Source of the DNA: an uncultured Photobacterium sp. | Lineage (GTDB): Bacteria > Pseudomonadota > Gammaproteobacteria > Enterobacterales > Vibrionaceae | NCBI RefSeq assembly: GCF_947039875.1 | Contig: NZ_CAMRAN010000007.1 | Location: 1 to 64,000 of the forward strand | DNA length: 64,000 nucleotides | Direction of reading: 5' to 3' | Shown here: positions 1 through 64,000 of the stretch, in pieces | Layout of the letters: each line of letters opens with the position of its first letter | Numbering within the stretch: position 1 is the stretch's first letter | The notes under the pieces: generated by a model | Told to the model about the DNA's origin: nothing | Database searches by the model: none | What the model saw: only the letters and a program-made list of their open reading frames with translations | Program-made: the position numbers and the translations under genes

Positions 1-82
1 TGAAGCCGGTAGTGAAGCCGGTAGTGAAGCCGGTAGTGAAGCCGGTAGTGAAGCCAGTAGTGAAGCCAGTAGTGAAGCCAGT
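1..82 (+). repeat. 12-bp in-frame tandem repeat in dedD
   Basis: A 12-bp unit, TGAAGCCGGTAG or its variant with CCAG, is repeated about seven times head to tail and encodes Lys-Pro-Val-Val units. The first four copies share one spelling and the later ones carry a G-to-A change. The array continues to the window edge, so its full copy number is unknown. Since 12 bp is a multiple of three, copy changes would lengthen or shorten the linker without breaking the frame. Confidence 0.9.
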
Positions 83-371
83 TGAAAAAACCAAACCAGT
101 TATAAAGAAACCTGCGACAACAAGTTCTGCATGGGTGATTAAAATGGGTACGTTTGGTAATTTTGATAACGCGAATGCTTTGCTTGCAAAACTGCGCTTG
201 AATGGTTATCGAGCACAATTAATCCCACGAAATGCTAAACCTGGTCAATATGTAAAGGTGATTGTGGGTCCTGATGTCTCAAAAGCGAAGCTAACGGGGC
301 AAATTGCAGAATTGAAAAAAATTACTGGTCTAAATGGTAAATTGAACCGATTTGATGCAACAAACCCTTAG
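1..371 (+). CDS. dedD: DedD-like SPOR-domain protein (3' part)
   Basis: The reading frame is open at the left window edge, so only the C-terminal part is seen. About 35 residues of KPVV/KPVE repeat form a low-complexity periplasmic linker. After it comes a SPOR domain, from about 'SAWVIKMGTFGNFDNANALL' to 'KLNRFD', of the type that binds denuded septal peptidoglycan. In gamma-proteobacteria dedD lies directly upstream of cvpA-purF, as here, and that context supports DedD over other SPOR proteins. The GTG codons inside the repeat are not believable starts; the real start and membrane anchor lie outside the window. Confidence 0.85.
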   Translation, partial: KPVVKPVVKPVVKPVVKPVVKPVVKPVEKTKPVIKKPATTSSAWVIKMGTFGNFDNANALLAKLRLNGYRAQLIPRNAKPGQYVKVIVGPDVSKAKLTGQIAELKKITGLNGKLNRFDATNP

Positions 372-385
372 GTAAACGTTTGCGT
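370..385 (+). promoter_or_regulatory. PurR-type operator upstream of cvpA-purF
   Basis: AGGTAAACGTTTGCGT matches the PurR operator consensus ACGCAAACGTTTGCGT well, with the AAACGTTTGCGT part exact. It lies about 50 bp before cvpA, where PurR represses cvpA-purF in enteric bacteria. The adjacent GCGTTTTTT could also help terminate dedD transcripts. Confidence 0.7.
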
Positions 386-435
386 AAGCGTTTTTTCTGT
401 TAGAATACCCATCAACAAAACGAGCAATAACAAAA

Positions 436-927
436 ATGATCTGGATTGATTATGTAATACTGGGCGTGATCTGCTTTTCAGCAATGGTGAGCTTGGTCCG
501 TGGTTTTGTTAAAGAAGCACTGTCATTAGTGATTTGGTTTACTGCGTTTTTTGTCGCAAGTAATTTTTATACTGAATTGGCGGTTTATTTTACTAACTTC
601 AATGACAAAATGTTGCGTAATGGTAGTGCGATTGCCGTGCTGTTTATTGCGACATTGATTGTTGGCGCAGTGGTAAACTATGTTATCGGTCAATTAGTGC
701 AGAAAACAGGTTTGTCTGGCACTGATCGTGTTTTAGGTGTTGTTTTTGGTGCAGTTCGTGGCGTGCTTATTGTGGCCGCAGTATTGTTCTTTATTGATAC
801 CTTTACTGGTTTATCTAGCTCAGAATGGTGGAAAAAATCTGAGTTAATACCTCAATTTGGTGCAGTAATAGAATGGTTCTTCGAATATATCAAAGAAAGC
901 TCTAGCTTTTTACATAGCATTAAATAG
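436..927 (+). CDS. cvpA: CvpA family inner-membrane protein
   Basis: The 163-residue product matches the usual CvpA length (162 in E. coli). It has four hydrophobic segments, at about residues 5-20, 25-47, 60-85 and 100-122, and starts with the family's MIWIDYVI sequence. The family is linked to colicin V export, biofilm formation and envelope stress tolerance; its biochemical role is not settled. It lies 86 bp upstream of purF and shares the PurR-type box at 370-385, the classical cvpA-purF operon. Confidence 0.93.
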
Positions 928-1013
928 TGCAAGATTAACCGCGGTTGCTGACGCTATTGTTTAAAACGGTAACGTCAGCAGCTGTTATTTTATGCAGAAC
1001 GAGGATTAAGGGA

Positions 1014-2531
1014 ATGTGTGGTATTGTTGGAATCGTGGGATCAACCCCGGTAAACCAGTCTATCTATGATGCACTTACAGTGTTGCAGCATCGCGGCCAA
1101 GATGCTGCTGGTATTTGTACCTTAGAAAGCAATCGTTTCCGTCTGCGTAAAGCGAATGGTTTAGTTCGTGATGTCTTTGAAGCTAAACATATGCAGCGCT
1201 TACAAGGTGATGTGGGTATTGGACATGTGCGTTATCCAACGGCAGGGAGTTCTAGTGTCTCAGAAGCTCAGCCGTTTTATGTGAACTCTCCTTATGGTAT
1301 TTCTTTAGCGCACAACGGTAATTTAACCAATGCTGCGGATATTCGAGAGACCTTATTTGAACAAACCAAGCGTCACGTTAATACAACTTCTGATTCGGAG
1401 ATTTTACTAAATGTGCTTGCCAACCAACTAGCACAGAGTCAAAGCTATCCAATCAGTCCGAATGATATATTTAAAGCTGTAAGCGATGTCCATAGCATAG
1501 TAAAAGGGGCTTATGCCGTTGTTGCTTTAGTTATCGGCCATGGTTTAATTGCCTTTCGTGATCCTAATGGTATTCGGCCATTATGTTTAGGTAAGCGCGA
1601 AGAAAACGGCCAAATAGAGTATATGGTTGCGTCAGAGTCGGTGGCCTTAGATGCGGTTGGTTTTGATTTTATACGTGATGTTTCACCTGGCGAAGCGATT
1701 TATATTACCTTTAATGGTGAGCTTCATACGCAGCAATGTGCACTTAATCCACAGCTTAACCCATGTGTGTTTGAGTTTGTCTATTTTGCACGTCCAGATT
1801 CCTTTATCGATAAAGTGTCGGTTTATGGCGCGCGTTTAGCGATGGGCACTAAGCTAGGCGAAAAAATCAAGCGTGAATGGGCTGATATTGATATTGATGT
1901 TGTGATCCCCATTCCGGAAACCTCATGTGATAGTGCACTGGAAATTGCGCGTACGTTAGATAAACCTTATCGCCAAGGATTTGTTAAAAATAGATATGTT
2001 GGCCGTACGTTTATCATGCCGGGTCAGCAGATGCGTCGTAAATCAGTCCGTCGTAAATTAAATGCGATTCGTTCTGAATTTAGAGATAAAAATGTATTGC
2101 TGGTAGATGACTCAATTGTTCGTGGTACTACGTCTGAGCAGATCATTGAGATGGCGCGTGATGCCGGTGCAAATAAAGTCTATTTAGCGTCAGCGGCGCC
2201 TGAGGTTCGCTTTCCAAACGTCTATGGTATTGATATGCCAAGTGCTAATGAGTTAATTGCGCATGGTCGTGAAGTGGATGAAATTGGTAAATTAATCGGT
2301 GCAGATGGTCTGATTTTCCAAGATTTAACTGATTTAGTGGCAGCGGTAGCTGAAGGTAATCCTGATATTACATTATTTGAAACATCAGTATTTAATGGCA
2401 GTTATGTGACTGGTGATGTTGATCAACACTATCTTGATTACCTTGATGCGTTACGTAATGAAGATTCAAAATTACAGTCTGAATTACAACAAGATTTAGC
2501 AAACCTTGAGCTATATAACGAAGGCATGTAA
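1014..2531 (+). CDS. purF: Amidophosphoribosyltransferase
   Basis: This is the first committed enzyme of purine synthesis; it makes 5-phosphoribosylamine from PRPP and glutamine. The start at 1014 gives MCGIVGIVG, so Cys2 becomes the N-terminal nucleophile of the glutaminase domain after Met removal. A GAGGATTAAGGGA ribosome-binding region precedes it. The 505 residues equal the E. coli length. The glutaminase domain fills roughly the first 235 residues. The PRT domain follows, with the PRPP loop [13 protein letters not shown] at about residues 362-374. An in-frame upstream start at 945 would add 23 residues ahead of the catalytic Cys and is wrong. Confidence 0.98.
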
Positions 2532-2552
2532 TTTTACAGATGAAATAACGCT

Positions 2553-2588
2553 AAAAGCGATGGACTAATATCTGTCGCTTTTTTTTTG
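2553..2588 (+). terminator. Rho-independent terminator of purF
   Basis: An AAGCGA/TCGCTT stem with a loop of about 14 nt is followed by a run of T, 20 bp after the purF stop. Confidence 0.75.
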
Positions 2589-2589
2589 A

Positions 2590-2832
2590 TAAGTAAGTGC
2601 GCAATTAAGTCATGATGCCTTATCTGTCTTTATCTATTGAGACATTCTCGGGTATAAGAGCAGTCAGGTCTTCTTGTGGCTTAATGAACTTGATCACTTC
2701 ATCATAGATTGTGATTTATAAGAAAAAATAGAGGGGAGTCGGTTGATATTGGTTTTATGGCGAAGATTACTTGGAAAATGGAAATGCCGCTCCTAATTTA
2801 TTTGGCGGCATTTTTTCTTTGTTTGGGACTAA
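2590..2832. other. Intergenic region with tiny ORF and orphan terminator
   Basis: No conventional gene lies between purF and the LysR gene. The region holds a possible 17-codon ORF at 2743-2796, starting TTG behind a GAGGGGAG ribosome-binding site (2731-2738) and reading MILVLWRRLLGKWKCRS. Directly over its end is a terminator hairpin whose T-run belongs to the + strand. A short + strand transcript, coding or a small RNA, would explain both; no clear sigma70 promoter was found. Confidence 0.35.
2784..2818 (+). terminator. Terminator hairpin with + strand T-run
   Basis: ATGCCGC and GCGGCAT pair around a loop of about 15 nt and are followed by TTTTTTC. The T-run is on the + strand although the purF transcript already has its own terminator 200 bp upstream, which hints at a separate short transcript. 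Confidence 0.6.
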
Positions 2833-3717
2833 TTAGTGTTTTTCAAGGTCAAAGTAATGACTTGCAAAATCAATAAATAGACGTAGTTTTTCTGGTTGGT
2901 AATCACGGTGGTTATAAATCAAATATACGTCACGTGGGTTAGCTGACCAGTTTTTAAGTACCTGTACCACATCACCTGCTGCAATGTATTTTTCTAACAT
3001 TACGTTTGGCATTAGTGTAATACCTAGGCCTGCACTACATGCTTTACGAATGACATTGAGTTCACTTGCTTCAAAGCGTGCGCGTTCGTTAATTGTAACT
3101 GTTTCGCCATTTTGGTTGGTTAAGCGCCAGCGTAACAGCGGATTACCTTTTAATAGCGTATGTTCATGCAGATCCTGAGCATGCTTAGGTTCTGGGTTCT
3201 TCTTAAGATAATCAGGACTTGCGACTAGAATATCTTTTACTTCGTTAATGCGACGTGCAATAAGGGTTGAATCGCGTTGAGGGCCAACCCGGAACATAAC
3301 ATCCCAGTCGGTTGGATCAAGTTGATCGGGTTCATTGCTCATAAATAACTGAATACTGATCGCTGGATGTTCCTGCATAAATGCAGTTAACAATGGCTGT
3401 AGCATTACCTTGGTGATATTGGCTGGTGCAGCAATGCGTAGTTTACCTGCTGCGCCTTTGCACTCTTCACTGATATGCTCTGTAGTATCAAGTAACTGTT
3501 GTAATAGTGGCGCACAGTCATGATAAAACTTCTGACCAGCTTCAGTCAGCGACAATTTACGAGCATGACGATTCAAAAGGCGAATGTTAAGGCCTTCTTC
3601 AAGTGCTTGGATGCGACGAGTTAGCGTCGCAACGGGAACCTGTGTCTTGCGTGATGCAGCTGTATAACTACCATTTTCCACAACCATGCGGAATAGGTTT
3701 AGATCGTCAAGTTTCAT
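2833..3717 (-). CDS. LysR family transcriptional regulator
   Basis: The N-terminal winged helix-turn-helix (about residues 1-60, MKLDDLNLFRMVVENGSYTA onward) is of the LysR type. The effector-binding domain follows at about residues 88-290 (KLRIAAPANI onward). The 294-residue length is usual for the family. The start at 3717 is chosen because LysR proteins begin a few residues before the HTH; an in-frame start at 3762 would add 15 unusual residues. Helix sequence and length fit the large group related to LeuO/DsdC/AaeR-type regulators, but the target and ligand cannot be read. It converges on purF and is divergent from the rssB-like gene. Confidence 0.9.
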   Translation of the reverse strand: MKLDDLNLFRMVVENGSYTAASRKTQVPVATLTRRIQALEEGLNIRLLNRHARKLSLTEAGQKFYHDCAPLLQQLLDTTEHISEECKGAAGKLRIAAPANITKVMLQPLLTAFMQEHPAISIQLFMSNEPDQLDPTDWDVMFRVGPQRDSTLIARRINEVKDILVASPDYLKKNPEPKHAQDLHEHTLLKGNPLLRWRLTNQNGETVTINERARFEASELNVIRKACSAGLGITLMPNVMLEKYIAAGDVVQVLKNWSANPRDVYLIYNHRDYQPEKLRLFIDFASHYFDLEKH

Positions 3718-4043
3718 ATCAAAGTCATTTGTGAAAACTGATAATGGGTAATTGTATAACAAAACGAGTCAAAATCACCCCCTTTTGTTATGTATTTTAA
3801 ATAAAAATATGTTATGCGCTATGTTTATTGATCTGAGATGGATTTTTATGAATTTTTCAAAGTTTTAACATCTCTATGTTTGAGGGTTAAATATAAACAG
3901 TTATGAGCAATTAATTTATTCTCTATACTTAGTGATAGCACATGCGTGAAATATATCCATATAATAAAATTTGGTGATCGTAATTGGTATTGCTAAATTT
4001 AGCTTATACACTCATAGACGTAGTCATGAAAAAGGAGAGACTT
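3718..4043. other. Divergent regulatory region lysR/rssB
   Basis: This stretch is strongly AT-rich, with no ORF or tRNA, and presumably holds the divergent promoters of the LysR gene and the rssB-like gene. No clear operator was recognised. Confidence 0.4.
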
Positions 4044-5093
4044 TTGCTTAAAGGGAAAAACATACTTATCGTAGAAGATGATCCTGTGTTTCGCACCATG
4101 CTTGTTGGTTTTTTAAATAGCCAAGGCTGCCACGTGAGAGAAGCAGAAGATGGCTTAATTGGGCTAAGAGCTCTAAAAGATGAGATTCCAGATATACTAT
4201 TATGTGATTTGTCGATGCCAGTCATGACGGGAATGGAGTTTGTTGAAGAAGTTGCACTGCAATATCCAATGATACCCGTAATTGTCATTTCGGGTACTGG
4301 CAACATGACTGATGTCGCTCAAGCATTACGGTTAGGGGTTAAAGATTTTTTAATTAAACCTATTGATAATATTATGATGCTGAAGTCATCTATTGTGTCA
4401 GCATTAAAAATGCAAGATAGTGCGAGACAAAAACAGCAAGATTTTTCTCAGCGTTGGGTTGTCGGTGGCGATGATTCGGGTTTAGTTGAAGAAGAATTAC
4501 AATGGCATATTTCAGAATTAAAAAATAACCCTCAGGCTGCCCGTGAATTATTAATGGGGTTAATGCCGGACCTTCAATCTCGCTGCGGACGCTGGAAGCT
4601 AAGTTATCGGGCGTTACAAGCAGCAGAGATCTCGCCTGTCATCTTTGATTATATCTGGTTAATTGACGGTCAACTGGCATTCTATATGGTAGATACCAGT
4701 TCTGGCGGTGAAAATAGCACGGCAACGGCATTATTAATTAGGGCATGTTTTAACGATTTTTTACGCCAGCAAGGCAATTATCTAAGTAGTGTACAGCACT
4801 TAGTGACTCAAATTGAATTAGGTTTACAGTACTCTGGTTATGCGACGCCAGTAAAAGGCCTATTTGGTGTGTTCAATTTAGCAGAGAAACAATTGCATCT
4901 TATTGCGGCAGGGCTTGGTGGAAAGTTACAAGTGGGTGAGCAGTGTGCAATGATAACCGCAGGGCAGTGGTTAGGTGATCGAGCCTGTGATAATCCACTT
5001 GCTATTTTACCTATGTCTGATCTTGGGGGACGATTATCTCTTTGTGATATTGAACATGCTAATTTTAGTGTTAATTTCGAGACGGTTATATAA
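4044..5093 (+). CDS. rssB: RssB-like response regulator with PP2C-like domain
   Basis: The receiver domain covers about residues 5-120: KNILIVEDDPVF acidic pocket, phospho-acceptor Asp55 in LLCDLSMPVMTG, and the conserved Lys in FLIKPI. The C-terminal half resembles the catalytically inactive PP2C-like domain of RssB, the adaptor that delivers sigma S to ClpXP. I chose the TTG at 4044 because AGGAG lies 6 nt upstream (4033-4037); an ATG at 4026 and a longer start at 3984 lack a ribosome-binding site. The resulting 349 residues compare with 337 in E. coli. If correct, its protease partner ClpXP is encoded 6 kb away in the same window. Confidence 0.8.
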   Translation: MLKGKNILIVEDDPVFRTMLVGFLNSQGCHVREAEDGLIGLRALKDEIPDILLCDLSMPVMTGMEFVEEVALQYPMIPVIVISGTGNMTDVAQALRLGVKDFLIKPIDNIMMLKSSIVSALKMQDSARQKQQDFSQRWVVGGDDSGLVEEELQWHISELKNNPQAARELLMGLMPDLQSRCGRWKLSYRALQAAEISPVIFDYIWLIDGQLAFYMVDTSSGGENSTATALLIRACFNDFLRQQGNYLSSVQHLVTQIELGLQYSGYATPVKGLFGVFNLAEKQLHLIAAGLGGKLQVGEQCAMITAGQWLGDRACDNPLAILPMSDLGGRLSLCDIEHANFSVNFETVI

Positions 5094-5113
5094 TCTTATA
5101 ATATTGAAATACA

Positions 5114-5147
5114 AAAAAGGGAGATGCATCGCTGCATCTCCCTTTTT
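5114..5147. terminator. Bidirectional terminator between rssB and peptide transporter
   Basis: A perfect 15-bp stem, AAAAAGGGAGATGCA with its complement around a TCGC loop, has A and T tracts on both sides. It serves the convergent rssB-like and transporter genes. Confidence 0.88.
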
Positions 5148-5161
5148 ATTTTATATCACAA

Positions 5162-6553
5162 TTAAGCATTAGCTGGTTGTGGTTTTGTCTCGCTGTCATT
5201 ATCCACTGCGTCTTCTGCACCGTGCATCCACGAGATTAGCTTGTTAGAGAATAACAATAGTAATACGCCTGCAACAACCGCAGTGATCGCAATACCAGAG
5301 AAGATTGCTAATGGACCTGCTTGACCGATACTTGCACCAACAACACCTGCGATGTAGTTTGCGATTGCGTTAGCACCAAACCATGCCCCCATCATTAATG
5401 ATGCTAGGCGTAATGGCGCTAATTTAGTTACCATTGATAGACCAATTGGTGATAGACATAACTCACCAATAGTATGGAAGAAGTAAGCACCGACCAGCCA
5501 CATCATTGATGTTTTTACGGTTACATCACCATTTTGTTCTAGTGCAGCACCGATCATACAAGCAAAGCCCAGTGCAAGAGAGAACATTGCTAACGCGAAT
5601 TTAACCGGTGAATTCGGTTCACTTTTCCCCATTTTAACCCATAGCGCAGCAAGAAGCGGTGCACATAGAATAATGAAGAATGGATTCAGTGATTGGAACC
5701 ATGCTGCTGGTACTTCAAAGTTACCAATCATACGGTCAGTATATTCTTGAGAATAAATATTCATCAGGCCGCCAGCTTGTTCAAAGCCAGCCCAGAATAC
5801 GATAACAAAAGTACACATCACTAAAATTACTTTTAAACGATCACGTTCAATTTTCGTCAGTGGTTCTTTTTTACCACTTGCATTTTTTGCTGCGTCGCGT
5901 ACGGCTGCTGGTACCGTACCGATATCGCCTAAATAGCGTTGAGCAAAGAAAACTTGAATTAATAAACTCATTAGCATACCGATGCCTGCGCATAGGAAGC
6001 CTGCTTTCCAGCCATAGACAGCAGATGCTGTACCTGCAATAACACCCGCAAGTAATGAACCAATATTGATACCCATGTAGAAAATAGTGAAAGCACCGTC
6101 ACGACGGTTATCTCCTTCAGAATATAAGTCACCGACCATAGTTGAAATATTGGGTTTAAATAGACCGTTACCTACAATAAGGAATGCCAAGCCGATGTAG
6201 AAAGTAGTAACGGCATGGGGATCAACCACACTATGCGGTAAGGCTAGTGTAAATTGACCAATAGCCATTAATACGCCGCCAATAATAATGGAGCGACGTT
6301 GACCTAAAATGTTGTCGGCAATCCAACCACCAATAAGAGGAGTAAAGTAAACTAAGCCAGTGTAGATACCGTATAAGTTAAGCGCTTCTTCTGTGGTCCA
6401 CCCAAGACCACCATTAATGGTTTTATCTGTTAGATATAAAACCAGAATTGCTCGCATAGCGTAATAAGAAAAGCGTTCCCATAGCTCTGTTCCAAATAAA
6501 AGGAACAAGCCTTTTGGGTGGCCCAGGAGGGTACCACTACTATTATGACTCAT
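5162..6553 (-). CDS. POT/PTR family proton-coupled peptide transporter
   Basis: This 463-residue inner-membrane protein of the POT (PTR2) branch of the MFS carries the family signature ELWERFSYYAMR (ExxERFxYY) near residues 23-34. The first-half signature around GGWIADNILGQRRSI is also present, and the protein has about 12-14 membrane segments. Family members import di- and tripeptides with protons. E. coli relatives are DtpA-DtpD; which one this corresponds to cannot be decided by eye. It is transcribed alone, with a long AT-rich upstream region. Confidence 0.93.
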   Translation of the reverse strand: MSHNSSGTLLGHPKGLFLLFGTELWERFSYYAMRAILVLYLTDKTINGGLGWTTEEALNLYGIYTGLVYFTPLIGGWIADNILGQRRSIIIGGVLMAIGQFTLALPHSVVDPHAVTTFYIGLAFLIVGNGLFKPNISTMVGDLYSEGDNRRDGAFTIFYMGINIGSLLAGVIAGTASAVYGWKAGFLCAGIGMLMSLLIQVFFAQRYLGDIGTVPAAVRDAAKNASGKKEPLTKIERDRLKVILVMCTFVIVFWAGFEQAGGLMNIYSQEYTDRMIGNFEVPAAWFQSLNPFFIILCAPLLAALWVKMGKSEPNSPVKFALAMFSLALGFACMIGAALEQNGDVTVKTSMMWLVGAYFFHTIGELCLSPIGLSMVTKLAPLRLASLMMGAWFGANAIANYIAGVVGASIGQAGPLAIFSGIAITAVVAGVLLLLFSNKLISWMHGAEDAVDNDSETKPQPANA

Positions 6554-7002
6554 AGGATTCTCTATTTTATTTTAATTAGTGTGTGTTTGCTCATTCATGT
6601 AGGTTTATAAAGCACAATATATTTAACTGCAAGTTTTTACATTTAACAAACAATGATAAAACATTATAAACATCTGATAAATAAGTAATTGTGTATTTAA
6701 CGTCCAGTTATGAAAAATCAAATTTCATTCTGTAAAGCTATATCTTACACTATTCTATAATTGAGAATTAGTTTTTTGTATTGTTTTCACGGTTCGTACT
6801 GGTTGGTTATATCATCAGTTGAGAATATTCATATATGTTACAATTGAGAAGGTAAATATTAGCTAATAATATCGTATTAGTATGTCAATATAGAATATAA
6901 ATGCAGTGAGTTACCTCCTTAAATAGAGCTAATGATGATAGATGTAAATCAGTATTAATTTTGGTATATACTAATGAAAGTTAACATTTTATTGGGGGGA
7001 TA
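6554..7002. other. Divergent intergenic region, peptide transporter/rfaH
   Basis: 449 bp of AT-rich DNA without a credible gene. The heptamer TTGAGAA occurs three times on the + strand, at 6761, 6819 and 6844; the last two are 25 bp apart. rfaH has a GGGGGGA ribosome-binding site just before its ATG. Confidence 0.4.
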
Positions 7003-7506
7003 ATGAAAGATTGGTATCTACTTTATTGTAAGCGTAGTGAACAAGAACGCGCAGTGATAAATCTTGATCGTCAAGGGGCTGAATGTTATTACCCTCAGGT
7101 TGTGGTAGAAAAAATTGTTCGTGGTAAACGTTGTGAATGCTATGAGCCGTTATTCCCAAGCTATGTTTTTGTTACTTTTGATCCTGAACAATTAAGTTTT
7201 ACTACGGTACGCTCAACGCGTGGGGTCGCAGATTTTATTCGTCAGGGAGCAATGCCTCAAATTGTTAGTGAAGAGCTTGTTTATAATTTGATGCTCAATG
7301 AAGATAATGATTCATATAAAGATATGTTTGAATCATTACCTCAGCAAGGGGATAAATTAATCTTAGAGCAAGGTAAATTTAAAGGTCTTGATGCTATTTA
7401 TCATGAGCCGGATGGTGAAAAACGCTCATTTATGCTGATTAATTTGCTGGGTAAACAAGTAAAAGTCAGTATAGAAAATACCGACTTAGTGAAAAAAAAA
7501 TATTAA
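7003..7506 (+). CDS. rfaH: Transcription antitermination factor RfaH
   Basis: This is the specialised NusG paralogue that binds RNA polymerase paused at ops sites and lets it read long operons such as LPS core, capsule and secretion genes. The 167-residue protein starts MKDWYLLYCKRSEQERA, close to the E. coli start. It has the NGN domain (about 1-100) and a C-terminal KOW-like domain (about 115-163) that in RfaH can switch fold. A strong purine-rich ribosome-binding site precedes the ATG. A terminator shared with folD follows directly. Confidence 0.95.
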   Translation: MKDWYLLYCKRSEQERAVINLDRQGAECYYPQVVVEKIVRGKRCECYEPLFPSYVFVTFDPEQLSFTTVRSTRGVADFIRQGAMPQIVSEELVYNLMLNEDNDSYKDMFESLPQQGDKLILEQGKFKGLDAIYHEPDGEKRSFMLINLLGKQVKVSIENTDLVKKKY

Positions 7507-7514
7507 CAGCAACA

Positions 7515-7544
7515 AAAAAGCGAGTATGTTGCTACTCGCTTTTT
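7515..7544. terminator. Bidirectional terminator between rfaH and folD
   Basis: A 12-bp stem, AAAAAGCGAGTA with its complement around TGTTGC, is flanked by A and T tracts and lies between convergent genes. Confidence 0.88.
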
Positions 7545-7582
7545 GTATATCCCATTATTCGCACTATTCTTTGTGCATATGT

Positions 7583-8440
7583 TTACGCTGAATGATATTG
7601 TTCACAGGCTAGCAATGTATTCTCAATTAAGGTTGCTACCGTCATTGGTCCTACACCGCCAGGGACTGGAGTTATATGCTTTGCACGCTGACAAGCGACA
7701 TCAAATTCAACATCACCACATAACTTGCCATTTTCAAGGCGATTAATACCTACATCAATGACTGTTGCGCCAGGTTTAATCCAATCTCCAGGAATGAAAT
7801 TAGGTTTACCGACTGCAACTACTAAAATATCAGCTTGATGAATATGGCCTTCAAGATCTTGTGTAAAACGATGGCAAGTTGTTGTTGTTGCACCTGCCAG
7901 CAAAAGCTCTAATGTCATTGGACGTCCAACAATGTTCGATGCACCGACAATTACTGCATGCTTACCACGTACTTCTATATTGTAACGCTCTAATAACGTA
8001 ATAATCCCTTTTGGCGTACATGAGCGTAATTTAGGAATACGCTGGCTAAGACGGCCGACATTATAAGGGTGGAAGCCATCAACATCCTTTTCTGGATCGA
8101 TGCGTTCAAGAATTCGTGTGCTATCCATACCCGCAGGTAGCGGTAATTGCACGAGAATACCGTCCATTGTGGGGTCTTGATTGAGTTCATCAATCAAATC
8201 GAGTAATTGCTGCTCAGATGCTGTGCTGGGTAAATCGTATGATTTTGAAATAAAGCCAACTTCTTCACACGCTTTGCGTTTACTACCAACGTAAATCTGC
8301 GAGGCAGGATCTTGACCTACGAGAACAACCGCTAACCCAGGTGCGCGTAATCCGGCATCGGTGCGAGCTTTGACTCTTGCAGCAACTTCTTGTCGTACAG
8401 TTTGGGATATGATTTTCCCATCAATAATTTGAGCGCTCAT
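7583..8440 (-). CDS. folD: Bifunctional methylene-THF dehydrogenase/cyclohydrolase
   Basis: FolD interconverts 5,10-methylene-, methenyl- and 10-formyl-tetrahydrofolate, supplying one-carbon units for purines. The 285-residue length and [11 protein letters not shown] start match the family (288 in E. coli). Seen are the active-site region with [13 protein letters not shown] (catalytic Lys in the first domain), VQLPLP, the NADP-binding [10 protein letters not shown] and the end motif [12 protein letters not shown] PurR-type palindrome lies 72 bp upstream of the start, consistent with co-regulation with purF. Confidence 0.97.
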
Positions 8441-8511
8441 GGTGATCCTTTGTTGTGTTGGTTAACGTATCAACGCTGATATTGTGGCAGATTACAAATG
8501 TAATTACCATT

Positions 8512-8527
8512 AAGCAAACGTTTGCTA
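8512..8527. promoter_or_regulatory. PurR-type operator upstream of folD
   Basis: AAGCAAACGTTTGCTA contains the perfect 12-bp palindrome GCAAACGTTTGC, the core of the PurR operator. It lies 72 bp before the folD start on the folD side of the divergent region. Confidence 0.75.
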
Positions 8528-8789
8528 TTTGATAATATATTGAAATTGAATCAAGAATTAAGGTAAGAGTAGAAAATGACGAATAAAAAGAATGTTGCCG
8601 AAAGAAATTATCAGTAGGGAAGAGGAGGAATGTTTGACGTGGTTTGCTTGAAATATTTGCTTAAATAGGGTGTTTTTGTTGTATATTTAACCAGTTAGCC
8701 ATTTGATATCGGAAAAATAGAGTAAAGGGATTGACCTTACCTTACAGCTACGTATAATCCTGCCTCGTAGCTCCTTGCTACACAATGAT
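8528..8789. other. Intergenic region folD/tRNA-Arg
   Basis: No gene is seen between the folD operator and the tRNA. The right part holds the tRNA promoter described separately; the rest is unremarkable AT-rich DNA. Confidence 0.4.
8731..8758 (+). promoter_or_regulatory. Sigma70 promoter of tRNA-Arg
   Basis: TTGACC (8731-8736) and a perfect TATAAT (8753-8758) are separated by 16 bp. A GC-rich discriminator follows (cctgcctcg), as is typical for stringently controlled stable RNA promoters. The mature tRNA starts 31 bp after the -10 box. Confidence 0.85.
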
Positions 8790-8866
8790 GCGCCCTTAGC
8801 TCAGCTGGATAGAGCACGTCCCTTCTAAGGATGTGGTCGCAGGTTCGAATCCTGCAGGGCGTACCA
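8790..8866 (+). tRNA. argU: tRNA-Arg(UCU)
   Basis: A full cloverleaf of 77 nt can be drawn. It has acceptor GCGCCCT with AGGGCGT (terminal G-U), D arm TAGCTCAGCTGGATAGAGC, anticodon loop CTTCTAA with anticodon TCT, T arm GCAGGTTCGAATCCTGC and an encoded ACCA end. It reads AGA codons and resembles E. coli argU. No integrase or att duplication is seen next to it, although argU is a common island target. Confidence 0.97.
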
Positions 8867-9300
8867 TCTCTTCTCTTCATTATCATTTCTTTGATTCATC
8901 AATCTCCTATTTTCTAGTATTAGATCTATTTCACGACTATTTTTCTATTCTACTATTGTTGAAATTTTTCCTAATTAGCTCGTTTTTCCGACATTTAAAC
9001 TAAAAAAAAGGGTTTTAAAGCGATTATTTTCATTTTTCCCCTTGAAATGATATTTCTAGCCCCTATCTTGTAAGGCAGTTAAAGAGATCGCTCGCGTTTA
9101 AAGGTATCTACCTCGACGTCACGCTTACGTGTCGTTATAATAGCGCGCTCTGATAAGTAGGTGACCTACTATCAGAATCTTGATGAAAGAATTTAGGCGT
9201 TATGGTTTTCGAGCTGTAACATGAAAGGATGCCACCGTCAGTAAATGGCTGTTCGGCAACACCACTCAGAAAAGCTGAGTAAGTTTTGAGGTTAAATATA
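8867..9300. other. Leader region upstream of tig
   Basis: No gene is seen in these 434 bp. They contain a heat-shock-type promoter candidate at 9041-9066 and then about 235 bp of leader before tig. The minus-strand ORF in this stretch has no family resemblance and is probably chance. Confidence 0.4.
9041..9068 (+). promoter_or_regulatory. Candidate sigma32 promoter for tig
   Basis: CTTGAAA (9041-9047) is followed after 12 bp by CCCCTATCT (9060-9068). These compare with the sigma32 consensus CTTGAAA and CCCCATNTA with 11-16 bp between them. The -10 element has one insertion-like difference, so this is a candidate only. Confidence 0.5.
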
Positions 9301-10599
9301 ATGCAAGTTACCGTTGAAACCACTGAAGGTCTAGAACGCCACCTAACTATTACAGTTCCTGCTGCAAACATCGAAGATGCTGTTGCTGCTGAACTACGTA
9401 AAATTGCTAAAACTCGTCGTTTCGACGGTTTCCGCCCAGGTAAAGCACCAATGAAGATGGTTGCTAAAATGTTTGGCGCTTCTGTACGTCAAGACATCCT
9501 AGGTGAAGTAATGCACCGCCACTTTATCGAAGCTATCGTTAAAGAAAAGATCAATCCAGCAGGCGCGCCAACTTTTACTCCAGTAGAAATGGCTGAAGGC
9601 AAAGATCTAGTATTTAAAGCTTCTTTTGAAGTTTTCCCTGAAATCGAACTAGTTGGTCTAGACAAAGTTGTTGTTGAGAAGCCAGTTGTTACAGTAACTG
9701 ATGCTGACGTTGACGGCATGCTAGATACACTACGTAAGCAACAAGCTACTTGGACTGACGTTGAAGCAGCAGCTGAAGCTGATAGCCGTGTAACTATCGA
9801 TTTCGTTGGTACTATCGATGGCGAAGAATTCGACGGCGGTAAAGCTGAAGGTTTCGCACTTGCTATGGGCCAAGGTCGTATGATCCCTGGTTTCGAAGAA
9901 GGTGTTGTTGGTCATAAAGCAGGTGACGAATTTACTGTAGAAGTAACTTTCCCTGAAGAATACCATGCAGAAAACCTAAAAGGTAAGTCAGCAGTGTTTG
10001 CTATCACTCTTCATAAAGTTGAAGCACAACAGTTACCTGAACTAACTGAAGAGTTTGTTGCTAAGTTTGGCATTGAAGATGGTTCTGTTGAAGGTCTTAA
10101 GACTGAAGTTCGTAAGAACATGGAACGTGAGCTTAAGCAAGCTGTTAAAGGTCGTATCAAAGATCAAGTTCTTAACGGTCTTGTTGAGCAAAACGACATC
10201 ACTGTTCCTGCAGCGCTTATCGATCAAGAAATCGAAGCACTACGTAAGCAAGCTGCACAACGTTTTGGCGGCGATGCTAAGAATATGCCTGAACTACCAC
10301 GTGAATTGTTCGAAGAGCAAGCTAAGCGTCGTGTAGTTGTTGGTCTATTAGTTGGTGAAGTAATTAAAGCTGAAGAACTAGCAGCAGACGAAGAGCGTGT
10401 TAACGCAATCATCGCTGAAATGGCTTCTGCATACGAAGATCCAACTGAAGTAGTTAAATACTACGCAAGCAACGAGCAGCTAATGAACAATATGCGTAAC
10501 GTTGCTCTAGAAGAGCAAGCAATTGATGCACTTCTAGCTAAAGCTCAGGTTTCAGATAAAGAAGTTAGCTTCAACGATCTAATGAATCCTGCTGCTTAA
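9301..10599 (+). CDS. tig: Trigger factor, ribosome-bound chaperone
   Basis: Trigger factor binds at the ribosome exit tunnel and folds nascent chains. The 432-residue length equals E. coli Tig. The N-terminal ribosome-binding domain has the signature [12 protein letters not shown] at about residues 43-54. The FKBP-type peptidyl-prolyl isomerase domain lies at about 150-240, and a helical C-terminal chaperone arm follows. The ATG at 9301 gives the canonical [13 protein letters not shown] start; an upstream in-frame start adds five residues without support. It heads the tig-clpP-clpX-lon-hupB-ppiD order typical of gamma-proteobacteria. The codon use is strikingly restricted, as in highly expressed genes. 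Confidence 0.98.
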
Positions 10600-10649
10600 T
10601 TTACTGAAATTGCTGTAGAGATTTGAATTATCTCAAGTCTTCTGCTAAC

Positions 10650-10690
10650 AATGGTCCGTGTGAATACTTTCATTCGGGCCATTTATTTTA
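10650..10690 (+). terminator. Terminator-like hairpin between tig and clpP
   Basis: AATGGTCC and GGGCCATT pair around a loop of about 14 nt and are followed by TATTTTA. The tail is weak, so some read-through into clpP is likely. Confidence 0.6.
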
Positions 10691-10703
10691 GGGAAATAAG
10701 ATT

Positions 10704-11327
10704 ATGAGCTACCAAGCACAAAACGGCATGTCACCGATTATGGATGCGCTGGTACCTATGGTGGTCGAGCAGACTTCTCGTGGTGAGCGTTCTTACGATA
10801 TTTATTCCCGTCTCCTAAAAGAGCGTGTGATTTTCTTAACCGGTCAGGTTGAAGATCATATGGCTAACTTAGTTGTAGCCCAGTTGCTATTTTTGGAGTC
10901 AGAGAATCCAGACAAAGACATTTTCCTTTACATTAACTCTCCAGGCGGTTCAGTAACAGCGGGGATGTCTATCTATGACACCATGCAGTTTATTAAACCA
11001 AATGTTAGTACAGTATGTATGGGCCAAGCATGTTCAATGGGTGCATTCCTATTGGCTGGCGGTGCTCAAGGTAAGCGTTATTGTCTACCTAACTCTCGCG
11101 TCATGATCCACCAACCACTAGGTGGCTTCCAAGGCCAAGCATCGGATATTCAAATCCATGCACAAGAAATTCTAACGATTAAACAACGTCTGAATGGCTT
11201 ATTGGCTGAACATACTGGTCAACCATTAGAAATTATTGAGCGTGATACAGATCGTGATAACTTTATGTCTGCAGATCAGGCAGTAGAGTACGGTCTTGTT
11301 GATGCTGTATTGAGTAAGCGTGACTAA
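10704..11327 (+). CDS. clpP: ClpP protease proteolytic subunit
   Basis: This serine protease forms two stacked heptameric rings and degrades substrates fed by ClpX or ClpA. The 207 residues match E. coli, including the N-terminal propeptide. The catalytic triad is visible: Ser111 in [10 protein letters not shown], His136 in VMIHQPLGG and Asp185 in RDTDRDNF. It lies 104 bp after tig and 110 bp before clpX. Substrates in this window could include sigma S presented by the RssB-like protein. Confidence 0.99.
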
Positions 11328-11437
11328 ACTGTGTTATTTTGCAATTCGCGATGCGGGTTTAGTAAAGCAAAATAAGTCGACTTGTTATACACTCAAGACA
11401 AGACAATGATGGGATACCCCAATAAAGAGGTTAGCGA

Positions 11438-12721
11438 ATGACAGATAAGCGAAAAGAGGGAAGTAGTAGCAAGCTACTTTACTGCTCTTTCTGTGGCAAA
11501 AGTCAGCATGAAGTTCGCAAGCTAATTGCTGGTCCTTCTGTTTATATTTGTGATGAGTGCGTTGATTTATGCAACGACATTATTCGCGAAGAAATAAAAG
11601 AAGTAATGACAAAAAGCGATAGCGACGAGCTGCCGACACCGCAACAAATTCGTGACAACTTAGATGATTATGTCATCGGTCAATCACATGCTAAAAAAGT
11701 GTTGGCTGTTGCTGTATACAATCACTATAAGCGTCTACGCAATGGCGATAAAAATAGTGATGGCGTTGAATTAGGTAAGAGTAACATCCTACTTATTGGT
11801 CCAACTGGTAGTGGTAAAACATTATTAGCTGAGACACTAGCGCGTATGCTTGATGTTCCATTTACAATGGCTGATGCAACAACATTAACTGAAGCTGGTT
11901 ATGTTGGTGAAGACGTTGAAAACATCATTCAGAAGTTGCTACAAAAATGTGATTATGACGTAGCTAAAGCCGAGCGCGGCATTGTCTACATCGATGAAAT
12001 CGATAAGATTTCACGTAAGTCGGATAATCCATCAATTACACGTGATGTATCAGGCGAAGGCGTTCAGCAAGCATTGCTGAAGCTAATCGAAGGTACCGTT
12101 GCTTCTGTGCCACCACAAGGTGGTCGCAAGCATCCTCAACAAGAGTTCTTACAAGTTGATACTTCTAAGATCCTATTTATCTGTGGTGGTGCATTTGCAG
12201 GCCTTGATAAAGTTGTTGAGCAACGTGTAGCAACAGGTACAGGCATCGGTTTTGGTGCTGATGTTCGTTCAAAAGATCAAACAGATACACTGAGTGATTT
12301 GTTTAAGAAAGTTGAACCACAAGATTTGGTGAAGTACGGTTTAATTCCTGAATTCATCGGTCGTCTACCTGTTACTGCAACACTTGGTGAACTTGACCAA
12401 GATGCGTTAGTTCAAATTCTACGTGAGCCTAAAAATGCCCTTACTAAACAGTATGCAGCATTATTAGCGCTTGAAAATGTTGAATTAGAATTCCGTGATG
12501 ATGCGTTGATTGCTATTGCTAAAAAAGCGATGGAGCGTAAGACAGGTGCTCGTGGCCTACGTTCTATTGTTGAAGCAGTATTACTTGATACTATGTATGA
12601 GCTTCCGTCTCTAGCTGGTGTGAGTAAAGTTGTGATTGATGAGTCTGTAATTAACGGTGAGTCAGAACCATTACTGATTTACGAAAATACAGAACCACAA
12701 GAAACGGCTAGTGCTGAGTAA
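11438..12721 (+). CDS. clpX: ATP-dependent Clp protease ATPase subunit ClpX
   Basis: This AAA+ unfoldase hexamer partners with ClpP. The N-terminal zinc-binding domain shows [11 protein letters not shown] followed by CDECVDLC. Then come Walker A GPTGSGKT (about residues 119-126), Walker [10 protein letters not shown], the ClpP-contacting IGF loop in [11 protein letters not shown], sensor residues and [12 protein letters not shown]. The 427 residues compare with 424 in E. coli. The downstream terminator separates it from lon, which has its own promoter. Confidence 0.99.
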
Positions 12722-12749
12722 GTACTCAATATCTGCGTATAAAAGCTAA

Positions 12750-12777
12750 AAAAGGGAGGCTTTTGCCTCCTTTTTTA
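12750..12777 (+). terminator. Terminator of clpX
   Basis: GGAGGC and GCCTCC pair around a TTTT loop, with a preceding A-tract and a following run of T, 29 bp after the clpX stop. Confidence 0.88.
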
Positions 12778-12796
12778 TTTTCTGACATTTCATACA

Positions 12797-12824
12797 TTGA
12801 AACTTGATGCTTTACCCCCATATA
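12797..12824 (+). promoter_or_regulatory. Sigma32 (heat-shock) promoter of lon
   Basis: TTGAAA (12797-12802) and CCCCATATA (12816-12824) are separated by 13 bp. This is a near-perfect match to the sigma32 consensus CTTGAAA and CCCCATNTA. lon is a classical sigma32 gene in E. coli. Confidence 0.85.
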
Positions 12825-12841
12825 CTCAATATAAGCTAACT

Positions 12842-12895
12842 CTAATCGTATTAAATAACTATGCTGTATCCAGCCGAGTTATTTAATACGATTAG
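12842..12895 (+). promoter_or_regulatory. 19-bp perfect stem-loop in the lon leader
   Basis: CTAATCGTATTAAATAACT (12842-12860) is repeated as its exact reverse complement at 12877-12895, with a 16-nt loop. It lies just after the predicted transcription start and ends 23 nt before the lon ATG. No T-run follows, so it is not an ordinary terminator. It may be a leader RNA structure, an RNase III site, a protein operator or a remnant of a small palindromic repeat family. Confidence 0.85.
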
Positions 12896-12918
12896 TATGG
12901 ACAGGAAGAGAGAAGAAT

Positions 12919-15291
12919 ATGAACCTGGAGCGTTCTGAGCGCCTTGAGATCCCGGTTCTACCTCTACGTGATGTAGTGGTATACCCTCATATGGTTATTC
13001 CATTGTTTGTGGGCCGGGAAAAATCAATTCGTTGCCTTGAGTCGGTAATGGAAAACAATAAACAGATTCTGTTGGTCGCTCAAAAAGAAGCAGCCACAGA
13101 CGAACCGTCGATCGCTGATCTTTATGATGTTGGTACCATTGCAACGATTCTTCAGTTATTGAAACTACCGGATGGTACAGTCAAAGTGTTGGTTGAAGGC
13201 CAACAACGTGCCAAAGTTGAAGATCTGGCTGATGATGAGTTTTTTACGGCTAATGCTGAGTTTTTGGTTACGCCAGAAATGGATGAGCGTGAACAAGAAG
13301 CTCTCGTTCGAACAGCGATAAGCCAGTTTGAAGGCTTCATCAAACTAAATAAAAATATTCCACCAGAAGTATTAACATCGTTGAATGGCATTGATGATGC
13401 TGCGCGTTTGGCTGACACCATCGCAGCACATATGCCATTGAAATTAGCGGATAAGCAAAAAGTGCTTGAAATTGTTGATATCACAGAGCGTTTAGAGTTC
13501 TTGATGGCAATGATGGAATCTGAAATTGATCTGATGCAAGTTGAAAAACGTATCCGTGGACGCGTTAAAAAGCAGATGGAGAAAAGTCAGCGCGAGTACT
13601 ATCTTAACGAGCAAATGAAAGCTATCCAGAAAGAGTTGGGTGAGCTTGATGACGCGCCAGATGAATTTGAAGCGTTAAAGTTAAAGATTGAAGCATCAAA
13701 GATGCCAGCTGAAGCGCGTGAAAAAACAGAGCAAGAGCTGCAAAAATTAAAGATGATGTCACCGATGTCAGCCGAAGCAACCGTTGTTCGTGGATATATC
13801 GATTGGATGCTGAGCGTGCCTTGGCACAAACGGTCTAAAGTGAAGAAGAATTTAGCGAAAGCTGAAGAGATTCTAAATGCTGATCACTATGGTTTAGACC
13901 GTGTTAAAGAACGTATTCTTGAATATTTAGCCGTTCAAAGCCGTGTTAATAAGCTTAAAGGCCCTATCCTTTGTCTTGTCGGTCCTCCTGGTGTTGGTAA
14001 AACCTCGCTAGGTCAATCTATTGCTGCTGCAACGGGACGTAAATACGTGCGCATGGCATTAGGTGGCGTACGTGATGAAGCGGAAATCCGTGGTCATCGC
14101 CGTACTTACATTGGTTCAATGCCTGGTAAATTAATTCAGAAAATGGCAAAAGTGGAAGTGAAAAATCCACTATTCCTATTGGATGAAATTGATAAGATGT
14201 CTTCTGATATGCGTGGCGATCCTGCTTCAGCATTACTTGAAGTTTTAGATCCTGAGCAGAATAGTTCATTTAACGATCATTACTTAGAAGTTGACTACGA
14301 CTTATCAGATGTCATGTTTGTGGCAACCTCGAATTCAATGAATATTCCAGGGCCATTACTTGATCGTATGGAAGTGATCCGTCTTTCTGGTTATACCGAA
14401 GATGAAAAACTGAACATTGCGAAAAATCATTTACTTGAGAAGCAAATTCAACGTAACGGATTAAAGTCAAGTGAGTTAACGATTGAAGACTCTGCATTAA
14501 TGGGGATTATTCGTTACTATACTCGTGAAGCGGGTGTACGTAGTCTTGAGCGTGAAATTTCTAAGCTATGCCGTAAAGCTGTGAAAGAAATTTTGTTGAA
14601 CAAAGACATTAAACACGTTTCTATTAGCCAAGATAATCTTAAAGATTATTTAGGTGTGCAGCGTTGTGATTACGGTAAAGCTGACGAAAGCAACCGTATC
14701 GGTCAAGTGACAGGTCTTGCGTGGACAGAAGTCGGTGGTGATTTATTAACTATCGAAACAGAAGCTATGCCAGGTAAAGGCAAGCTTACATACACCGGTT
14801 CTTTAGGTGATGTAATGCAAGAGTCTATTCAAGCTGCAATGACAGTAGTACGTAGTCGCGCTGAGCGTTTAGGTATTGCGAGTGATTTCTATGAAAAGCG
14901 TGATATTCATGTTCACGTACCTGAAGGTGCAACACCTAAAGATGGCCCAAGTGCGGGTATTGCAATGTGCACTGCATTGGTATCAAGCTTAACAGGTAAC
15001 CCTGTACGTGCTGATGTTGCAATGACGGGGGAAATCACGTTACGTGGTGAAGTATTACCGATTGGTGGCTTGAAAGAGAAACTATTAGCCGCTCACCGTG
15101 GTGGTATTAAAACGGTGTTAATTCCAAAAGAAAATGAACGTGATCTAGAAGAAATTCCAGAGAATGTTATTGCTGATTTGGAAGTGCGTCCAGTGCGTTG
15201 GATTGATGAAGTACTCATGTTGGCATTGCAGAATAATCCAACAGGCATTGAGTTAGTCAATGTACAAAATAGTGACCTAGAGCTAAATTAA
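12919..15291 (+). CDS. lon: ATP-dependent protease Lon
   Basis: Lon is a homo-hexameric AAA+ serine protease that removes misfolded and regulatory proteins. The 790-residue chain compares with 784 in E. coli. The domains run in the usual order: N-terminal substrate domain (about 10-200), coiled-coil linker, AAA+ module with Walker [10 protein letters not shown] and Walker [10 protein letters not shown], then the protease domain. Catalytic Ser lies in DGPSAGIAM and catalytic Lys in [10 protein letters not shown]. The start is preceded by GGAAGAGAG. Expression is probably heat-inducible, given the promoter at 12797-12824. Confidence 0.99.
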
Positions 15292-15297
15292 TTAAAG

Positions 15298-15339
15298 AAA
15301 AAACGCTTTCAAGAGTAAAAAACTTGTCAGCGTTTTTTT
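15298..15339 (+). terminator. Terminator of lon
   Basis: AAAACGCT and AGCGTTTT pair with an inner CAAG/CTTG stem, followed by a T-run, just after the lon stop. Confidence 0.82.
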
Positions 15340-15506
15340 GTGTGGCTATAAGGTATATCTAATCCGCATTATGCGAACTAATTTTAAGCCTTGATAGTTG
15401 ATTATGATGAGCTATCAAAGCAATAATATTTTTTATTTGATTACTCTTTACGCGAATACAGACTTAACTATCGCGTGTAATCAAGGTTCATTCAGAGGAT
15501 CTAATT

Positions 15507-15779
15507 GTGAACAAAACCCAACTAGTTGATAAAATCGCAGAAAGTGCTGATATTTCTAAAGCATCTGCTGGCCGTGCTCTTGATGCCCTCATTGAAACTG
15601 TAACTGAAACCCTAAAAAGCGGTGATCAAGTTGCATTAGTTGGTTTTGGTACTTTTTCTGTTCGTGAGCGTGCAGCACGTACTGGCCGTAACCCACAAAC
15701 AGGTGCAGAGATCCAAATTGCAGCGGCAAAAGTTCCAGGTTTTAAACCAGGTAAAGCGCTTAAAGATTCTGTAAACTAA
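15507..15779 (+). CDS. hupB: DNA-binding protein HU-beta
   Basis: The 90-residue nucleoid protein has the HU signature [20 protein letters not shown], whose arm inserts into the DNA minor groove. The start is GTG at 15507 behind AGAGGA, the same unusual start codon as in E. coli hupB. HU-beta pairs with HU-alpha to bend and compact DNA. It sits between lon and ppiD as in E. coli, with its own terminator. Confidence 0.98.
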
Positions 15780-16205
15780 AACATATTGGCCATTGTGCCA
15801 TTATGTTGTCATGTTTTCATGGCTTAAAAATTGCTACCGGAAAGGGTATACTTACTCGGTACAATCAAAGCGCATCGGTTGATGCGTTTTTTTTACATAA
15901 AATAGCCTCATAGCAACAGACTACGACAAATATCTTGTGAGATATTCATCATCGCGTTGTTTAATTGCGTTTATGTAACAATTCTCTATGCTGTATGTGG
16001 CTTATCGGTCACAGGTTATCTATATTGATAGAGCCAAGTTAATTAAAACAAGAGTATCGATATAGCAGTAGCTATTCAGTTGTTGTTGTATAACATGTAG
16101 TAAATAGTATGGTGCAGTCATCATGGTGATGTCAGTAGCAGTGTGCATTAATTTGATAGTAGTTCGAAACCGAGCCAGATCGAACAGTAGGAGAGACGGC
16201 AGATT
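15780..16205. other. Intergenic region hupB/ppiD with hupB terminator
   Basis: The hupB terminator is CGCATC-GGTT-GATGCG followed by T8 at 15871-15894. The remaining 310 bp before ppiD hold no recognisable gene. The last part carries an AGGAGAG ribosome-binding site for ppiD at about 16190-16196. Confidence 0.6.
15871..15894 (+). terminator. Terminator of hupB
   Basis: A 6-bp GC-containing stem with a GGTT tetraloop is followed by eight T. Confidence 0.85.
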
Positions 16206-18098
16206 ATGATGGAGCGATTGCGCGAAGGCGCTAACAGCATCTGGGTTAAGATTATTCTAAGCCTAATTATTTTATCTTTTGTATTTGCTGGCGTCGGCAG
16301 TTATCTGGCGAGTGGAAATGAGCAAGTTGCAGCAAAGATTAACGGTAAAGATATTAGCCAACGTCAATTTGAGCAAGTTTATCAAAGTGAGCGTAACCGT
16401 ATGCAGCAGCGTATGGGCGATTATTTTTCAACTTTGATGAGCGATCCCGCTTATGTGAAGCAATTCCGTCAAAGTGTATTAGATCGTATGGTGAATGATG
16501 AACTTATTCAACAGCGTGCTAATAAACTTGGTCTTAGTGTTAGCGATGCACAAGTAAAACAAGAAATTCTTGCGATGCCTGCATTTGCCGTTGATGGTGT
16601 ATTTAGTAACGAGCAATACAACATGGCATTGCGCCGTGCTGGCTTTACTCCTGATCAGTTTGCAGAAACTATCCGTAAAGACATGCTACGTCAGCAATTC
16701 CTTTCAGCACTACAAGGTAGTGACTTTGTGTTAGCCGATGAAGCTGATGAGCTACGTAAGCTTGAATCACAGCAACGTGTTGTTCGTACATTAACATTAA
16801 ACCTTGCTGACTTTACTCAAAAAGTAAAAGTTACCGATAAAGAAGCGCAAGATTTTTACGATCAAAACCCGAATTTGTTTACTCGACCAGCACAGATCAA
16901 AGTATCTTACGTTGAGCTATCAGATAAAAGCTTAACCAAAGATATTAAAGTATCAGAGCAAGCTGCTGAAACGTACTACAAAGATAATCAAGCTAAGTTT
17001 AGTTCTGCTGAAGAGCGTGAAGTTAGCCACATCTTAATTAAAGGTGATACAGCGGCTGCCAAAGCGAAAGCAGAGGCATTACTTGCTAAGCTACAAAGTG
17101 GCGCTAATTTTGCTGAAGTTGCTAAGCAATCATCTGATGATACGTTCAGTGCTAAAGATGGCGGTAAATTAGAGTGGTTCACTAAAGGCATGATGGATCC
17201 AGCATTTGAGCAAGAAGCTTTTGCCCTTGCTAAGCCTGGTGATATGTCTGGCCTTGTGAAGTCATCATTTGGCTACCACATCATTTTACTTGATGGTATT
17301 AAAGCTGGAAAAGTAAAACCATTTGTTGATGTTAAAGCAAAAATTGTTGCTGAATTACAACAACAGCAATCGGCTGACGAGTTCTATAAGTTGAAAAGTA
17401 AGCTAGCTGAAGTAGCCTTTGAATCTCCAGATTCACTTGATGCTGCAGCTGAAGCTGTTGATGCTAAGATTGTTAGCACTGGCTATATCACACCAGCGGC
17501 TGAAAAAGGTGTGTTGGCTAACAAACAAGTTCAAGAAACACTGCAAAGCCCAGAGGTTCATGATGATGGTATGAATTCTGACGTAATTGAAGTGGGTCCT
17601 GAGCATGTGATTGTGGTACGTGTTGATGATGCGCGAGCTGAAGCGGTATTACCGTTTAAAGACGTTGCTGCTAAGGTGAATGCATTGGTTGCGAACCAAA
17701 AAGGTGAACAACAAGCACAAGCTAAAGCTGATGAGATCATTGCTGATCTTCGTAAAGGTAAGAATGATATTGTTGTTAAAGATGGCTTCAGCTTTTCTGG
17801 CGAACAAACAATCAATCGTTCAGGTCCAAATGTAAACATTTCAAATGTCGCGTTTAGTTTACCTAAACCAACAGCAGATAAAGCAACTTACGGCATGGCT
17901 CGTGATAAAAACGGTAATGTTGAAATTATCGCGCTTGATAAAGTTGTTAACATGAAGTTGGCTGGCGAAAAAGTAAATAGTCAGTTTGCAGAGCAAATTG
18001 GGCAGATGTTTGCTCAAGAAGATCTAGCTGCGACGCTAAAAACATTGCGTGAATCAGCTGAGATTAGCTACCCAATGCAAGACGCATCGAAAGATTAA
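16206..18098 (+). CDS. ppiD: Periplasmic folding chaperone / parvulin-like isomerase PpiD
   Basis: PpiD is anchored in the inner membrane next to the Sec translocon and assists proteins leaving it. The 630 residues (623 in E. coli) begin with a short cytoplasmic tail and one membrane segment at about 12-35 (IWVKIILSLIILSFVFAGVG). A SurA_N-like chaperone region follows, then a parvulin domain at about 268-360 (EVSHILIKGD to FGYHIILLDGI), then a further helical region. Two ATG codons in tandem (16206, 16209) both follow AGGAGAG; either may be used. Confidence 0.97.
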   Translation: MMERLREGANSIWVKIILSLIILSFVFAGVGSYLASGNEQVAAKINGKDISQRQFEQVYQSERNRMQQRMGDYFSTLMSDPAYVKQFRQSVLDRMVNDELIQQRANKLGLSVSDAQVKQEILAMPAFAVDGVFSNEQYNMALRRAGFTPDQFAETIRKDMLRQQFLSALQGSDFVLADEADELRKLESQQRVVRTLTLNLADFTQKVKVTDKEAQDFYDQNPNLFTRPAQIKVSYVELSDKSLTKDIKVSEQAAETYYKDNQAKFSSAEEREVSHILIKGDTAAAKAKAEALLAKLQSGANFAEVAKQSSDDTFSAKDGGKLEWFTKGMMDPAFEQEAFALAKPGDMSGLVKSSFGYHIILLDGIKAGKVKPFVDVKAKIVAELQQQQSADEFYKLKSKLAEVAFESPDSLDAAAEAVDAKIVSTGYITPAAEKGVLANKQVQETLQSPEVHDDGMNSDVIEVGPEHVIVVRVDDARAEAVLPFKDVAAKVNALVANQKGEQQAQAKADEIIADLRKGKNDIVVKDGFSFSGEQTINRSGPNVNISNVAFSLPKPTADKATYGMARDKNGNVEIIALDKVVNMKLAGEKVNSQFAEQIGQMFAQEDLAATLKTLRESAEISYPMQDASKD

Positions 18099-18118
18099 TT
18101 GAAACTGTAATGTAAATA

Positions 18119-18151
18119 GACGGGGCGCTTTGTGCGGCCCGTCTTTTTTTT
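18119..18151 (+). terminator. Terminator of ppiD
   Basis: GACGGGGCGC pairs with GCGGCCCGTC around a short loop and is followed by eight T. Confidence 0.88.
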
Positions 18152-18227
18152 GACTAAAAAATATCGACTGTCATTTCAATAGGAGTTCAATTGCATATTA
18201 TTCGTGTTCACTTTCAAAAGGAATAGA

Positions 18228-18530
18228 ATGAACATGACAATAAAATATCAGCTGTTTAAAGCCATCGTTGTAGCGGGAACACTAGTATTAGCCCCTGTAA
18301 CTTATGCCAATCCTGATCAGCACAAAGGTATTGATATTATTGTGAATATTAATGATGCTAATGCCGAACAGCTTGATAAGTTATTAGTAGGAATAGGGCC
18401 GGATAAAGCTGAAAATATCATTCAATATCGTATTAAGTATGGCAAGTTTGCTTCTGCTGATGATCTTGCAAAAGTCAAAGGTATTGGTGTGTCAACAGTC
18501 GATAAAAATCGTAAGCGCATTAAGTTGTAG
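18228..18530 (+). CDS. ComEA-like helix-hairpin-helix protein
   Basis: The 100-residue protein has a signal peptide of about 25 residues ending in TYA. One helix-hairpin-helix unit pair follows (INDANAEQLDKLLVGIGPDKAENII and LAKVKGIGVSTVDKNRKRI). This is the architecture of small ComEA/YbaV proteins, which bind DNA in the periplasm and in Vibrio draw incoming DNA across the outer membrane during natural transformation. In E. coli and Vibrio the same gene follows ppiD. The ATG at 18228 has AAGGAA at a good distance; an upstream GTG at 18204 would disrupt the signal peptide. Confidence 0.88.
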   Translation: MNMTIKYQLFKAIVVAGTLVLAPVTYANPDQHKGIDIIVNINDANAEQLDKLLVGIGPDKAENIIQYRIKYGKFASADDLAKVKGIGVSTVDKNRKRIKL

Positions 18531-18558
18531 TGAACAATTATATAGGCTTTATTTATTA

Positions 18559-18586
18559 CGACAGGCCACCAGCGCCTGTCGTTTTT
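18559..18586. terminator. Terminator between comEA-like gene and rrtA
   Basis: CGACAGGC and GCCTGTCG form a strong stem with a short loop followed by T5, between convergent genes. Confidence 0.83.
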
Positions 18587-18598
18587 ATTGAGCACTAT

Positions 18599-19141
18599 TT
18601 AAGCTTTACGGGTTGTGACAAGCGCGATAATTGCACCAGATATAGCCCCTATTAAATGGGCTTGAGTGGCAACTTGTACCCCTATTAATTCAGCTGAACT
18701 TGCTGAGCCGCCAAAGCATTGTTCCCAACCTATCTTGGCTATGAGCCCGACAAATAACAACCAACCGCCTTTGGTTTTAGTTTGAATATCACGTACCGTT
18801 CCCCATGCAAATAAGCCATGTAATACGCCTGAAAACCCTGCATACCAAGTAATCTGTGTGGCAAAGAGTCCTAAACCTATGATGGTACTGATGCTTAAAA
18901 TTAATAAGTTATAATAACGCGGTGTAAAATGGGCGCGGAAAATAAAGCTGATAATAATAAATGCACCCGCATTCATAGCGAGGTGAATCCAATTGGTGTG
19001 GGTAATATTTCCTGTTAGGATCCGCCATACCTCGCCATTAAGTATCGCTTGGCGATCCCATACTAACAGTGGCTGTAGTTGGGGGATTTGAGCAATAATC
19101 CCTATAATTAATGCGATAATAATGTAATTGCGAATAGACAA
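18599..19141 (-). CDS. rrtA: Rhombosortase (rhomboid-like intramembrane protease)
   Basis: The small rhomboid-family membrane protein has the WRILTGNITHTNWIHLAMN signature, catalytic Ser in GFSGVLHGLF and catalytic His in AHLIGA. These fit the rhombosortase subfamily, which cleaves the GlyGly-CTERM tail of surface-sorted proteins in Vibrio, Shewanella and relatives. The start is uncertain. TTG at 19141 has GAGG five bases upstream and gives 180 residues. A longer frame reaches 19222 but would overlap the divergent DTW gene by about 70 bp. No GlyGly-CTERM substrate is encoded in this window. Confidence 0.82.
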   Translation of the reverse strand: MSIRNYIIIALIIGIIAQIPQLQPLLVWDRQAILNGEVWRILTGNITHTNWIHLAMNAGAFIIISFIFRAHFTPRYYNLLILSISTIIGLGLFATQITWYAGFSGVLHGLFAWGTVRDIQTKTKGGWLLFVGLIAKIGWEQCFGGSASSAELIGVQVATQAHLIGAISGAIIALVTTRKA

Positions 19142-19151
19142 GGCAACCTCA

Positions 19152-19760
19152 ATGAGTCGGTATTGTGAATACTGTGGTAAGGCAAAAAAAGCTTGTATTT
19201 GCCACTGGATTGAAAACATCACAGCAACAACGGAAATCTGGATCTTACAGCATCCATCTGAAATTAAACGTGCGATAGGTACAGCAAGAATATTATCACT
19301 TTCTCTACCAAATAGCCGACTTTGGGTTGGAGAAGATTTTTCTGATAATGATGAACTTAATATCTTACTGGCTGATCCTGAGCGTGATGTGTATGTCGTC
19401 TATCCCGGTGAAGGTTCGGTGCCGATATCGAGTGTTGCTGCAATGGCAAATAAGCAACGTCTACAAACGGTTATTCTATTAGATGGCACGTGGAAAAAAG
19501 CGTATAAAATGTGGTTGTTGGCAACCAATTTACACCATTTGCCGCTAGTTAATTTAGACAATGCAGACAATGGTAATTATCGTATTCGCAAATCACCCAA
19601 AGAGCAGGGCGTATCAACCGTAGAAGCCGGCTATTTAGCCCTATCTGCGTTTGAAGCTGATGTTGATAAATTTATGCCTTTACTAACTACCTTTAATCAC
19701 ATGATAGATTTTCAGATCAAGCAAATGCCACAAGGGGTGTTTGAGAAGAATTATTTGTGA
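19152..19760 (+). CDS. tapT: DTW-domain tRNA-uridine aminocarboxypropyltransferase
   Basis: The 202-residue protein has a zinc-binding start CEYCGKAKKACICHW (Cys pairs) and the DTW-family core LLDGTWKKAYKM near residues 117-128. It ends with a region rich in conserved STVEAGYLAL. E. coli TapT (YfiP) makes acp3U at position 47 of several tRNAs; I infer the same here, though Tuaa-type paralogues exist. The ATG at 19152 lies just 10 bp from the start chosen for the divergent rrtA, so the two promoters overlap coding DNA. Confidence 0.82.
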   Translation: MSRYCEYCGKAKKACICHWIENITATTEIWILQHPSEIKRAIGTARILSLSLPNSRLWVGEDFSDNDELNILLADPERDVYVVYPGEGSVPISSVAAMANKQRLQTVILLDGTWKKAYKMWLLATNLHHLPLVNLDNADNGNYRIRKSPKEQGVSTVEAGYLALSAFEADVDKFMPLLTTFNHMIDFQIKQMPQGVFEKNYL

Positions 19761-19777
19761 GGGAAAGGATAATTTCT

Positions 19778-20033
19778 CCGTCATTCCCTACAGTGAATGC
19801 CCGCGAGGGCGATAGGGAATCTACTATCCGTGTGTTGTAGGTTACTGTGGTTATATATACGGTTTTCACTGGTGTCTTTAAAGCTCAAGTTCGTGATGAA
19901 TAGATCCCGGATAGCCTCGTGCCTCAACTTCCGGGATGACGGCTAATGGCCTGAGTGAATGCAAAGCCCAACCCCGTCATTCCCTACAGTGAGGTTACGA
20001 ACGAGATAGGGAATCTACTACCCACGCGTTGTA
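19778..20033. repeat. Intergenic repeat with two copies of a 60-bp unit
   Basis: A unit beginning CCGTCATTCCCTACAGTGA and containing GATAGGGAATCTACTA occurs at 19778-19840 and again at 19974-20033. Both copies end in a related GTTGTA-containing tail. Between them is a hairpin around TCCCGGA and TCCGGGA (about 19905-19937). The 'GTCATTCCC' and 'GGGAAT' ends are complementary, so each unit can fold. This looks like a dispersed intergenic repeat, not a gene; no ORF covers it. Confidence 0.75.
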
Positions 20034-20041
20034 AAGTCTCT

Positions 20042-21409
20042 CTACACTCCATGCCCTTCGTTACCTATTTCCAGCATGATTGATGGCTGGAACAGAGTGT
20101 TATACAGTCGCTGCGAAAAGCCATCTGTCATACCTGAAATATAATCAGCGATGATCCGCATCTCATTGTCGCCGTTATCGACCGCATGTTGCCAATGCTT
20201 ACGGGTAGCTTCTGGTAGTAAGCGTTCAGGATCTGATGCAAACGCATCAAACAATTCCATGATTAATTGTTGTCCTTTATATTCTAGTAACTGAATTTCA
20301 GGCTTTTTAACCACATAATCACTGACAAATTGTTTCAGCACATTCAATGCATTTTCCATTGGCAGTGACAGAAATGCATTCCACTTTAATAATGGCTCTT
20401 CAAAACTGTGTAAGCCATCTTGCAGTGTTGGTGCGATTTTAATTGAGGTTAGTAAAGCATTGACTAACGCGCCGATCGCATCTTTACGTTGATGATGGCT
20501 AGCAAACATATGTTCACTTATCTCACCAATTCGCTGCTCTAGCCATGGATCACCACATTCAGCAATTTTTGATGCGACAGCTTCTTGCCATTGATCGCGA
20601 TTAACGATCCCCATCACGATTGCATCTTCAAGATCATGAACCCCATAAGCGATATCATCCGCTAACTCCATGACTGAACAATCCAGTGATTTAAAGCGGG
20701 TTTTATTATGTTGTTCGGGTAGTAGTGAGTGATTACGCATTTGTTTAAATAATTGACGATCGTGCTCTGATAATGGTGCTAACACCCAATCAAAGACCGT
20801 TTTATCATCATCATAAATACCTTTTGCTGGGTGCCATTGCTTGGCTTTTAAATGACGAAAGTTCATCACATCCGCAGCGCGTTCTACTGCTGTTGTTTGG
20901 CTCAGTAATGCTGGGTATTTAAGCAGCCCTAATAACGTACGCCGAGAGAGGTTCATGCCGTAATGTTCAGTGTAGGGTTCCAGTAAAGTAACGATACGGA
21001 AGGTTTGCGCATTACCTTCAAAACCACCGTGATTACGCATCATGTAATTTAATGCGACTTCACCACCATGGCCAAAAGGCGGATGACCAATATCATGCGC
21101 CAGACAAAGACTTTCCATTAAACTAGTTGATGAGAGTAACGAGTGGAATTGGGGCTGTTTTAATTTTAGCTGCGCCACAATGCCGGTGCCTATCTGTGAG
21201 GCCTCAAGCGAGTGGGTTAAACGGGTACGGTAGAAATCATGATTACCCGCACCATGCACTTGAGTTTTGGCTTGCAGACGTCGAAATGCGGCTGAGTGTA
21301 AGATTCGTGCACGATCACGTTGATAGGCTGAGCGGTGATCATCTCGACGCATTTTTTGTTCGTCGCTGTGACGTTGTTGCCAGCAAGGATCAATAATAAA
21401 GGCTGTCAT
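20042..21409 (-). CDS. Deoxyguanosinetriphosphate triphosphohydrolase-like protein
   Basis: This 455-residue HD-domain phosphohydrolase has metal ligands in [14 protein letters not shown] and [15 protein letters not shown], then a later [16 protein letters not shown] motif. Members hydrolyse dNTPs to deoxynucleosides and triphosphate. Its length and N-terminal [10 protein letters not shown] fit the dGTPase-like group common in Vibrionaceae, not the classical E. coli Dgt. The start codon shares one base with the yfbR stop (TAATG), so the two nucleotide-metabolising HD enzymes are co-transcribed. Some dGTPases also act in phage defence; nothing here shows that role. Confidence 0.93.
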
Positions 21410-21993
21410 TAGCTGATCTCATCTAACGTTAAATTAAAGCTATCGGCGAAGGTGGTAAGAAAGTAGTCCATTTCAGGTGTGCGGCGTTCAGCTAAGGTTT
21501 CTTCTAGGCGTTTTTTTGCCTTAGTAAATTCATGATTACCCGCACTTAATTCTTCTAGGCATTTGAGATAAGCACATAAAGTATCGGCTTGTTTAACGAT
21601 GGCTGCATTTTCAGGATCTAATTTGTGGCTATCAACTAACGGTGCATAATCATCATGAAATTCTTTCGGTAGCATCGACAGTAATTTTTGTTCAGCCGCC
21701 AGTTCGATTTTTTTGTATTCTTCAGCAATGGTGGGATTGAAATATTTAATAGGTGTTGGCATATCCCCCGTGATCACTTCACTGACATCATGGAACATGC
21801 CTAATAATGCAATACGTTCAGGATTAACATTGCCGCCAAACTTACGGTTTTTAATAAGTGCCAGTGCATGGGCAACAAAAGCAACTTGAAGGCTGTGCTC
21901 TGAAATATTTTCAGTCTCAACACTGCGCATTAATGGCCAGCGTTGAATTAAACGCATCCGCGCGAGATGAGCAAAAAAATGGCTTTTTTCCAT
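21409..21993 (-). CDS. yfbR: 5'-deoxynucleotidase YfbR
   Basis: The 194-residue HD-domain enzyme dephosphorylates deoxynucleoside 5'-monophosphates. HD ligands are visible in [16 protein letters not shown] and [19 protein letters not shown]. Length equals the family's usual (199 in E. coli). It sits upstream of the dGTPase-like gene with a one-base overlap, and next to alaA, as yfbR does in E. coli. Confidence 0.96.
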
Positions 21994-22090
21994 GGGATAT
22001 TTCCCTATAGCTAAAATACTGATGGCTTGAGTATACCAATACTGTTGGCTTGGTGGGGGAATTAGTTGTGAATGGTTTAACTGTGCAAAT

Positions 22091-22120
22091 AAAGAAAAGC
22101 CTCGGGAATAAACCGAGGCT
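22091..22120 (-). terminator. Terminator of alaA
   Basis: AGCCTCGG and CCGAGGCT pair around a 7-nt loop. On the minus strand the stem is followed by TTTTCTTT, 40 bp after the alaA stop. Confidence 0.88.
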
Positions 22121-22160
22121 GATAATCGTGTATTGTTAACGACGATAAGTAATAGTCGTG

Positions 22161-23375
22161 TTATTGACGATAGCTGTGCAAGAAGCGCTCAAGACGGATC
22201 ATTGCCTGCTCTAAGTCATCGACTCGCGGTAGCGTTACAATACGGAAGTGATCCGGTTGTTTCCAGTTAAAGCCCGTTCCGTGAACCACTAATACTTTTT
22301 CTTGAAGTAAGAAGTCCATAGCAAAGCGTTGATCATCGACAATGTTGAATTTTTTCTGATCTAGCTTTGGAAATAGGTATAACGCACCTTTGGGTTTTAC
22401 ACATGAAACTCCAGGGATTTGCGTCAATAAATCATATGCTTTATCGCGTTGTTCGAGTAAGCGTCCGCCGGGTAAAATCAATTCATTAATACTCTGATAA
22501 CCACCCAATGCGGTTTGAATCGCATGTTGCATTGGCACGTTGGCACATAAGCGCATAGAAGACAGCATCTCTAAGCCTTCAATATAGCCTTTTGCTTTAT
22601 GTTTTGCGCCAGATAGCACCATCCAACCGGCACGGAAACCACATACTCGGTATGATTTAGACAGGCCATTAAAAGTGATACAAAATACGTCCGGTGCTAA
22701 TGGCGCAATCGAAGTGTGTTTGGCACCGTCATAGAGAATTTTATCGTAGATTTCATCGGCAAAAATAATCAGATTATGCTGACGTGCAATTTCAACGATT
22801 TCTAATAAAAACTCACGGCTATAAACCGCACCAGTTGGGTTGTTAGGGTTGATCAGTACAATACCACGTGTATGAGGCCCAATTTTCTTTTTGATATCAT
22901 CAAGATCAGGATACCAATCAGATTGCTCATCACAGGTATAATGTACAGCGGTACCACCAGAAAGTGATACTGCGGCCGTCCATAATGGGTAATCAGGGGA
23001 TGGTACTAAAATCTCATCTTTATGATTAAGCAATGCTTGCATCGCCATTACAATCAATTCAGAGACACCATTACCGATAAAAACATCTTCAACATCAAGG
23101 TCTAATAAGCCGATTTTTTGATAATGTTGTACAACGGCTTTACGTGCTGAGTAAATGCCTTTTGAATCACAGTAACCTTGTGATGTTGGCAAGTTGCGGA
23201 TCACATCAACCAGAATTTCATCAGGGGCATCAAACCCAAATGGCGCCGGATTACCAATGTTAAGTTTAAGTATTTTTTGGCCTTCTTCTTCCATGCGTTT
23301 TGCATGCTTAAGAACGGGACCACGTATGTCATAACAAACATTATTGAGCTTGGATGACATCCCGAAATTTTGCAT
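22161..23375 (-). CDS. alaA: Glutamate-pyruvate aminotransferase AlaA
   Basis: This 404-residue class I PLP-dependent aminotransferase makes alanine from pyruvate and glutamate. The N-terminal [21 protein letters not shown], the [11 protein letters not shown] substrate loop and the PLP lysine in [17 protein letters not shown] are as in E. coli AlaA (405 residues). It is divergent from the menaquinone operon and ends in its own terminator. Confidence 0.96.
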
Positions 23376-23774
23376 ATAATACTTTCCTGATGATAATTTT
23401 TGGTATCCTCACAAATTACACTATAAAACCAGTTTAAAGGAACACCTTTCAGGATAAAATTTGGAAAAATAGTTTTTTGTGTTATTTCGAACCCATACTG
23501 GCTGTGGTATTAACTACAGTTATTGTTAATGTTCAGCCATTTATGCTGAAATATAGCCAAAAGGAATGATGTTACTTCATTAGTCAGATGCTATTGAGTG
23601 AGGTAGAATACTCAGATCATTTGTCTTTGCTGATAATCAATGGTTTTTTAGCTAAATAGCCATTGAAATAAGAACGATTATCAGCAAAGAGCCAAGTATG
23701 TCCATGATTGGCATATTTTTATCTTTCAGCCAGGGATGAGCCGTATTGGTGATATTTAGCTGAGCGAGGTTATC
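23376..23774. other. Divergent region alaA/menF with palindrome
   Basis: 399 bp without a gene. The main structure is a perfect 14-bp inverted repeat at 23625-23689 described separately. The start of menF is preceded by GCGAGG at 23764-23769. Confidence 0.5.
23625..23689. repeat. 14-bp perfect inverted repeat upstream of menF
   Basis: CTTTGCTGATAATC (23625-23638) recurs as its exact reverse complement at 23676-23689. Inside it, AATGG and CCATT can form a second stem. The whole can fold into a two-part hairpin. No T-run follows. It may be a regulatory leader structure or a degenerate miniature repeat. Confidence 0.75.
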
Positions 23775-25109
23775 TTGACTGCGTTACAACAAGCTGTTGC
23801 ATTATTGATTGCTAACATTAAACAAGCATCAGTAACAACTCAACGATTATTAGTGAAATTAGAACTGCCTGCAAATACTGATTTAATTGATTGGATGGAT
23901 GCGCAATCTTTATTTCCTAAATTTTATTGGCAATCTCGAGATTGTCGTGAGGAAGTGGTTGCTTTAGGGCAGATAAAAACGTTTACCGATCCACTCATCG
24001 CTGAGCAAGTCATTGATGACGATCAGCGTGTTTGGGGTGGACGTTCTTTTGATGGACATACTGATCGTAACCGACGCTGTTTATCGTCTTTTTTCTTTTT
24101 GCCATTACTTGAAATCATTCGCTTTGATGGCGAATGGCATCTTGCGGCCAATTTGAGCGACGATAAACCTCGTATGCTAGCAATGCTGCAAAAAATCGTT
24201 ATCAATCCTGACATCGTCACCGATATTGATAGCCGTATTTTAAGTCGTAGCTATAGCCCTGACTTTGCAGGCTGGTCAACCATGATTGATCAAGCATTAA
24301 CGGGGATTGCTAACGATGAATTTGAAAAAGTGGTGTTGGCACGACGGACAACATTGCAACTTGATCATCCCGTATTGCCCGCCCAATTACTCAAAGCTAG
24401 CCGCGCCAGTAATAGCAATAGTTTCCATTTTTTAATGGCGCTAGATGCTGAGCATTGTTTTGTCGGGTCGACACCTGAGCGTTTATTTCAACGTCATGAG
24501 CGTGCATTACAAACTGAAGCATTGGCGGGCACGATTGGACGCGGAGCCGATACTCAAGAAGATCAACAATTGGCACAGTGGTTATTGGCGGATACAAAAA
24601 ATCGCTATGAAAACCGCTTAGTAGTTGATGATATTGTTGAACGTTTGGTTCCGCAGTGTGAATCAATGAATGTTGCACCAGTGCCTGAATTGGTGCAGTT
24701 ACGCAAAGTGCAGCATTTAAAACGCAGTATTGATGGTCAGCTTAATGATGCTGTATTTAGTGCCAATCTACTTGATAGCCTACAGCCAACGGCGGCCATT
24801 GCTGGTTTACCCCGTGATGCGGCGTTAAATTTTATTGCTGATCACGAACCGTTTGCCCGTGGTTGGTATAGCGGTGCTGTGGGGTATATTGGACAAAAAC
24901 ACAGTGAGTTTTGTGTCGCGATACGTAGTGCGATGATCAGTGGTGATGATTTACATTTGTTTGCAGGGGCGGGTATTGTTCCAGGTTCTGTTGCCGATAG
25001 TGAATGGAAAGAGCTCGATCGCAAAACATCCACCTTGTGCAGTTTGTTTGAACAACCATGTTCTGATGATGTGAATATTATGGATAAGATGGGATATAAA
25101 AGCGCATGA
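23775..25109 (+). CDS. menF: Isochorismate synthase MenF
   Basis: MenF converts chorismate to isochorismate, the first step of menaquinone synthesis. The 444-residue protein has the chorismate-binding fold in its C-terminal two thirds, with FEKVVLARRT, GSTPERLF, EALAGTIGRG, LQPTAAIAGLPRDAAL and GWYSGAVGYIG. The start is TTG at 23775, supported by GAGG 6-8 bases upstream; no ATG lies near. It overlaps menD by 4 bp (ATGA). The ordering menF-menD-menH-menC-menE lacks menB. Confidence 0.95.
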   Translation: MTALQQAVALLIANIKQASVTTQRLLVKLELPANTDLIDWMDAQSLFPKFYWQSRDCREEVVALGQIKTFTDPLIAEQVIDDDQRVWGGRSFDGHTDRNRRCLSSFFFLPLLEIIRFDGEWHLAANLSDDKPRMLAMLQKIVINPDIVTDIDSRILSRSYSPDFAGWSTMIDQALTGIANDEFEKVVLARRTTLQLDHPVLPAQLLKASRASNSNSFHFLMALDAEHCFVGSTPERLFQRHERALQTEALAGTIGRGADTQEDQQLAQWLLADTKNRYENRLVVDDIVERLVPQCESMNVAPVPELVQLRKVQHLKRSIDGQLNDAVFSANLLDSLQPTAAIAGLPRDAALNFIADHEPFARGWYSGAVGYIGQKHSEFCVAIRSAMISGDDLHLFAGAGIVPGSVADSEWKELDRKTSTLCSLFEQPCSDDVNIMDKMGYKSA

Positions 25110-26839
25110 TACAGCCACCATTAACAACGAGCCAATCATACCGAGCTGCATTAAATGGTTGTTGGGCAAGCTTAATGCTTGAAGAGTTAATGAGACTGGG
25201 TGTGCAGCATGTCTGTATTGCGCCAGGTTCTCGTTCGACACCATTGACGTTAGCGGCAGCAAAACTAACGCAACTTACGATTCATACCCATTTTGATGAG
25301 CGAGGTTTGGGTTTTTTAGCTTTAGGTTTAGCTAAAGCATCTCAATCTCCGGTAGCAGTTATTGTTACATCGGGTACTGCGGTCGCGAATTTATTACCCG
25401 TAGTGGCTGAAACAGGGCTTACTGGTGAAAAACTGGTATTGTTAACCTCTGATCGCCCCGCTGAATTAATTCAATGTGGTGCTAATCAAGCGATTCGTCA
25501 ACATGGGATCTTTTCTGATCATGTAAGCCATTTTTTAGATGTACCTAGTCCGACTTTGGATATTGACCCTAATTGGTTGTTGTGTGCTGTTGATGATGTG
25601 ATGCAGCAACAACAATTACAGGGTGGTTCGGTACATTTTAACTGCCATTATCCTGAACCACTGTATGGCGATGATGTTGATTTTAGTGAGTATCTTGCGC
25701 CTGTTGCTCAATGGCAGCTGGACGCTACACCCTATTGCCAACACCACGCAGTGCTATCTTCTGCGACAGCAACAATTGATTCGACTCAATGGCAAACATT
25801 GTGTGCTCAAAAAGGGGTGATTGTTGCTGGACGATTATCGGCGAGTGAGCTTAAAACTGTGCAACAATTAGCCTCTACGTTAGGCTGGCCATTGCTGGTG
25901 GATCCACAAGCGGGTGGCAGCAGTGATTTTGCAGGTTTTGATGGGTGGTTACAAAACGGTGCCTGTCAGCATCATCTTCAACAAGCACAGGTGTTATTGC
26001 AATTTGGTGGCCGTATCGTTTCAAAACGGTTATTACAGTTTATTGGTCAGCATCAGTGGCAGGCGTTTTTACTGATTGATCCGCTGGCTGGACGATTAGA
26101 CTCTCATCATCGCCGTAGTCAACGTATTCAAGCCAATATTGATGCATGGGCGCAAGCAGCAATAGCGTTAACAACCGAGTCATTACATTCACAATGGGCA
26201 CTGCCGTTAGCTGAAGCATCGCAACGTTATTTTGATATTGTTGCAGCTCTCAGTAACCGTTTTTCTGAATTAGGCTTAGCCGCACAAGTTATGCAGTGGA
26301 TAGCGCCTCAAACCGAATTGTTTTTGGGTAATAGCATGATTGTTCGATTGTTGGATATGTGCGCTAAATTACCCTTAACCGTGACATTTGCTAATCGTGG
26401 TGCTTCTGGCATTGATGGTCTTATTGCGACTACCGCAGGTGTTCAACGTGCTCGTAAAGCGCCATTAGTGTGTCTGATTGGCGATACTTCGCTACTCTAT
26501 GATCTCAATTCATTGGCACTATTGAATCAACATCAATACCCGATTGTGGTTATTGTCACCAATAATGATGGTGGTGGTATTTTTGATATGTTGCCTGTGC
26601 CTGATCAGCAAAAAGATGATTTTTATCGCATGCCTCATGGGTTTGAGTTTAGCCATGCGGCAGCGATGTTCGGTTTACAGTATTGCGCACCAACCTCATT
26701 GAATGCTGCTGAAACAGCTATCCGTAATGGTCAATCACATATAGGTACAACCCTGGTTGAAATTAAAACGCCAGCGGGTGAAGCTGGAGCAATGTTAAAG
26801 GCATTATTTGCTGAGGTTGAGCATGCTACTTTATTCTGA
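25106..26839 (+). CDS. menD: SEPHCHC synthase MenD
   Basis: MenD is a ThDP-dependent enzyme joining 2-oxoglutarate and isochorismate. The 577-residue length fits the family (556 in E. coli). Seen are the N-terminal APGSRSTPLTLAA, the SGTAVANLLPVVAE segment and the ThDP/Mg site GDTSLLYDLNSLALL followed by TNNDGGGIFDMLP. It is translationally coupled to menF at its start and to menH at its end. Confidence 0.98.
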   Translation: MIQPPLTTSQSYRAALNGCWASLMLEELMRLGVQHVCIAPGSRSTPLTLAAAKLTQLTIHTHFDERGLGFLALGLAKASQSPVAVIVTSGTAVANLLPVVAETGLTGEKLVLLTSDRPAELIQCGANQAIRQHGIFSDHVSHFLDVPSPTLDIDPNWLLCAVDDVMQQQQLQGGSVHFNCHYPEPLYGDDVDFSEYLAPVAQWQLDATPYCQHHAVLSSATATIDSTQWQTLCAQKGVIVAGRLSASELKTVQQLASTLGWPLLVDPQAGGSSDFAGFDGWLQNGACQHHLQQAQVLLQFGGRIVSKRLLQFIGQHQWQAFLLIDPLAGRLDSHHRRSQRIQANIDAWAQAAIALTTESLHSQWALPLAEASQRYFDIVAALSNRFSELGLAAQVMQWIAPQTELFLGNSMIVRLLDMCAKLPLTVTFANRGASGIDGLIATTAGVQRARKAPLVCLIGDTSLLYDLNSLALLNQHQYPIVVIVTNNDGGGIFDMLPVPDQQKDDFYRMPHGFEFSHAAAMFGLQYCAPTSLNAAETAIRNGQSHIGTTLVEIKTPAGEAGAMLKALFAEVEHATLF

Positions 26840-27635
26840 GACTTTTGGTACTAAAGCCGATCCCAATCAACCGACGTTAGTTTTTTTGCATGGTTTATTG
26901 GGTAATGGTCATGATTGGCGCTATGTAATTAGCCAACTGGCCATGACTCAACAATGTATGACCATCGATTTACCCGGTCATGGGCTGAGTGCGTTTGTTG
27001 ATGTTGATATGACAGCCGCAGCTTTAGACGGGGGATTTGATGCTATTTATCACGCACTGAACACAACCTTAGCTCATCGAGGTGTTACTGATTACGTGCT
27101 TATTGGGTATTCGATGGGGGCGCGATTAGCCATGTATCATGCTTGTGCATTAGCCGCTGATCCTTCTGTATCTTCGAATGGACCTCGATTAATTAAAGTG
27201 TTGCTTGAAGGCGGGCATTTTGGATTACCAAGTGCTGAACGAGAGCCTCGCTATCAACATGATCAGCGTTGGGCGGCACGGTTTGCTCAGCAACCATTAA
27301 TCGATATATTACAAGATTGGTATCAACAGTCCGTTTTTACATCATTGACGACAGCACAGCGACAAGCCTTGGTTACTAAACGAAGTGATAATTTAGGTGC
27401 TGGTATTGCTAAAATGATGTTGGCGACCTCGCTTGCTAAACAGCCACAATTATTACCTCAATTACAACAGCTTTCTGTTCCAGTGCATTATCTTTGTGGT
27501 GAGCATGATACTAAGTTTCGAGACTTAGCTGCGGCTTGTGGTTTAGCCGTGACAGTCATTGATAATGTGGGTCACAATATTCATATTGAACAACCTGTTG
27601 CTTTTACGACGGCATTATTAGCCTTTCTTGGTTAA
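26823..27635 (+). CDS. menH: SHCHC synthase MenH (alpha/beta hydrolase)
   Basis: MenH eliminates pyruvate from SEPHCHC. The alpha/beta-hydrolase fold shows the oxyanion region FLHGLLGNGHDW, nucleophile Ser in IGYSMGAR, and catalytic His in VGHNIHIEQP. The 270-residue chain is slightly longer than E. coli MenH (252). The ATG at 26823 is chosen because CTGAGG lies 6 bases before it; this start lies 17 bp inside the end of menD, so the genes are coupled. A TTG start at 26808 is also in frame but has no ribosome-binding site. Confidence 0.93.
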   Translation: MLLYSETFGTKADPNQPTLVFLHGLLGNGHDWRYVISQLAMTQQCMTIDLPGHGLSAFVDVDMTAAALDGGFDAIYHALNTTLAHRGVTDYVLIGYSMGARLAMYHACALAADPSVSSNGPRLIKVLLEGGHFGLPSAEREPRYQHDQRWAARFAQQPLIDILQDWYQQSVFTSLTTAQRQALVTKRSDNLGAGIAKMMLATSLAKQPQLLPQLQQLSVPVHYLCGEHDTKFRDLAAACGLAVTVIDNVGHNIHIEQPVAFTTALLAFLG

Positions 27636-27722
27636 TAATAAGGTTATAAAGTAAATAAGAGACTCTGTTTTCTGGCTAGAGTGTTTGTTAGATACAGCTT
27701 TAGTAAAATATAAGGAAATGTA

Positions 27723-28697
27723 ATGCGCAGCGCTAAGTTATTTCAATACCAACTTCCAATGGATTCTGGAGTTATTTTACGAGACCAACGATTGGTTACA
27801 CGTGAAGGTTGGGTGGTTGAGTTATGCCAAGATCAACAATTAGCTTATGGTGAAATTGCGCCATTACCAGAGTTTAGTGTTGAGACTGCTACAGAAGCGG
27901 GCGAGCAAGCACAACAATTACTCTCACAATGGGTTGCCGGTGAAGCACTTGATTTAGATGCTGCCTTCCCTTCTGTTGCTTTTGGCATTAGTTGTGCGAT
28001 GGCTGAGTTAGCCGCAGAACTTCCGGTTATGGGTAATTATTTAGTGGCACCTTTATGTTGTGGTGATCCTGATGATTTAGTGGAACGGTTTAATCAGACG
28101 CCAGGCGATAAAGTGGCTAAGATTAAAGTGGGTATGTATGAAGCCGTGCGTGATGGCATTGTGGCGAATATGCTACTTGAAGCGATTCCGGATATGAAAT
28201 TACGACTTGATGCAAACCGTCAATGGACACCATTAAAAGCCCAACAATTTGCGAAATATGTTAAGCCTGAACACCGTAGCAGTATTGCCTTTTTAGAAGA
28301 GCCTTGCCGTTTACCGAGTGACAGTTTAGCGTTTGCTCAACAAACTGGAATCAATATTGCTTGGGATGAAACAGTACGTGATGCTGGATTTGAAGTAAAA
28401 GCTGAACCAGGCGTAGCCGCGATTATTATTAAACCTACTTTAATTGGCTCTCTTGCACGATGCATTGCATTGATCGAGCAAGCACATGTTGTTGGATTGA
28501 TCGCGGTGATCAGTTCTAGTCTTGAATCAAGTTTAGGGTTAAATCAATTGGCACGTTTAGCACAATGGCAAACACCCAATGTGATCCCTGGTTTAGACAC
28601 TATGCAATTATTTCAAGCTCAATTAATGCAGTCATGGCCTGGTTGTGAATTACCAGTGATTTCTTTATCTGAATTAGACATTGTATGGCACAAATAA
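27723..28697 (+). CDS. menC: o-Succinylbenzoate synthase MenC
   Basis: This enolase-superfamily enzyme dehydrates SHCHC to o-succinylbenzoate. The 324 residues compare with 320 in E. coli. Active-site pieces seen are the Lys in AKIKVG, metal ligands in LRLDANRQW and FLEEPC, and the later Lys in IIKPTLIG. It starts with AAGGAA upstream and overlaps menE by 13 bp. The 87-bp gap after menH is where menB sits in E. coli and V. cholerae; no menB remnant is visible there. Confidence 0.95.
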
Positions 28698-30109
28698 CCG
28701 AAGAATTTCAAATGTGGCCTTGGCAATATTGGGCTGAGCAACGACCAACCGAAATTGCGATTGCATTAGGTGATGCAGATGCTGGCGCGGTTACATGGAA
28801 TTGGATTGAAGTTACCGCCAATATTGAAACTTATGCTCAACGACTTGTGGCTCAAGGGGTTAAGCGTGATCAATTGGTTGCGGTGGTTGCACCAAATAGT
28901 ATCGATGTGTTATGGCTATTATTAGCCATTGTTAGGGTTGGTGCTCGTTATGTTGGACTGAACCCTAAATTGCCATCTAAGGCGTTAAATAATCAACTGA
29001 TGGCACTTGGTAGTGATCATATTTGGTGCCCAGATATGGATGTGGCTGAGCTATTACCCGGATCTACGTTATCTTTGACCCCCGAGATAACGTCTGAGCG
29101 CATTATTCCTGTAATGTGGCAAGAACATCGCCCGGTGTCATTAACGTTAACCTCTGGCTCAATAGGGGCACCTAAAGCTGTTGTTCACCATCCGCAATCG
29201 CACTTAGCGAGTGCGAGTGGGTTATTAAAGCAAATGACTTTTACTGCTAACGATAGCTGGCTATTGTCGTTGCCATTATTTCATATTTCAGGATTAGCGA
29301 TTGTTTGGCGATGGCTATACCGTGGTGCTCGTATCATCTTGGTGGAACCAGCATTACAGCAGCAAGCATTACAATGGGTAAGTCATGCTTCATTGGTGCC
29401 AACCCAATTGCAACGCTTCCTTGATTCTGAATATTCACGCCATCACCAACTACAACAGGTATTATTAGGTGGGGCTACAATTCCTGTCAGCTTAACCAAA
29501 GCAGCAGAACAAGCAGGTATTGAATGTTGGAGTGGTTATGGCATGACAGAAATGGCATCAACTATAACCGCTAAACGCGCCAATAGCAGTACGGGTGTCG
29601 GGATGGTTTTACCGAATCGTGAGCTTATTTTACGTGATGGTGAAATTTGGGTACGTGGCAAAGTCTTATGCCTAGGTTACTACCGAAATCGTACGATTTT
29701 TTCGTTATTGGGCTGTGATGACGATGATAGCTGGTTTGCAACCAAAGATTTAGGCGAGTGGCATGATGATGAATTATTTATTCGAGGTCGTGCCGATAAT
29801 ATGTTTATTTCTGGAGGTGAAAATGTACAACCTGAAGACATTGAACTGGTGTTATTACAACACGCTGCGGTTAACCACGTTATCGTATTGCCAGTAGACG
29901 ATCATGATTTTGGCGCTAGACCTGTCGCGATATTAGCCACGGCACAACCACTCGATAGTTATTTAATCGGTCAGTTAGTGATATATATGTCGCAAAATGT
30001 AGTACCACATAAACGACCGATTCGTTATTTGCCATTACCTGAATGCTTTGCCAAAGATGTAAAGGTTTCCCGTTCAGATTTAGCCAAGTGGTTGGCTTCG
30101 CAAGCCTAA
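28685..30109 (+). CDS. menE: o-Succinylbenzoate-CoA ligase MenE
   Basis: MenE is the acyl-CoA synthetase that activates o-succinylbenzoate. The ANL-superfamily P-loop is [17 protein letters not shown], with GYGMTEMA (A5) and the adenylate-binding [16 protein letters not shown] region, then the C-terminal lid with [17 protein letters not shown]. The 474 residues match the family. It is the last gene of the operon, followed by a terminator. The substrate for the next enzyme, MenB, must come from a gene elsewhere. Confidence 0.95.
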
Positions 30110-30130
30110 AAGTAAACGTATAGAAATACA

Positions 30131-30160
30131 AAGGCGAAGTATAATAGCTTCGTCTTTTTA
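30131..30160. terminator. Terminator between menE and MFS-acyltransferase gene
   Basis: AAGGCGAAG and CTTCGTCTT pair (one G-U) around TATAATAG, with T-rich flank, between convergent genes. Confidence 0.75.
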
Positions 30161-30229
30161 TTTTTAACTTTTTATATAGATAACTTTATTGGGATTAGTT
30201 TTATTTGAACGCGAATGGTCGCGTTATAA

Positions 30230-32104
30230 TTAGCGTTTATCACCACGTAACTCCATCACTTGCTGACGTAATAATTGGCTGTTGGTCGTTTCTGATGGTA
30301 CACAATCTCCAGCAACAATGGTGACTTTTGACCAAAAACGTTTAGGCAATTTAAGTAAGGCATATCCGCCTTCACGACTAAAATAACTGCCCCATAATCC
30401 TTGTAAAGCCACGGGAATCACCGCAACACTTGAACGCTTAATGATCAAATCAATACCGCGCATAAAGGGGGCTATTTCGCCATCCTGTGTTAAATGACCT
30501 TCCGGAAATACACACACAATATCCCCTTGTTCTAAGTAGTCAGCAACTTGATCAAACGCAGTTAGAACTGATTTTCGATCATTAGAATCAACTGGAATAG
30601 CTTTGCAAGCACGACAAAAAGTGTTGACGATCGGCAGGTTGTAAATCTTCTTATCCATTAGGAAGCGAATAGGGCGTGGACAAGCGCCAGCTAATAGCAG
30701 AGCATCCATATAGCTAACATGGTTACAAACGAGTAATGTGCCTCCCTGCTGAGGAAGTTTGTTAAGATTGTAATGCTGGACACGGTACATAGCATGAGTA
30801 ACGACCCATACTACGAAGCGCCAGAAAAAATCAGGGGCTTGAAAATAGATATATATTAAGACTAATCCGTTTAATCCTGATAATACTAAGAAAAATTGAG
30901 GGATAGACAGCTGTAATAACGATAAACAAATAATGCCAGCAATGGCACTGATAACCATAAATACCGCATTCCAAATATTATTAGCTGCAATAATTTGAGC
31001 GCGCTGATCTTCTTTGGCACGTTGTTGCATCAAGGTATATAACGGCACGATAAAAATACCACCAGCGACCCCAAGCAATAATAGTGAGATAAAAACAGGC
31101 CATAGTGAGGGTTGTGCAACGAACGTTAAGATTGAGTTACTGACAGGAATAACACTAGGCGTCATGGCGTAGAGTCCAAAACTAAACAGACTGATTCCAA
31201 AACAGCCGATAGGAACGATACCTGGATCAATGCGATGTTGTGATAACCGATCACATAACATCGAACCAATAGCGATACCGATTGAAAATAAGGTCAGTAA
31301 GAAAGAAACAGAAGAGGCTTGGCCACCTAAATTGGATTTAGCAAAATTAGGAAACTGAGTTAAGTAGCACGCACCAAGGAACCAAAACCAACTAATACCT
31401 ATAATACACTGAAATATGATTTTATCTTGCTGAGCCATTTTCATGGTATGACGCGTTTGTTGCCATGGACGCCAATGAAATTTGATATGAGGTTGGCTTG
31501 GTGGTGCAGGTGGAATAGCCAGTGAAGTAATATAGCCTAAAATAGCAAAGATAATCACACTAACGGCAGCAATGTAGCGGCTATTATCACTGTTCGCGAT
31601 AACGCCGGCGATAATTGTTCCAAGTAAAATAGCCAGAAATGTTCCTGTTTCAACTAATGCATTGCCTGAGATTAATTCATCTTTTTTAAGGTGTTGCGGT
31701 AATAGCGCATATTTAGCTGGACCAAAAAATGCTGATTGGGTGCCCATCAAAAACAGTAAAAATAACAGTGAAAGATAACTTTGGTAGATAAAGGCAATAG
31801 CAGCACAACACATAATAATCACTTCTGCGAGTTTGACTATTTGCATTATTTTCGCTTTATCATAAATATCAGCGAGAATACCGGCTGAGGCTGAAAATAA
31901 GAAAAATGGCAGAATAAATAATCCCGCAGCTAAATTAATTAATAGATCAGCATTAAGTGGAAGTGTGTGTATTGAGGCATAAGCAATAAAAATCAGTAGA
32001 ATGTTTTTATAAACATTATCATTAAATGCCCCTAAAGCTTGTGTCAGAAAATATGGTAAAAACCGGCGTTTAGTTAACAGGTTTGACTGAGGCTTAGGGG
32101 ACAT
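30230..32104 (-). CDS. MFS transporter fused to PlsC-type acyltransferase
   Basis: The N-terminal ~410 residues form an LplT-like MFS transporter (FLTQALGAFNDNVYKNILL, about 12 membrane segments). The C-terminal ~190 residues are a 1-acylglycerophosphate acyltransferase domain, with HX4D in NHVSYMDALLL and the substrate motif FPEGHLTQDG. This layout resembles LplT plus the acyltransferase half of Aas, which import and re-acylate lysophospholipids, but it lacks the acyl-ACP synthetase domain. I infer lysophospholipid flipping and re-acylation at the inner membrane. A TetR regulator lies 18 bp upstream in the same direction. Confidence 0.87.
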   Translation of the reverse strand: MSPKPQSNLLTKRRFLPYFLTQALGAFNDNVYKNILLIFIAYASIHTLPLNADLLINLAAGLFILPFFLFSASAGILADIYDKAKIMQIVKLAEVIIMCCAAIAFIYQSYLSLLFLLFLMGTQSAFFGPAKYALLPQHLKKDELISGNALVETGTFLAILLGTIIAGVIANSDNSRYIAAVSVIIFAILGYITSLAIPPAPPSQPHIKFHWRPWQQTRHTMKMAQQDKIIFQCIIGISWFWFLGACYLTQFPNFAKSNLGGQASSVSFLLTLFSIGIAIGSMLCDRLSQHRIDPGIVPIGCFGISLFSFGLYAMTPSVIPVSNSILTFVAQPSLWPVFISLLLLGVAGGIFIVPLYTLMQQRAKEDQRAQIIAANNIWNAVFMVISAIAGIICLSLLQLSIPQFFLVLSGLNGLVLIYIYFQAPDFFWRFVVWVVTHAMYRVQHYNLNKLPQQGGTLLVCNHVSYMDALLLAGACPRPIRFLMDKKIYNLPIVNTFCRACKAIPVDSNDRKSVLTAFDQVADYLEQGDIVCVFPEGHLTQDGEIAPFMRGIDLIIKRSSVAVIPVALQGLWGSYFSREGGYALLKLPKRFWSKVTIVAGDCVPSETTNSQLLRQQVMELRGDKR

Positions 32105-32122
32105 TCTGCTGTTCTCGTTAAA

Positions 32123-32719
32123 TTATTTATGCCATGAATTAAGGTAGGTATCTAATAAATTATTGATCAATGCTTTACCATCAACGGGCGTTGAAGTAAA
32201 TAATTTATCATCTACAGTTAATAAAGTAATGCCGTGTACGCCAGCCCAGATAACTCGACTTGCTTCAAGCACTTCTTTATCTGTCATTTCATCATTAATT
32301 TGACCAATTAACATTTCAAGCATACCTGTCATATTATCAATACGTTCTGTTTGCCACTCAGGTAAGTCTTCGCCATTCATTGTATGTTGGAAAATTAACT
32401 GCCAACGGTAAGGATGTGCGGTTGCAAAATCAAGATAACAGAAAGCAAGGTTACGTAGTGCTTCTTGGGAAGACGTTGACTCACGAACACACAGTTCAGC
32501 TTGTTGGAATAATTCGTCAAGTGTTTGAGCGATAGCATGAAGGAGTAGTAGATTATAGTTACCAAATACATTAACTAAGGTACTTGGAACATAGCCAATC
32601 ATCGCCGCGACTTTACGTAAACTTAGTTCATGGTGTGGATGTTGATCGAGAAAGATTTTGACTTGCTCAAGAGTCATATTTACTAATTCTTCGCGGGTGT
32701 GGTCATTTCTTCTTGCCAT
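32123..32719 (-). CDS. TetR family transcriptional regulator
   Basis: A 198-residue regulator whose N-terminal HTH is REELVNMTLEQVKIFLDQHPHHELSLRKVAAMIGYVPSTLVNVFGN (about 9-54). The C-terminal ligand domain holds a helix with the YRWQLIFQH pattern seen in the WHG-type TetR group. It is followed 18 bp later by the MFS-acyltransferase gene, so it probably regulates its own operon in response to a lipid-like ligand. That last point is inference. Confidence 0.9.
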   Translation of the reverse strand: MARRNDHTREELVNMTLEQVKIFLDQHPHHELSLRKVAAMIGYVPSTLVNVFGNYNLLLLHAIAQTLDELFQQAELCVRESTSSQEALRNLAFCYLDFATAHPYRWQLIFQHTMNGEDLPEWQTERIDNMTGMLEMLIGQINDEMTDKEVLEASRVIWAGVHGITLLTVDDKLFTSTPVDGKALINNLLDTYLNSWHK

Positions 32720-32909
32720 GAAATTATACTCTTAAAATATGTTTGCAATTGTTATAATTAGCTTAGTGATAAGCTGCTTTTTTAATTATTCTCATCCTTG
32801 AACTATTGTGAAAATATAAACATCCCTAAATGTAAGTATTATTGAAACATAGATGGAGCCTTAAGAGGCTGTGCATATATGACATAATACTAATCACCGC
32901 ATTTAAATA

Positions 32910-33314
32910 TTAAGCATTGCTTTTTTTTGTATTTTCTAGTGAGACTTGATCATTTAGCGTCCAAAAATCGACTAGAATACCGATTAAAAAGAAACCAAAC
33001 GTGCACAGATAAAGGATACCAGTTAGCCATTTACCCATATACATACGGTGGATACCAAATACGCCAAGGAAGGTTAATAGTAGCCATGCAATGTTGTAAT
33101 CAATTTCACCACTTGCAAAACGTAACTCCGATTCACGATTCATTGATGGGATTAAAAATAAATCGATTAACCAGCCTATACCAAACAAACCGAGTGTTAA
33201 AAACCAAATAGTACCAGTTACAGGTTTACCATAATAAAAACGATGAGCGCCTGTAAAACCAAAAATCCACAATAAATAACCCACAAATTTACTATGTGTA
33301 TTGTTCTCTTGCAT
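32910..33314 (-). CDS. TM2-domain membrane protein
   Basis: The 134-residue protein contains two TM2-type units: GYLLWIFGFTGAHRFYYGK to LIDLFLIPSM, and WLLLTFLGVFGIHRMYMGK to LIGILVDFWTL. Each is a pair of membrane helices with the conserved G-HRFY-G loop. The ATG at 33314 has GGAGC six bases upstream; an ATG at 33326 would place that site inside the coding region. Function of bacterial TM2 proteins is largely unknown. It stands alone in long AT-rich flanks. Confidence 0.85.
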   Translation of the reverse strand: MQENNTHSKFVGYLLWIFGFTGAHRFYYGKPVTGTIWFLTLGLFGIGWLIDLFLIPSMNRESELRFASGEIDYNIAWLLLTFLGVFGIHRMYMGKWLTGILYLCTFGFFLIGILVDFWTLNDQVSLENTKKSNA

Positions 33315-33723
33315 AGTTAGCTCCATTGAGAAAAGATCATAATAATTAATAAAAGTAACATTGTTGAACAGATATTGTTAACTTTTATTGGTGCGATAAA
33401 AAACAGTATATAATAATAAACGTTTACTGCGGATAATATATGGCATGATATTGGAAATTTCACCTTTTAGGTTGTATTAGGTCAATTTATTGCGAATAAA
33501 TACGCATAGTAAATTTCTTTATGTTTAATTATATGAAAATCACGCATAAGTAATGTCCATATCATGAATATCAATTATCTGATTATTATGTGTTTAGTGT
33601 GTTGTTTTAAATAACCACAAGCAATGTTAAACATTAGTAACAATTTTAATGAGTGATTAAATTGACATTTTGTAGCGAATAGCTACGATGCTTAGAGTTA
33701 ATGACGAAGGTATATCGATTATT
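33315..33723. other. Long AT-rich divergent region
   Basis: About 400 bp between the TM2 gene and the Tim44-like gene hold no credible ORF or RNA gene. The region is very AT-rich and presumably contains both promoters. Confidence 0.4.
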
Positions 33724-34596
33724 ATGAAACGCTTTTTTACCGTATTTGCTCTTATTGTGGCTGTGTCGTTTACAGCATCACATGCAGAAGCAAAAAGATT
33801 CGGTGGTGGTAAGTCATTTGGTAAAAGCTTTAAAACCGCTCCGGTTCGTAAGCAGCAACCACAACAGACTGACACTATTCGTAAACAAAATCCAACCGCA
33901 GCATCATCGGCGAAAAAAGGCCTAATGGGTGGTTTGTTAGGTGGTCTTCTTGCTGGTGGTTTGTTAGCCGCTTTCTTTGGTGGCGCATTTGATGGTATCC
34001 AGTTTATGGATATTCTTATTATCGGTGTGATTGCTTTTGTATTGTTTAAACTATTTAAAGCAATGCGTGCGAATAAAGGTACACCGATGGGGCACCGTGA
34101 GTCTTATGCTGGAAATTCTCCTCGTCAGCCTCAACAGCAACGTCAACAACAGCAACAATTCCGCCAAGGTGCAGCACAACAACAATCATCTGGTTTTGAA
34201 TCAACAGATAGCGATGTGCCGTTTAACTTACCGCCAAACTTTAATATGAATGCATTCCTAAATGGTTCGCGTGATCATTATCGTATTATTCAAGGCGCAT
34301 GGAATCATAACGAATTAGAAAAAATTCGTGAGTACGTGTCTCCCGCTTTATTAGTGGATTTAACTGCTGAGCGTGCAAAGCTGTCTGAAGAACAACATAC
34401 AGAAGTGATGTACGTTGATGCAGAACTTGTACGTGCTGATCATGATGCAAATATGGCTCAGTTAAGTATTAAGTTCAGTGGCCGTTATAAAGATAGCGTT
34501 GAAGGTGTAGAAGAAGATATTAATGATGTATGGCATTTAGAGCGTGATTTACGCAAACCTAATGCACCATGGTTAATTGTTGGTATTCAAGCATAA
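33724..34596 (+). CDS. Tim44-like domain protein, exported or membrane
   Basis: The 290-residue protein starts with a signal peptide (MKRFFTVFALIVAVSFTASHAEA). A basic Gly/Ser-rich stretch and a Gly-rich hydrophobic part (GLMGGLLGGLLAGGLLAAFFGG) follow, then a second membrane segment (MDILIIGVIAFVLFKLF) and a Gln-rich linker (about 140-170). The C-terminal ~110 residues form a Tim44-like domain (FLNGSRDHYRIIQGAWNHNE onward). ATG at 33724 is preferred over an upstream start because it begins the signal peptide. The role of bacterial Tim44-like proteins is unknown. Confidence 0.85.
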   Translation: MKRFFTVFALIVAVSFTASHAEAKRFGGGKSFGKSFKTAPVRKQQPQQTDTIRKQNPTAASSAKKGLMGGLLGGLLAGGLLAAFFGGAFDGIQFMDILIIGVIAFVLFKLFKAMRANKGTPMGHRESYAGNSPRQPQQQRQQQQQFRQGAAQQQSSGFESTDSDVPFNLPPNFNMNAFLNGSRDHYRIIQGAWNHNELEKIREYVSPALLVDLTAERAKLSEEQHTEVMYVDAELVRADHDANMAQLSIKFSGRYKDSVEGVEEDINDVWHLERDLRKPNAPWLIVGIQA

Positions 34597-34614
34597 TCGC
34601 GACAAAGAACAGTC

Positions 34615-34675
34615 AAAAAGCCGCTAATAGCAAATTGTTTCATATATTATGATGATTTTGTGAAGCGGCTTTTTT
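34615..34675 (+). terminator. Terminator of Tim44-like gene
   Basis: AAAAAGCCGCT and AGCGGCTTTTT form an 11-bp stem around an unusually long loop of about 38 nt with a T-run. Confidence 0.7.
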
Positions 34676-34878
34676 ATATCTCTCAATAGCTTAGGTCGTT
34701 TTTCATACAACGCTGAAACTTAATGACTGATAGATGTTCAATTTTTTGACGTGGATCTCATCTTGGTAGAGAAAGATCTTCAGATATTGATCTCTGCACC
34801 TAGTTTTCTTACCAACAAACGCTAATATTAATAATAGATTATTTATCCCACTGGGATTTTCCATATTAAGAGGTGACT

Positions 34879-35124
34879 ATGCTGTACACTCCCGATATCG
34901 TTGATGAAATGAATCTGCTGGTAAAATTCCCTATGCACAGCAATATGGAAGGTATTAAGGTTCATAGCGATGCAAGTCCTACTGTTATCTCTGCAGCGCA
35001 ACGTTTGTATGCGAAAGGATTAGTGACTGAAGAGGATGGAGGATATTTGACATATTCTGGCCATCAAGTGGTAGAAAATGCTAAAAATGCATTACGTATT
35101 CTGACTGGCGCGGCCAAAGAATAG
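34879..35124 (+). CDS. TIGR02647 family protein
   Basis: The 81-residue protein starts MLYTPDIVDEMNLLVKFPM and contains a small winged-helix-like pattern (SPTVISAAQRLYAKGLVTEEDGGYLT). This matches the conserved hypothetical family TIGR02647 of marine gamma-proteobacteria. The ATG at 34879 follows AAGAGG by five bases; an upstream GTG at 34873 overlaps that site. Function is unknown. Confidence 0.75.
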   Translation: MLYTPDIVDEMNLLVKFPMHSNMEGIKVHSDASPTVISAAQRLYAKGLVTEEDGGYLTYSGHQVVENAKNALRILTGAAKE

Positions 35125-35154
35125 CATTATTCTTCAGTAAGCAAACAGCAATAA

Positions 35155-35380
35155 TCACTCGGTTATTTGCTCAAGCTCGGTAATAATTGTTAAGGCTTGC
35201 TCGTTGGTATTACCACAAATATCAGAGCAAGCTTTAAAATTATGACACACCGCTGGGCGTTCTGGGTGACCAAAGAGTTTGCATAAATTGTTTTCATTTA
35301 ACTGCACGCAACGTACCCCCGCAGGTTTACCATTCAGCATTCCTGGAATTGAAGATGATATACTCGGAGCAATACAGCAT
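35155..35380 (-). pseudogene. yeiW: yeiW/YkgJ-family gene, 3' part split off by the island
   Basis: The frame reads (A)CCIAPSISSSIPGMLNGKPA through NEQALTIITELEQITE to a stop at 35155. This is the body of a YkgJ/UPF0153 (YeiW-type) cysteine-rich protein, but it has no start: homology breaks at 35380. The missing first ten codons (MMECRLGCG and GC of the Ala codon) lie at 51864-51892, on the far side of the island, and joining the two restores a GCA codon and an 80-odd residue protein in frame. The gene was therefore interrupted by the element. Confidence 0.9.
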
Positions 35381-35660
35381 AATGAATACCCTATTTCTAA
35401 TATTTAGAAATGAATGCTAAGTGCTTGTGTTTGTAAGTGTTATTTTTGTTTTTCTAAAAAAACCATTCTGATAAAAATTTATAGATTTTTTTAGTAAATG
35501 CTGTTGTGTTTTTCTAACTTTACAATCTAAAAGCTTATTTTTTTCTTATCAATTGATAATTATTCCGTGAAATACGAAATTTCCCACTAAATCATTATCA
35601 TCTTGAATTATATTTCTCCCATGACGTGTTAAGTAACTATTTCCCCAAAGTGTTTCCTGT
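35381..35660. other. Left end of the integrative element
   Basis: The 6 bp AATGAA (35381-35386) match neither the host gene nor the right end and are read as the spacer carried from the previous site. Then TACCCT starts the element (35387). The first 25 bp include TTTCTAA and TTTAGAAA, echoing the right end. The rest is AT-rich and non-coding up to the IS. Confidence 0.75.
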
Positions 35661-35690
35661 TGAAGTAGCATAGTTAATTTGGCCACCTAG

Positions 35691-36910
<1,220 letters not shown>

Positions 36911-36918
36911 CCACTTCA

Positions 36919-37136
36919 TGTCTAGGTATTCTATTTGGTGTAATCTGATAATCTTTGAAAGATAAAACTAGTAGTTAATAAAAAGTAAGGCTTAAATTAT
37001 TAATTGTTAGATTATTGTCGAAATAAATTAAAAGTGATTAGCCTAACATTTTCGAGTTGACTCTATTAATTCAAGTGCGTACTTATGCATATAATGTTAA
37101 AATTATCTGTTTTTTTTAGAGTTCTGGTTTAGTTAT
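36919..37136. other. Non-coding spacer upstream of the MBL operon
   Basis: AT-rich DNA after the IS. It contains TTGACT at about 37057 and TATAAT at about 37091, but not at normal spacing to each other, so no firm promoter is called. Confidence 0.35.
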
Positions 37137-38171
37137 ATGTCCCAATTAAAAGTCCAATTTATAAATGCAGGTATCGGTGATTGTATTCTCATTACTGATT
37201 TGGAGACGGATAAGAAAATATTAGTAGACTCTGGTCCAAGTCAAGGTGTTGGTAGAGCAACTGTTACGAGAGTATTATTTCAAACCTTGAATAATAATAA
37301 TGAAGTTGATTTAGCTATTCTCACGCATAACGATGATGATCATATTGGTGGTTTTGAGGGACTAATTAAAAACGACATTATTTCAATAAATAAAATAATT
37401 TTTAACAGTGTCGCTGAATTAGAAGATGAGCAATTAGTTAATTCTAGCAAGGCATCATATAGACAAGATTTAAACTTATACAAGATGGTAAAGGATACAA
37501 ATATTCCCATAGAGAGTATCGTGGTTGAGGCCGGTAGTTCAAGTGTTCTTGAATTGGGAGATATCACCCTACGATTTATTTCCCCAAATGATATTAAAAT
37601 GAGTATGTTGAAAAGGTGGGCTATTAAAGAAAAGAAATTAGCAGAGAAAAAAGAAGAAGTACGTCTTGCTAAAAAATCATCTAAGAATGCTACTGTTTAT
37701 ACTTCTCTAGAACAAGCACTGACAGCTATAGAGGTAGAGGATAAATTCGATGCTGACAAGAGGGAACCAAATGGGTCTTCTTTAGCATTTATATTAGAGT
37801 ATGGAGAGTCTCGTTTATTATTTCTTGGTGATTGTCATATGGATATAGTTGAGGCTTATTTAGCTTCTAAAGAGCAACCTCAATATTTTGATTTTGTAAA
37901 ACTTTCTCACCACGCTAGTGAACATAATAATAGCCCAGAATTTTTTAACTTGATTAATTGTAAAAACTTTGTGGTTTGTAGTGATGGTGATAATAGTTAT
38001 GGTCACCCTTCAATGAAAACCATTGCTAGGTTAACGAAAAGATTTCCAGACTCATTTATACATTTCACATCGGATAGTGAGTTAATACGTAACTTCACAA
38101 AATCATTTTCTAGTAGGTGTCATTATCCAACTAACGATATATTAGAGTTTAAATATGAATTATCAAAATAA
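37137..38171 (+). CDS. ComEC/Rec2-like MBL-fold hydrolase, cargo gene 1
   Basis: The 344-residue metallo-beta-lactamase-fold enzyme has the metal motif THNDDDHIGG (residues 63-72: His64, Asp66, Asp68, His69), an Asp31 in LVDSGP, GDCHMD near 231-236, LSHHASEHNNS near 256-266 and a late His290. These are features of the ComEC C-terminal MBL group, many of which are nucleases or nucleotide hydrolases. A charged coiled insertion (about 160-185) is unusual. It overlaps the next gene by 17 bp, so the three cargo genes 37137-42156 form one operon. I infer an effector or regulatory role in a defence-like system. Confidence 0.85.
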   Translation: MSQLKVQFINAGIGDCILITDLETDKKILVDSGPSQGVGRATVTRVLFQTLNNNNEVDLAILTHNDDDHIGGFEGLIKNDIISINKIIFNSVAELEDEQLVNSSKASYRQDLNLYKMVKDTNIPIESIVVEAGSSSVLELGDITLRFISPNDIKMSMLKRWAIKEKKLAEKKEEVRLAKKSSKNATVYTSLEQALTAIEVEDKFDADKREPNGSSLAFILEYGESRLLFLGDCHMDIVEAYLASKEQPQYFDFVKLSHHASEHNNSPEFFNLINCKNFVVCSDGDNSYGHPSMKTIARLTKRFPDSFIHFTSDSELIRNFTKSFSSRCHYPTNDILEFKYELSK

Positions 38172-39660
38172 TATTGTTACTGTAAAAGTTGGGCTTCTAG
38201 ATAGTAGTGGTTATGCATTTAAGAGCGTTTGTGGGAAGAGTAAATATGTTATAACTTCAAAGCATAGTATTTGTGAGGATAAACCTAGCTGTCTCTATAT
38301 ATCTGAAGGGAATAATGCTTGTCGGACTTGTCAATTATATGTAAATATTTCTCAAGTTAAAATTAAATTCGGTGATAATAATCTAATAGATATTTGTAAT
38401 TATTTTTTATCAGATAAATCAGATGTTGCTATCTTAGAACTAGAGTCTGAAAGAACTGATTTAGATTTATTAAAATGCTCATTTTCTGATGCTAATGAAT
38501 ATTATATTTGGAAATATAATAAAGATAGTTTGATCTTAGATAGTAAACGAATAAAAGAAGAGTCATATGCACTTTACAATCTGAAAAGCCCTACTTTTAC
38601 AGAGTTCCTTCCTAAGAGTAAGGTCATACCTGGGTACTCTGGGACTCCAGTTTTTTCAATAGATGAAAAAGGTAGACCACTTATTCATTCTATACTTACT
38701 GATAATGAATCAAATAATGATATTGGTGCAGAGATAATAACTCGTGAATTACTTCATGAATTATCACTTAAATCTTCAGTGATAATTAATAGTGACTTCA
38801 GTTTATTGTCTCATGATATTAACAATACTTTCATTGAGGATTGTTTTGAGTTTTATTATGAGCAGGAACTTGAGAATGAAAATAAATTAAAAGTATATTC
38901 ATTACCTTTTACAGACTCAAATAAGTTTGATTTATCAAAAGTGGTAGATCTTCTTACTAGTAATATGACTCGTAGTGTATTCTCGCCTAGAGAAGTAGAG
39001 CTAGCGAAAGGCAATGATATGAAAGTATTCCAAGCTTTCAGTACATTCCTATCTGAACCAACTGACAAATATAGTAAACCAGCTTTATTACAAAATTTGA
39101 TTGAATCAGACTTGTCTGCTCCAACGCTGTATAAATCAACCAAACAAGATGATTTCAGTTCAATACATGTGAGAGAGTTTTTCCCAGAGCAATTCGAATT
39201 TATCATGACTAAGTTTTTTAGTGATACTGAGCTTATTGAAGCAATTAGTAATTGTGTTAATTCTATAAAAGAGGCTAATAACAAAATAAGTGGAAGTTCT
39301 CTGTTGCTTGATCAACAATTTGTTAGTCAATCTTTATCAGTGAAGTATGCTGACCTGATTTCGAAGTTAGTCCTTCCTGATAATGATACTCATATTGAAT
39401 ATAATTTTGGTTTATTAAGCACTTATATAGTGGATATTGATCCAAGTATATACCGAGAGAGGGTCTTGAATAATAAAAGATGTGCTGTTAAAGATAGAAT
39501 CATAGAACACTTAAATGATAAGTATGAAAAAATTTCATCTATATTCAATGATAATTTCTTCATGGGAAAAACTTGTTATCTTTACCTAATTCCAATCAAT
39601 GAGACTGGAGAGTTGAAGAAATTGATGTATGCCAAAATAAATCAGGGTAATAATGGTTGA
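38155..39660 (+). CDS. Trypsin-like protease fused to a degenerate HamA-like domain
   Basis: The N-terminal ~215 residues look like a trypsin-fold serine protease with a readable triad: His37 in ITSKHSIC, Asp90 in SDKSDVAIL and Ser162 in PGYSGTPVF. Cys cluster C46-C59 may bind metal or form a bridge. From about 228 to 495 the order of segments recalls HamA (DUF1837) of Hachiman defence as I remember it: FYY start, helical part, SAPTLYK, ELIEAISNCVNSI, and a final CYLYLIPINETGELKKL. The acidic nuclease residues expected near HVREF and FIMTK are absent. It lies between the MBL and helicase genes with 17-bp overlap and a 3-bp gap. The HamA link is inference; the protease is more secure. Confidence 0.6.
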   Translation: MNYQNNIVTVKVGLLDSSGYAFKSVCGKSKYVITSKHSICEDKPSCLYISEGNNACRTCQLYVNISQVKIKFGDNNLIDICNYFLSDKSDVAILELESERTDLDLLKCSFSDANEYYIWKYNKDSLILDSKRIKEESYALYNLKSPTFTEFLPKSKVIPGYSGTPVFSIDEKGRPLIHSILTDNESNNDIGAEIITRELLHELSLKSSVIINSDFSLLSHDINNTFIEDCFEFYYEQELENENKLKVYSLPFTDSNKFDLSKVVDLLTSNMTRSVFSPREVELAKGNDMKVFQAFSTFLSEPTDKYSKPALLQNLIESDLSAPTLYKSTKQDDFSSIHVREFFPEQFEFIMTKFFSDTELIEAISNCVNSIKEANNKISGSSLLLDQQFVSQSLSVKYADLISKLVLPDNDTHIEYNFGLLSTYIVDIDPSIYRERVLNNKRCAVKDRIIEHLNDKYEKISSIFNDNFFMGKTCYLYLIPINETGELKKLMYAKINQGNNG

Positions 39661-39663
39661 TAT

Positions 39664-42156
39664 ATGAGTCATAGTATAAACTTGATTGACAAATTAACTT
39701 CAGACGCTATAAAAAGTCCTCATTTTATTCAGCTATACGAAAAATTATCTATTGCTTATGCAAATAGTAAGATTAATATCGACTCATTAATTGTATCAAA
39801 AGATACTGACCATTTGTGTCGATATGCGGATATTTTTAGTTTATCAGATAAAGCTGAATATAGAGTTCTAGCATATCGTATTATTGTTAAACTCTTAGGT
39901 GTGTCTGAAAAAAACACTGACTTAGGTAGTATAGCTCGTTCTATTTTTACTAAACTTGGTTTATTTATCTCAGAGTCTAGATTTAGTGAAAAAGAATTTC
40001 CTTTACCCTATGAAGTTGAGGTTGGGAATATACTTAAAAAAGATCGTCAGAAATTACCTTATGGTAATGAAATATTAACAGATTCACAATACAAAGTTTT
40101 TAAGAGTCTAAATAGTTTGGATAGCTTTAGTTTCTCAGGTCCAACATCATTTGGTAAGTCATTCATAATTAGAAACTACATATTTAGTTGTATTAATGAT
40201 GGTAAGAACGTTGTCGTATTAGTACCTACTAAAGTTCTTATTGAAGAATATATGAGGGAAATTAGAAAAAAAGCAAAAGACAATGGTTGGATTAGTATAA
40301 ATATATCGAAAAATGCACAATCTTATCAAAATGATAAAATAAATATATTGATATTAACTCCCGAGCGGTTTAATAATTTAGTTTATAGTGAAATAGAACT
40401 AAATATAGATGTATTAATTGTGGATGAGGCCCATAAACTAGGTGATGATGATGAGCGGTCAGTAACATCTTTTAAGGTTATTCAGGAAGCAACTAATAGG
40501 TTTAAAAATTGTAAGGTTATCTTTAGCTCTCCAGTAATAAGTAATCCTTCTATTTTCTTAGAGTCTTTCGGTTTTAATGGTAAAAATTCAATTGAAGCGA
40601 TTGAAGGTCCAGTAACCCAAAATTTATTCTTCGTAGATTTAATTAATAATACCAGTCAGTTTTATAATGAAGTAAGTAAAGAGTTCTGTACATATACTCG
40701 AGAGTTGGACTCTCAAGATATGTTTAGCTTTATAAGAAGTATTACATCATCTTCTAGTTCGTCACTTATATACTGCTCTTCAAAGTCAGGTTCGGTAAAC
40801 GATGCAGTATTATTTGCTGAGCGCTTACCTAGTTTGAGTAACGAAAAACTAGTCGCAGCATCAAAAAACATAAAGGAGCTAATTCATAAAGACTATTTCC
40901 TTTCAGATATATTGCTTAAGGGGGTAGCATTCCATAATGCAGACCTGCCTAAAAGTGTAAGAGGTATTATTGAATCATTATATCAATCTAGAGATATATC
41001 TTACTTGTTTTGTACGTCGACCTTGCTTGAAGGCGTTAACTTACCAACAGGTAATTTGTTTTTGAGGTCTTTTAAAACTAAAGGAAAGATTACTAACAAA
41101 AATAAGCTAGATTTTTGGAATCTTGCTGGGCGTGCTGGGAGATATACGAAAGAACTAGATGGTAATATTTTTTGTGTTCAAGATAACGAAGATAGTTGGG
41201 GAAACATCGTTGATCTTGTTGATAAAAAGAATGAGGTAAAAGCCGACACATCGGCTCTAAAACGTCTTGAGCGTGGTCAAAAAATCATTAATGTGCTTAA
41301 AGATGGGGCGTTAAATGAGCAAAAGCAAGAGCGTATAATGGAGCAGATTGCAAATATGGTTCTATCTGACTATATGGAGTATAGAGGTAAACCTCATCCA
41401 TCGAGTCTAATTAATCTAGTACCCAAGAAGTTTCATCGTAGGTTAATGAAAGCTTTAGAAGAAAAGTTTAATAATAGTGGTATTAATGAAGTACCACGTA
41501 ATCTTTTCTCTATTGGACATAATATATCTATTGAGCGTCATATCAACGTACTATCTGATATAAAAGAGAACCCACTAATCCTAGGTTCATTAAATGGTAA
41601 AGATACATATCCATTACTTGAGAGGATATGTAGTGTATATAATTTGAAGTTCTCAAAGCCTCAAATTAATCGACTTTATCGTATTATGCAACAATGGATC
41701 CACGGTTTTACTTTGAAAGAAATTATTACTAATTCTTTAGAGAATAGTTTAACAGTAAAAGTTAATCGTAATAGTCCTTCAGAAGAATTTGATAGCTCTA
41801 ATAAAGCTCATGTTAACGCTATAATCAATGGTGTAATAGCTTCAATTGAACATGATATTGGTTATACATTAGAGTTATATGTTAATCACTACTATCAGCA
41901 TCTTGTTAATGCGTTAGGAGGTGAGAACTCTGGTATTAATCTTTCGACTTATCTAGAACTTGGAACAAACGATAAGTTTGAGATTGCTTTACAAAATCAT
42001 GGTCTTAGTCGCTCTGTGGCTGCCGAATTATGTAAATTCTATAAAGATTTTATCAAGTTTACTGATGAAAATACTGTTGTGTTAATTGATACTATGGGAT
42101 TGTTATCTAAATTAGATAGAAATAGTATTGCTTTTGCAGAGATAAGTAATCTTTAG
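39664..42156 (+). CDS. Ski2/HamB-like DEAH helicase, cargo gene 3
   Basis: This 830-residue superfamily 2 helicase has motif I GPTSFGKS (159-166), motif II VDEAH (253-257), a motif III variant FSSP, LIYCSSKSG (motif IV region), GVAFHNADLP, motif V STLLEGVNLPTGN (452-464) and motif VI NLAGRAGRYTKE (486-497). GRAGR and the NLPTGN box are Ski2-like, as in the HamB helicase of Hachiman. A helical ~330-residue C-terminal region follows without recognised domain. It begins 3 bp after the protease gene. Expected activity is ATP-dependent unwinding or sensing of damaged or phage DNA. The operon ends in the terminator at 42206-42234. Confidence 0.82.
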   Translation: MSHSINLIDKLTSDAIKSPHFIQLYEKLSIAYANSKINIDSLIVSKDTDHLCRYADIFSLSDKAEYRVLAYRIIVKLLGVSEKNTDLGSIARSIFTKLGLFISESRFSEKEFPLPYEVEVGNILKKDRQKLPYGNEILTDSQYKVFKSLNSLDSFSFSGPTSFGKSFIIRNYIFSCINDGKNVVVLVPTKVLIEEYMREIRKKAKDNGWISINISKNAQSYQNDKINILILTPERFNNLVYSEIELNIDVLIVDEAHKLGDDDERSVTSFKVIQEATNRFKNCKVIFSSPVISNPSIFLESFGFNGKNSIEAIEGPVTQNLFFVDLINNTSQFYNEVSKEFCTYTRELDSQDMFSFIRSITSSSSSSLIYCSSKSGSVNDAVLFAERLPSLSNEKLVAASKNIKELIHKDYFLSDILLKGVAFHNADLPKSVRGIIESLYQSRDISYLFCTSTLLEGVNLPTGNLFLRSFKTKGKITNKNKLDFWNLAGRAGRYTKELDGNIFCVQDNEDSWGNIVDLVDKKNEVKADTSALKRLERGQKIINVLKDGALNEQKQERIMEQIANMVLSDYMEYRGKPHPSSLINLVPKKFHRRLMKALEEKFNNSGINEVPRNLFSIGHNISIERHINVLSDIKENPLILGSLNGKDTYPLLERICSVYNLKFSKPQINRLYRIMQQWIHGFTLKEIITNSLENSLTVKVNRNSPSEEFDSSNKAHVNAIINGVIASIEHDIGYTLELYVNHYYQHLVNALGGENSGINLSTYLELGTNDKFEIALQNHGLSRSVAAELCKFYKDFIKFTDENTVVLIDTMGLLSKLDRNSIAFAEISNL

Positions 42157-42205
42157 TTTGTATAGTAATTGAACTCATGAAGTCAGGTCTTACGTTTATT
42201 CTTAG

Positions 42206-42234
42206 TGGTCTAGGTGTTATCTAGACCATTTTTT
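42206..42234 (+). terminator. Terminator of the MBL-protease-helicase operon
   Basis: TGGTCTAG and CTAGACCA pair around GTGTTAT and are followed by a run of T, 50 bp after the helicase stop. Confidence 0.8.
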
Positions 42235-42530
42235 ATAGAAGTTGTTACGACTAAGCTATTTTGTATTTGTGAACATCGGTAAAGGCCAAGGTTGACTGGT
42301 TTAGGATACTATTTGATTGAGCGGTGTAATGGACTTTCTTTGAGAAAGCAAGAATATCTTTACGTAAAAATTACCAAGCGCTTATCTACATAATTATCTT
42401 AAATATTAAGCTAGTTCTTTGTTATGGCTAAAATAATTAGAATGATATTCCATTTTCACCGACTTCATTGATGAAGGTCATGTATTACAATTCGATTAAG
42501 TGCAATTTTTGCAATGTAAAAAGGGATAAA
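42235..42530. other. Non-coding stretch before the 229-residue cargo gene
   Basis: No family-like ORF is visible. The last bases hold AAAAAGGGAT, a ribosome-binding site for the ATG at 42531. An ORF frame extends to 42468 but lacks a site there. Confidence 0.4.
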
Positions 42531-43220
42531 ATGTACAGTCTTACAAATATAATAGGCACAAATACTTATATTGCATCCGCAACAAATAATGAACTTTATC
42601 TTTACCATTGGACTAATGAAAGTGCGTTAAAGTCTATTTTATCTATCGGAAAAGAAAATGATTGCAAAATTTATGGTTTAGATGCTAAAGGTCAAGTTAA
42701 TTTTTTTCCATCTTTTGAGTTATTTAATCATGATGTAGTCAGAGATCTTTCTTCAGCAAAGAGAGCGTTTAATGTTTCTAAGACGAAACATGGAGAAAAT
42801 CAATATTTGTTAGCTTTCAAGCTAACTAATCTTGCTCAAATTTCAAATTTAGTTTGCTATACAAAGGATGCTTTTGCGAGTGTCAGTAGTATTCTTAGTT
42901 CAACTATTAGGCTTCAAGGAATTGGTTTTCCAATATTGGTACACTTCATCGATAAATCTCCTGATATTGATTATATAAATCATAATCAAATAAATTGCTT
43001 AAATAATTGTTGGCATACTGCTTTTTATTTAAATGATGGTCATCTAAATGGAGTTAATATTACATTTGTAGGTGTTATCTCTATGTTCTCTAGAAGGGAT
43101 AAAAAGCTTGTTGCTTTCGAAAAGAAAAAGTTTGTTTTGCGTAAAACAAATAGGGAACATAATGAACTTGTGAAAAATATCAAGTCTAAAGTTGGTGCAA
43201 ACGTAATAATCTTACGTTAA
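42531..43220 (+). CDS. Unknown cargo protein, possible ADP-ribosyltransferase fold
   Basis: I do not recognise this 229-residue protein with certainty. Its segment LYLYHWTNESALKSIL (about residues 23-38) resembles the opening strand-helix of DarT-like and other ART-fold enzymes, which read LYH-T---L--IL. A KHGENQYLLAFKLTN segment follows later. No signal peptide or membrane segment is seen; the end is basic. Start at 42531 is chosen for its AAGGGAT site. It stands alone between the helicase operon and the convergent second helicase. If an ART, it could be a toxin or defence effector; this is inference. Confidence 0.45.
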   Translation: MYSLTNIIGTNTYIASATNNELYLYHWTNESALKSILSIGKENDCKIYGLDAKGQVNFFPSFELFNHDVVRDLSSAKRAFNVSKTKHGENQYLLAFKLTNLAQISNLVCYTKDAFASVSSILSSTIRLQGIGFPILVHFIDKSPDIDYINHNQINCLNNCWHTAFYLNDGHLNGVNITFVGVISMFSRRDKKLVAFEKKKFVLRKTNREHNELVKNIKSKVGANVIILR

Positions 43221-43335
43221 AGAAATAACAGAAACATATAAGGATATGAGTTAGTCTTGAAACACATATCCTTAATTATTAAAGGATTATTGTTCGTAAA
43301 AACTTTAAAATTAAATTCCAATTGTTAATGTTAAG

Positions 43336-44718
43336 TTACGAATAGCGAAAGGCCTCAATAACTCTTTGTTTAAATTGGCTTAAAACCAAATCTTGGTGGT
43401 ACGATTCTATTAATTTAGCTGTGCTGTTTATTTTTGTTTCGTTTTGCCATAAGAACTCACTCTGTGAAGATGTAGTCTTGCCATTAGTTATTACATTTGA
43501 TGATAAAGTTGTTTTATTATTGCTGTGGGGTATAAGTATTTCTGTGGTATCTTTTAAATGCATGCAACTATCTGGTATATCATTTTCTATTTCTTCTGAA
43601 AACTTTATTAAATTAGGCTCGGCAAATGTATAGAGCCAAGCTTCTTGGTTTTTATCTTTGGTTGTTCGTAGAATTCGACCTAATACTTGACGAAAATATA
43701 ATTCGGTTTTTATATTGGTTAGATGGCAACATACTTGTAGTCGTGGAATATCCGCCCCCTCACTAATCATACCGACACTTACTATCCATTGTGTATTACT
43801 CTTCTTAAATTTATCTATTCGGTTTTGAGCAAAATTATCTTGATAAGTAACAATAGAAGTAGTCTGTTTAAATTCAACTTCGAGTATTTTCGCTAATAAA
43901 CGTGCATGATTAACAGACGAGGCAACAATGAGACCTCCCGCGCTAGGATTTATATTTCGAATGTTTTCTAGTTTTTCGATGGCTTGTTGTAATAGGTGAT
44001 GAATGGCCTTTTTATTCTCTAATATAGCGGAATAACTGACTTCTCCATCTTTGATAAGTCTATGAATAGAAGGATAGACTTCTTTTTTTCCTTCTACATT
44101 TAATGTTGATTGCTTACAGTCAACTAAAGTTATTTTGGGGCTACGACATACGCGATCTTTAACTGCTTGATATAAAGTGTACTGATAGTCACATATTATT
44201 TTTCCTTTAGGATTAGAATAGGAGACTAGAGCGATAGGTGTGTTATCCGAGCGCCAAGGAGTACCAGTTAGAGCAAGCGTATAAGTAGATACTTGCTGTA
44301 CATTGTAAAGAAGCTGATATCCCCAACTATTACTGTTATGTTCGTTATCCCCACCACAATGGTGAATCTCGTCGAACACACAAAGGACTTTATACTTTGC
44401 CAATTTTGCCCAAAAATTCTCATTTAAATGTGTTAGTGATTGGTAGGTAATTGATTGACCGAGCGATCCAAAACTTCCATCGACTGGGCAACTTAAAACT
44501 TTCTCGAAGGTATTTTGGATATTGGATGAAGTGATTTTGGATGGTGAAATGCAAACAACAAAGTCGATTTTAGATCGTTTTAATAGCTGCTTTGCTAAAT
44601 GAGCTGCCATCAATGTTTTTCCTGCACCAGGTGTAGCTTGTGCAAGAAAGTGTTTTTTTCCTAATCTGTAATTTGAGAGCGCTTTAGATATACAAGTCTC
44701 TTGCCATGCTCTTAACAT
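43336..44718 (-). CDS. DEAD/DEAH-box helicase, second cargo helicase
   Basis: A 460-residue superfamily 2 helicase: motif I ATPGAGKT (28-35), motif II FDEIH, motif III LTGTPWRSD, motif IV IVASSVNHAR, motif V SEGADIPRLQ and motif VI RQVLGRILRTT. This set is typical of restriction-type and RIG-I-type helicases without an attached nuclease. The first 7 bp overlap the end of the upstream 182-residue gene, so the two are coupled. Which substrate it acts on is not visible; either island maintenance or phage defence is possible. Confidence 0.85.
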   Translation of the reverse strand: MLRAWQETCISKALSNYRLGKKHFLAQATPGAGKTLMAAHLAKQLLKRSKIDFVVCISPSKITSSNIQNTFEKVLSCPVDGSFGSLGQSITYQSLTHLNENFWAKLAKYKVLCVFDEIHHCGGDNEHNSNSWGYQLLYNVQQVSTYTLALTGTPWRSDNTPIALVSYSNPKGKIICDYQYTLYQAVKDRVCRSPKITLVDCKQSTLNVEGKKEVYPSIHRLIKDGEVSYSAILENKKAIHHLLQQAIEKLENIRNINPSAGGLIVASSVNHARLLAKILEVEFKQTTSIVTYQDNFAQNRIDKFKKSNTQWIVSVGMISEGADIPRLQVCCHLTNIKTELYFRQVLGRILRTTKDKNQEAWLYTFAEPNLIKFSEEIENDIPDSCMHLKDTTEILIPHSNNKTTLSSNVITNGKTTSSQSEFLWQNETKINSTAKLIESYHQDLVLSQFKQRVIEAFRYS

Positions 44719-45260
44719 GAAACCCTCTCATGTTTTTTTAAAAGCGATATCGCGTTTGTCCAAACATTCAATTGTGCCATTAAAGTTGCAGATTTTTGTG
44801 TTGTATTTTTATAAGTCGGTTGAAGTATTGTCTGTAGTGTTTTTGAACGGTTCATTAACCGCTTATATTCATCTAATTCTACTAGTATGACAGTTAATTC
44901 TGTTTCAATATCTTTTCTTTCTTTTTCAAGTTGTTGTGCTGTTAATGAAGATTCTTCTTTCAATATATTAGGGCTACATTGTTGATGTTCGCGTTTTTTT
45001 ACTTTCTCGAAATTTATGGTGTAGAAATTTTGTGTTTTTAAATAGCGTTTGGATCTTCCTGAACCTGAGCTTTTTAATGCCCCTATGGTTTCAAGGTACT
45101 CAAGTTTTCGTGCAACGAAGAGTCTAGCTACGTTGTTGTTTTTATATTGATTAGATGATGTTTGAATTATGTCTCTTATTTTAATAACACTGAATGTATC
45201 AAAATCGATTTGTTCCAATGCATTAAAGATGTCTTGATTAATTTTTACTTTTGAATTCAT
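44712..45260 (-). CDS. Hypothetical partner of the second helicase (winged helix plus coiled coil)
   Basis: The 182-residue protein has an N-terminal region (about 8-75) that looks like a winged helix: FNALEQIDFDTFSVIKIRDI, VARLFVARKLEYLETIGALK and a basic SGSGRSKRYLKT wing. A predicted coiled coil follows (about 105-150, KERKDIETELTVILVELDEYKRLM). It is co-transcribed with and overlaps the helicase, suggesting it loads the helicase on DNA or RNA. No known family was recognised. Confidence 0.7.
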   Translation of the reverse strand: MNSKVKINQDIFNALEQIDFDTFSVIKIRDIIQTSSNQYKNNNVARLFVARKLEYLETIGALKSSGSGRSKRYLKTQNFYTINFEKVKKREHQQCSPNILKEESSLTAQQLEKERKDIETELTVILVELDEYKRLMNRSKTLQTILQPTYKNTTQKSATLMAQLNVWTNAISLLKKHERVSC

Positions 45261-45287
45261 TTTGTATCTAATTTCTCTGAACTTTTG

Positions 45288-45301
45288 CGGATTATAGTCC
45301 G
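45288..45301. promoter_or_regulatory. Palindromic operator candidate for the XRE regulator
   Basis: CGGATTATAGTCCG is a 14-bp near-perfect palindrome in the 94-bp gap between the divergent helicase-partner and XRE genes. It resembles the GACT-N3-AGTC boxes bound by controller (C) proteins of restriction-modification systems. Confidence 0.5.
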
Positions 45302-45354
45302 TGGTAATAAATGCATCAAGAGGAGATAGTCTTTGATTTTAAGAGCTTTTTAAA

Positions 45355-45579
45355 ATGAAAGACTTAGCAAAACGGTTTGGTGCTAATTTGCGCGGGAAAC
45401 GTAAAGAAAAAAGAGTTGCTCAAGATCAATTAGCTCTACAAGCAGATATAGACAGAAGTTATATTGGAAGAATTGAGCGTGGAGAGGTAAACATCACACT
45501 AGAAAAAGCTTATCAGCTTGCAGATGCGCTTGAGTGTGATGTAAGGGATCTTTTACCCAAGAATAGAGATTCTGCTTAA
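45355..45579 (+). CDS. XRE/C-protein-like transcriptional regulator
   Basis: A 74-residue single-domain Xre regulator: helix-turn-helix DQLALQADIDRSYIGRIERG (about 24-43), then ITLEKAYQLADALECDVRDLLP. Size and sequence are close to controller proteins of restriction-modification loci. It is divergent from the helicase pair across a 94-bp gap with a palindrome. It probably represses or times expression of that pair and of itself. Confidence 0.88.
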   Translation: MKDLAKRFGANLRGKRKEKRVAQDQLALQADIDRSYIGRIERGEVNITLEKAYQLADALECDVRDLLPKNRDSA

Positions 45580-45631
45580 ATTGAAAAAACATGAAGATTA
45601 GATAAGGGAGATTAATATATTTAGGTGCTTA

Positions 45632-45928
45632 TTATGTAAGAGCTTCTAATTCAGTTAAGGTTTTCAAGGCAAGATCAGGCCCTGAACCACAAATCCAATC
45701 ATCATTTGTAAACTTATGGCAAACCTCGGGGCGTTCAGGTAAGCCGAATAGTTTACATAAATTGTTATCATTTAGCTGAATACAACGAACACCTGCTGGT
45801 TTGCCATTTGGCATACCTGGAATTGATGATGTAATTGATGGTGCAATACAACAGGCACCACAGCCTTTTTTATAGCTGACAGATATGCATGGAGACCAGT
45901 CTGTAATATTTATTTTAGCATTAGCCAT
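45632..45928 (-). CDS. Complete YeiW/YkgJ-family protein carried by the element
   Basis: This 98-residue cysteine-rich protein (KGCGACCIAPSITSSIPGMP, RCIQLNDNNLCKLFG, FTNDDWICG) belongs to the YkgJ/UPF0153 zinc- or iron-chelating family. It is similar along most of its length to the split chromosomal gene, but not identical, and has its own longer N-terminus (MANAKINITDWSPCISVSYK). It lies inside the island beside the recombinase operon. The natural reading is that the element carries a functional substitute for the gene it inactivates. Confidence 0.9.
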   Translation of the reverse strand: MANAKINITDWSPCISVSYKKGCGACCIAPSITSSIPGMPNGKPAGVRCIQLNDNNLCKLFGLPERPEVCHKFTNDDWICGSGPDLALKTLTELEALT

Positions 45929-46007
45929 TTTTAACGACTCTATTCATTTATGATTTATACGAATATTAATTAAGACCGAACATTATAATACGTCTGTCAT
46001 TGTTAGG

Positions 46008-46490
46008 CTATGTTCTTTGATATGAACTGAATGTTCTGTTTGTTTTATAAGTTATTTTTTTTTCCTTATTTATGTTAAAGCTAACCACATTTAGTTCAGT
46101 GTATCCTTTTTCTTCTAAGTGCATAATATATTGTTGTATGTGAAAGAGTTGGAACTGAAGCTCTAGGCGTCTGGCTTCAGAATATCTTAATTTTTCACGA
46201 TAAAGATTTTTTTGTTTATAGTATTTTTCTTTGAGCCGTAGTGCGTTTGCTAGATTTTCTTTATCAAAAGCAGTTTGACGAGCATTCTTTTTTTTTGGTT
46301 CTGCTTCCTCTTTGATTATGCGAATTTTATCTTTCAACTTATGGTAAGCCTTAGTATTATAATTTAAGGCGCCGTTGGACAGGCCTGCCCGTTTTTCTAT
46401 GGCGTATTGGTTAACTTTCCTACCCTCTGCAATTAACTCTTTTAATGCCTTTTCGACTAATAAAACAGTTTTTTCAATTCTAGAGATCAT
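46008..46490 (-). CDS. Cds4/TnpC-like coiled-coil protein
   Basis: The 160-residue basic protein has an N-terminal DNA-binding-like part (KALKELIAEGRKVNQYAIEKRAGLSNGALNYN) and a long charged coiled coil (about 60-135). This is the form of TnpC (DUF6262) in Tn554 and of the fourth conserved gene of SE elements. It overlaps intB by 4 bp and is the last gene of the recombinase operon. Related TnpC proteins affect frequency and orientation of transposition; here that is inferred. Confidence 0.75.
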   Translation of the reverse strand: MISRIEKTVLLVEKALKELIAEGRKVNQYAIEKRAGLSNGALNYNTKAYHKLKDKIRIIKEEAEPKKKNARQTAFDKENLANALRLKEKYYKQKNLYREKLRYSEARRLELQFQLFHIQQYIMHLEEKGYTELNVVSFNINKEKKITYKTNRTFSSYQRT

Positions 46491-48607
46491 AATATAACTC
46501 CATAATATTCAAGGGCATCTTTATAATAATCCATTTCTAATCTGAAATAGTCGCAAGTTGCGTCTGATTGTTTGCTATCTAAGGCAGTATTTAATTGTTG
46601 TTTATAGTGGTTATACCGTTTTATCCAAATAGGAATTGAGTCTTTATCAGCAACCAAGTTCTCACAATTAGGGTTACATTTAGCTGATTGTACTATTGTT
46701 GCCATACTACAATTTTGACCATTTAAGCAAAATAAACCATTACCTAAGGACATTAGCTTAGATTTATTGCGTCTTGCCATTGTTATTGCTTTTTTAAGTG
46801 AAGGGTAGACTTTCTCTAAGTCGTGTTTACCTTTCTGAGACGCTAGCAATTGACCGCCTTTACCGTATAAGTTGGAACCTTCTTGAAACTTGATAGCATT
46901 AGTCGCGGCAATCTTTATATCTATTTCTGCAAGCTCCTTAGCCATTGCTTCAGGTATTGCCTTATTATGAATAGAGTTCTCAATTCCTCCTATCCCGTAC
47001 CATTCTGTCATTGTCCGAGTTAGGTGTTTGTATTGCCAGCTTAGATCACTCATTTCTATCAATCCAAGACGTCTTGAATGAACTGCAATACTACGTCTGA
47101 ATTGGTGTGTTTTGATTGGCCAAAACGCGTCTTCAAATATTTCTGATTCTATCGCTTTGGGATTTTCGATATTTGGATTCAGACTATAAAAGTCCTTTAA
47201 ATTTTCTTTACTAATTAAAATATTATGAGTCTTTGACCAATTAGCAAAGAATTCTGATTGCCTTTGATGAAGCATTATTTCTAGTTTACCTGAAGCGGCA
47301 AATTTTTTTGCATTTAAGCAAATAGGATAATTATTTAATTCCTCTTTTGGTATATCAAAGAAAGCTTCTGCAATCATTGTTATCTTGTTAAATATTTTTA
47401 CAATGTAAGGGGCTGCTGCCCAGTCCTGATCTTCACCATTTTCGCTTGCAAATTTAGATAGAATAGCTTTAACACCTACATAGTTATCTTCTTCAATTAA
47501 TGAACCAAACGTAATAGTTTTGGCCTCAGATATACGCATTCCAGTCATTGATTGAATAGCTGCACGAGCAGTAATTACAATGGTGTTATAATAATTTGTC
47601 CATTCGAGCTTATTAATTCTATATTTTGCATATTCTCGAATGATATTTACTTGCTTGTTCTCTGAATTGATAAAGTTATCTCTTTGACGTAAATGTTCTA
47701 TATCTTTATCTGAACGTTTTACTATGATATTGTCACGAAAAGGTGCCCCTAGGTTATAAATATATTCAAGATCTGATTCGTGAAATATACAATAAGACTC
47801 GAATTTCTCACAGATTCTATTTGTTTTTGAATGTCGAATTAATATTTTAATATTTGATTTGTTTATAAATTCCTTGTTGATTAATGCTATTCTTCGAAGA
47901 GAATTTATATCTATAGAAATATTATCAAAATAATCCATAAATGATTTCCATATACTTGCCAATATATCAAATGGCATGCAGTAAACTTGGTTAGATTTTC
48001 GTTCAGGTAAAAGGTCACTAAGACCAATCCTTAATTCAAAACCAAGCTCAGCCAGCTTTGTGTGATTAATATTAGTCGCACTATTTAGTGACATATAATA
48101 GTTACGTATTGTTGCGGCTGATCTAATATCTGATTTTTCAAATTCAGCTCTGAATTTTTCTAATATTGGAGCTCTATTTAGATCATAAATCGATTTAATT
48201 CCCAATGATTGGCATGTGCGAGCAATTTTTACTATATTCTCTATATTACGAATTAAGCTTGGTAACTTACTGTTTTTGTTGAATAACCATAGTATGCATA
48301 CACCCAGTATTTTTACCTCAAATTTAAGTTGGTCGTTAAGCCCTTTAAAATTTACTGCTCTAACTGTTTCGCCACTGTAGGTAATCATTTTATTTGACCA
48401 ATAATCAGCGCTGAACAAAATCGATTCTTTAATATTACTTGATGGAATTATTATTAGATTATCTATCAAAGTTATCTTATTTTGATTTAGTGCATCATAA
48501 AGAAGTTGTTCAGATGGAAGCTTATGATAGTCTTTTTGGTGTGTTGTTTTGTATCCACCAAATTTATATAATGCGTTATTAATATTTATTTTAGCTAAAT
48601 TATCCAT
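46487..48607 (-). CDS. intB: Tyrosine recombinase IntB (TnpB-like)
   Basis: A 706-residue large tyrosine recombinase. All catalytic parts can be read in the last half: Arg in MTGMRISEAKTI, HxxR in THQFRRSIAV, a His in YKHLTRTMTEW and the Tyr nucleophile in WYGIG. A Cys-rich region near the end (CLNGQNCSMATIVQSAKCNPNC) may bind zinc. Length and Cys region fit Tn554 TnpB and SE IntB. It overlaps the genes on both sides (13 bp and 4 bp), so all four are translated together. Confidence 0.82.
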   Translation of the reverse strand: MDNLAKININNALYKFGGYKTTHQKDYHKLPSEQLLYDALNQNKITLIDNLIIIPSSNIKESILFSADYWSNKMITYSGETVRAVNFKGLNDQLKFEVKILGVCILWLFNKNSKLPSLIRNIENIVKIARTCQSLGIKSIYDLNRAPILEKFRAEFEKSDIRSAATIRNYYMSLNSATNINHTKLAELGFELRIGLSDLLPERKSNQVYCMPFDILASIWKSFMDYFDNISIDINSLRRIALINKEFINKSNIKILIRHSKTNRICEKFESYCIFHESDLEYIYNLGAPFRDNIIVKRSDKDIEHLRQRDNFINSENKQVNIIREYAKYRINKLEWTNYYNTIVITARAAIQSMTGMRISEAKTITFGSLIEEDNYVGVKAILSKFASENGEDQDWAAAPYIVKIFNKITMIAEAFFDIPKEELNNYPICLNAKKFAASGKLEIMLHQRQSEFFANWSKTHNILISKENLKDFYSLNPNIENPKAIESEIFEDAFWPIKTHQFRRSIAVHSRRLGLIEMSDLSWQYKHLTRTMTEWYGIGGIENSIHNKAIPEAMAKELAEIDIKIAATNAIKFQEGSNLYGKGGQLLASQKGKHDLEKVYPSLKKAITMARRNKSKLMSLGNGLFCLNGQNCSMATIVQSAKCNPNCENLVADKDSIPIWIKRYNHYKQQLNTALDSKQSDATCDYFRLEMDYYKDALEYYGVIL

Positions 48608-50355
48608 ATGGATGAAATACCTTCATTAATCATTTTTTTATTTGCTCTAGCAACTATTTTTGGGTCAACTAAAGCGAGTCTTAAATCTAATTTTTTAATT
48701 AGTTCATTATATTTTTCTACAGCAACTTTAGAACCGATATAAGTAACTTTATTTAGAGTTATCATTTCTCTAAATGAAATTAGTTTATAGATAGCTTGTT
48801 CATTCTCAATAACAGCACATTTATCGCATGTAACACAAGATAGTAAATCGGCACAGGCTTTTGGCTTTCTACCAAAGCTATTTTGTTGACGAATATATAT
48901 AATTTCTTCTTGTGTTGTGGGGGCAGATCTTTTACAGCCAAATCCATTAGGAAGTAATGGTGTGTCGTTAGTGATGTCTTTTACTAGGGTAATATTTAAA
49001 TTTTTTGCAGCTTGTTGACGATTCGAGAATGTCATAGAGGAAACACCACCATCAATCAAGGTATTTAGCATTTTTGATACATTAGCTAACGCCTCAAATT
49101 TATTACCTTTGGCATAGTTTTTCTGATAGGTCCCCCAAGTATGTTGTGCTTTTTCCGTTATAATTAATGGATTCTTAAGTATACTATCTGCGTATTGCTC
49201 TGCACTTTTACGTAATTTAGGACCGTTAAACTCTGGAACTTTATAGCCTTGTTCTACTAGTTCTCTAAAGAGTAAGCCATTTCTAAATAATGATGTTTTA
49301 ATGATTAATGGAGTGATTTTTTTCTCTTTGTTGATATTAAAGAAGAGCTTGTTCGTCTCGAATGTGTAGTTCTTTTTTTGATAAACCTTGACTAACTTAG
49401 TTCGAAGATTGATAAAGTTCTGTAGCCATTTATAACCTGCTCTATCACTGTCAATTAAACTTTTTCCAATCCCAAGTCTAACAAAAGTGAAAGCTCGCCC
49501 TTTAAATTTAAAATTTGAATCAGTGTTACTATCTTCATCAAAGGTAATTTCAGAAGGCTTAAGATTGAGAACTTGTTCTTTATTGCCCCATGTGTAAAAA
49601 ATGAAGAGATAATAAGATACCCACATAAAATCTCGAATTAAACGACAAGTGATAAATTTGTAGTTTATCTTTTGTTTTTTGATCCTGATCGATATCCTTC
49701 CATGTAGCCAAATTTTTTCCATTGGTGCTAAAATGTGGGTAGAGTTATTACTACATTCAGCTAAATTTATTTGTTCTTCTATGTGGTTACGTAATCCATT
49801 ATACGTTTTCAATAATAATTGAATGGTTAATATTAATTCAGATTTTCTTAGAGGTTGAGATGAGGAATTTAAAGCGCTTTTTTTAGGGCCAAAAGAATGA
49901 TTTATAGGTCTTTCAAGTTTTCCACAAAATCTTAAGAAACAATTAACCGTTGATAGTAGCCCCATAACGGTACAAACAGATTTTGATTTTTTTCTAATCT
50001 CTGAATGCAGAATATTACAATATTCTGCAACGCCATCATCTGAGCCTATTTCGAAATGATTAGTTGCTTGAAACCATAAAAAAAAGTGAAGACTTCTAGC
50101 TATTGTAAGTCTTCCACCAATAGCGTAAGTAGTTAAATAATCTCTAATAGATGTGGCAAGAATAAGTAGTTCTCTATCAATATGTGTCCCTGCATATTGG
50201 TTGTAATAGTCTTCTTTTGATCTTCGTGGAAGCGTTTTGCCAACATATGCAATATACCCCTTGATTGCATAAGGATTTAAGTCTAGGTATTGTATGTTAA
50301 TAGTTCCAGTGTCTTTGTAGGGAACCATGAAATCAGATTGCCAGTACCTATTCAT
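48595..50355 (-). CDS. Cds2-like degenerate tyrosine recombinase
   Basis: The 586-residue protein shares the layout of large tyrosine recombinases but its catalytic motifs are altered. The first Arg position reads WGNKEQVLNLKPSE, with no GLR. The HxxR box reads GPKLRKSAEQ, keeping Arg but not His. A possible final Tyr stands in QKNYAKG. A Cys-rich segment (LLSCVTCDKC) follows, as in IntB. This matches the second conserved gene of SE elements, placed between intA and intB. I infer a DNA-binding or architectural role in the synaptic complex. Confidence 0.7.
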   Translation of the reverse strand: MNRYWQSDFMVPYKDTGTINIQYLDLNPYAIKGYIAYVGKTLPRRSKEDYYNQYAGTHIDRELLILATSIRDYLTTYAIGGRLTIARSLHFFLWFQATNHFEIGSDDGVAEYCNILHSEIRKKSKSVCTVMGLLSTVNCFLRFCGKLERPINHSFGPKKSALNSSSQPLRKSELILTIQLLLKTYNGLRNHIEEQINLAECSNNSTHILAPMEKIWLHGRISIRIKKQKINYKFITCRLIRDFMWVSYYLFIFYTWGNKEQVLNLKPSEITFDEDSNTDSNFKFKGRAFTFVRLGIGKSLIDSDRAGYKWLQNFINLRTKLVKVYQKKNYTFETNKLFFNINKEKKITPLIIKTSLFRNGLLFRELVEQGYKVPEFNGPKLRKSAEQYADSILKNPLIITEKAQHTWGTYQKNYAKGNKFEALANVSKMLNTLIDGGVSSMTFSNRQQAAKNLNITLVKDITNDTPLLPNGFGCKRSAPTTQEEIIYIRQQNSFGRKPKACADLLSCVTCDKCAVIENEQAIYKLISFREMITLNKVTYIGSKVAVEKYNELIKKLDLRLALVDPKIVARANKKMINEGISSIWII

Positions 50356-51596
50356 AAGTCATCCTTAAATGCTTCTATTACTAGCTGATCCATTACCTCA
50401 GCTACGGCTTGATTGATTGATTTCCGTTCTAGATATCGAATGTATTTTAAAGTTGTGCTTACATTAGCATGGCCTAATACGTCTTTAGTTTGTCTTAGTG
50501 CTACAGAATGATCGCCGTTAGTTACTTTTAGTGCTGAATTTAGAAAATTGGTGCCAAAGGTTGCTCGACAATCATGAGGATGATGTGGGAATGAATGATC
50601 ATGTTCTTTTTGGTACTGCTTCTTTATTTTTGTCCAACCACCGTAAAAGGTTTCAGGTTTAAATGGGTTACCTGCCTGGGTGATGAAGATAGGCGCATAT
50701 CCTTTGTCAATATTTTTAAATTCATTACTGTGTACGCTATATAGAATTTTTTGTCTTTTTTTATAGGTATCAGTATCTATGTAATCTAAAATCTGCTCGT
50801 AGAGGCTTGAAGTAATGAATAATTCTCGTTTTATTCCGAATTTAGTAGCTACACCTGTATTAGGTGATATTACTAATCCCTTGATTAAGGCTCCTTCTGA
50901 ATTGAGCAATGTTTCTTCATTGAATAGCATCGTGTTTATTGTCACGGCTTCCTTTATTCTTAAACCACAATTAAGCATTAGTTTTAAAATTAATTGATAT
51001 TCAATACTAATCGCTTTAGCTGATGCGATTTGAATATTAATTTGCTCTGTAAGATCAAGAGGGTTCAATGAAGAGCTGTGTTTTCGTGGTGTTTTGAGTC
51101 TTAAATCTGTTGATTGAATAGGTCTTTTACCATCAATAATACAGACCTCATGCTGAAAAAATACACCGGGTTTCACGTATTTCTTTGCTTCTAAAAACTC
51201 ATAAAAGCTTTTGATTGTGTTTATGTATTGACTAGCAGTAGAGGCGGCTATTTCTTGATTTTGGATTCGAGTCATTAATTCGTAGCGAAATCCATAGGTT
51301 GGGGTTCTCTGTTTTTCAAAACATGGCTTGAATGGTTCGATATCATGTTCATTTAGCCAAAGACACCAAGTTTTGAAAGCTTTTGCTGTTGATGAAAGAT
51401 CCTTTGCGCCATTGCTTGCTTTACCGATTAAATAAATGTGGATGAGGTCTGCGAGGTCATTTTTAACAGGACCAACCAATACAGGTACCTTAATTGTTCT
51501 ATATGGCGATTTGAACTCTACAGCTCCATTAGAAGGGTGGAAGATTGTCTCTATCTCACCAACTCTTAACTGTGTGTAGATAATTTCCAACAGCAT
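50352..51596 (-). CDS. intA: Tyrosine recombinase IntA (TnpA-like)
   Basis: A 414-residue tyrosine recombinase with an N-terminal SAM-like core-binding domain (about 65-175) and a catalytic domain: Arg in NCGLRIKEAVTI, HxxR in HDCRATFGTNF, His in VLGHANVSTTLKY and the Tyr in KYIRYLE. It is the first gene of the operon, 267 bp from the element's right end, reading inward. It should bind the end repeats at 51811-51863 and cut at the 6-bp spacer. It overlaps Cds2 by 4 bp. Confidence 0.88.
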   Translation of the reverse strand: MLLEIIYTQLRVGEIETIFHPSNGAVEFKSPYRTIKVPVLVGPVKNDLADLIHIYLIGKASNGAKDLSSTAKAFKTWCLWLNEHDIEPFKPCFEKQRTPTYGFRYELMTRIQNQEIAASTASQYINTIKSFYEFLEAKKYVKPGVFFQHEVCIIDGKRPIQSTDLRLKTPRKHSSSLNPLDLTEQINIQIASAKAISIEYQLILKLMLNCGLRIKEAVTINTMLFNEETLLNSEGALIKGLVISPNTGVATKFGIKRELFITSSLYEQILDYIDTDTYKKRQKILYSVHSNEFKNIDKGYAPIFITQAGNPFKPETFYGGWTKIKKQYQKEHDHSFPHHPHDCRATFGTNFLNSALKVTNGDHSVALRQTKDVLGHANVSTTLKYIRYLERKSINQAVAEVMDQLVIEAFKDDL

Positions 51597-51810
51597 TATT
51601 AATTCCTTCAGTGATAATCTTTGAGTTAATCAATTTCATACAATAAAGGTGTAGTATTAAGTGGTTGTTTAGGTAAGTGTAAATAAGAGTATGGTTGGAG
51701 GGATGCAAACAATCAAACTTGGAGCAATAAATAAGTTATTAATGATGGAAGGTTGTAGTTGTTAGTTAAAAATGAGTGGGATGAACAGAGAGGTTAATCA
51801 TTTATCTTTG

Positions 51811-51863
51811 ATTTCTAAGTTGTAAATCAAGGGTGAAATTTCTAACTGGTAAATTTAAGGGTA
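51811..51863. repeat. Right-end repeats of the element
   Basis: Two imperfect copies of a ~25-bp unit stand side by side: ATTTCTAAGTTGTAAATC then AAGGGTG (51811-51835), and ATTTCTAACTGGTAAATT then TAAGGGTA (51838-51863). The outer copy, read inward, begins TACCCT and contains TTAGAAAT, like the left end at 35387-35411. These are the likely recombinase binding arms. Confidence 0.75.
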
Positions 51864-51892
51864 GCTCCACAACCTAAACGACATTCCATCAT
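51864..51892 (-). pseudogene. yeiW: yeiW 5' part (first ten codons) at the right junction
   Basis: On the minus strand ATGATGGAATGTCGTTTAGG and TTGTGGAGC code MMECRLGCG plus GC, then the sequence turns into the element (TACCCT). With the A at 35380 and TGCTGT that follow in the left part, the codon GCA and the typical GCGACC motif are restored. As it stands, the frame runs into the element and stops after TLKFTS. Confidence 0.88.
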
Positions 51893-52181
51893 ATTTTTCT
51901 CTTTCTGCTTTACACATTGGTTGCGCAAATTACCATTGTTACTCCAAAAAGCCAAATAACTTGATGATTTTATCGATCTCGATTATTTACATATCGGTAA
52001 TTTATTCCTACTCTAAATGATAATAGCTATTATTTCTGTCTGTATTGGTGATTAATAGGTATTTTTAATTTGCAGTTTACCGTATTGATCGCTATAAAAA
52101 CCGCCTGCTTTATTTTTTGATAAGCTCATTCATTATTGTGGCGTATTGAACGACACAAATAACAATACTGGTGTAAGTATC
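51893..52181. other. Divergent region yeiW/ycgN
   Basis: About 290 bp of AT-rich host DNA between the broken yeiW start and ycgN. A palindrome, AATGATAATAGCTATTATT (52016-52034), recalls an iron-box but has an even centre and is only a weak match. No gene is seen. Confidence 0.4.
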
Positions 52182-52625
52182 ATGACCCATTTTTGGCAAC
52201 AGAAAGACTTAGCGACAATGACAGATCAAGAGTGGGAATCACTTTGTGATGGCTGCGGTAAATGTTGTCTACATAAGTTAATTGATGATGATACCGATGA
52301 TATTTATTACACTAATGTCGCGTGTAGTCTGCTCGATAATCAAACGTGTTCATGTAAAGATTATGCTAATCGATTTGAGTCTGGTGAAGAGTGTCTTAAA
52401 TTAACTCGTGAGCGTATTGATGAGTTTGTATGGCTACCTGAAACATGTGCTTATCGCTTGCTAGCTGAAGGTAAACCGTTACCTGAATGGCATCCATTAA
52501 TCACGGGTTCTAAAGATGCAATGCATACTGCGGATGAATCGGTACGTAATAAAATTGTGTATGAAATTGACGTAATTGATTGGGAAGACCACATTTTAAA
52601 CCATCCTAATCGTATTAGTGAATAA
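52182..52625 (+). CDS. ycgN: YcgN family (UPF0260) cysteine-cluster protein
   Basis: The 147-residue protein has the CxxCxxCC-type start [16 protein letters not shown], then [18 protein letters not shown] and CLKL, matching UPF0260/YcgN of the YkgJ-related zinc/iron-chelating superfamily. The ATG at 52182 gives the typical [10 protein letters not shown] start; an in-frame TTG at 52146 adds 12 unsupported residues. It is interesting that a YkgJ-superfamily gene is immediate neighbour to the interrupted yeiW. Function is unknown. Confidence 0.92.
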
Positions 52626-52650
52626 GCCGCTAATTGTTTGTTGATTTAAT

Positions 52651-52689
52651 AAAAATGCCCTCGTCACTGACCGTTTCGAGGGCATTTTT
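52651..52689. terminator. Bidirectional terminator ycgN/ypfJ
   Basis: AAAAATGCCCTC and GAGGGCATTTTT form a 12-bp stem around a 15-nt loop between convergent genes. Confidence 0.85.
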
Positions 52690-52714
52690 AATTTGATTAC
52701 ACTCTAAGTGCTAA

Positions 52715-53581
52715 TTATGGACGAGCAAAAGTATTACAGACTTTTGGATCGCCTGATTTAAAACCTTTTTTAAACCATGAAATACGCTGTTGCGAACTGC
52801 CGTGCGTAAATGCATCGGGTTGTACGGCTTGCCCGGCTAACTCTTGTAACCGATCATCGCCAACAGCACTGGCTGCATTGATCCCTTCTTCTATATCACC
52901 CGCATCAAGCATACCTTGTTGATTGACATAGTGACCCCAAACACCAGCGTAGCAGTCAGCTTGAAGCTCTAATTTTACACTGAGTTTATTGGCGGTGACT
53001 TTATCGCTTCGCTGTTGTAGTTGATGCACTTTATCACTCGTACCAAGTAACTTTTGAACATGGTGACCGACTTCATGAGCAATAACATAAGCAAAGGCAA
53101 AATCACCAGGTGCGCCTAATTTTTTGAGTTCTTTAATAAAGCCAAGATCAAGGTAGATCTTTTGATCTGCAGGGCAATAAAATGGACCCGTTTGTGCTGA
53201 ACCTGTGCCACAGCCTGTGCGCGTAACATTGTTATACAGCACTAGTGTCGGTGGTTGATATTTCCCCGATAGTTGCTTGTTCCAAACACTTTCAGTGGTG
53301 CCAAGAATAGCGGCGACAAATTGCTTATTCTCATCATTTGATTCTAGCGCGGCTTTCTTTGGCGTGTGAGATTGTTGTAGACCAAGAGAGGAACCGCCAC
53401 CAGTGAAATATTGAAAAGCAAACAATAAGCCGCCAATGACTAAAATGATTCGACCTATTTTACTGCGCATCAGTAAGGGAACTAAACGCAATAACCCCGC
53501 CGCTGGTACACCAGCTTGAGCTGGGCTATCGCCACGTCGATCTTCAATGTTTGAGCTTTGGCGAGAATTCTTCCAACGCAT
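52715..53581 (-). CDS. ypfJ: YpfJ-like neutral zinc metallopeptidase
   Basis: The 288-residue protein has a cytoplasmic Arg-rich start, one membrane segment (about 40-60, IGRIILVIGGLLFAFQYFTGG) and a periplasmic zinc metallopeptidase domain with HEVGHH in AYVIAHEVGHHVQK. QADCYAGVW carries a further ligand, and the end has PDAFTHGSSQQR. This is the YpfJ / neutral zinc metallopeptidase family; the substrate is unknown. ATG at 53581 follows AAAGGA; a TTG at 53587 is in frame but less likely. Confidence 0.9.
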   Translation of the reverse strand: MRWKNSRQSSNIEDRRGDSPAQAGVPAAGLLRLVPLLMRSKIGRIILVIGGLLFAFQYFTGGGSSLGLQQSHTPKKAALESNDENKQFVAAILGTTESVWNKQLSGKYQPPTLVLYNNVTRTGCGTGSAQTGPFYCPADQKIYLDLGFIKELKKLGAPGDFAFAYVIAHEVGHHVQKLLGTSDKVHQLQQRSDKVTANKLSVKLELQADCYAGVWGHYVNQQGMLDAGDIEEGINAASAVGDDRLQELAGQAVQPDAFTHGSSQQRISWFKKGFKSGDPKVCNTFARP

Positions 53582-53728
53582 TATCAATCCTTTACTTTTA
53601 TGGGGAGTCGCTGATTAAATAATGGCTCAAAAAATATATGTTAGTGGTATTTTTCTTAACAAGAATATATTGATGAGCCAGTGAATGATAGTCGTGAATA
53701 TATCTAACTATATGATTAAATATGTTTT

Positions 53729-54685
53729 TTAAGCGGTTAGCGACAATTGTTGTTGTGCAAGTTCTAATCGTTCAATAATTGGCGCTGCTTTATTGAGACA
53801 ACGAATATCAGTAAATAATAATTTCGCTTGTGGATATTGATGACGTAAATAAGCAAACCATTGTTTAACACGGTTAGGGTAATATAGGCCTTTATCGCCT
53901 TTGATTTCAAATTGCGAGTAGGTTAATAATAAGGCTAACACTTGTTCCCATGTCATCGGGGCTTGGTTATATTTAACCACATTACCTAAATTGGGTAAGT
54001 TTAATGCGCCACGACAAACCATTAATGCATCAGTATGGGTTGCGGCTAAACATGCCTGACCATCAGCATGGCTCCAGACTTCGCCATTGGCAATAATCGG
54101 TAATGTAACATGCTGACGAAGTTGACGAATGTAATCCCATTTGATGGTGTCTGCTTTATAACCATCATCTTTTGTTCGAGCATGAATAACCATTTCATCA
54201 GCGCCAGCCTGCGCAATAGCGTCGGCAATCTCAAAGCATTGTTGCGGATCGTCCCAACCTAAACGTACCTTCGCGGTTACAGGTTTGGTTGGATTAACCG
54301 CGGCACGGGTGGCTTTTACTATCTGATAGATTAACTCCGGCTCTTTTAGTAATACCGCACCACCACGGCTTTTATTTACTGCTTTGGCTGGGCAACCAAA
54401 GTTAATATCGATGCCAGCAGAACCAAGGTTACACGCACGGTGAGCATTTTCAGCCATCCATTGTGGATCTTGACCTAATAGTTGAACGCGAACCGGTGTA
54501 CCTGAGCGTGTTTTACCGCCTTGATGTAATTCAGGACATAAACGATAGAAAACACTATTGGGTTGTAGGCTATCAATGATACGTACAAATTCAGTTACGC
54601 AAAGATCATAGTCATTAATCTCGGTTAGCATCTCACGCATTAGATGATCTAATACGCCTTCCATCGGGCCTAAAATAACTCGCAT
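53729..54685 (-). CDS. dusC: tRNA-dihydrouridine(16) synthase DusC
   Basis: This FMN-dependent enzyme reduces U16 of tRNAs. The 318 residues (315 in E. coli) begin MRVILGPMEGVLDHLMREML and include ITEFVRI-type TEFVRIIDSL, DINFGCPAKAVNKSRGGAVLL with the catalytic Cys, and VKVRLGW-like AKVRLGWDD. MVCRGALNLPNLG binds phosphate. The DusC-specific start and NDYDL segment separate it from DusA and DusB. Confidence 0.95.
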   Translation of the reverse strand: MRVILGPMEGVLDHLMREMLTEINDYDLCVTEFVRIIDSLQPNSVFYRLCPELHQGGKTRSGTPVRVQLLGQDPQWMAENAHRACNLGSAGIDINFGCPAKAVNKSRGGAVLLKEPELIYQIVKATRAAVNPTKPVTAKVRLGWDDPQQCFEIADAIAQAGADEMVIHARTKDDGYKADTIKWDYIRQLRQHVTLPIIANGEVWSHADGQACLAATHTDALMVCRGALNLPNLGNVVKYNQAPMTWEQVLALLLTYSQFEIKGDKGLYYPNRVKQWFAYLRHQYPQAKLLFTDIRCLNKAAPIIERLELAQQQLSLTA

Positions 54686-54761
54686 AGGGGTGTTTGCTCT
54701 ACTGGTAAATAGCTAAGGGGCAAGAGTCTAGTGCGAGTTGGCTAATTTGTCATCTTTGTTT

Positions 54762-55454
54762 TTACTTTGATTGCAGATGATAGCCTGAAATAATTGTGGT
54801 TGGTCGTAATTGGTGCTTATCACATGTGATGGCCAGTTTTAGTATACTGGTTGCGACATCTTCGGCAGGAATAGGTAGGTAGTGTTGCAGTGGGCCAACC
54901 ATTAATGGATGAATAACATCAAAAATACGTTGAATAACTAATTCATCTTGGCGGGGTTGATTTCGTTCGCCTTTAAGTGGGCCTGGACGAACAAAGACAC
55001 AATGTTCAAATGCTAAAGTGGTTAATGCTTGTTCCATCTTCCCTTTACAGCGTAAATAATGAGAAGGTGAGTATTTAGAGGCGCCTAAGCTGGATACCAC
55101 GAAAAGATGCTTTACACCCAAATTTTTCATCGTAATAGCGACATTTTTAACTAAATCAACATCAATCGCTTCAAGCTCTTGTTTTGTGCCCGCCTTTTTT
55201 TTGGTTGTTCCTAAACAGATAAAACCATATTCAGGTACGGGTTGATCATTCTCCCAAGCAATAATACGTAATTGACTGTCTATAATTTGATGTAATTTCT
55301 TACTATGGAAAGGTAATGGGCGACGAGCTAAGGCGTAGATATGATCAAAACGTGAGTGGTCGAGTAATTGATGTAATAGCTCAGTACCGACTAAGCCGCT
55401 GGCTCCAGCAATAATCGCATTCAGTGAACGGGGTGACATAAGTGTATCCATCAT
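54762..55454 (-). CDS. TIP30/YraR-like NAD(P)-binding protein
   Basis: This 230-residue Rossmann-fold protein has the nucleotide loop AIIAGASGLVGTELL near the N-terminus. It then shows FICLGTTKKKAGTKQELEAID and HLFVVSSLGASKYSPSHYLRCKGKMEQAL with the SDR-like Tyr/Ser/Lys area. It is similar to E. coli YraR and to the HTATIP2/TIP30 group of atypical short-chain dehydrogenases. Substrate unknown. The start may be the internal Met at 55439 (MSPRSLNAI) instead. Confidence 0.85.
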   Translation of the reverse strand: MMDTLMSPRSLNAIIAGASGLVGTELLHQLLDHSRFDHIYALARRPLPFHSKKLHQIIDSQLRIIAWENDQPVPEYGFICLGTTKKKAGTKQELEAIDVDLVKNVAITMKNLGVKHLFVVSSLGASKYSPSHYLRCKGKMEQALTTLAFEHCVFVRPGPLKGERNQPRQDELVIQRIFDVIHPLMVGPLQHYLPIPAEDVATSILKLAITCDKHQLRPTTIISGYHLQSK

Positions 55455-55621
55455 ATATAAGTCGAGGGCTATAAATAACGTATTTTTATTTAATTTGCTT
55501 TTAACTTTATCAAATTTTAGTGATTAACGGCGATTAATGGTGTCGTTATGGCTATTGCCATGCATATTCGACGTATAATAGCGGTAAAGTGAATCAAAAG
55601 AATTAACCTGTAGGACATCGA

Positions 55622-56275
55622 ATGAATACATTAATGACGTTACCATCACATTGGCAAGGTATGTCTGCGGCTTTTATTGAAGGTGCTTTATTTGCAGCGA
55701 ATGCTAACCCAAAGCCAATGGAGCCGGAAGTATGGCTGCCAGTTTTAATCAATGGCGGTGGTGATGAAGCTGCGGTTGTCATGGTTGATGACGCCGATAA
55801 AATGCCAATTCTTAGTCATTTTGAAATGCAATATCGTAAGGTTAAAGCGGGTGAATACCAATTACCAACGAATTTGATTTGGCAGCAAGATGGCAGTAAT
55901 CAAAATGCGTTACGTGAGTTTGCGCAAGGATTTTTGGCTGTATGGGTATTTATTGAGCCTAATTGGCAACAGCAAACCGTTTCTGATGGCACCATGCGCA
56001 TGTTGTCAGCACTATTAACCACCTTAATGTTACTGGTGGATGAAGCGGCAACATTGGCGCAAATGGAACAAGCGGGTGTTACTGGTATGCCAGCAGCCAG
56101 TGAGTTATATACACAGTTACCCTTAATGCTAACCGAAGTGATGATGGCGGCGGATCAATTGCAAATAGGTTCTGGTGCTCAAGCAATTAATCCATTTAAA
56201 GGTATTGGACGTAACGATCCTTGTCCATGTGAAAGTGGCAAGAAATTTAAACAATGTTGTGGTAAAACGCTGTAA
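55622..56275 (+). CDS. YecA-like UPF0149 protein with SEC-C motif
   Basis: The 217-residue protein has a UPF0149 helical domain (about 12-180) and a C-terminal zinc-binding SEC-C motif, [18 protein letters not shown] (about 197-214), like that at the end of SecA. E. coli YecA has the same architecture and binds ribosomes and SecA-related clients. The stop overlaps the next start (TAATG), so it is co-transcribed with the Nudix gene. Confidence 0.9.
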
Positions 56276-56700
56276 TGACAATAGCAAAGCCACATGTCAT
56301 TGTTGTTGCAGGGGTAATTGAAAAGCAGGGTTATTATTTCATTGCTCAGCGGTTTGATGATGCGAGTCAGGGGGGGCTGTGGGAATTTCCTGGTGGCAAA
56401 GTTGAGCAAGGTGAACCCCCAAGACAAGCCCTTGAACGAGAACTGTCTGAAGAGCTGTCGATAACGACTACAACGGGAATGTGGCTTGCTGATAGTGTGT
56501 TTGATTATGGTGATAAAGTCGTTGAGCTTAAAGGTTATTTATCCCATTGGCAGCAAGGGGATATTATGCTCAATAGCCATCAAAAAATAGCGTGGGTTTC
56601 ATTACGACAATTAGCGGATTATCAGTTTTGTGCTGCTGATTATCCTATTATTGCCGCGTTACAACAGTATATAGCTTCAAGAGATAGCGATATTAGCTAA
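56275..56700 (+). CDS. nudG: Nudix hydrolase, NudG-like
   Basis: The 141-residue enzyme holds a complete Nudix box from GGKVEQGEPPRQALERELSE to EL (about residues 41-62). The strand before it, FIAQRFDDASQGGLWEFPGG, is close to NudG (CTP pyrophosphohydrolase acting on 5-hydroxy-dCTP and related oxidised nucleotides) and to MutT. Neighbourhood and sequence favour NudG, as mutT normally lies next to secA. One-base overlap with the YecA-like gene. Confidence 0.8.
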   Translation: MTIAKPHVIVVAGVIEKQGYYFIAQRFDDASQGGLWEFPGGKVEQGEPPRQALERELSEELSITTTTGMWLADSVFDYGDKVVELKGYLSHWQQGDIMLNSHQKIAWVSLRQLADYQFCAADYPIIAALQQYIASRDSDIS

Positions 56701-56733
56701 GTACACGTTGCTACTATAGTTATAGTGGCGCAT

Positions 56734-56767
56734 AAAAAAAGCGAAGCATTGTGCTTCGCTTTTTTTA
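56734..56767. terminator. Bidirectional terminator nudG/dsbB
   Basis: AAAAAAAGCGAAGCA and its complement pair around TTG, with A and T runs on both sides. Confidence 0.88.
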
Positions 56768-56795
56768 TATTCGTTTTTTATGCAGCTGTAATAGC

Positions 56796-57308
56796 TTAGC
56801 GCTTGTTACCAAAAAATTGTGCAATAACCATCACGGTCCAAACCATAAGGTTGGCAGCAAAAATGATCACTAACCATTGTGGCATTGAAAGATCAAGGAA
56901 GGTCCATACCACTTTGGCACAATCACCATAGGCTTCAAACATCCATGGAACCCAATGGTTAAGTGGTGCCCATGAAGGAAATTGGACAAATAAATCACAA
57001 GTAGCAAAGGGTGATGGGTTAAATTGAAATCCTACATGTTGATAGGCTAATTCAAGACCACGGTAAGCACTAAATCCCCAGCCAGCTAATCCTAACCAGC
57101 GTAATAGGCCATTTTTAGGAGCCAGTAAACCAATTAGAGCGGCAATACCAATCCCCATCATTGCAACACGTTCATAAACACACATAACGCATGGTGCGAG
57201 TTTCATGACATGTTCGAAAAAGAGTGCGGAACCTTCAAAGAAAATAATGGATAGTAGTAATAACAACCAAGCTAAACGTGTTTTTGAAAAAGAATTAAGC
57301 ACTTTCAT
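56796..57308 (-). CDS. dsbB: Disulfide bond formation protein DsbB
   Basis: This inner-membrane quinone reductase re-oxidises DsbA. The 170-residue protein has four membrane helices, the quinone-proximal CVMC pair (APCVMCVYERVAM, about 40-43) and the second Cys pair in the periplasmic loop (ATCDLF and YGDCAKVVW). Length (176 in E. coli) and gene order next to nhaB-fadR agree with dsbB in E. coli and Vibrio. It depends on quinones, whose menaquinone branch is made by the men operon here. Confidence 0.96.
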   Translation of the reverse strand: MKVLNSFSKTRLAWLLLLLSIIFFEGSALFFEHVMKLAPCVMCVYERVAMMGIGIAALIGLLAPKNGLLRWLGLAGWGFSAYRGLELAYQHVGFQFNPSPFATCDLFVQFPSWAPLNHWVPWMFEAYGDCAKVVWTFLDLSMPQWLVIIFAANLMVWTVMVIAQFFGNKR

Positions 57309-57334
57309 TCTGGATACTCTAATGACTAACTGAA

Positions 57335-57362
57335 TAAAACAAAGCCCTGAACATCAGGGCCT
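57335..57362 (-). terminator. Terminator of nhaB
   Basis: On the minus strand GCCCTGA and TCAGGGC pair around a TGT loop and are followed by TTTGTTTTA, 90 bp after the nhaB stop. Confidence 0.82.
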
Positions 57363-57449
57363 TGAAATGATAAATGGCACTTATTACTGAGCGTTATTCA
57401 ATCATAGCTCTACAGATAAGTAAATCGTCATTAAGTCGATTGTGTTCTT

Positions 57450-59039
57450 TTAATGACCTACCGCAGGAATTAATGCCGCAGCATCTACTGTGCCTTGTGT
57501 TAACCAATTCATGCTATAGAACCAATCAGTCATCGGGACTAATAATAATTCAATACCGGCTAAACCAACAAAAGTTAAGACGATTGTATAAGGTAAAGCC
57601 ATATACACCATACGCCCGTAAGAAAGACGAATCAGTGGCGCAAGAGCAGATGTTAGAACAAATAAGAAGGCTGCTTGACCATTAGGTGTTGCTACTGACG
57701 GTAAATTAGTACCAGTATTAATAGCAACGGCTAACATATCAAATTGATTACGATCGATGACACCATGAAGTAATGCTGCTTTCACTTCATTAATGTATAC
57801 CGTACCGACAAATACATTATCCGATACCATCGATAAGACACCATTGGCAATATAGAACATGGTTAATTGCGAGCTACCTTCTAGGCTTAACACCCAACCG
57901 ATAATTGGCGTAAATAATTGTTGATCAATGATGACGGCAACGACGGAGAAAAATACTGCGAGTAATGCGGTAAAAGGTAATGCTTCTTCAAACGCCTTTC
58001 CTAATGCATGTTCTTCAGTTATGCCGGTAAATGCAGTTGCCAAGATAATGACTGTTAAGCCGATTAATCCCACCGCGGCTAAGTGCATAGCTAGACCCAC
58101 AATCAGCCAAACAGCAATAATACCTTGGACGATAAATTTAGCGTAATCAAGGTTAGTGCGACGTTTACGTTCTTCGTTGTCGAAATCAACCAAAATAGTA
58201 CGAACATTTTCAGGTAATTTTGCGCCGTAGCCACAAATTTTGAATTTCTCAATTAGTACACAGGTAAAAAGACCACAAATGAGTACTGGGATCGAAACGG
58301 GAGACATACGAATAATGAACTCACCAAATAGCCAACCTGCTTGATCGGCAATTATTAAGTTTTGTGGCTCACCAACCATGGTCATTACACCGCCAAGCGC
58401 AGTACCTACACCCGCATGCATGAGTAAGCTACGTAAAAAAGCACGGTAGTTTTCTAAGTCATCACGGCTCAGTTCTTGAACATGATCATCATCGGTATGA
58501 TCATGATTTACATTAGGATCTTGTCCTGAAGCTACTTTATGATAAATGCTGTAGAAGCCAACCGTTACACTGATAACGACGGCAATAACGGTTAATGCAT
58601 CAAGGAAGGCTGATAAGAATGCCGCCATGATACAAAACGCAAGCGAAAGCAATATCTTTGATTTTATGTTGATCAATATTTTGGTAAAAATAAACAGTAA
58701 TAGTTGCTTCATGAAGTAGATGCCAGCAACCATAAAGACAAGCAGTAATAATACTTCGATATTTGCGACAAGCTCATGCTTTACTTGTTCGGCGCTGGTC
58801 ATGCCGATAGCGACAGCTTCAATAGCGAGTAAACCACCAGGTTGAAGCGGGTAACATTTAAGCGCCATTGCTAAAGTGAAAATAAATTCCACCACTAATA
58901 ACCAACCAGCAACAAAAGGATCAACGAGAAAGAAAACCAGTGGATTAATGATAAGAAAAGAAATAATTGCAATCTTGTACCAGTCAGGCGCCTTACCTAA
59001 AAAGTTCTTTATGAAGGCATTCCCTAGCGATATAGCCAT
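57450..59039 (-). CDS. nhaB: Na+/H+ antiporter NhaB
   Basis: NhaB is an electrogenic sodium/proton antiporter in the inner membrane. The 529 residues compare with 513 in E. coli. It has about 12 membrane segments, the N-terminal start [22 protein letters not shown] and the family segment [22 protein letters not shown] near the end. It is divergent from fadR, as in E. coli. Sodium handling fits a marine bacterium. Confidence 0.97.
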
Positions 59040-59559
59040 GTTTGAATCTCTTATTATTAGTGCAAATTTAAAGGTACGAAATGGTCCAAAAGCCGCCCGC
59101 GAGCACTAATCAACAGAGAATTGATGGCGTCATGCCAAAAATTTTTAGCAGTGATAAGTTCTTTAAGATAAACACCATAAATAACCGATGATGATATTTA
59201 ACTTAAAGCAGGTAGCTGCGTCCATTTGCTCCCAGATTGTTAATGATAACTTTACCGATCGAAATTAATTAGTCAATCGCAGACATAACTATGTAAAATT
59301 ATTATGACATTTTCATCACAAACTGAGGGTGATACCTAAGACATTAGAGGTACAATATACAGAATCTTAAAGGCAAAATATCGTCAGCTGATAAAATAAT
59401 GCAACTAAAGTAGTCTTTAGATGTATAGGTGGTTTATTTTTGTACATATCTATCTGCGCTATGTCAGACTTGTGTACTAGATTTCAGCTATTGAACAACT
59501 AGTGGTATGATGAGTGTTAATAAATAATATAAGCAAGAAGCGAATTGGATTGAACTTAG
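59040..59559. other. Divergent regulatory region nhaB/fadR
   Basis: 520 bp without gene. AT-rich with many potential -10 boxes. In E. coli this gap holds the nhaB and fadR promoters. No operator could be assigned by eye. Confidence 0.4.
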
Positions 59560-60411
59560 ATGGTTATTAAGGCAGATAGCCCAGCGACGTTTGCTGAGAA
59601 ATACATTATTGAAAGTATCTGGAATAATCACTTTCCTCAGGGCTCTATTCTTCCTGCTGAACGTGAACTTTCAGAACTGATTGGCGTAACTCGAACAACG
59701 CTGCGTGAAGTATTACAACGTTTGGCTCGAGATGGTTGGCTAACTATTCAACATGGTAAACCTACCCGTGTAAATAATTACATGGAGACCTCTGGTTTAA
59801 GCATTTTAGATACGTTAATTACATTAGATGGACAGGATGTTCAACGAGTATTAGCTGATTTATTAGCGGCTCGTACGGATATCAGTAGTGTTTTTATGCG
59901 TTATGCTGTCAAAGGTAATCCAGAAAATTCAAGTGAATTAATTCAACACGTGATTGAATCATGTCAACGATTACTTGCGGCTGAAAGTTTTGCTGAGTTT
60001 ATTGAAAATAGTGATGATCGATTAGATTTACTGCAAGAAGTAAAGAAGATCGTTGATAAATACGGTAAAAATGATCCTCAGTTATGTGAGGAAGTTTGTC
60101 GAGCTCGTGCTTTTAATTACTATGATTACCGTTTATTCCAAGGAATGGCTGGGAAATCAGGTAATACGCTATATGTGCTGACAATTAATGGATTACGTAA
60201 AATTTATACTCGCGTTGGCGGTTATTACTTTATGAATCCAGAAGCATGTCAATTGGCGCTTAATTTCTACAGTGATTTGCAATCATACTGTGATGGTCAT
60301 CAACCTGAGTTAGTTGCTGATCGTATTAAAAAATATGGCCGAGAAAGTGGGGCGATTTGGTATACCCATCGTGTCAAAATCTCTAAATATTTATATGAAG
60401 AAGAGCAGTAA
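59560..60411 (+). CDS. fadR: Fatty acid metabolism regulator FadR (long Vibrio type)
   Basis: FadR is a GntR-type regulator that activates fatty-acid synthesis and represses beta-oxidation; acyl-CoA releases it. The N-terminal winged helix has [31 protein letters not shown] (about 29-59), and the acyl-CoA-binding helical domain follows. The length of 283 exceeds E. coli's 239 because of an insertion of about 40 residues (around 135-175, NSSELIQHV to EEVCRARAF). Vibrio FadR proteins also carry such an insertion, reported to create a second ligand site. Confidence 0.95.
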
Positions 60412-60436
60412 TAGTTACTGCTCTTAAAGAATTAAA

Positions 60437-60472
60437 ATGGGGGAATCAACGTTATGTTGGTTCCCCTTTTTT
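60437..60472 (+). terminator. Terminator of fadR
   Basis: GGGGAATCAAC and GTTGGTTCCCC pair (one mismatch) around GTTAT and are followed by T6. Confidence 0.85.
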
Positions 60473-60493
60473 ATATTGCAACTGAGCTAATGG

Positions 60494-62023
60494 TTATATA
60501 TTTGTATTGTATTGAGTGTTAGCCGGGCAGGTTGCAATGATTTTACCTCGGCCATCAGGTAATTCCTCTTCGAGAGTTACTCTAAACCCCCATAGTCGAT
60601 GCAGGTGTTTTATTACTTCGGCATGACTGTCTGCTAACGGTATTCGGTTGTGTGGAATATAACGTAATGTTAATGAACGATCCCCCCGTAGTGCCACATT
60701 CCAAACTTGTAAGTTAGGCTCATTATTGCTGAGGTTATATTGGGACGATAATTTTTCTCGAATGGCGCGATAACCTTCTTCGTTATGAATCGCGCTGATT
60801 TCAACATAGTTGTGGCGGTCATCATCATCGACAGCGAAAAGCTTAAAATCACGCATTAATTTTGGCGATAAAAACTGGCTTATAAAGCTTTCATCTTTGA
60901 AGTTTTCCATTGCAAAATGGAGAGTATCGAGCCAATTTGACCCCGCAATATCAGGAAACCAATATTTATCTTCTTCGGTTGGATGTTCACACATACGACG
61001 AATATCTTGGAACATTGCAAACCCTAACGCGTAAGGGTTTATGCCATTGTAATAAGGGCTGTTGTATTCAGGTTGTGCGACCACATTGGTATGACTATGC
61101 AAAAATTCCATGATGAATCGATCTGTTACCAATCCTTCATCATAGAGGTGGTTTAGAATTGAATAATGCCAAAATGTTGCCCAGCCTTCGTTCATGACTT
61201 GGGTTTGTTTTTGAGGATAAAAATATTGGCTAACTTTACGTACTATACGCACTAATTCTCGTTGCCATGGTTCCAGTAGTGGTGCGTGTTTTTCAAAGAA
61301 ATAGAGAATGTTTTCTTGTGGTTCTGATGGAAAACGTTCTTCTTCTAATATGGTTTCTTTGGTTTGGTGTTGGGGAATGGTGCGCCATAATGAATTGACT
61401 TGAGATTGCAAATAATCTTCACGGGCTTTCTGGCGTGCAGTTTCTTCAACTAGTGATATTTTTTGAGGGCGCTTGTAGCGATCAACGCCATAATTCATTA
61501 AGGCATGACATGAATCGAGCAGTTTCTCTACATCATCAACCCCATATTTTTCTTCACATTCTGTGATGTATTTACGGGCAAATAACAGATAATCAATGAT
61601 AGAACTGGCGTCAGTCCATGTTTTAAAAAGATAATTGCCTTTAAAGAACGAGTTGTGCCCATAACATGCATGTGCCATTACGAGGGCTTGCATAGTAATG
61701 GTGTTCTCTTCCATCAGATAAGCGATACAAGGATCGGAATTAATTACGATCTCATAGGCTAAGCCCATCTGGCCATGTTTGTAGCCTCGCTCAGTTTCAA
61801 TAAAACGCTTACCAAATGACCAGTGGTGGTAGTTGATAGGCATACCGATACTGGAATAGGCATCCATCATTTGTTCGGCAGTGATAACTTCAATTTGATT
61901 TGGGTAAGTATCAAGGCGATAGTGTGCAGCTACACGTTTAATTTCAACGTGATATTGTTCAAGCAAATCAAAAGTCCAATCTGGTCCATCACTGAGTGGT
62001 TTTGTTGTTGTCATTATTGCCAT
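60494..62023 (-). CDS. ycgB: SpoVR family protein YcgB
   Basis: The 509-residue protein matches E. coli YcgB (510). It contains the conserved SpoVR core (NYHHWSFGKRF, HACYGHNSFFKGNYLF, MNEGWATFWHYSIL). The ATG at 62023 follows GGAGAG; a GTG at 62026 is also in frame. In enterics ycgB, yeaG and yeaH are co-regulated by sigma S or nitrogen stress, and here they are adjacent in one direction. The biochemical role is unknown. Confidence 0.93.
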   Translation of the reverse strand: MAIMTTTKPLSDGPDWTFDLLEQYHVEIKRVAAHYRLDTYPNQIEVITAEQMMDAYSSIGMPINYHHWSFGKRFIETERGYKHGQMGLAYEIVINSDPCIAYLMEENTITMQALVMAHACYGHNSFFKGNYLFKTWTDASSIIDYLLFARKYITECEEKYGVDDVEKLLDSCHALMNYGVDRYKRPQKISLVEETARQKAREDYLQSQVNSLWRTIPQHQTKETILEEERFPSEPQENILYFFEKHAPLLEPWQRELVRIVRKVSQYFYPQKQTQVMNEGWATFWHYSILNHLYDEGLVTDRFIMEFLHSHTNVVAQPEYNSPYYNGINPYALGFAMFQDIRRMCEHPTEEDKYWFPDIAGSNWLDTLHFAMENFKDESFISQFLSPKLMRDFKLFAVDDDDRHNYVEISAIHNEEGYRAIREKLSSQYNLSNNEPNLQVWNVALRGDRSLTLRYIPHNRIPLADSHAEVIKHLHRLWGFRVTLEEELPDGRGKIIATCPANTQYNTNI

Positions 62024-62129
62024 CACTCAATCTCTCCATGTTTGTCCACTCGATACTGATAAGTTGGTATAAATCGGCACAAGGTTCATGCTGTGCCGAT
62101 TATGGTTAGTATCATGGAGTAGCGTTAAT

Positions 62130-63401
62130 TTAACTGACTTGTTTTTTAAATAATTCCCTAAATACGGGGAAAATATCTTCAACAGTTTTAATATTTTGCA
62201 TTGCAAAATTCTCATGGCTGCTGTGTAACGTTTCATACTCTCGCCATAATGTTTGATGTGCTCGACGAGTGATTTCTATGTATGAGTAATAACGTGTTAC
62301 TGGAAGTATGTGTTTATCGAGCAATTCACGACAACCTGGGGAATCATCAGCCCAATTATCGCCATCAGATGCTTGTGCCGCATAAATATTCCACTCTTCA
62401 GGACGATAGCGTTGTTTAACGATGTCATGCATCATTTTCAATGCACTTGATACTATCGTGCCACCTGTTTCTTGAGAGTAGAAAAACTCATGCTCATCCA
62501 CTTCTTTTGCTTGAGTGTGGTGACGAATAAACACCACTTCAACATTTTTGTAAGTACGGTTTAAAAATAAATACAGTAATATATAGAACCGCTTAGCAAT
62601 ATCTTTTGTCGCCTGATCCATTGAGCCGGATACATCCATTAAGCAAAACATAACTGCTTGGCTTGATGGTTGTGGGCGACGTTCATAGTTTTTATACCGT
62701 AGGTCAAATGTATCAATAAACGGTGTACGATTAATTTTTTCCCGCAGTGCTGTAATTTCCTGTTTAATCCGTTCTTCTTCAAAAGGTTGAGCAGGTTCGG
62801 TTGTAAACAGTAACTCAAGCGCTTGTTCAAGTTCACGTACTTTACGCCGCTTACCTGCGGTCATTGCGGTTCGTCTTGCGAGTGAATTTTGCAATGATTT
62901 TACAATAGCGATATTTGATGGTACGCCTTGTGATTTATACCCAGCACGAAAGGTTTTCCATTCGACTAGCTGATTAATCGCATTTTTTTGTAAGTTAGGT
63001 AATTCTAAATCTTCAAACAATAGGTCAAGGTATTCGTCTTTTGAAATTTGGAAAACGAAATCATCTTGACCATCGCCATCAGGACTTGCTTGACCTTCAC
63101 CCGCGCCGCCTTGGCCGCCACCTCCTTGTGGTCGTTCAATGCGATCACCAGGGCTAAATTGGTCATTACCTGGGTGGACGATCTCGCGTTGCCCACCTTT
63201 GCCTTGGTGAAAGGTTGGTTCGCTGATGTCGCGAGAGGGGATGGTAATATCCTCGCCACTATCGACATCAGTAATCGAACGTTTATTAACCGCATCAGCA
63301 ATTGACTCTTTGATTCGCTGTTTATGACGACGTAAAAAACGTTGGCGATTGACGGTACTCTTATTTTTACCGTTGAGCCTTCGATCAATAAAGTGTGCCA
63401 T
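62130..63401 (-). CDS. yeaH: YeaH/UPF0229 vWA-domain protein
   Basis: The 423-residue protein has a charged N-terminus ([20 protein letters not shown]), a Gly-rich linker (about 85-115), and a vWA-like domain with a [17 protein letters not shown] motif at about 250-261. Length fits E. coli YeaH (427). A strong AGGGGGGA ribosome-binding site precedes the ATG. It lies 26 bp after yeaG and 106 bp before ycgB, the stress operon yeaG-yeaH-ycgB. Confidence 0.94.
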
Positions 63402-63427
63402 AGTTCCCCCCTTTGTTGTCTAGTTGG

Positions 63428-64000
63428 TTACGACGACTTACGTACGCGTAAGTACCATTCAGACAATAAGCGAACTTGTTTACGGGTATAGCCTTTCTCC
63501 ATCATTCGAGCGACAAAATCGTCATGTTTTTTCTGCTCGTCTGTTGAGGTTTTCGCATTAAAGGAAATAACCGGTAACAGCTCCTCTGTATTAGAGAACA
63601 TCTTTTTCTCAATAACAGTGCGTAGTTTTTCATAGCTAGTCCAATTTGGATTTTTACCTGCATTATTGGCTCGAGCACGAAGAACAAAATTAACAATTTC
63701 ATTACGAAAATCTTTTGGATTACTGATACCTGCTGGTTTCTCAATTTTTTCGAGTTCATTATTGAGTGCAGAACGGTCAAATAATTGGCCAGTATCGGGA
63801 TCACGATACTCTTGATCTTGAATCCAAAAATCAGCATAACTGACATAACGGTCAAAGATGTTTTGGCCATATTCTGAATACGACTCCAGATAGGCGGTTT
63901 GAATTTCTTTGCCAATAAATTCAACATATTTAGGCGTTAAGAAGCCTTTGAGGTGCTCAAGATATTTTTCTGCAATATCTTGTGGGAATTGTTCACGCTC
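63428..64000 (-). CDS. yeaG: PrkA-type serine protein kinase YeaG, 3' part
   Basis: The C-terminal 190 codons are in the window, from FPQDIAEKYLEHLKGFLTPK to the end KQVRLLSEWYLRVRKSS at 63428. The start lies beyond the right edge. Sequence such as FDRYVSYADFWIQDQEYRDP and KNPNWTSYEKLRTVIEKKMF is characteristic of the PrkA/YeaG C-terminal domain. In E. coli YeaG acts in nitrogen and sigma S stress survival. It is upstream of yeaH. Confidence 0.93.
   Translation of the reverse strand, partial: EREQFPQDIAEKYLEHLKGFLTPKYVEFIGKEIQTAYLESYSEYGQNIFDRYVSYADFWIQDQEYRDPDTGQLFDRSALNNELEKIEKPAGISNPKDFRNEIVNFVLRARANNAGKNPNWTSYEKLRTVIEKKMFSNTEELLPVISFNAKTSTDEQKKHDDFVARMMEKGYTRKQVRLLSEWYLRVRKSS

Follow-up and report, generated by a model that had tools for sequence, protein, structure and literature searches.

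The window, that is the whole stretch of 64,000 nucleotides analysed here, encodes a HamMAB defence system. The order of the three genes, a protease-HamA fusion with a catalytic triad, and a HamA domain that has lost its D and GExK motifs are all found in the locus, while isoleucine is found at neither of the aligned cut sites of HamM. We do not treat isoleucine at these sites as defining HamMAB; in our reading, other trypsin-MBL pairs carry valine, methionine, or threonine there. With a probability of roughly 0.8, the locus is a HamMAB system in which a HamB-controlled protease would cut HamM at two gates, as predicted below, and thereby release DNA destruction, with a P1 preference for alanine or serine.

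HamMAB has been described as a nuclease-protease Hachiman whose protease activates the pro-nuclease HamM by cleavage, upon which HamM degrades DNA (Tuck et al. 2025, PMC12799240). According to the passages of that paper covered here, the fusion is present in about 5% of Hachiman systems, and the catalytic motif of HamA is gone in virtually all of the fused proteins. The protease is under the control of HamB, DNA, and ATP hydrolysis, and oligomerisation through HamA is the trigger. The active site of the published HamM, which belongs to the MBL fold, is blocked by two disordered gating insertions, and the P. fluorescens HamM is cut after I118 and I218, residues that were located by mass spectrometry, by which the DNase is unmasked. 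The isoleucine at the cut sites was reported to be highly conserved, and cleavage was presented as specific for certain isoleucines (PMC12799240). We recovered the P. fluorescens HamM as a protein of 374 residues (P0105) with isoleucines at 118 and 218, matching the numbering of the paper. A protein that differs from it at residue 1 only is encoded in a Pseudomonas genome, where it adjoins a protease-HamA with Ser157.

The most upstream gene of the system in the window, hamM, had been overlooked in the initial annotation. Its features are as follows.

37137..38171, + strand: hamM, encoding a predicted pro-nuclease of 344 residues with an MBL fold of the ComEC type (Pfam, PADLOC, AlphaFold2)
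37323..37343, + strand: MBL metal-binding motif THNDDDH, HamM residues 63-69, read from the sequence
37449..37457, + strand: gate 1 of HamM, K105-A106-S107, with A106 as predicted cut residue opposite P. fluorescens I118 (alignment)
37674..37682, + strand: gate 2 of HamM, K180-S181-S182, with S181 as predicted cut residue, which a motif-based alignment places opposite P. fluorescens I218 with an ambiguity of one residue

HamM matches the Lactamase_B family of Pfam (E 2.7e-11) and the PADLOC models LmuA (8.3e-65) and Avs1a (1.2e-31) as well as the RT-associated MBL, and it scores 149 bits with the Avs1a model of NCBIfam, which is under the cut-off of 420 bits. The AlphaFold2 model has a pLDDT of 89, and its top match in the PDB is the MBL domain of ComEC (9ic4, E 4.9e-16). 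The residues T63, H64, D66, D68, and H69 of the metal-binding motif are invariant in all 31 aligned sequences. The four ten-residue blocks with the lowest pLDDT are those of residues 91-110 (about 70) and 171-190 (49 at 171-180 and 67 at 181-190), and the remainder of the model is confident. The 3' end of hamM shares 17 bases with the start of the protease-HamA gene, which is followed by hamB.

38155..39660, + strand: protease-HamA fusion gene, 501 residues
38155..38814, + strand: trypsin-like protease domain, residues 1-220
38263..38265, + strand: catalytic His37 of protease-HamA
38422..38424, + strand: catalytic Asp90 of protease-HamA
38638..38640, + strand: catalytic Ser162 of protease-HamA (GYSGTP), aligned with P. 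fluorescens Ser157
38815..39657, + strand: catalytically dead HamA domain, residues 221-501
39154..39168, + strand: FSSIH where unfused HamA has an ADGVH-type motif (catalytic D lost)
39202..39213, + strand: IMTK where unfused HamA has a GExK-type motif (catalytic E lost)
39664..42156, + strand: hamB, encoding a Ski2-like DEAD-box helicase of 830 residues (PADLOC HamB, E 2.1e-238; PDB 9wh1_B, E 5.8e-112)
40138-40161, 40423-40434, and 41128-41142, + strand: HamB helicase motifs GPTSFGKS, DEAH, and GRAGR; motifs I, II, and VI are present

The initial annotation had proposed a trypsin-like protease with a His37-Asp90-Ser162 triad, which is confirmed by domain searches, alignment, and the predicted fold. 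The HamA-like nature of the C-terminal region also held in a structure check, in which Foldseek matched this domain to HamA of E. coli ECOR31 (8vx9_A, E 2.7e-6), the protease-HamA model being of only moderate quality. Searched by sequence against the PDB, the HamA part matched 9wh1_A alone (E 0.011), and the profile of the whole protease-HamA gave nothing useful against the solved structures. The nuclease residues of HamA are missing as had been stated, the D and GExK motifs being replaced by FSSIH and IMTK, and this distinguishes fused from unfused HamA in the proteins compared: in the 25 that could be aligned (the alignment covered 25 of 35 loci), D and E are both absent in all 13 fused proteins and both kept in all 12 unfused ones. 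The adjoining Ski2-like helicase, noted before, is the Hachiman-type partner HamB. The proposal that the nuclease had been lost and replaced by a protease is right in that the catalysis of HamA is gone, but a separate relative of MBL-fold nucleases is encoded directly upstream. The idea that the system cuts proteins and not DNA is probably wrong, given that the protease of the P. fluorescens homologue cuts a pro-nuclease whose product degrades DNA (PMC12799240).

The window and the P. fluorescens HamMAB share the order of MBL nuclease, protease with dead HamA, and HamB, the correspondence of Ser157 and Ser162, the dead HamA motif, and two loops of HamM, which in the window are candidate gating loops (PMC12799240, in the passages covered). 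However, the HamM proteins are only about 24-26% and the protease-HamA proteins about 13-15% identical, HamM of the window is shorter (344 versus 374 residues), and where P. fluorescens has I118 and I218 it carries A106 and S181. The canonical Hachiman HamAB (E. coli ECOR31, 8VX9; PMC12278908) also combines a HamA fold with a HamB helicase, but the HamA of the window is without the catalytic D and E, has a protease in front, and is accompanied by an extra MBL gene. AbpAB, described as a Hachiman variant, contains a Cap4-like nuclease domain in AbpA and no protease, and the passages of PMC12278908 covered here describe no MBL partner. AVAST type 1 (Avs1a/Avs1b) and the trypsin-type Lamassu resemble the window in pairing an MBL protein with a trypsin-like protease, but their protease is fused to another partner and they have another sensor. 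In AVAST type 1 the protease is fused to a STAND ATPase, whereas that of the window is fused to HamA, and searches with Pfam, PADLOC, and NCBIfam found no STAND domain in the proteins of the window. Membership in AVAST or Lamassu was considered and rejected: HamM resembles their MBL proteins, yet the fused partner is HamA. Among the loci collected here, L003, L008-L010, and L041 look AVAST- or Lamassu-like judging by gene sizes and order, and their gates carry isoleucine or, in L041, tyrosine and phenylalanine. In L003 and L041 the MBL gene is followed by a trypsin-fused protein and then by genes for about 175 and 632 residues, which we read as Lamassu-like.

By analogy to the P. fluorescens system, HamB sitting on the dead HamA domain would keep the protease silent. 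DNA ends or infection intermediates together with ATP hydrolysis might then free and cluster the protease-HamA proteins, with HamB likely sensing damaged or replicating phage DNA. The fused protease would cut HamM in both gating loops, presumably after A106 and S181. DNA would then be degraded by the MBL nuclease released in this way, which would halt the phage while sacrificing the cell. Most likely, the HamMAB system still ends in DNA destruction and the protein cut would be its trigger. We infer each of these steps for the member in the window from P. fluorescens, across about 24-26% identity in HamM and 13-15% in protease-HamA.

When HamM of the window is aligned to sister loci, gate 1 follows the motif K/Q-P1-S-x-x-Q-D and gate 2 the motif K/Q/R-P1-S/A. 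Leu100, counted back from a serine, had been considered as gate 1 and was dropped once the sister loci showed the motif K/Q-I-S-Y/F-x-Q-D. All nine members of the clade of the window (P0009-P0017) have alanine or serine at both gates, with gate 1 assigned by rule and gate 2 by eye, and these residues are kept across the clade down to 53% identity; a Psychromonas homologue has alanine at both. In addition, lysine directly precedes the proposed P1 residue at both gates of the window and at gate 1 in all nine clade members. The loop that holds gate 2 is variable: either S181 or its neighbour K180 falls opposite the isoleucine column, depending on the relative, and one clade member (P0016) shows two candidate gate-2 motifs. 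Of the further sequences P0018-P0034, one fragment reaches across gate 1 alone, which is alanine (P0023), and 14 of the remaining 16, with gate 2 again read by eye, have both gates of the same class (isoleucine/valine, or tyrosine and phenylalanine); P0019 and P0020 are discordant with alanine at gate 1 and leucine at gate 2. In a table of 19 loci, from whose by-eye reading L031, L061, and L111 were left out, 13 loci have isoleucine at both gates (L003-L010, L090, L091, L106-L108), L067 has isoleucine and valine, L002 has valine twice, and L041 has tyrosine and phenylalanine. The literature searches and a term search of the main text of Tuck et al. gave no mention of sites other than isoleucine in trypsin pairs, although Huang et al., who treat the trypsin-MBL module, may already report such sites.

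The coupling between the gates was analysed with a rule that avoids a by-eye choice of gate 2: the P1 residue of gate 1, followed by S, A, or G, was sought in a fixed stretch of 21 residues at gate 2. Of 283 MBL sequences gathered, 84 without one of the gate anchors were dropped by rule and 199 were kept, with gate 1 assigned by rule. The gate-1 residue recurs at gate 2 in 151 of these 199 proteins, whereas shuffles give 60.7 on average and at most 79. For representatives of clusters at 50% identity the recurrence is 34 of 53, with 19 misses (shuffle mean 15.5, maximum 26, reached by none of 2000 shuffles), at 40% it is 15 of 21 (shuffle mean 6.2), and at 35% it is 10 of 12 (shuffle mean 4.6, reached by 2 of 1000 shuffles). 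Representatives outside the discovery set give 23 of 38 (mean 12.5, maximum 20, 0 of 2000). Shuffling corrects only partly for ancestry, but neighbouring positions share the same ancestry, and when the gate-1 position is shifted by one to four residues either way, z ranges from -0.9 to 1.5 at the eight offsets compared with 6.3 at the cut residue. The position one before the P1 residue of gate 1 carries no signal, with 9 matches in 53 against a shuffle mean of 11.4. The coupling signal, which was obtained from sequences only, points to the same residue at which mass spectrometry placed the cut in P. fluorescens (PMC12799240, as far as covered). Some other members of the family have methionine at both gates or threonine at both, and six protease partners of these types (L014, L019, L023, L028, L033, L052) show His and Ser motifs of the trypsin type, which suggests that isoleucine may be one of several P1 classes. 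The tyrosine and phenylalanine gates of L041 likewise suggest an aromatic class. HamM of the window, with alanine at gate 1 and serine at gate 2, is a miss in the exact-match test, and its case rests on the nine of nine clade members.

Because both gates of the window have changed together and, over the family as a whole, gate 1 and gate 2 correspond, we predict a separate P1 preference for each lineage of proteases; that of the window would prefer small residues, alanine or serine and not isoleucine. In the wider form towards which we lean, and which seems reasonably probable, the nucleases of trypsin-MBL pairs would have the same kind of P1 residue at both gates (isoleucine/valine, methionine, threonine, alanine/serine, or aromatic), each class would be read by a co-evolved protease, and the lineage of the window would have switched both gates from isoleucine to alanine/serine, which would insulate it from the isoleucine-type pairs. 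A search for co-variation in the S1 pocket (168 columns in 70 partners, ancestry uncorrected) gave L181 of the window, on the second strand after the catalytic serine, as the column most tied to the P1 class; this search took in alanine/serine calls that were made by rule outside the clade (L016, L049, L063, L080). L181 was set aside as a determinant of the pocket, since the isoleucine-type L003 shares leucine there with the alanine/serine clade and ancestry was uncorrected. If P1 were a lineage code matched at both gates, the cut sites of many uncharacterised pairs could be predictable from sequence, and several pairs of protease and pro-nuclease could coexist without cross-activation. The P1 preference in relation to the S1 pocket of the protease would also be a testable case of enzyme-substrate co-evolution in immunity.

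HamMAB could also work as published while in the clade of the window the two loops are cut at other residues, such as Lys105 and Lys180 in the usual manner of trypsin, so that alanine and serine would not be P1. The lysine at gate 1 in nine of nine clade members and also in the gate-2 motif, as well as the ambiguity of one residue in the alignment of gate 2, would fit such cuts. However, the published homologue is cut after isoleucine and not after a basic residue (PMC12799240), and the residue that is matched between the gates is the one after the lysine or glutamine while the preceding position is unmatched. We regard lysine cuts as unlikely. Very improbable is a decaying copy, in which the isoleucine gates have been lost, protease and nuclease are disconnected, and the system is dead. 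Both published cut residues are missing from HamM of the window and an insertion sequence is located about 230 bases upstream of hamM, but none of the three genes has a broken reading frame, the triad and the motifs of the helicase and the MBL domain are intact, and a decaying copy would not keep alanine/serine gates that are common to nine of nine clade members down to 53% identity.

The least probable of these explanations makes the protease itself the last step of the system, with killing brought about by the cleavage of host or phage proteins. An intact protease would indeed stand in for the lost catalysis of HamA. However, the overlapping upstream gene, which recurs with the fusion in relatives, encodes a nuclease relative whose MBL motif is intact and which has two flexible loops, and in P. 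fluorescens immunity was abolished by mutation of the nuclease while other tested proteins were left uncut (PMC12799240, in the passages covered). The protease as sole effector was set aside given the upstream hamM and the published homologue. The preferred reading is still a protease that would activate HamM by cuts after alanine and serine.

The clade to which the HamMAB of the window belongs looks rare. Among 394 genomes of the order, 7 have HamM relatives, that of the window included, and a protein search that scored the 7986 best word-sharing candidates gave at least seven relatives of protease-HamA besides that of the window. The gene order itself recurs: all three genes are present in 5 of 80 loci that were fetched with HamM from the genome collection (L004-L007, L067). 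The genes for the MBL protein, protease-HamA, and HamB are consecutive in V. bivalvicida, Morganella, Aliivibrio, Erwinia, and Chimaeribacter, and the same order is found in two records of the plasmid collection, from Plesiomonas and V. parahaemolyticus, as well as in a Psychromonas genome (G194) and in the partly covered locus L131. The helicase gene in the Plesiomonas plasmid record is short and followed by an insertion sequence. Phage records contained no match to HamM at E 1e-8, and a near-identity search of E. coli genomes found no match to the operon; a distant E. coli record (L108) encodes a related pair.

An IS3-type insertion sequence (orfA and orfB, the latter with an rve domain) occupies 35697-36910 on the + strand upstream of hamM and could possibly affect its promoter. 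Downstream of hamB, an open reading frame of 250 residues (42468-43220, + strand) has its best solved relative at E 0.024 and no family above the cut-offs of Pfam, PADLOC, and NCBIfam. The short Psychromonas locus L085 showed no such frame after HamB, and we do not count it as a fourth gene of the system. Two copies of a YkgJ-like CxxCxxCC gene (35155-35340 and 45632-45928, both on the - strand), which are 65% identical over 60 residues, flank HamMAB, and the left copy is N-terminally truncated, as if an element had integrated there and brought a replacement end. Beyond the right copy, four tightly packed genes for 414, 586, 706, and 160 residues (46008-51596, - strand) resemble a mobile element with several recombinases that adjoins the defence genes; the first encodes a tyrosine-recombinase domain (Pfam, E 5.3e-13) and the other three had no Pfam match above cut-off. 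An overlapping pair of genes at 43336-45260 (- strand) encodes a RadD/ResIII-like helicase of 460 residues and a protein of 182 residues without assigned family. This pair, next to which the sequence reads as a small helix-turn-helix regulator at 45355-45579, is possibly a second defence module.
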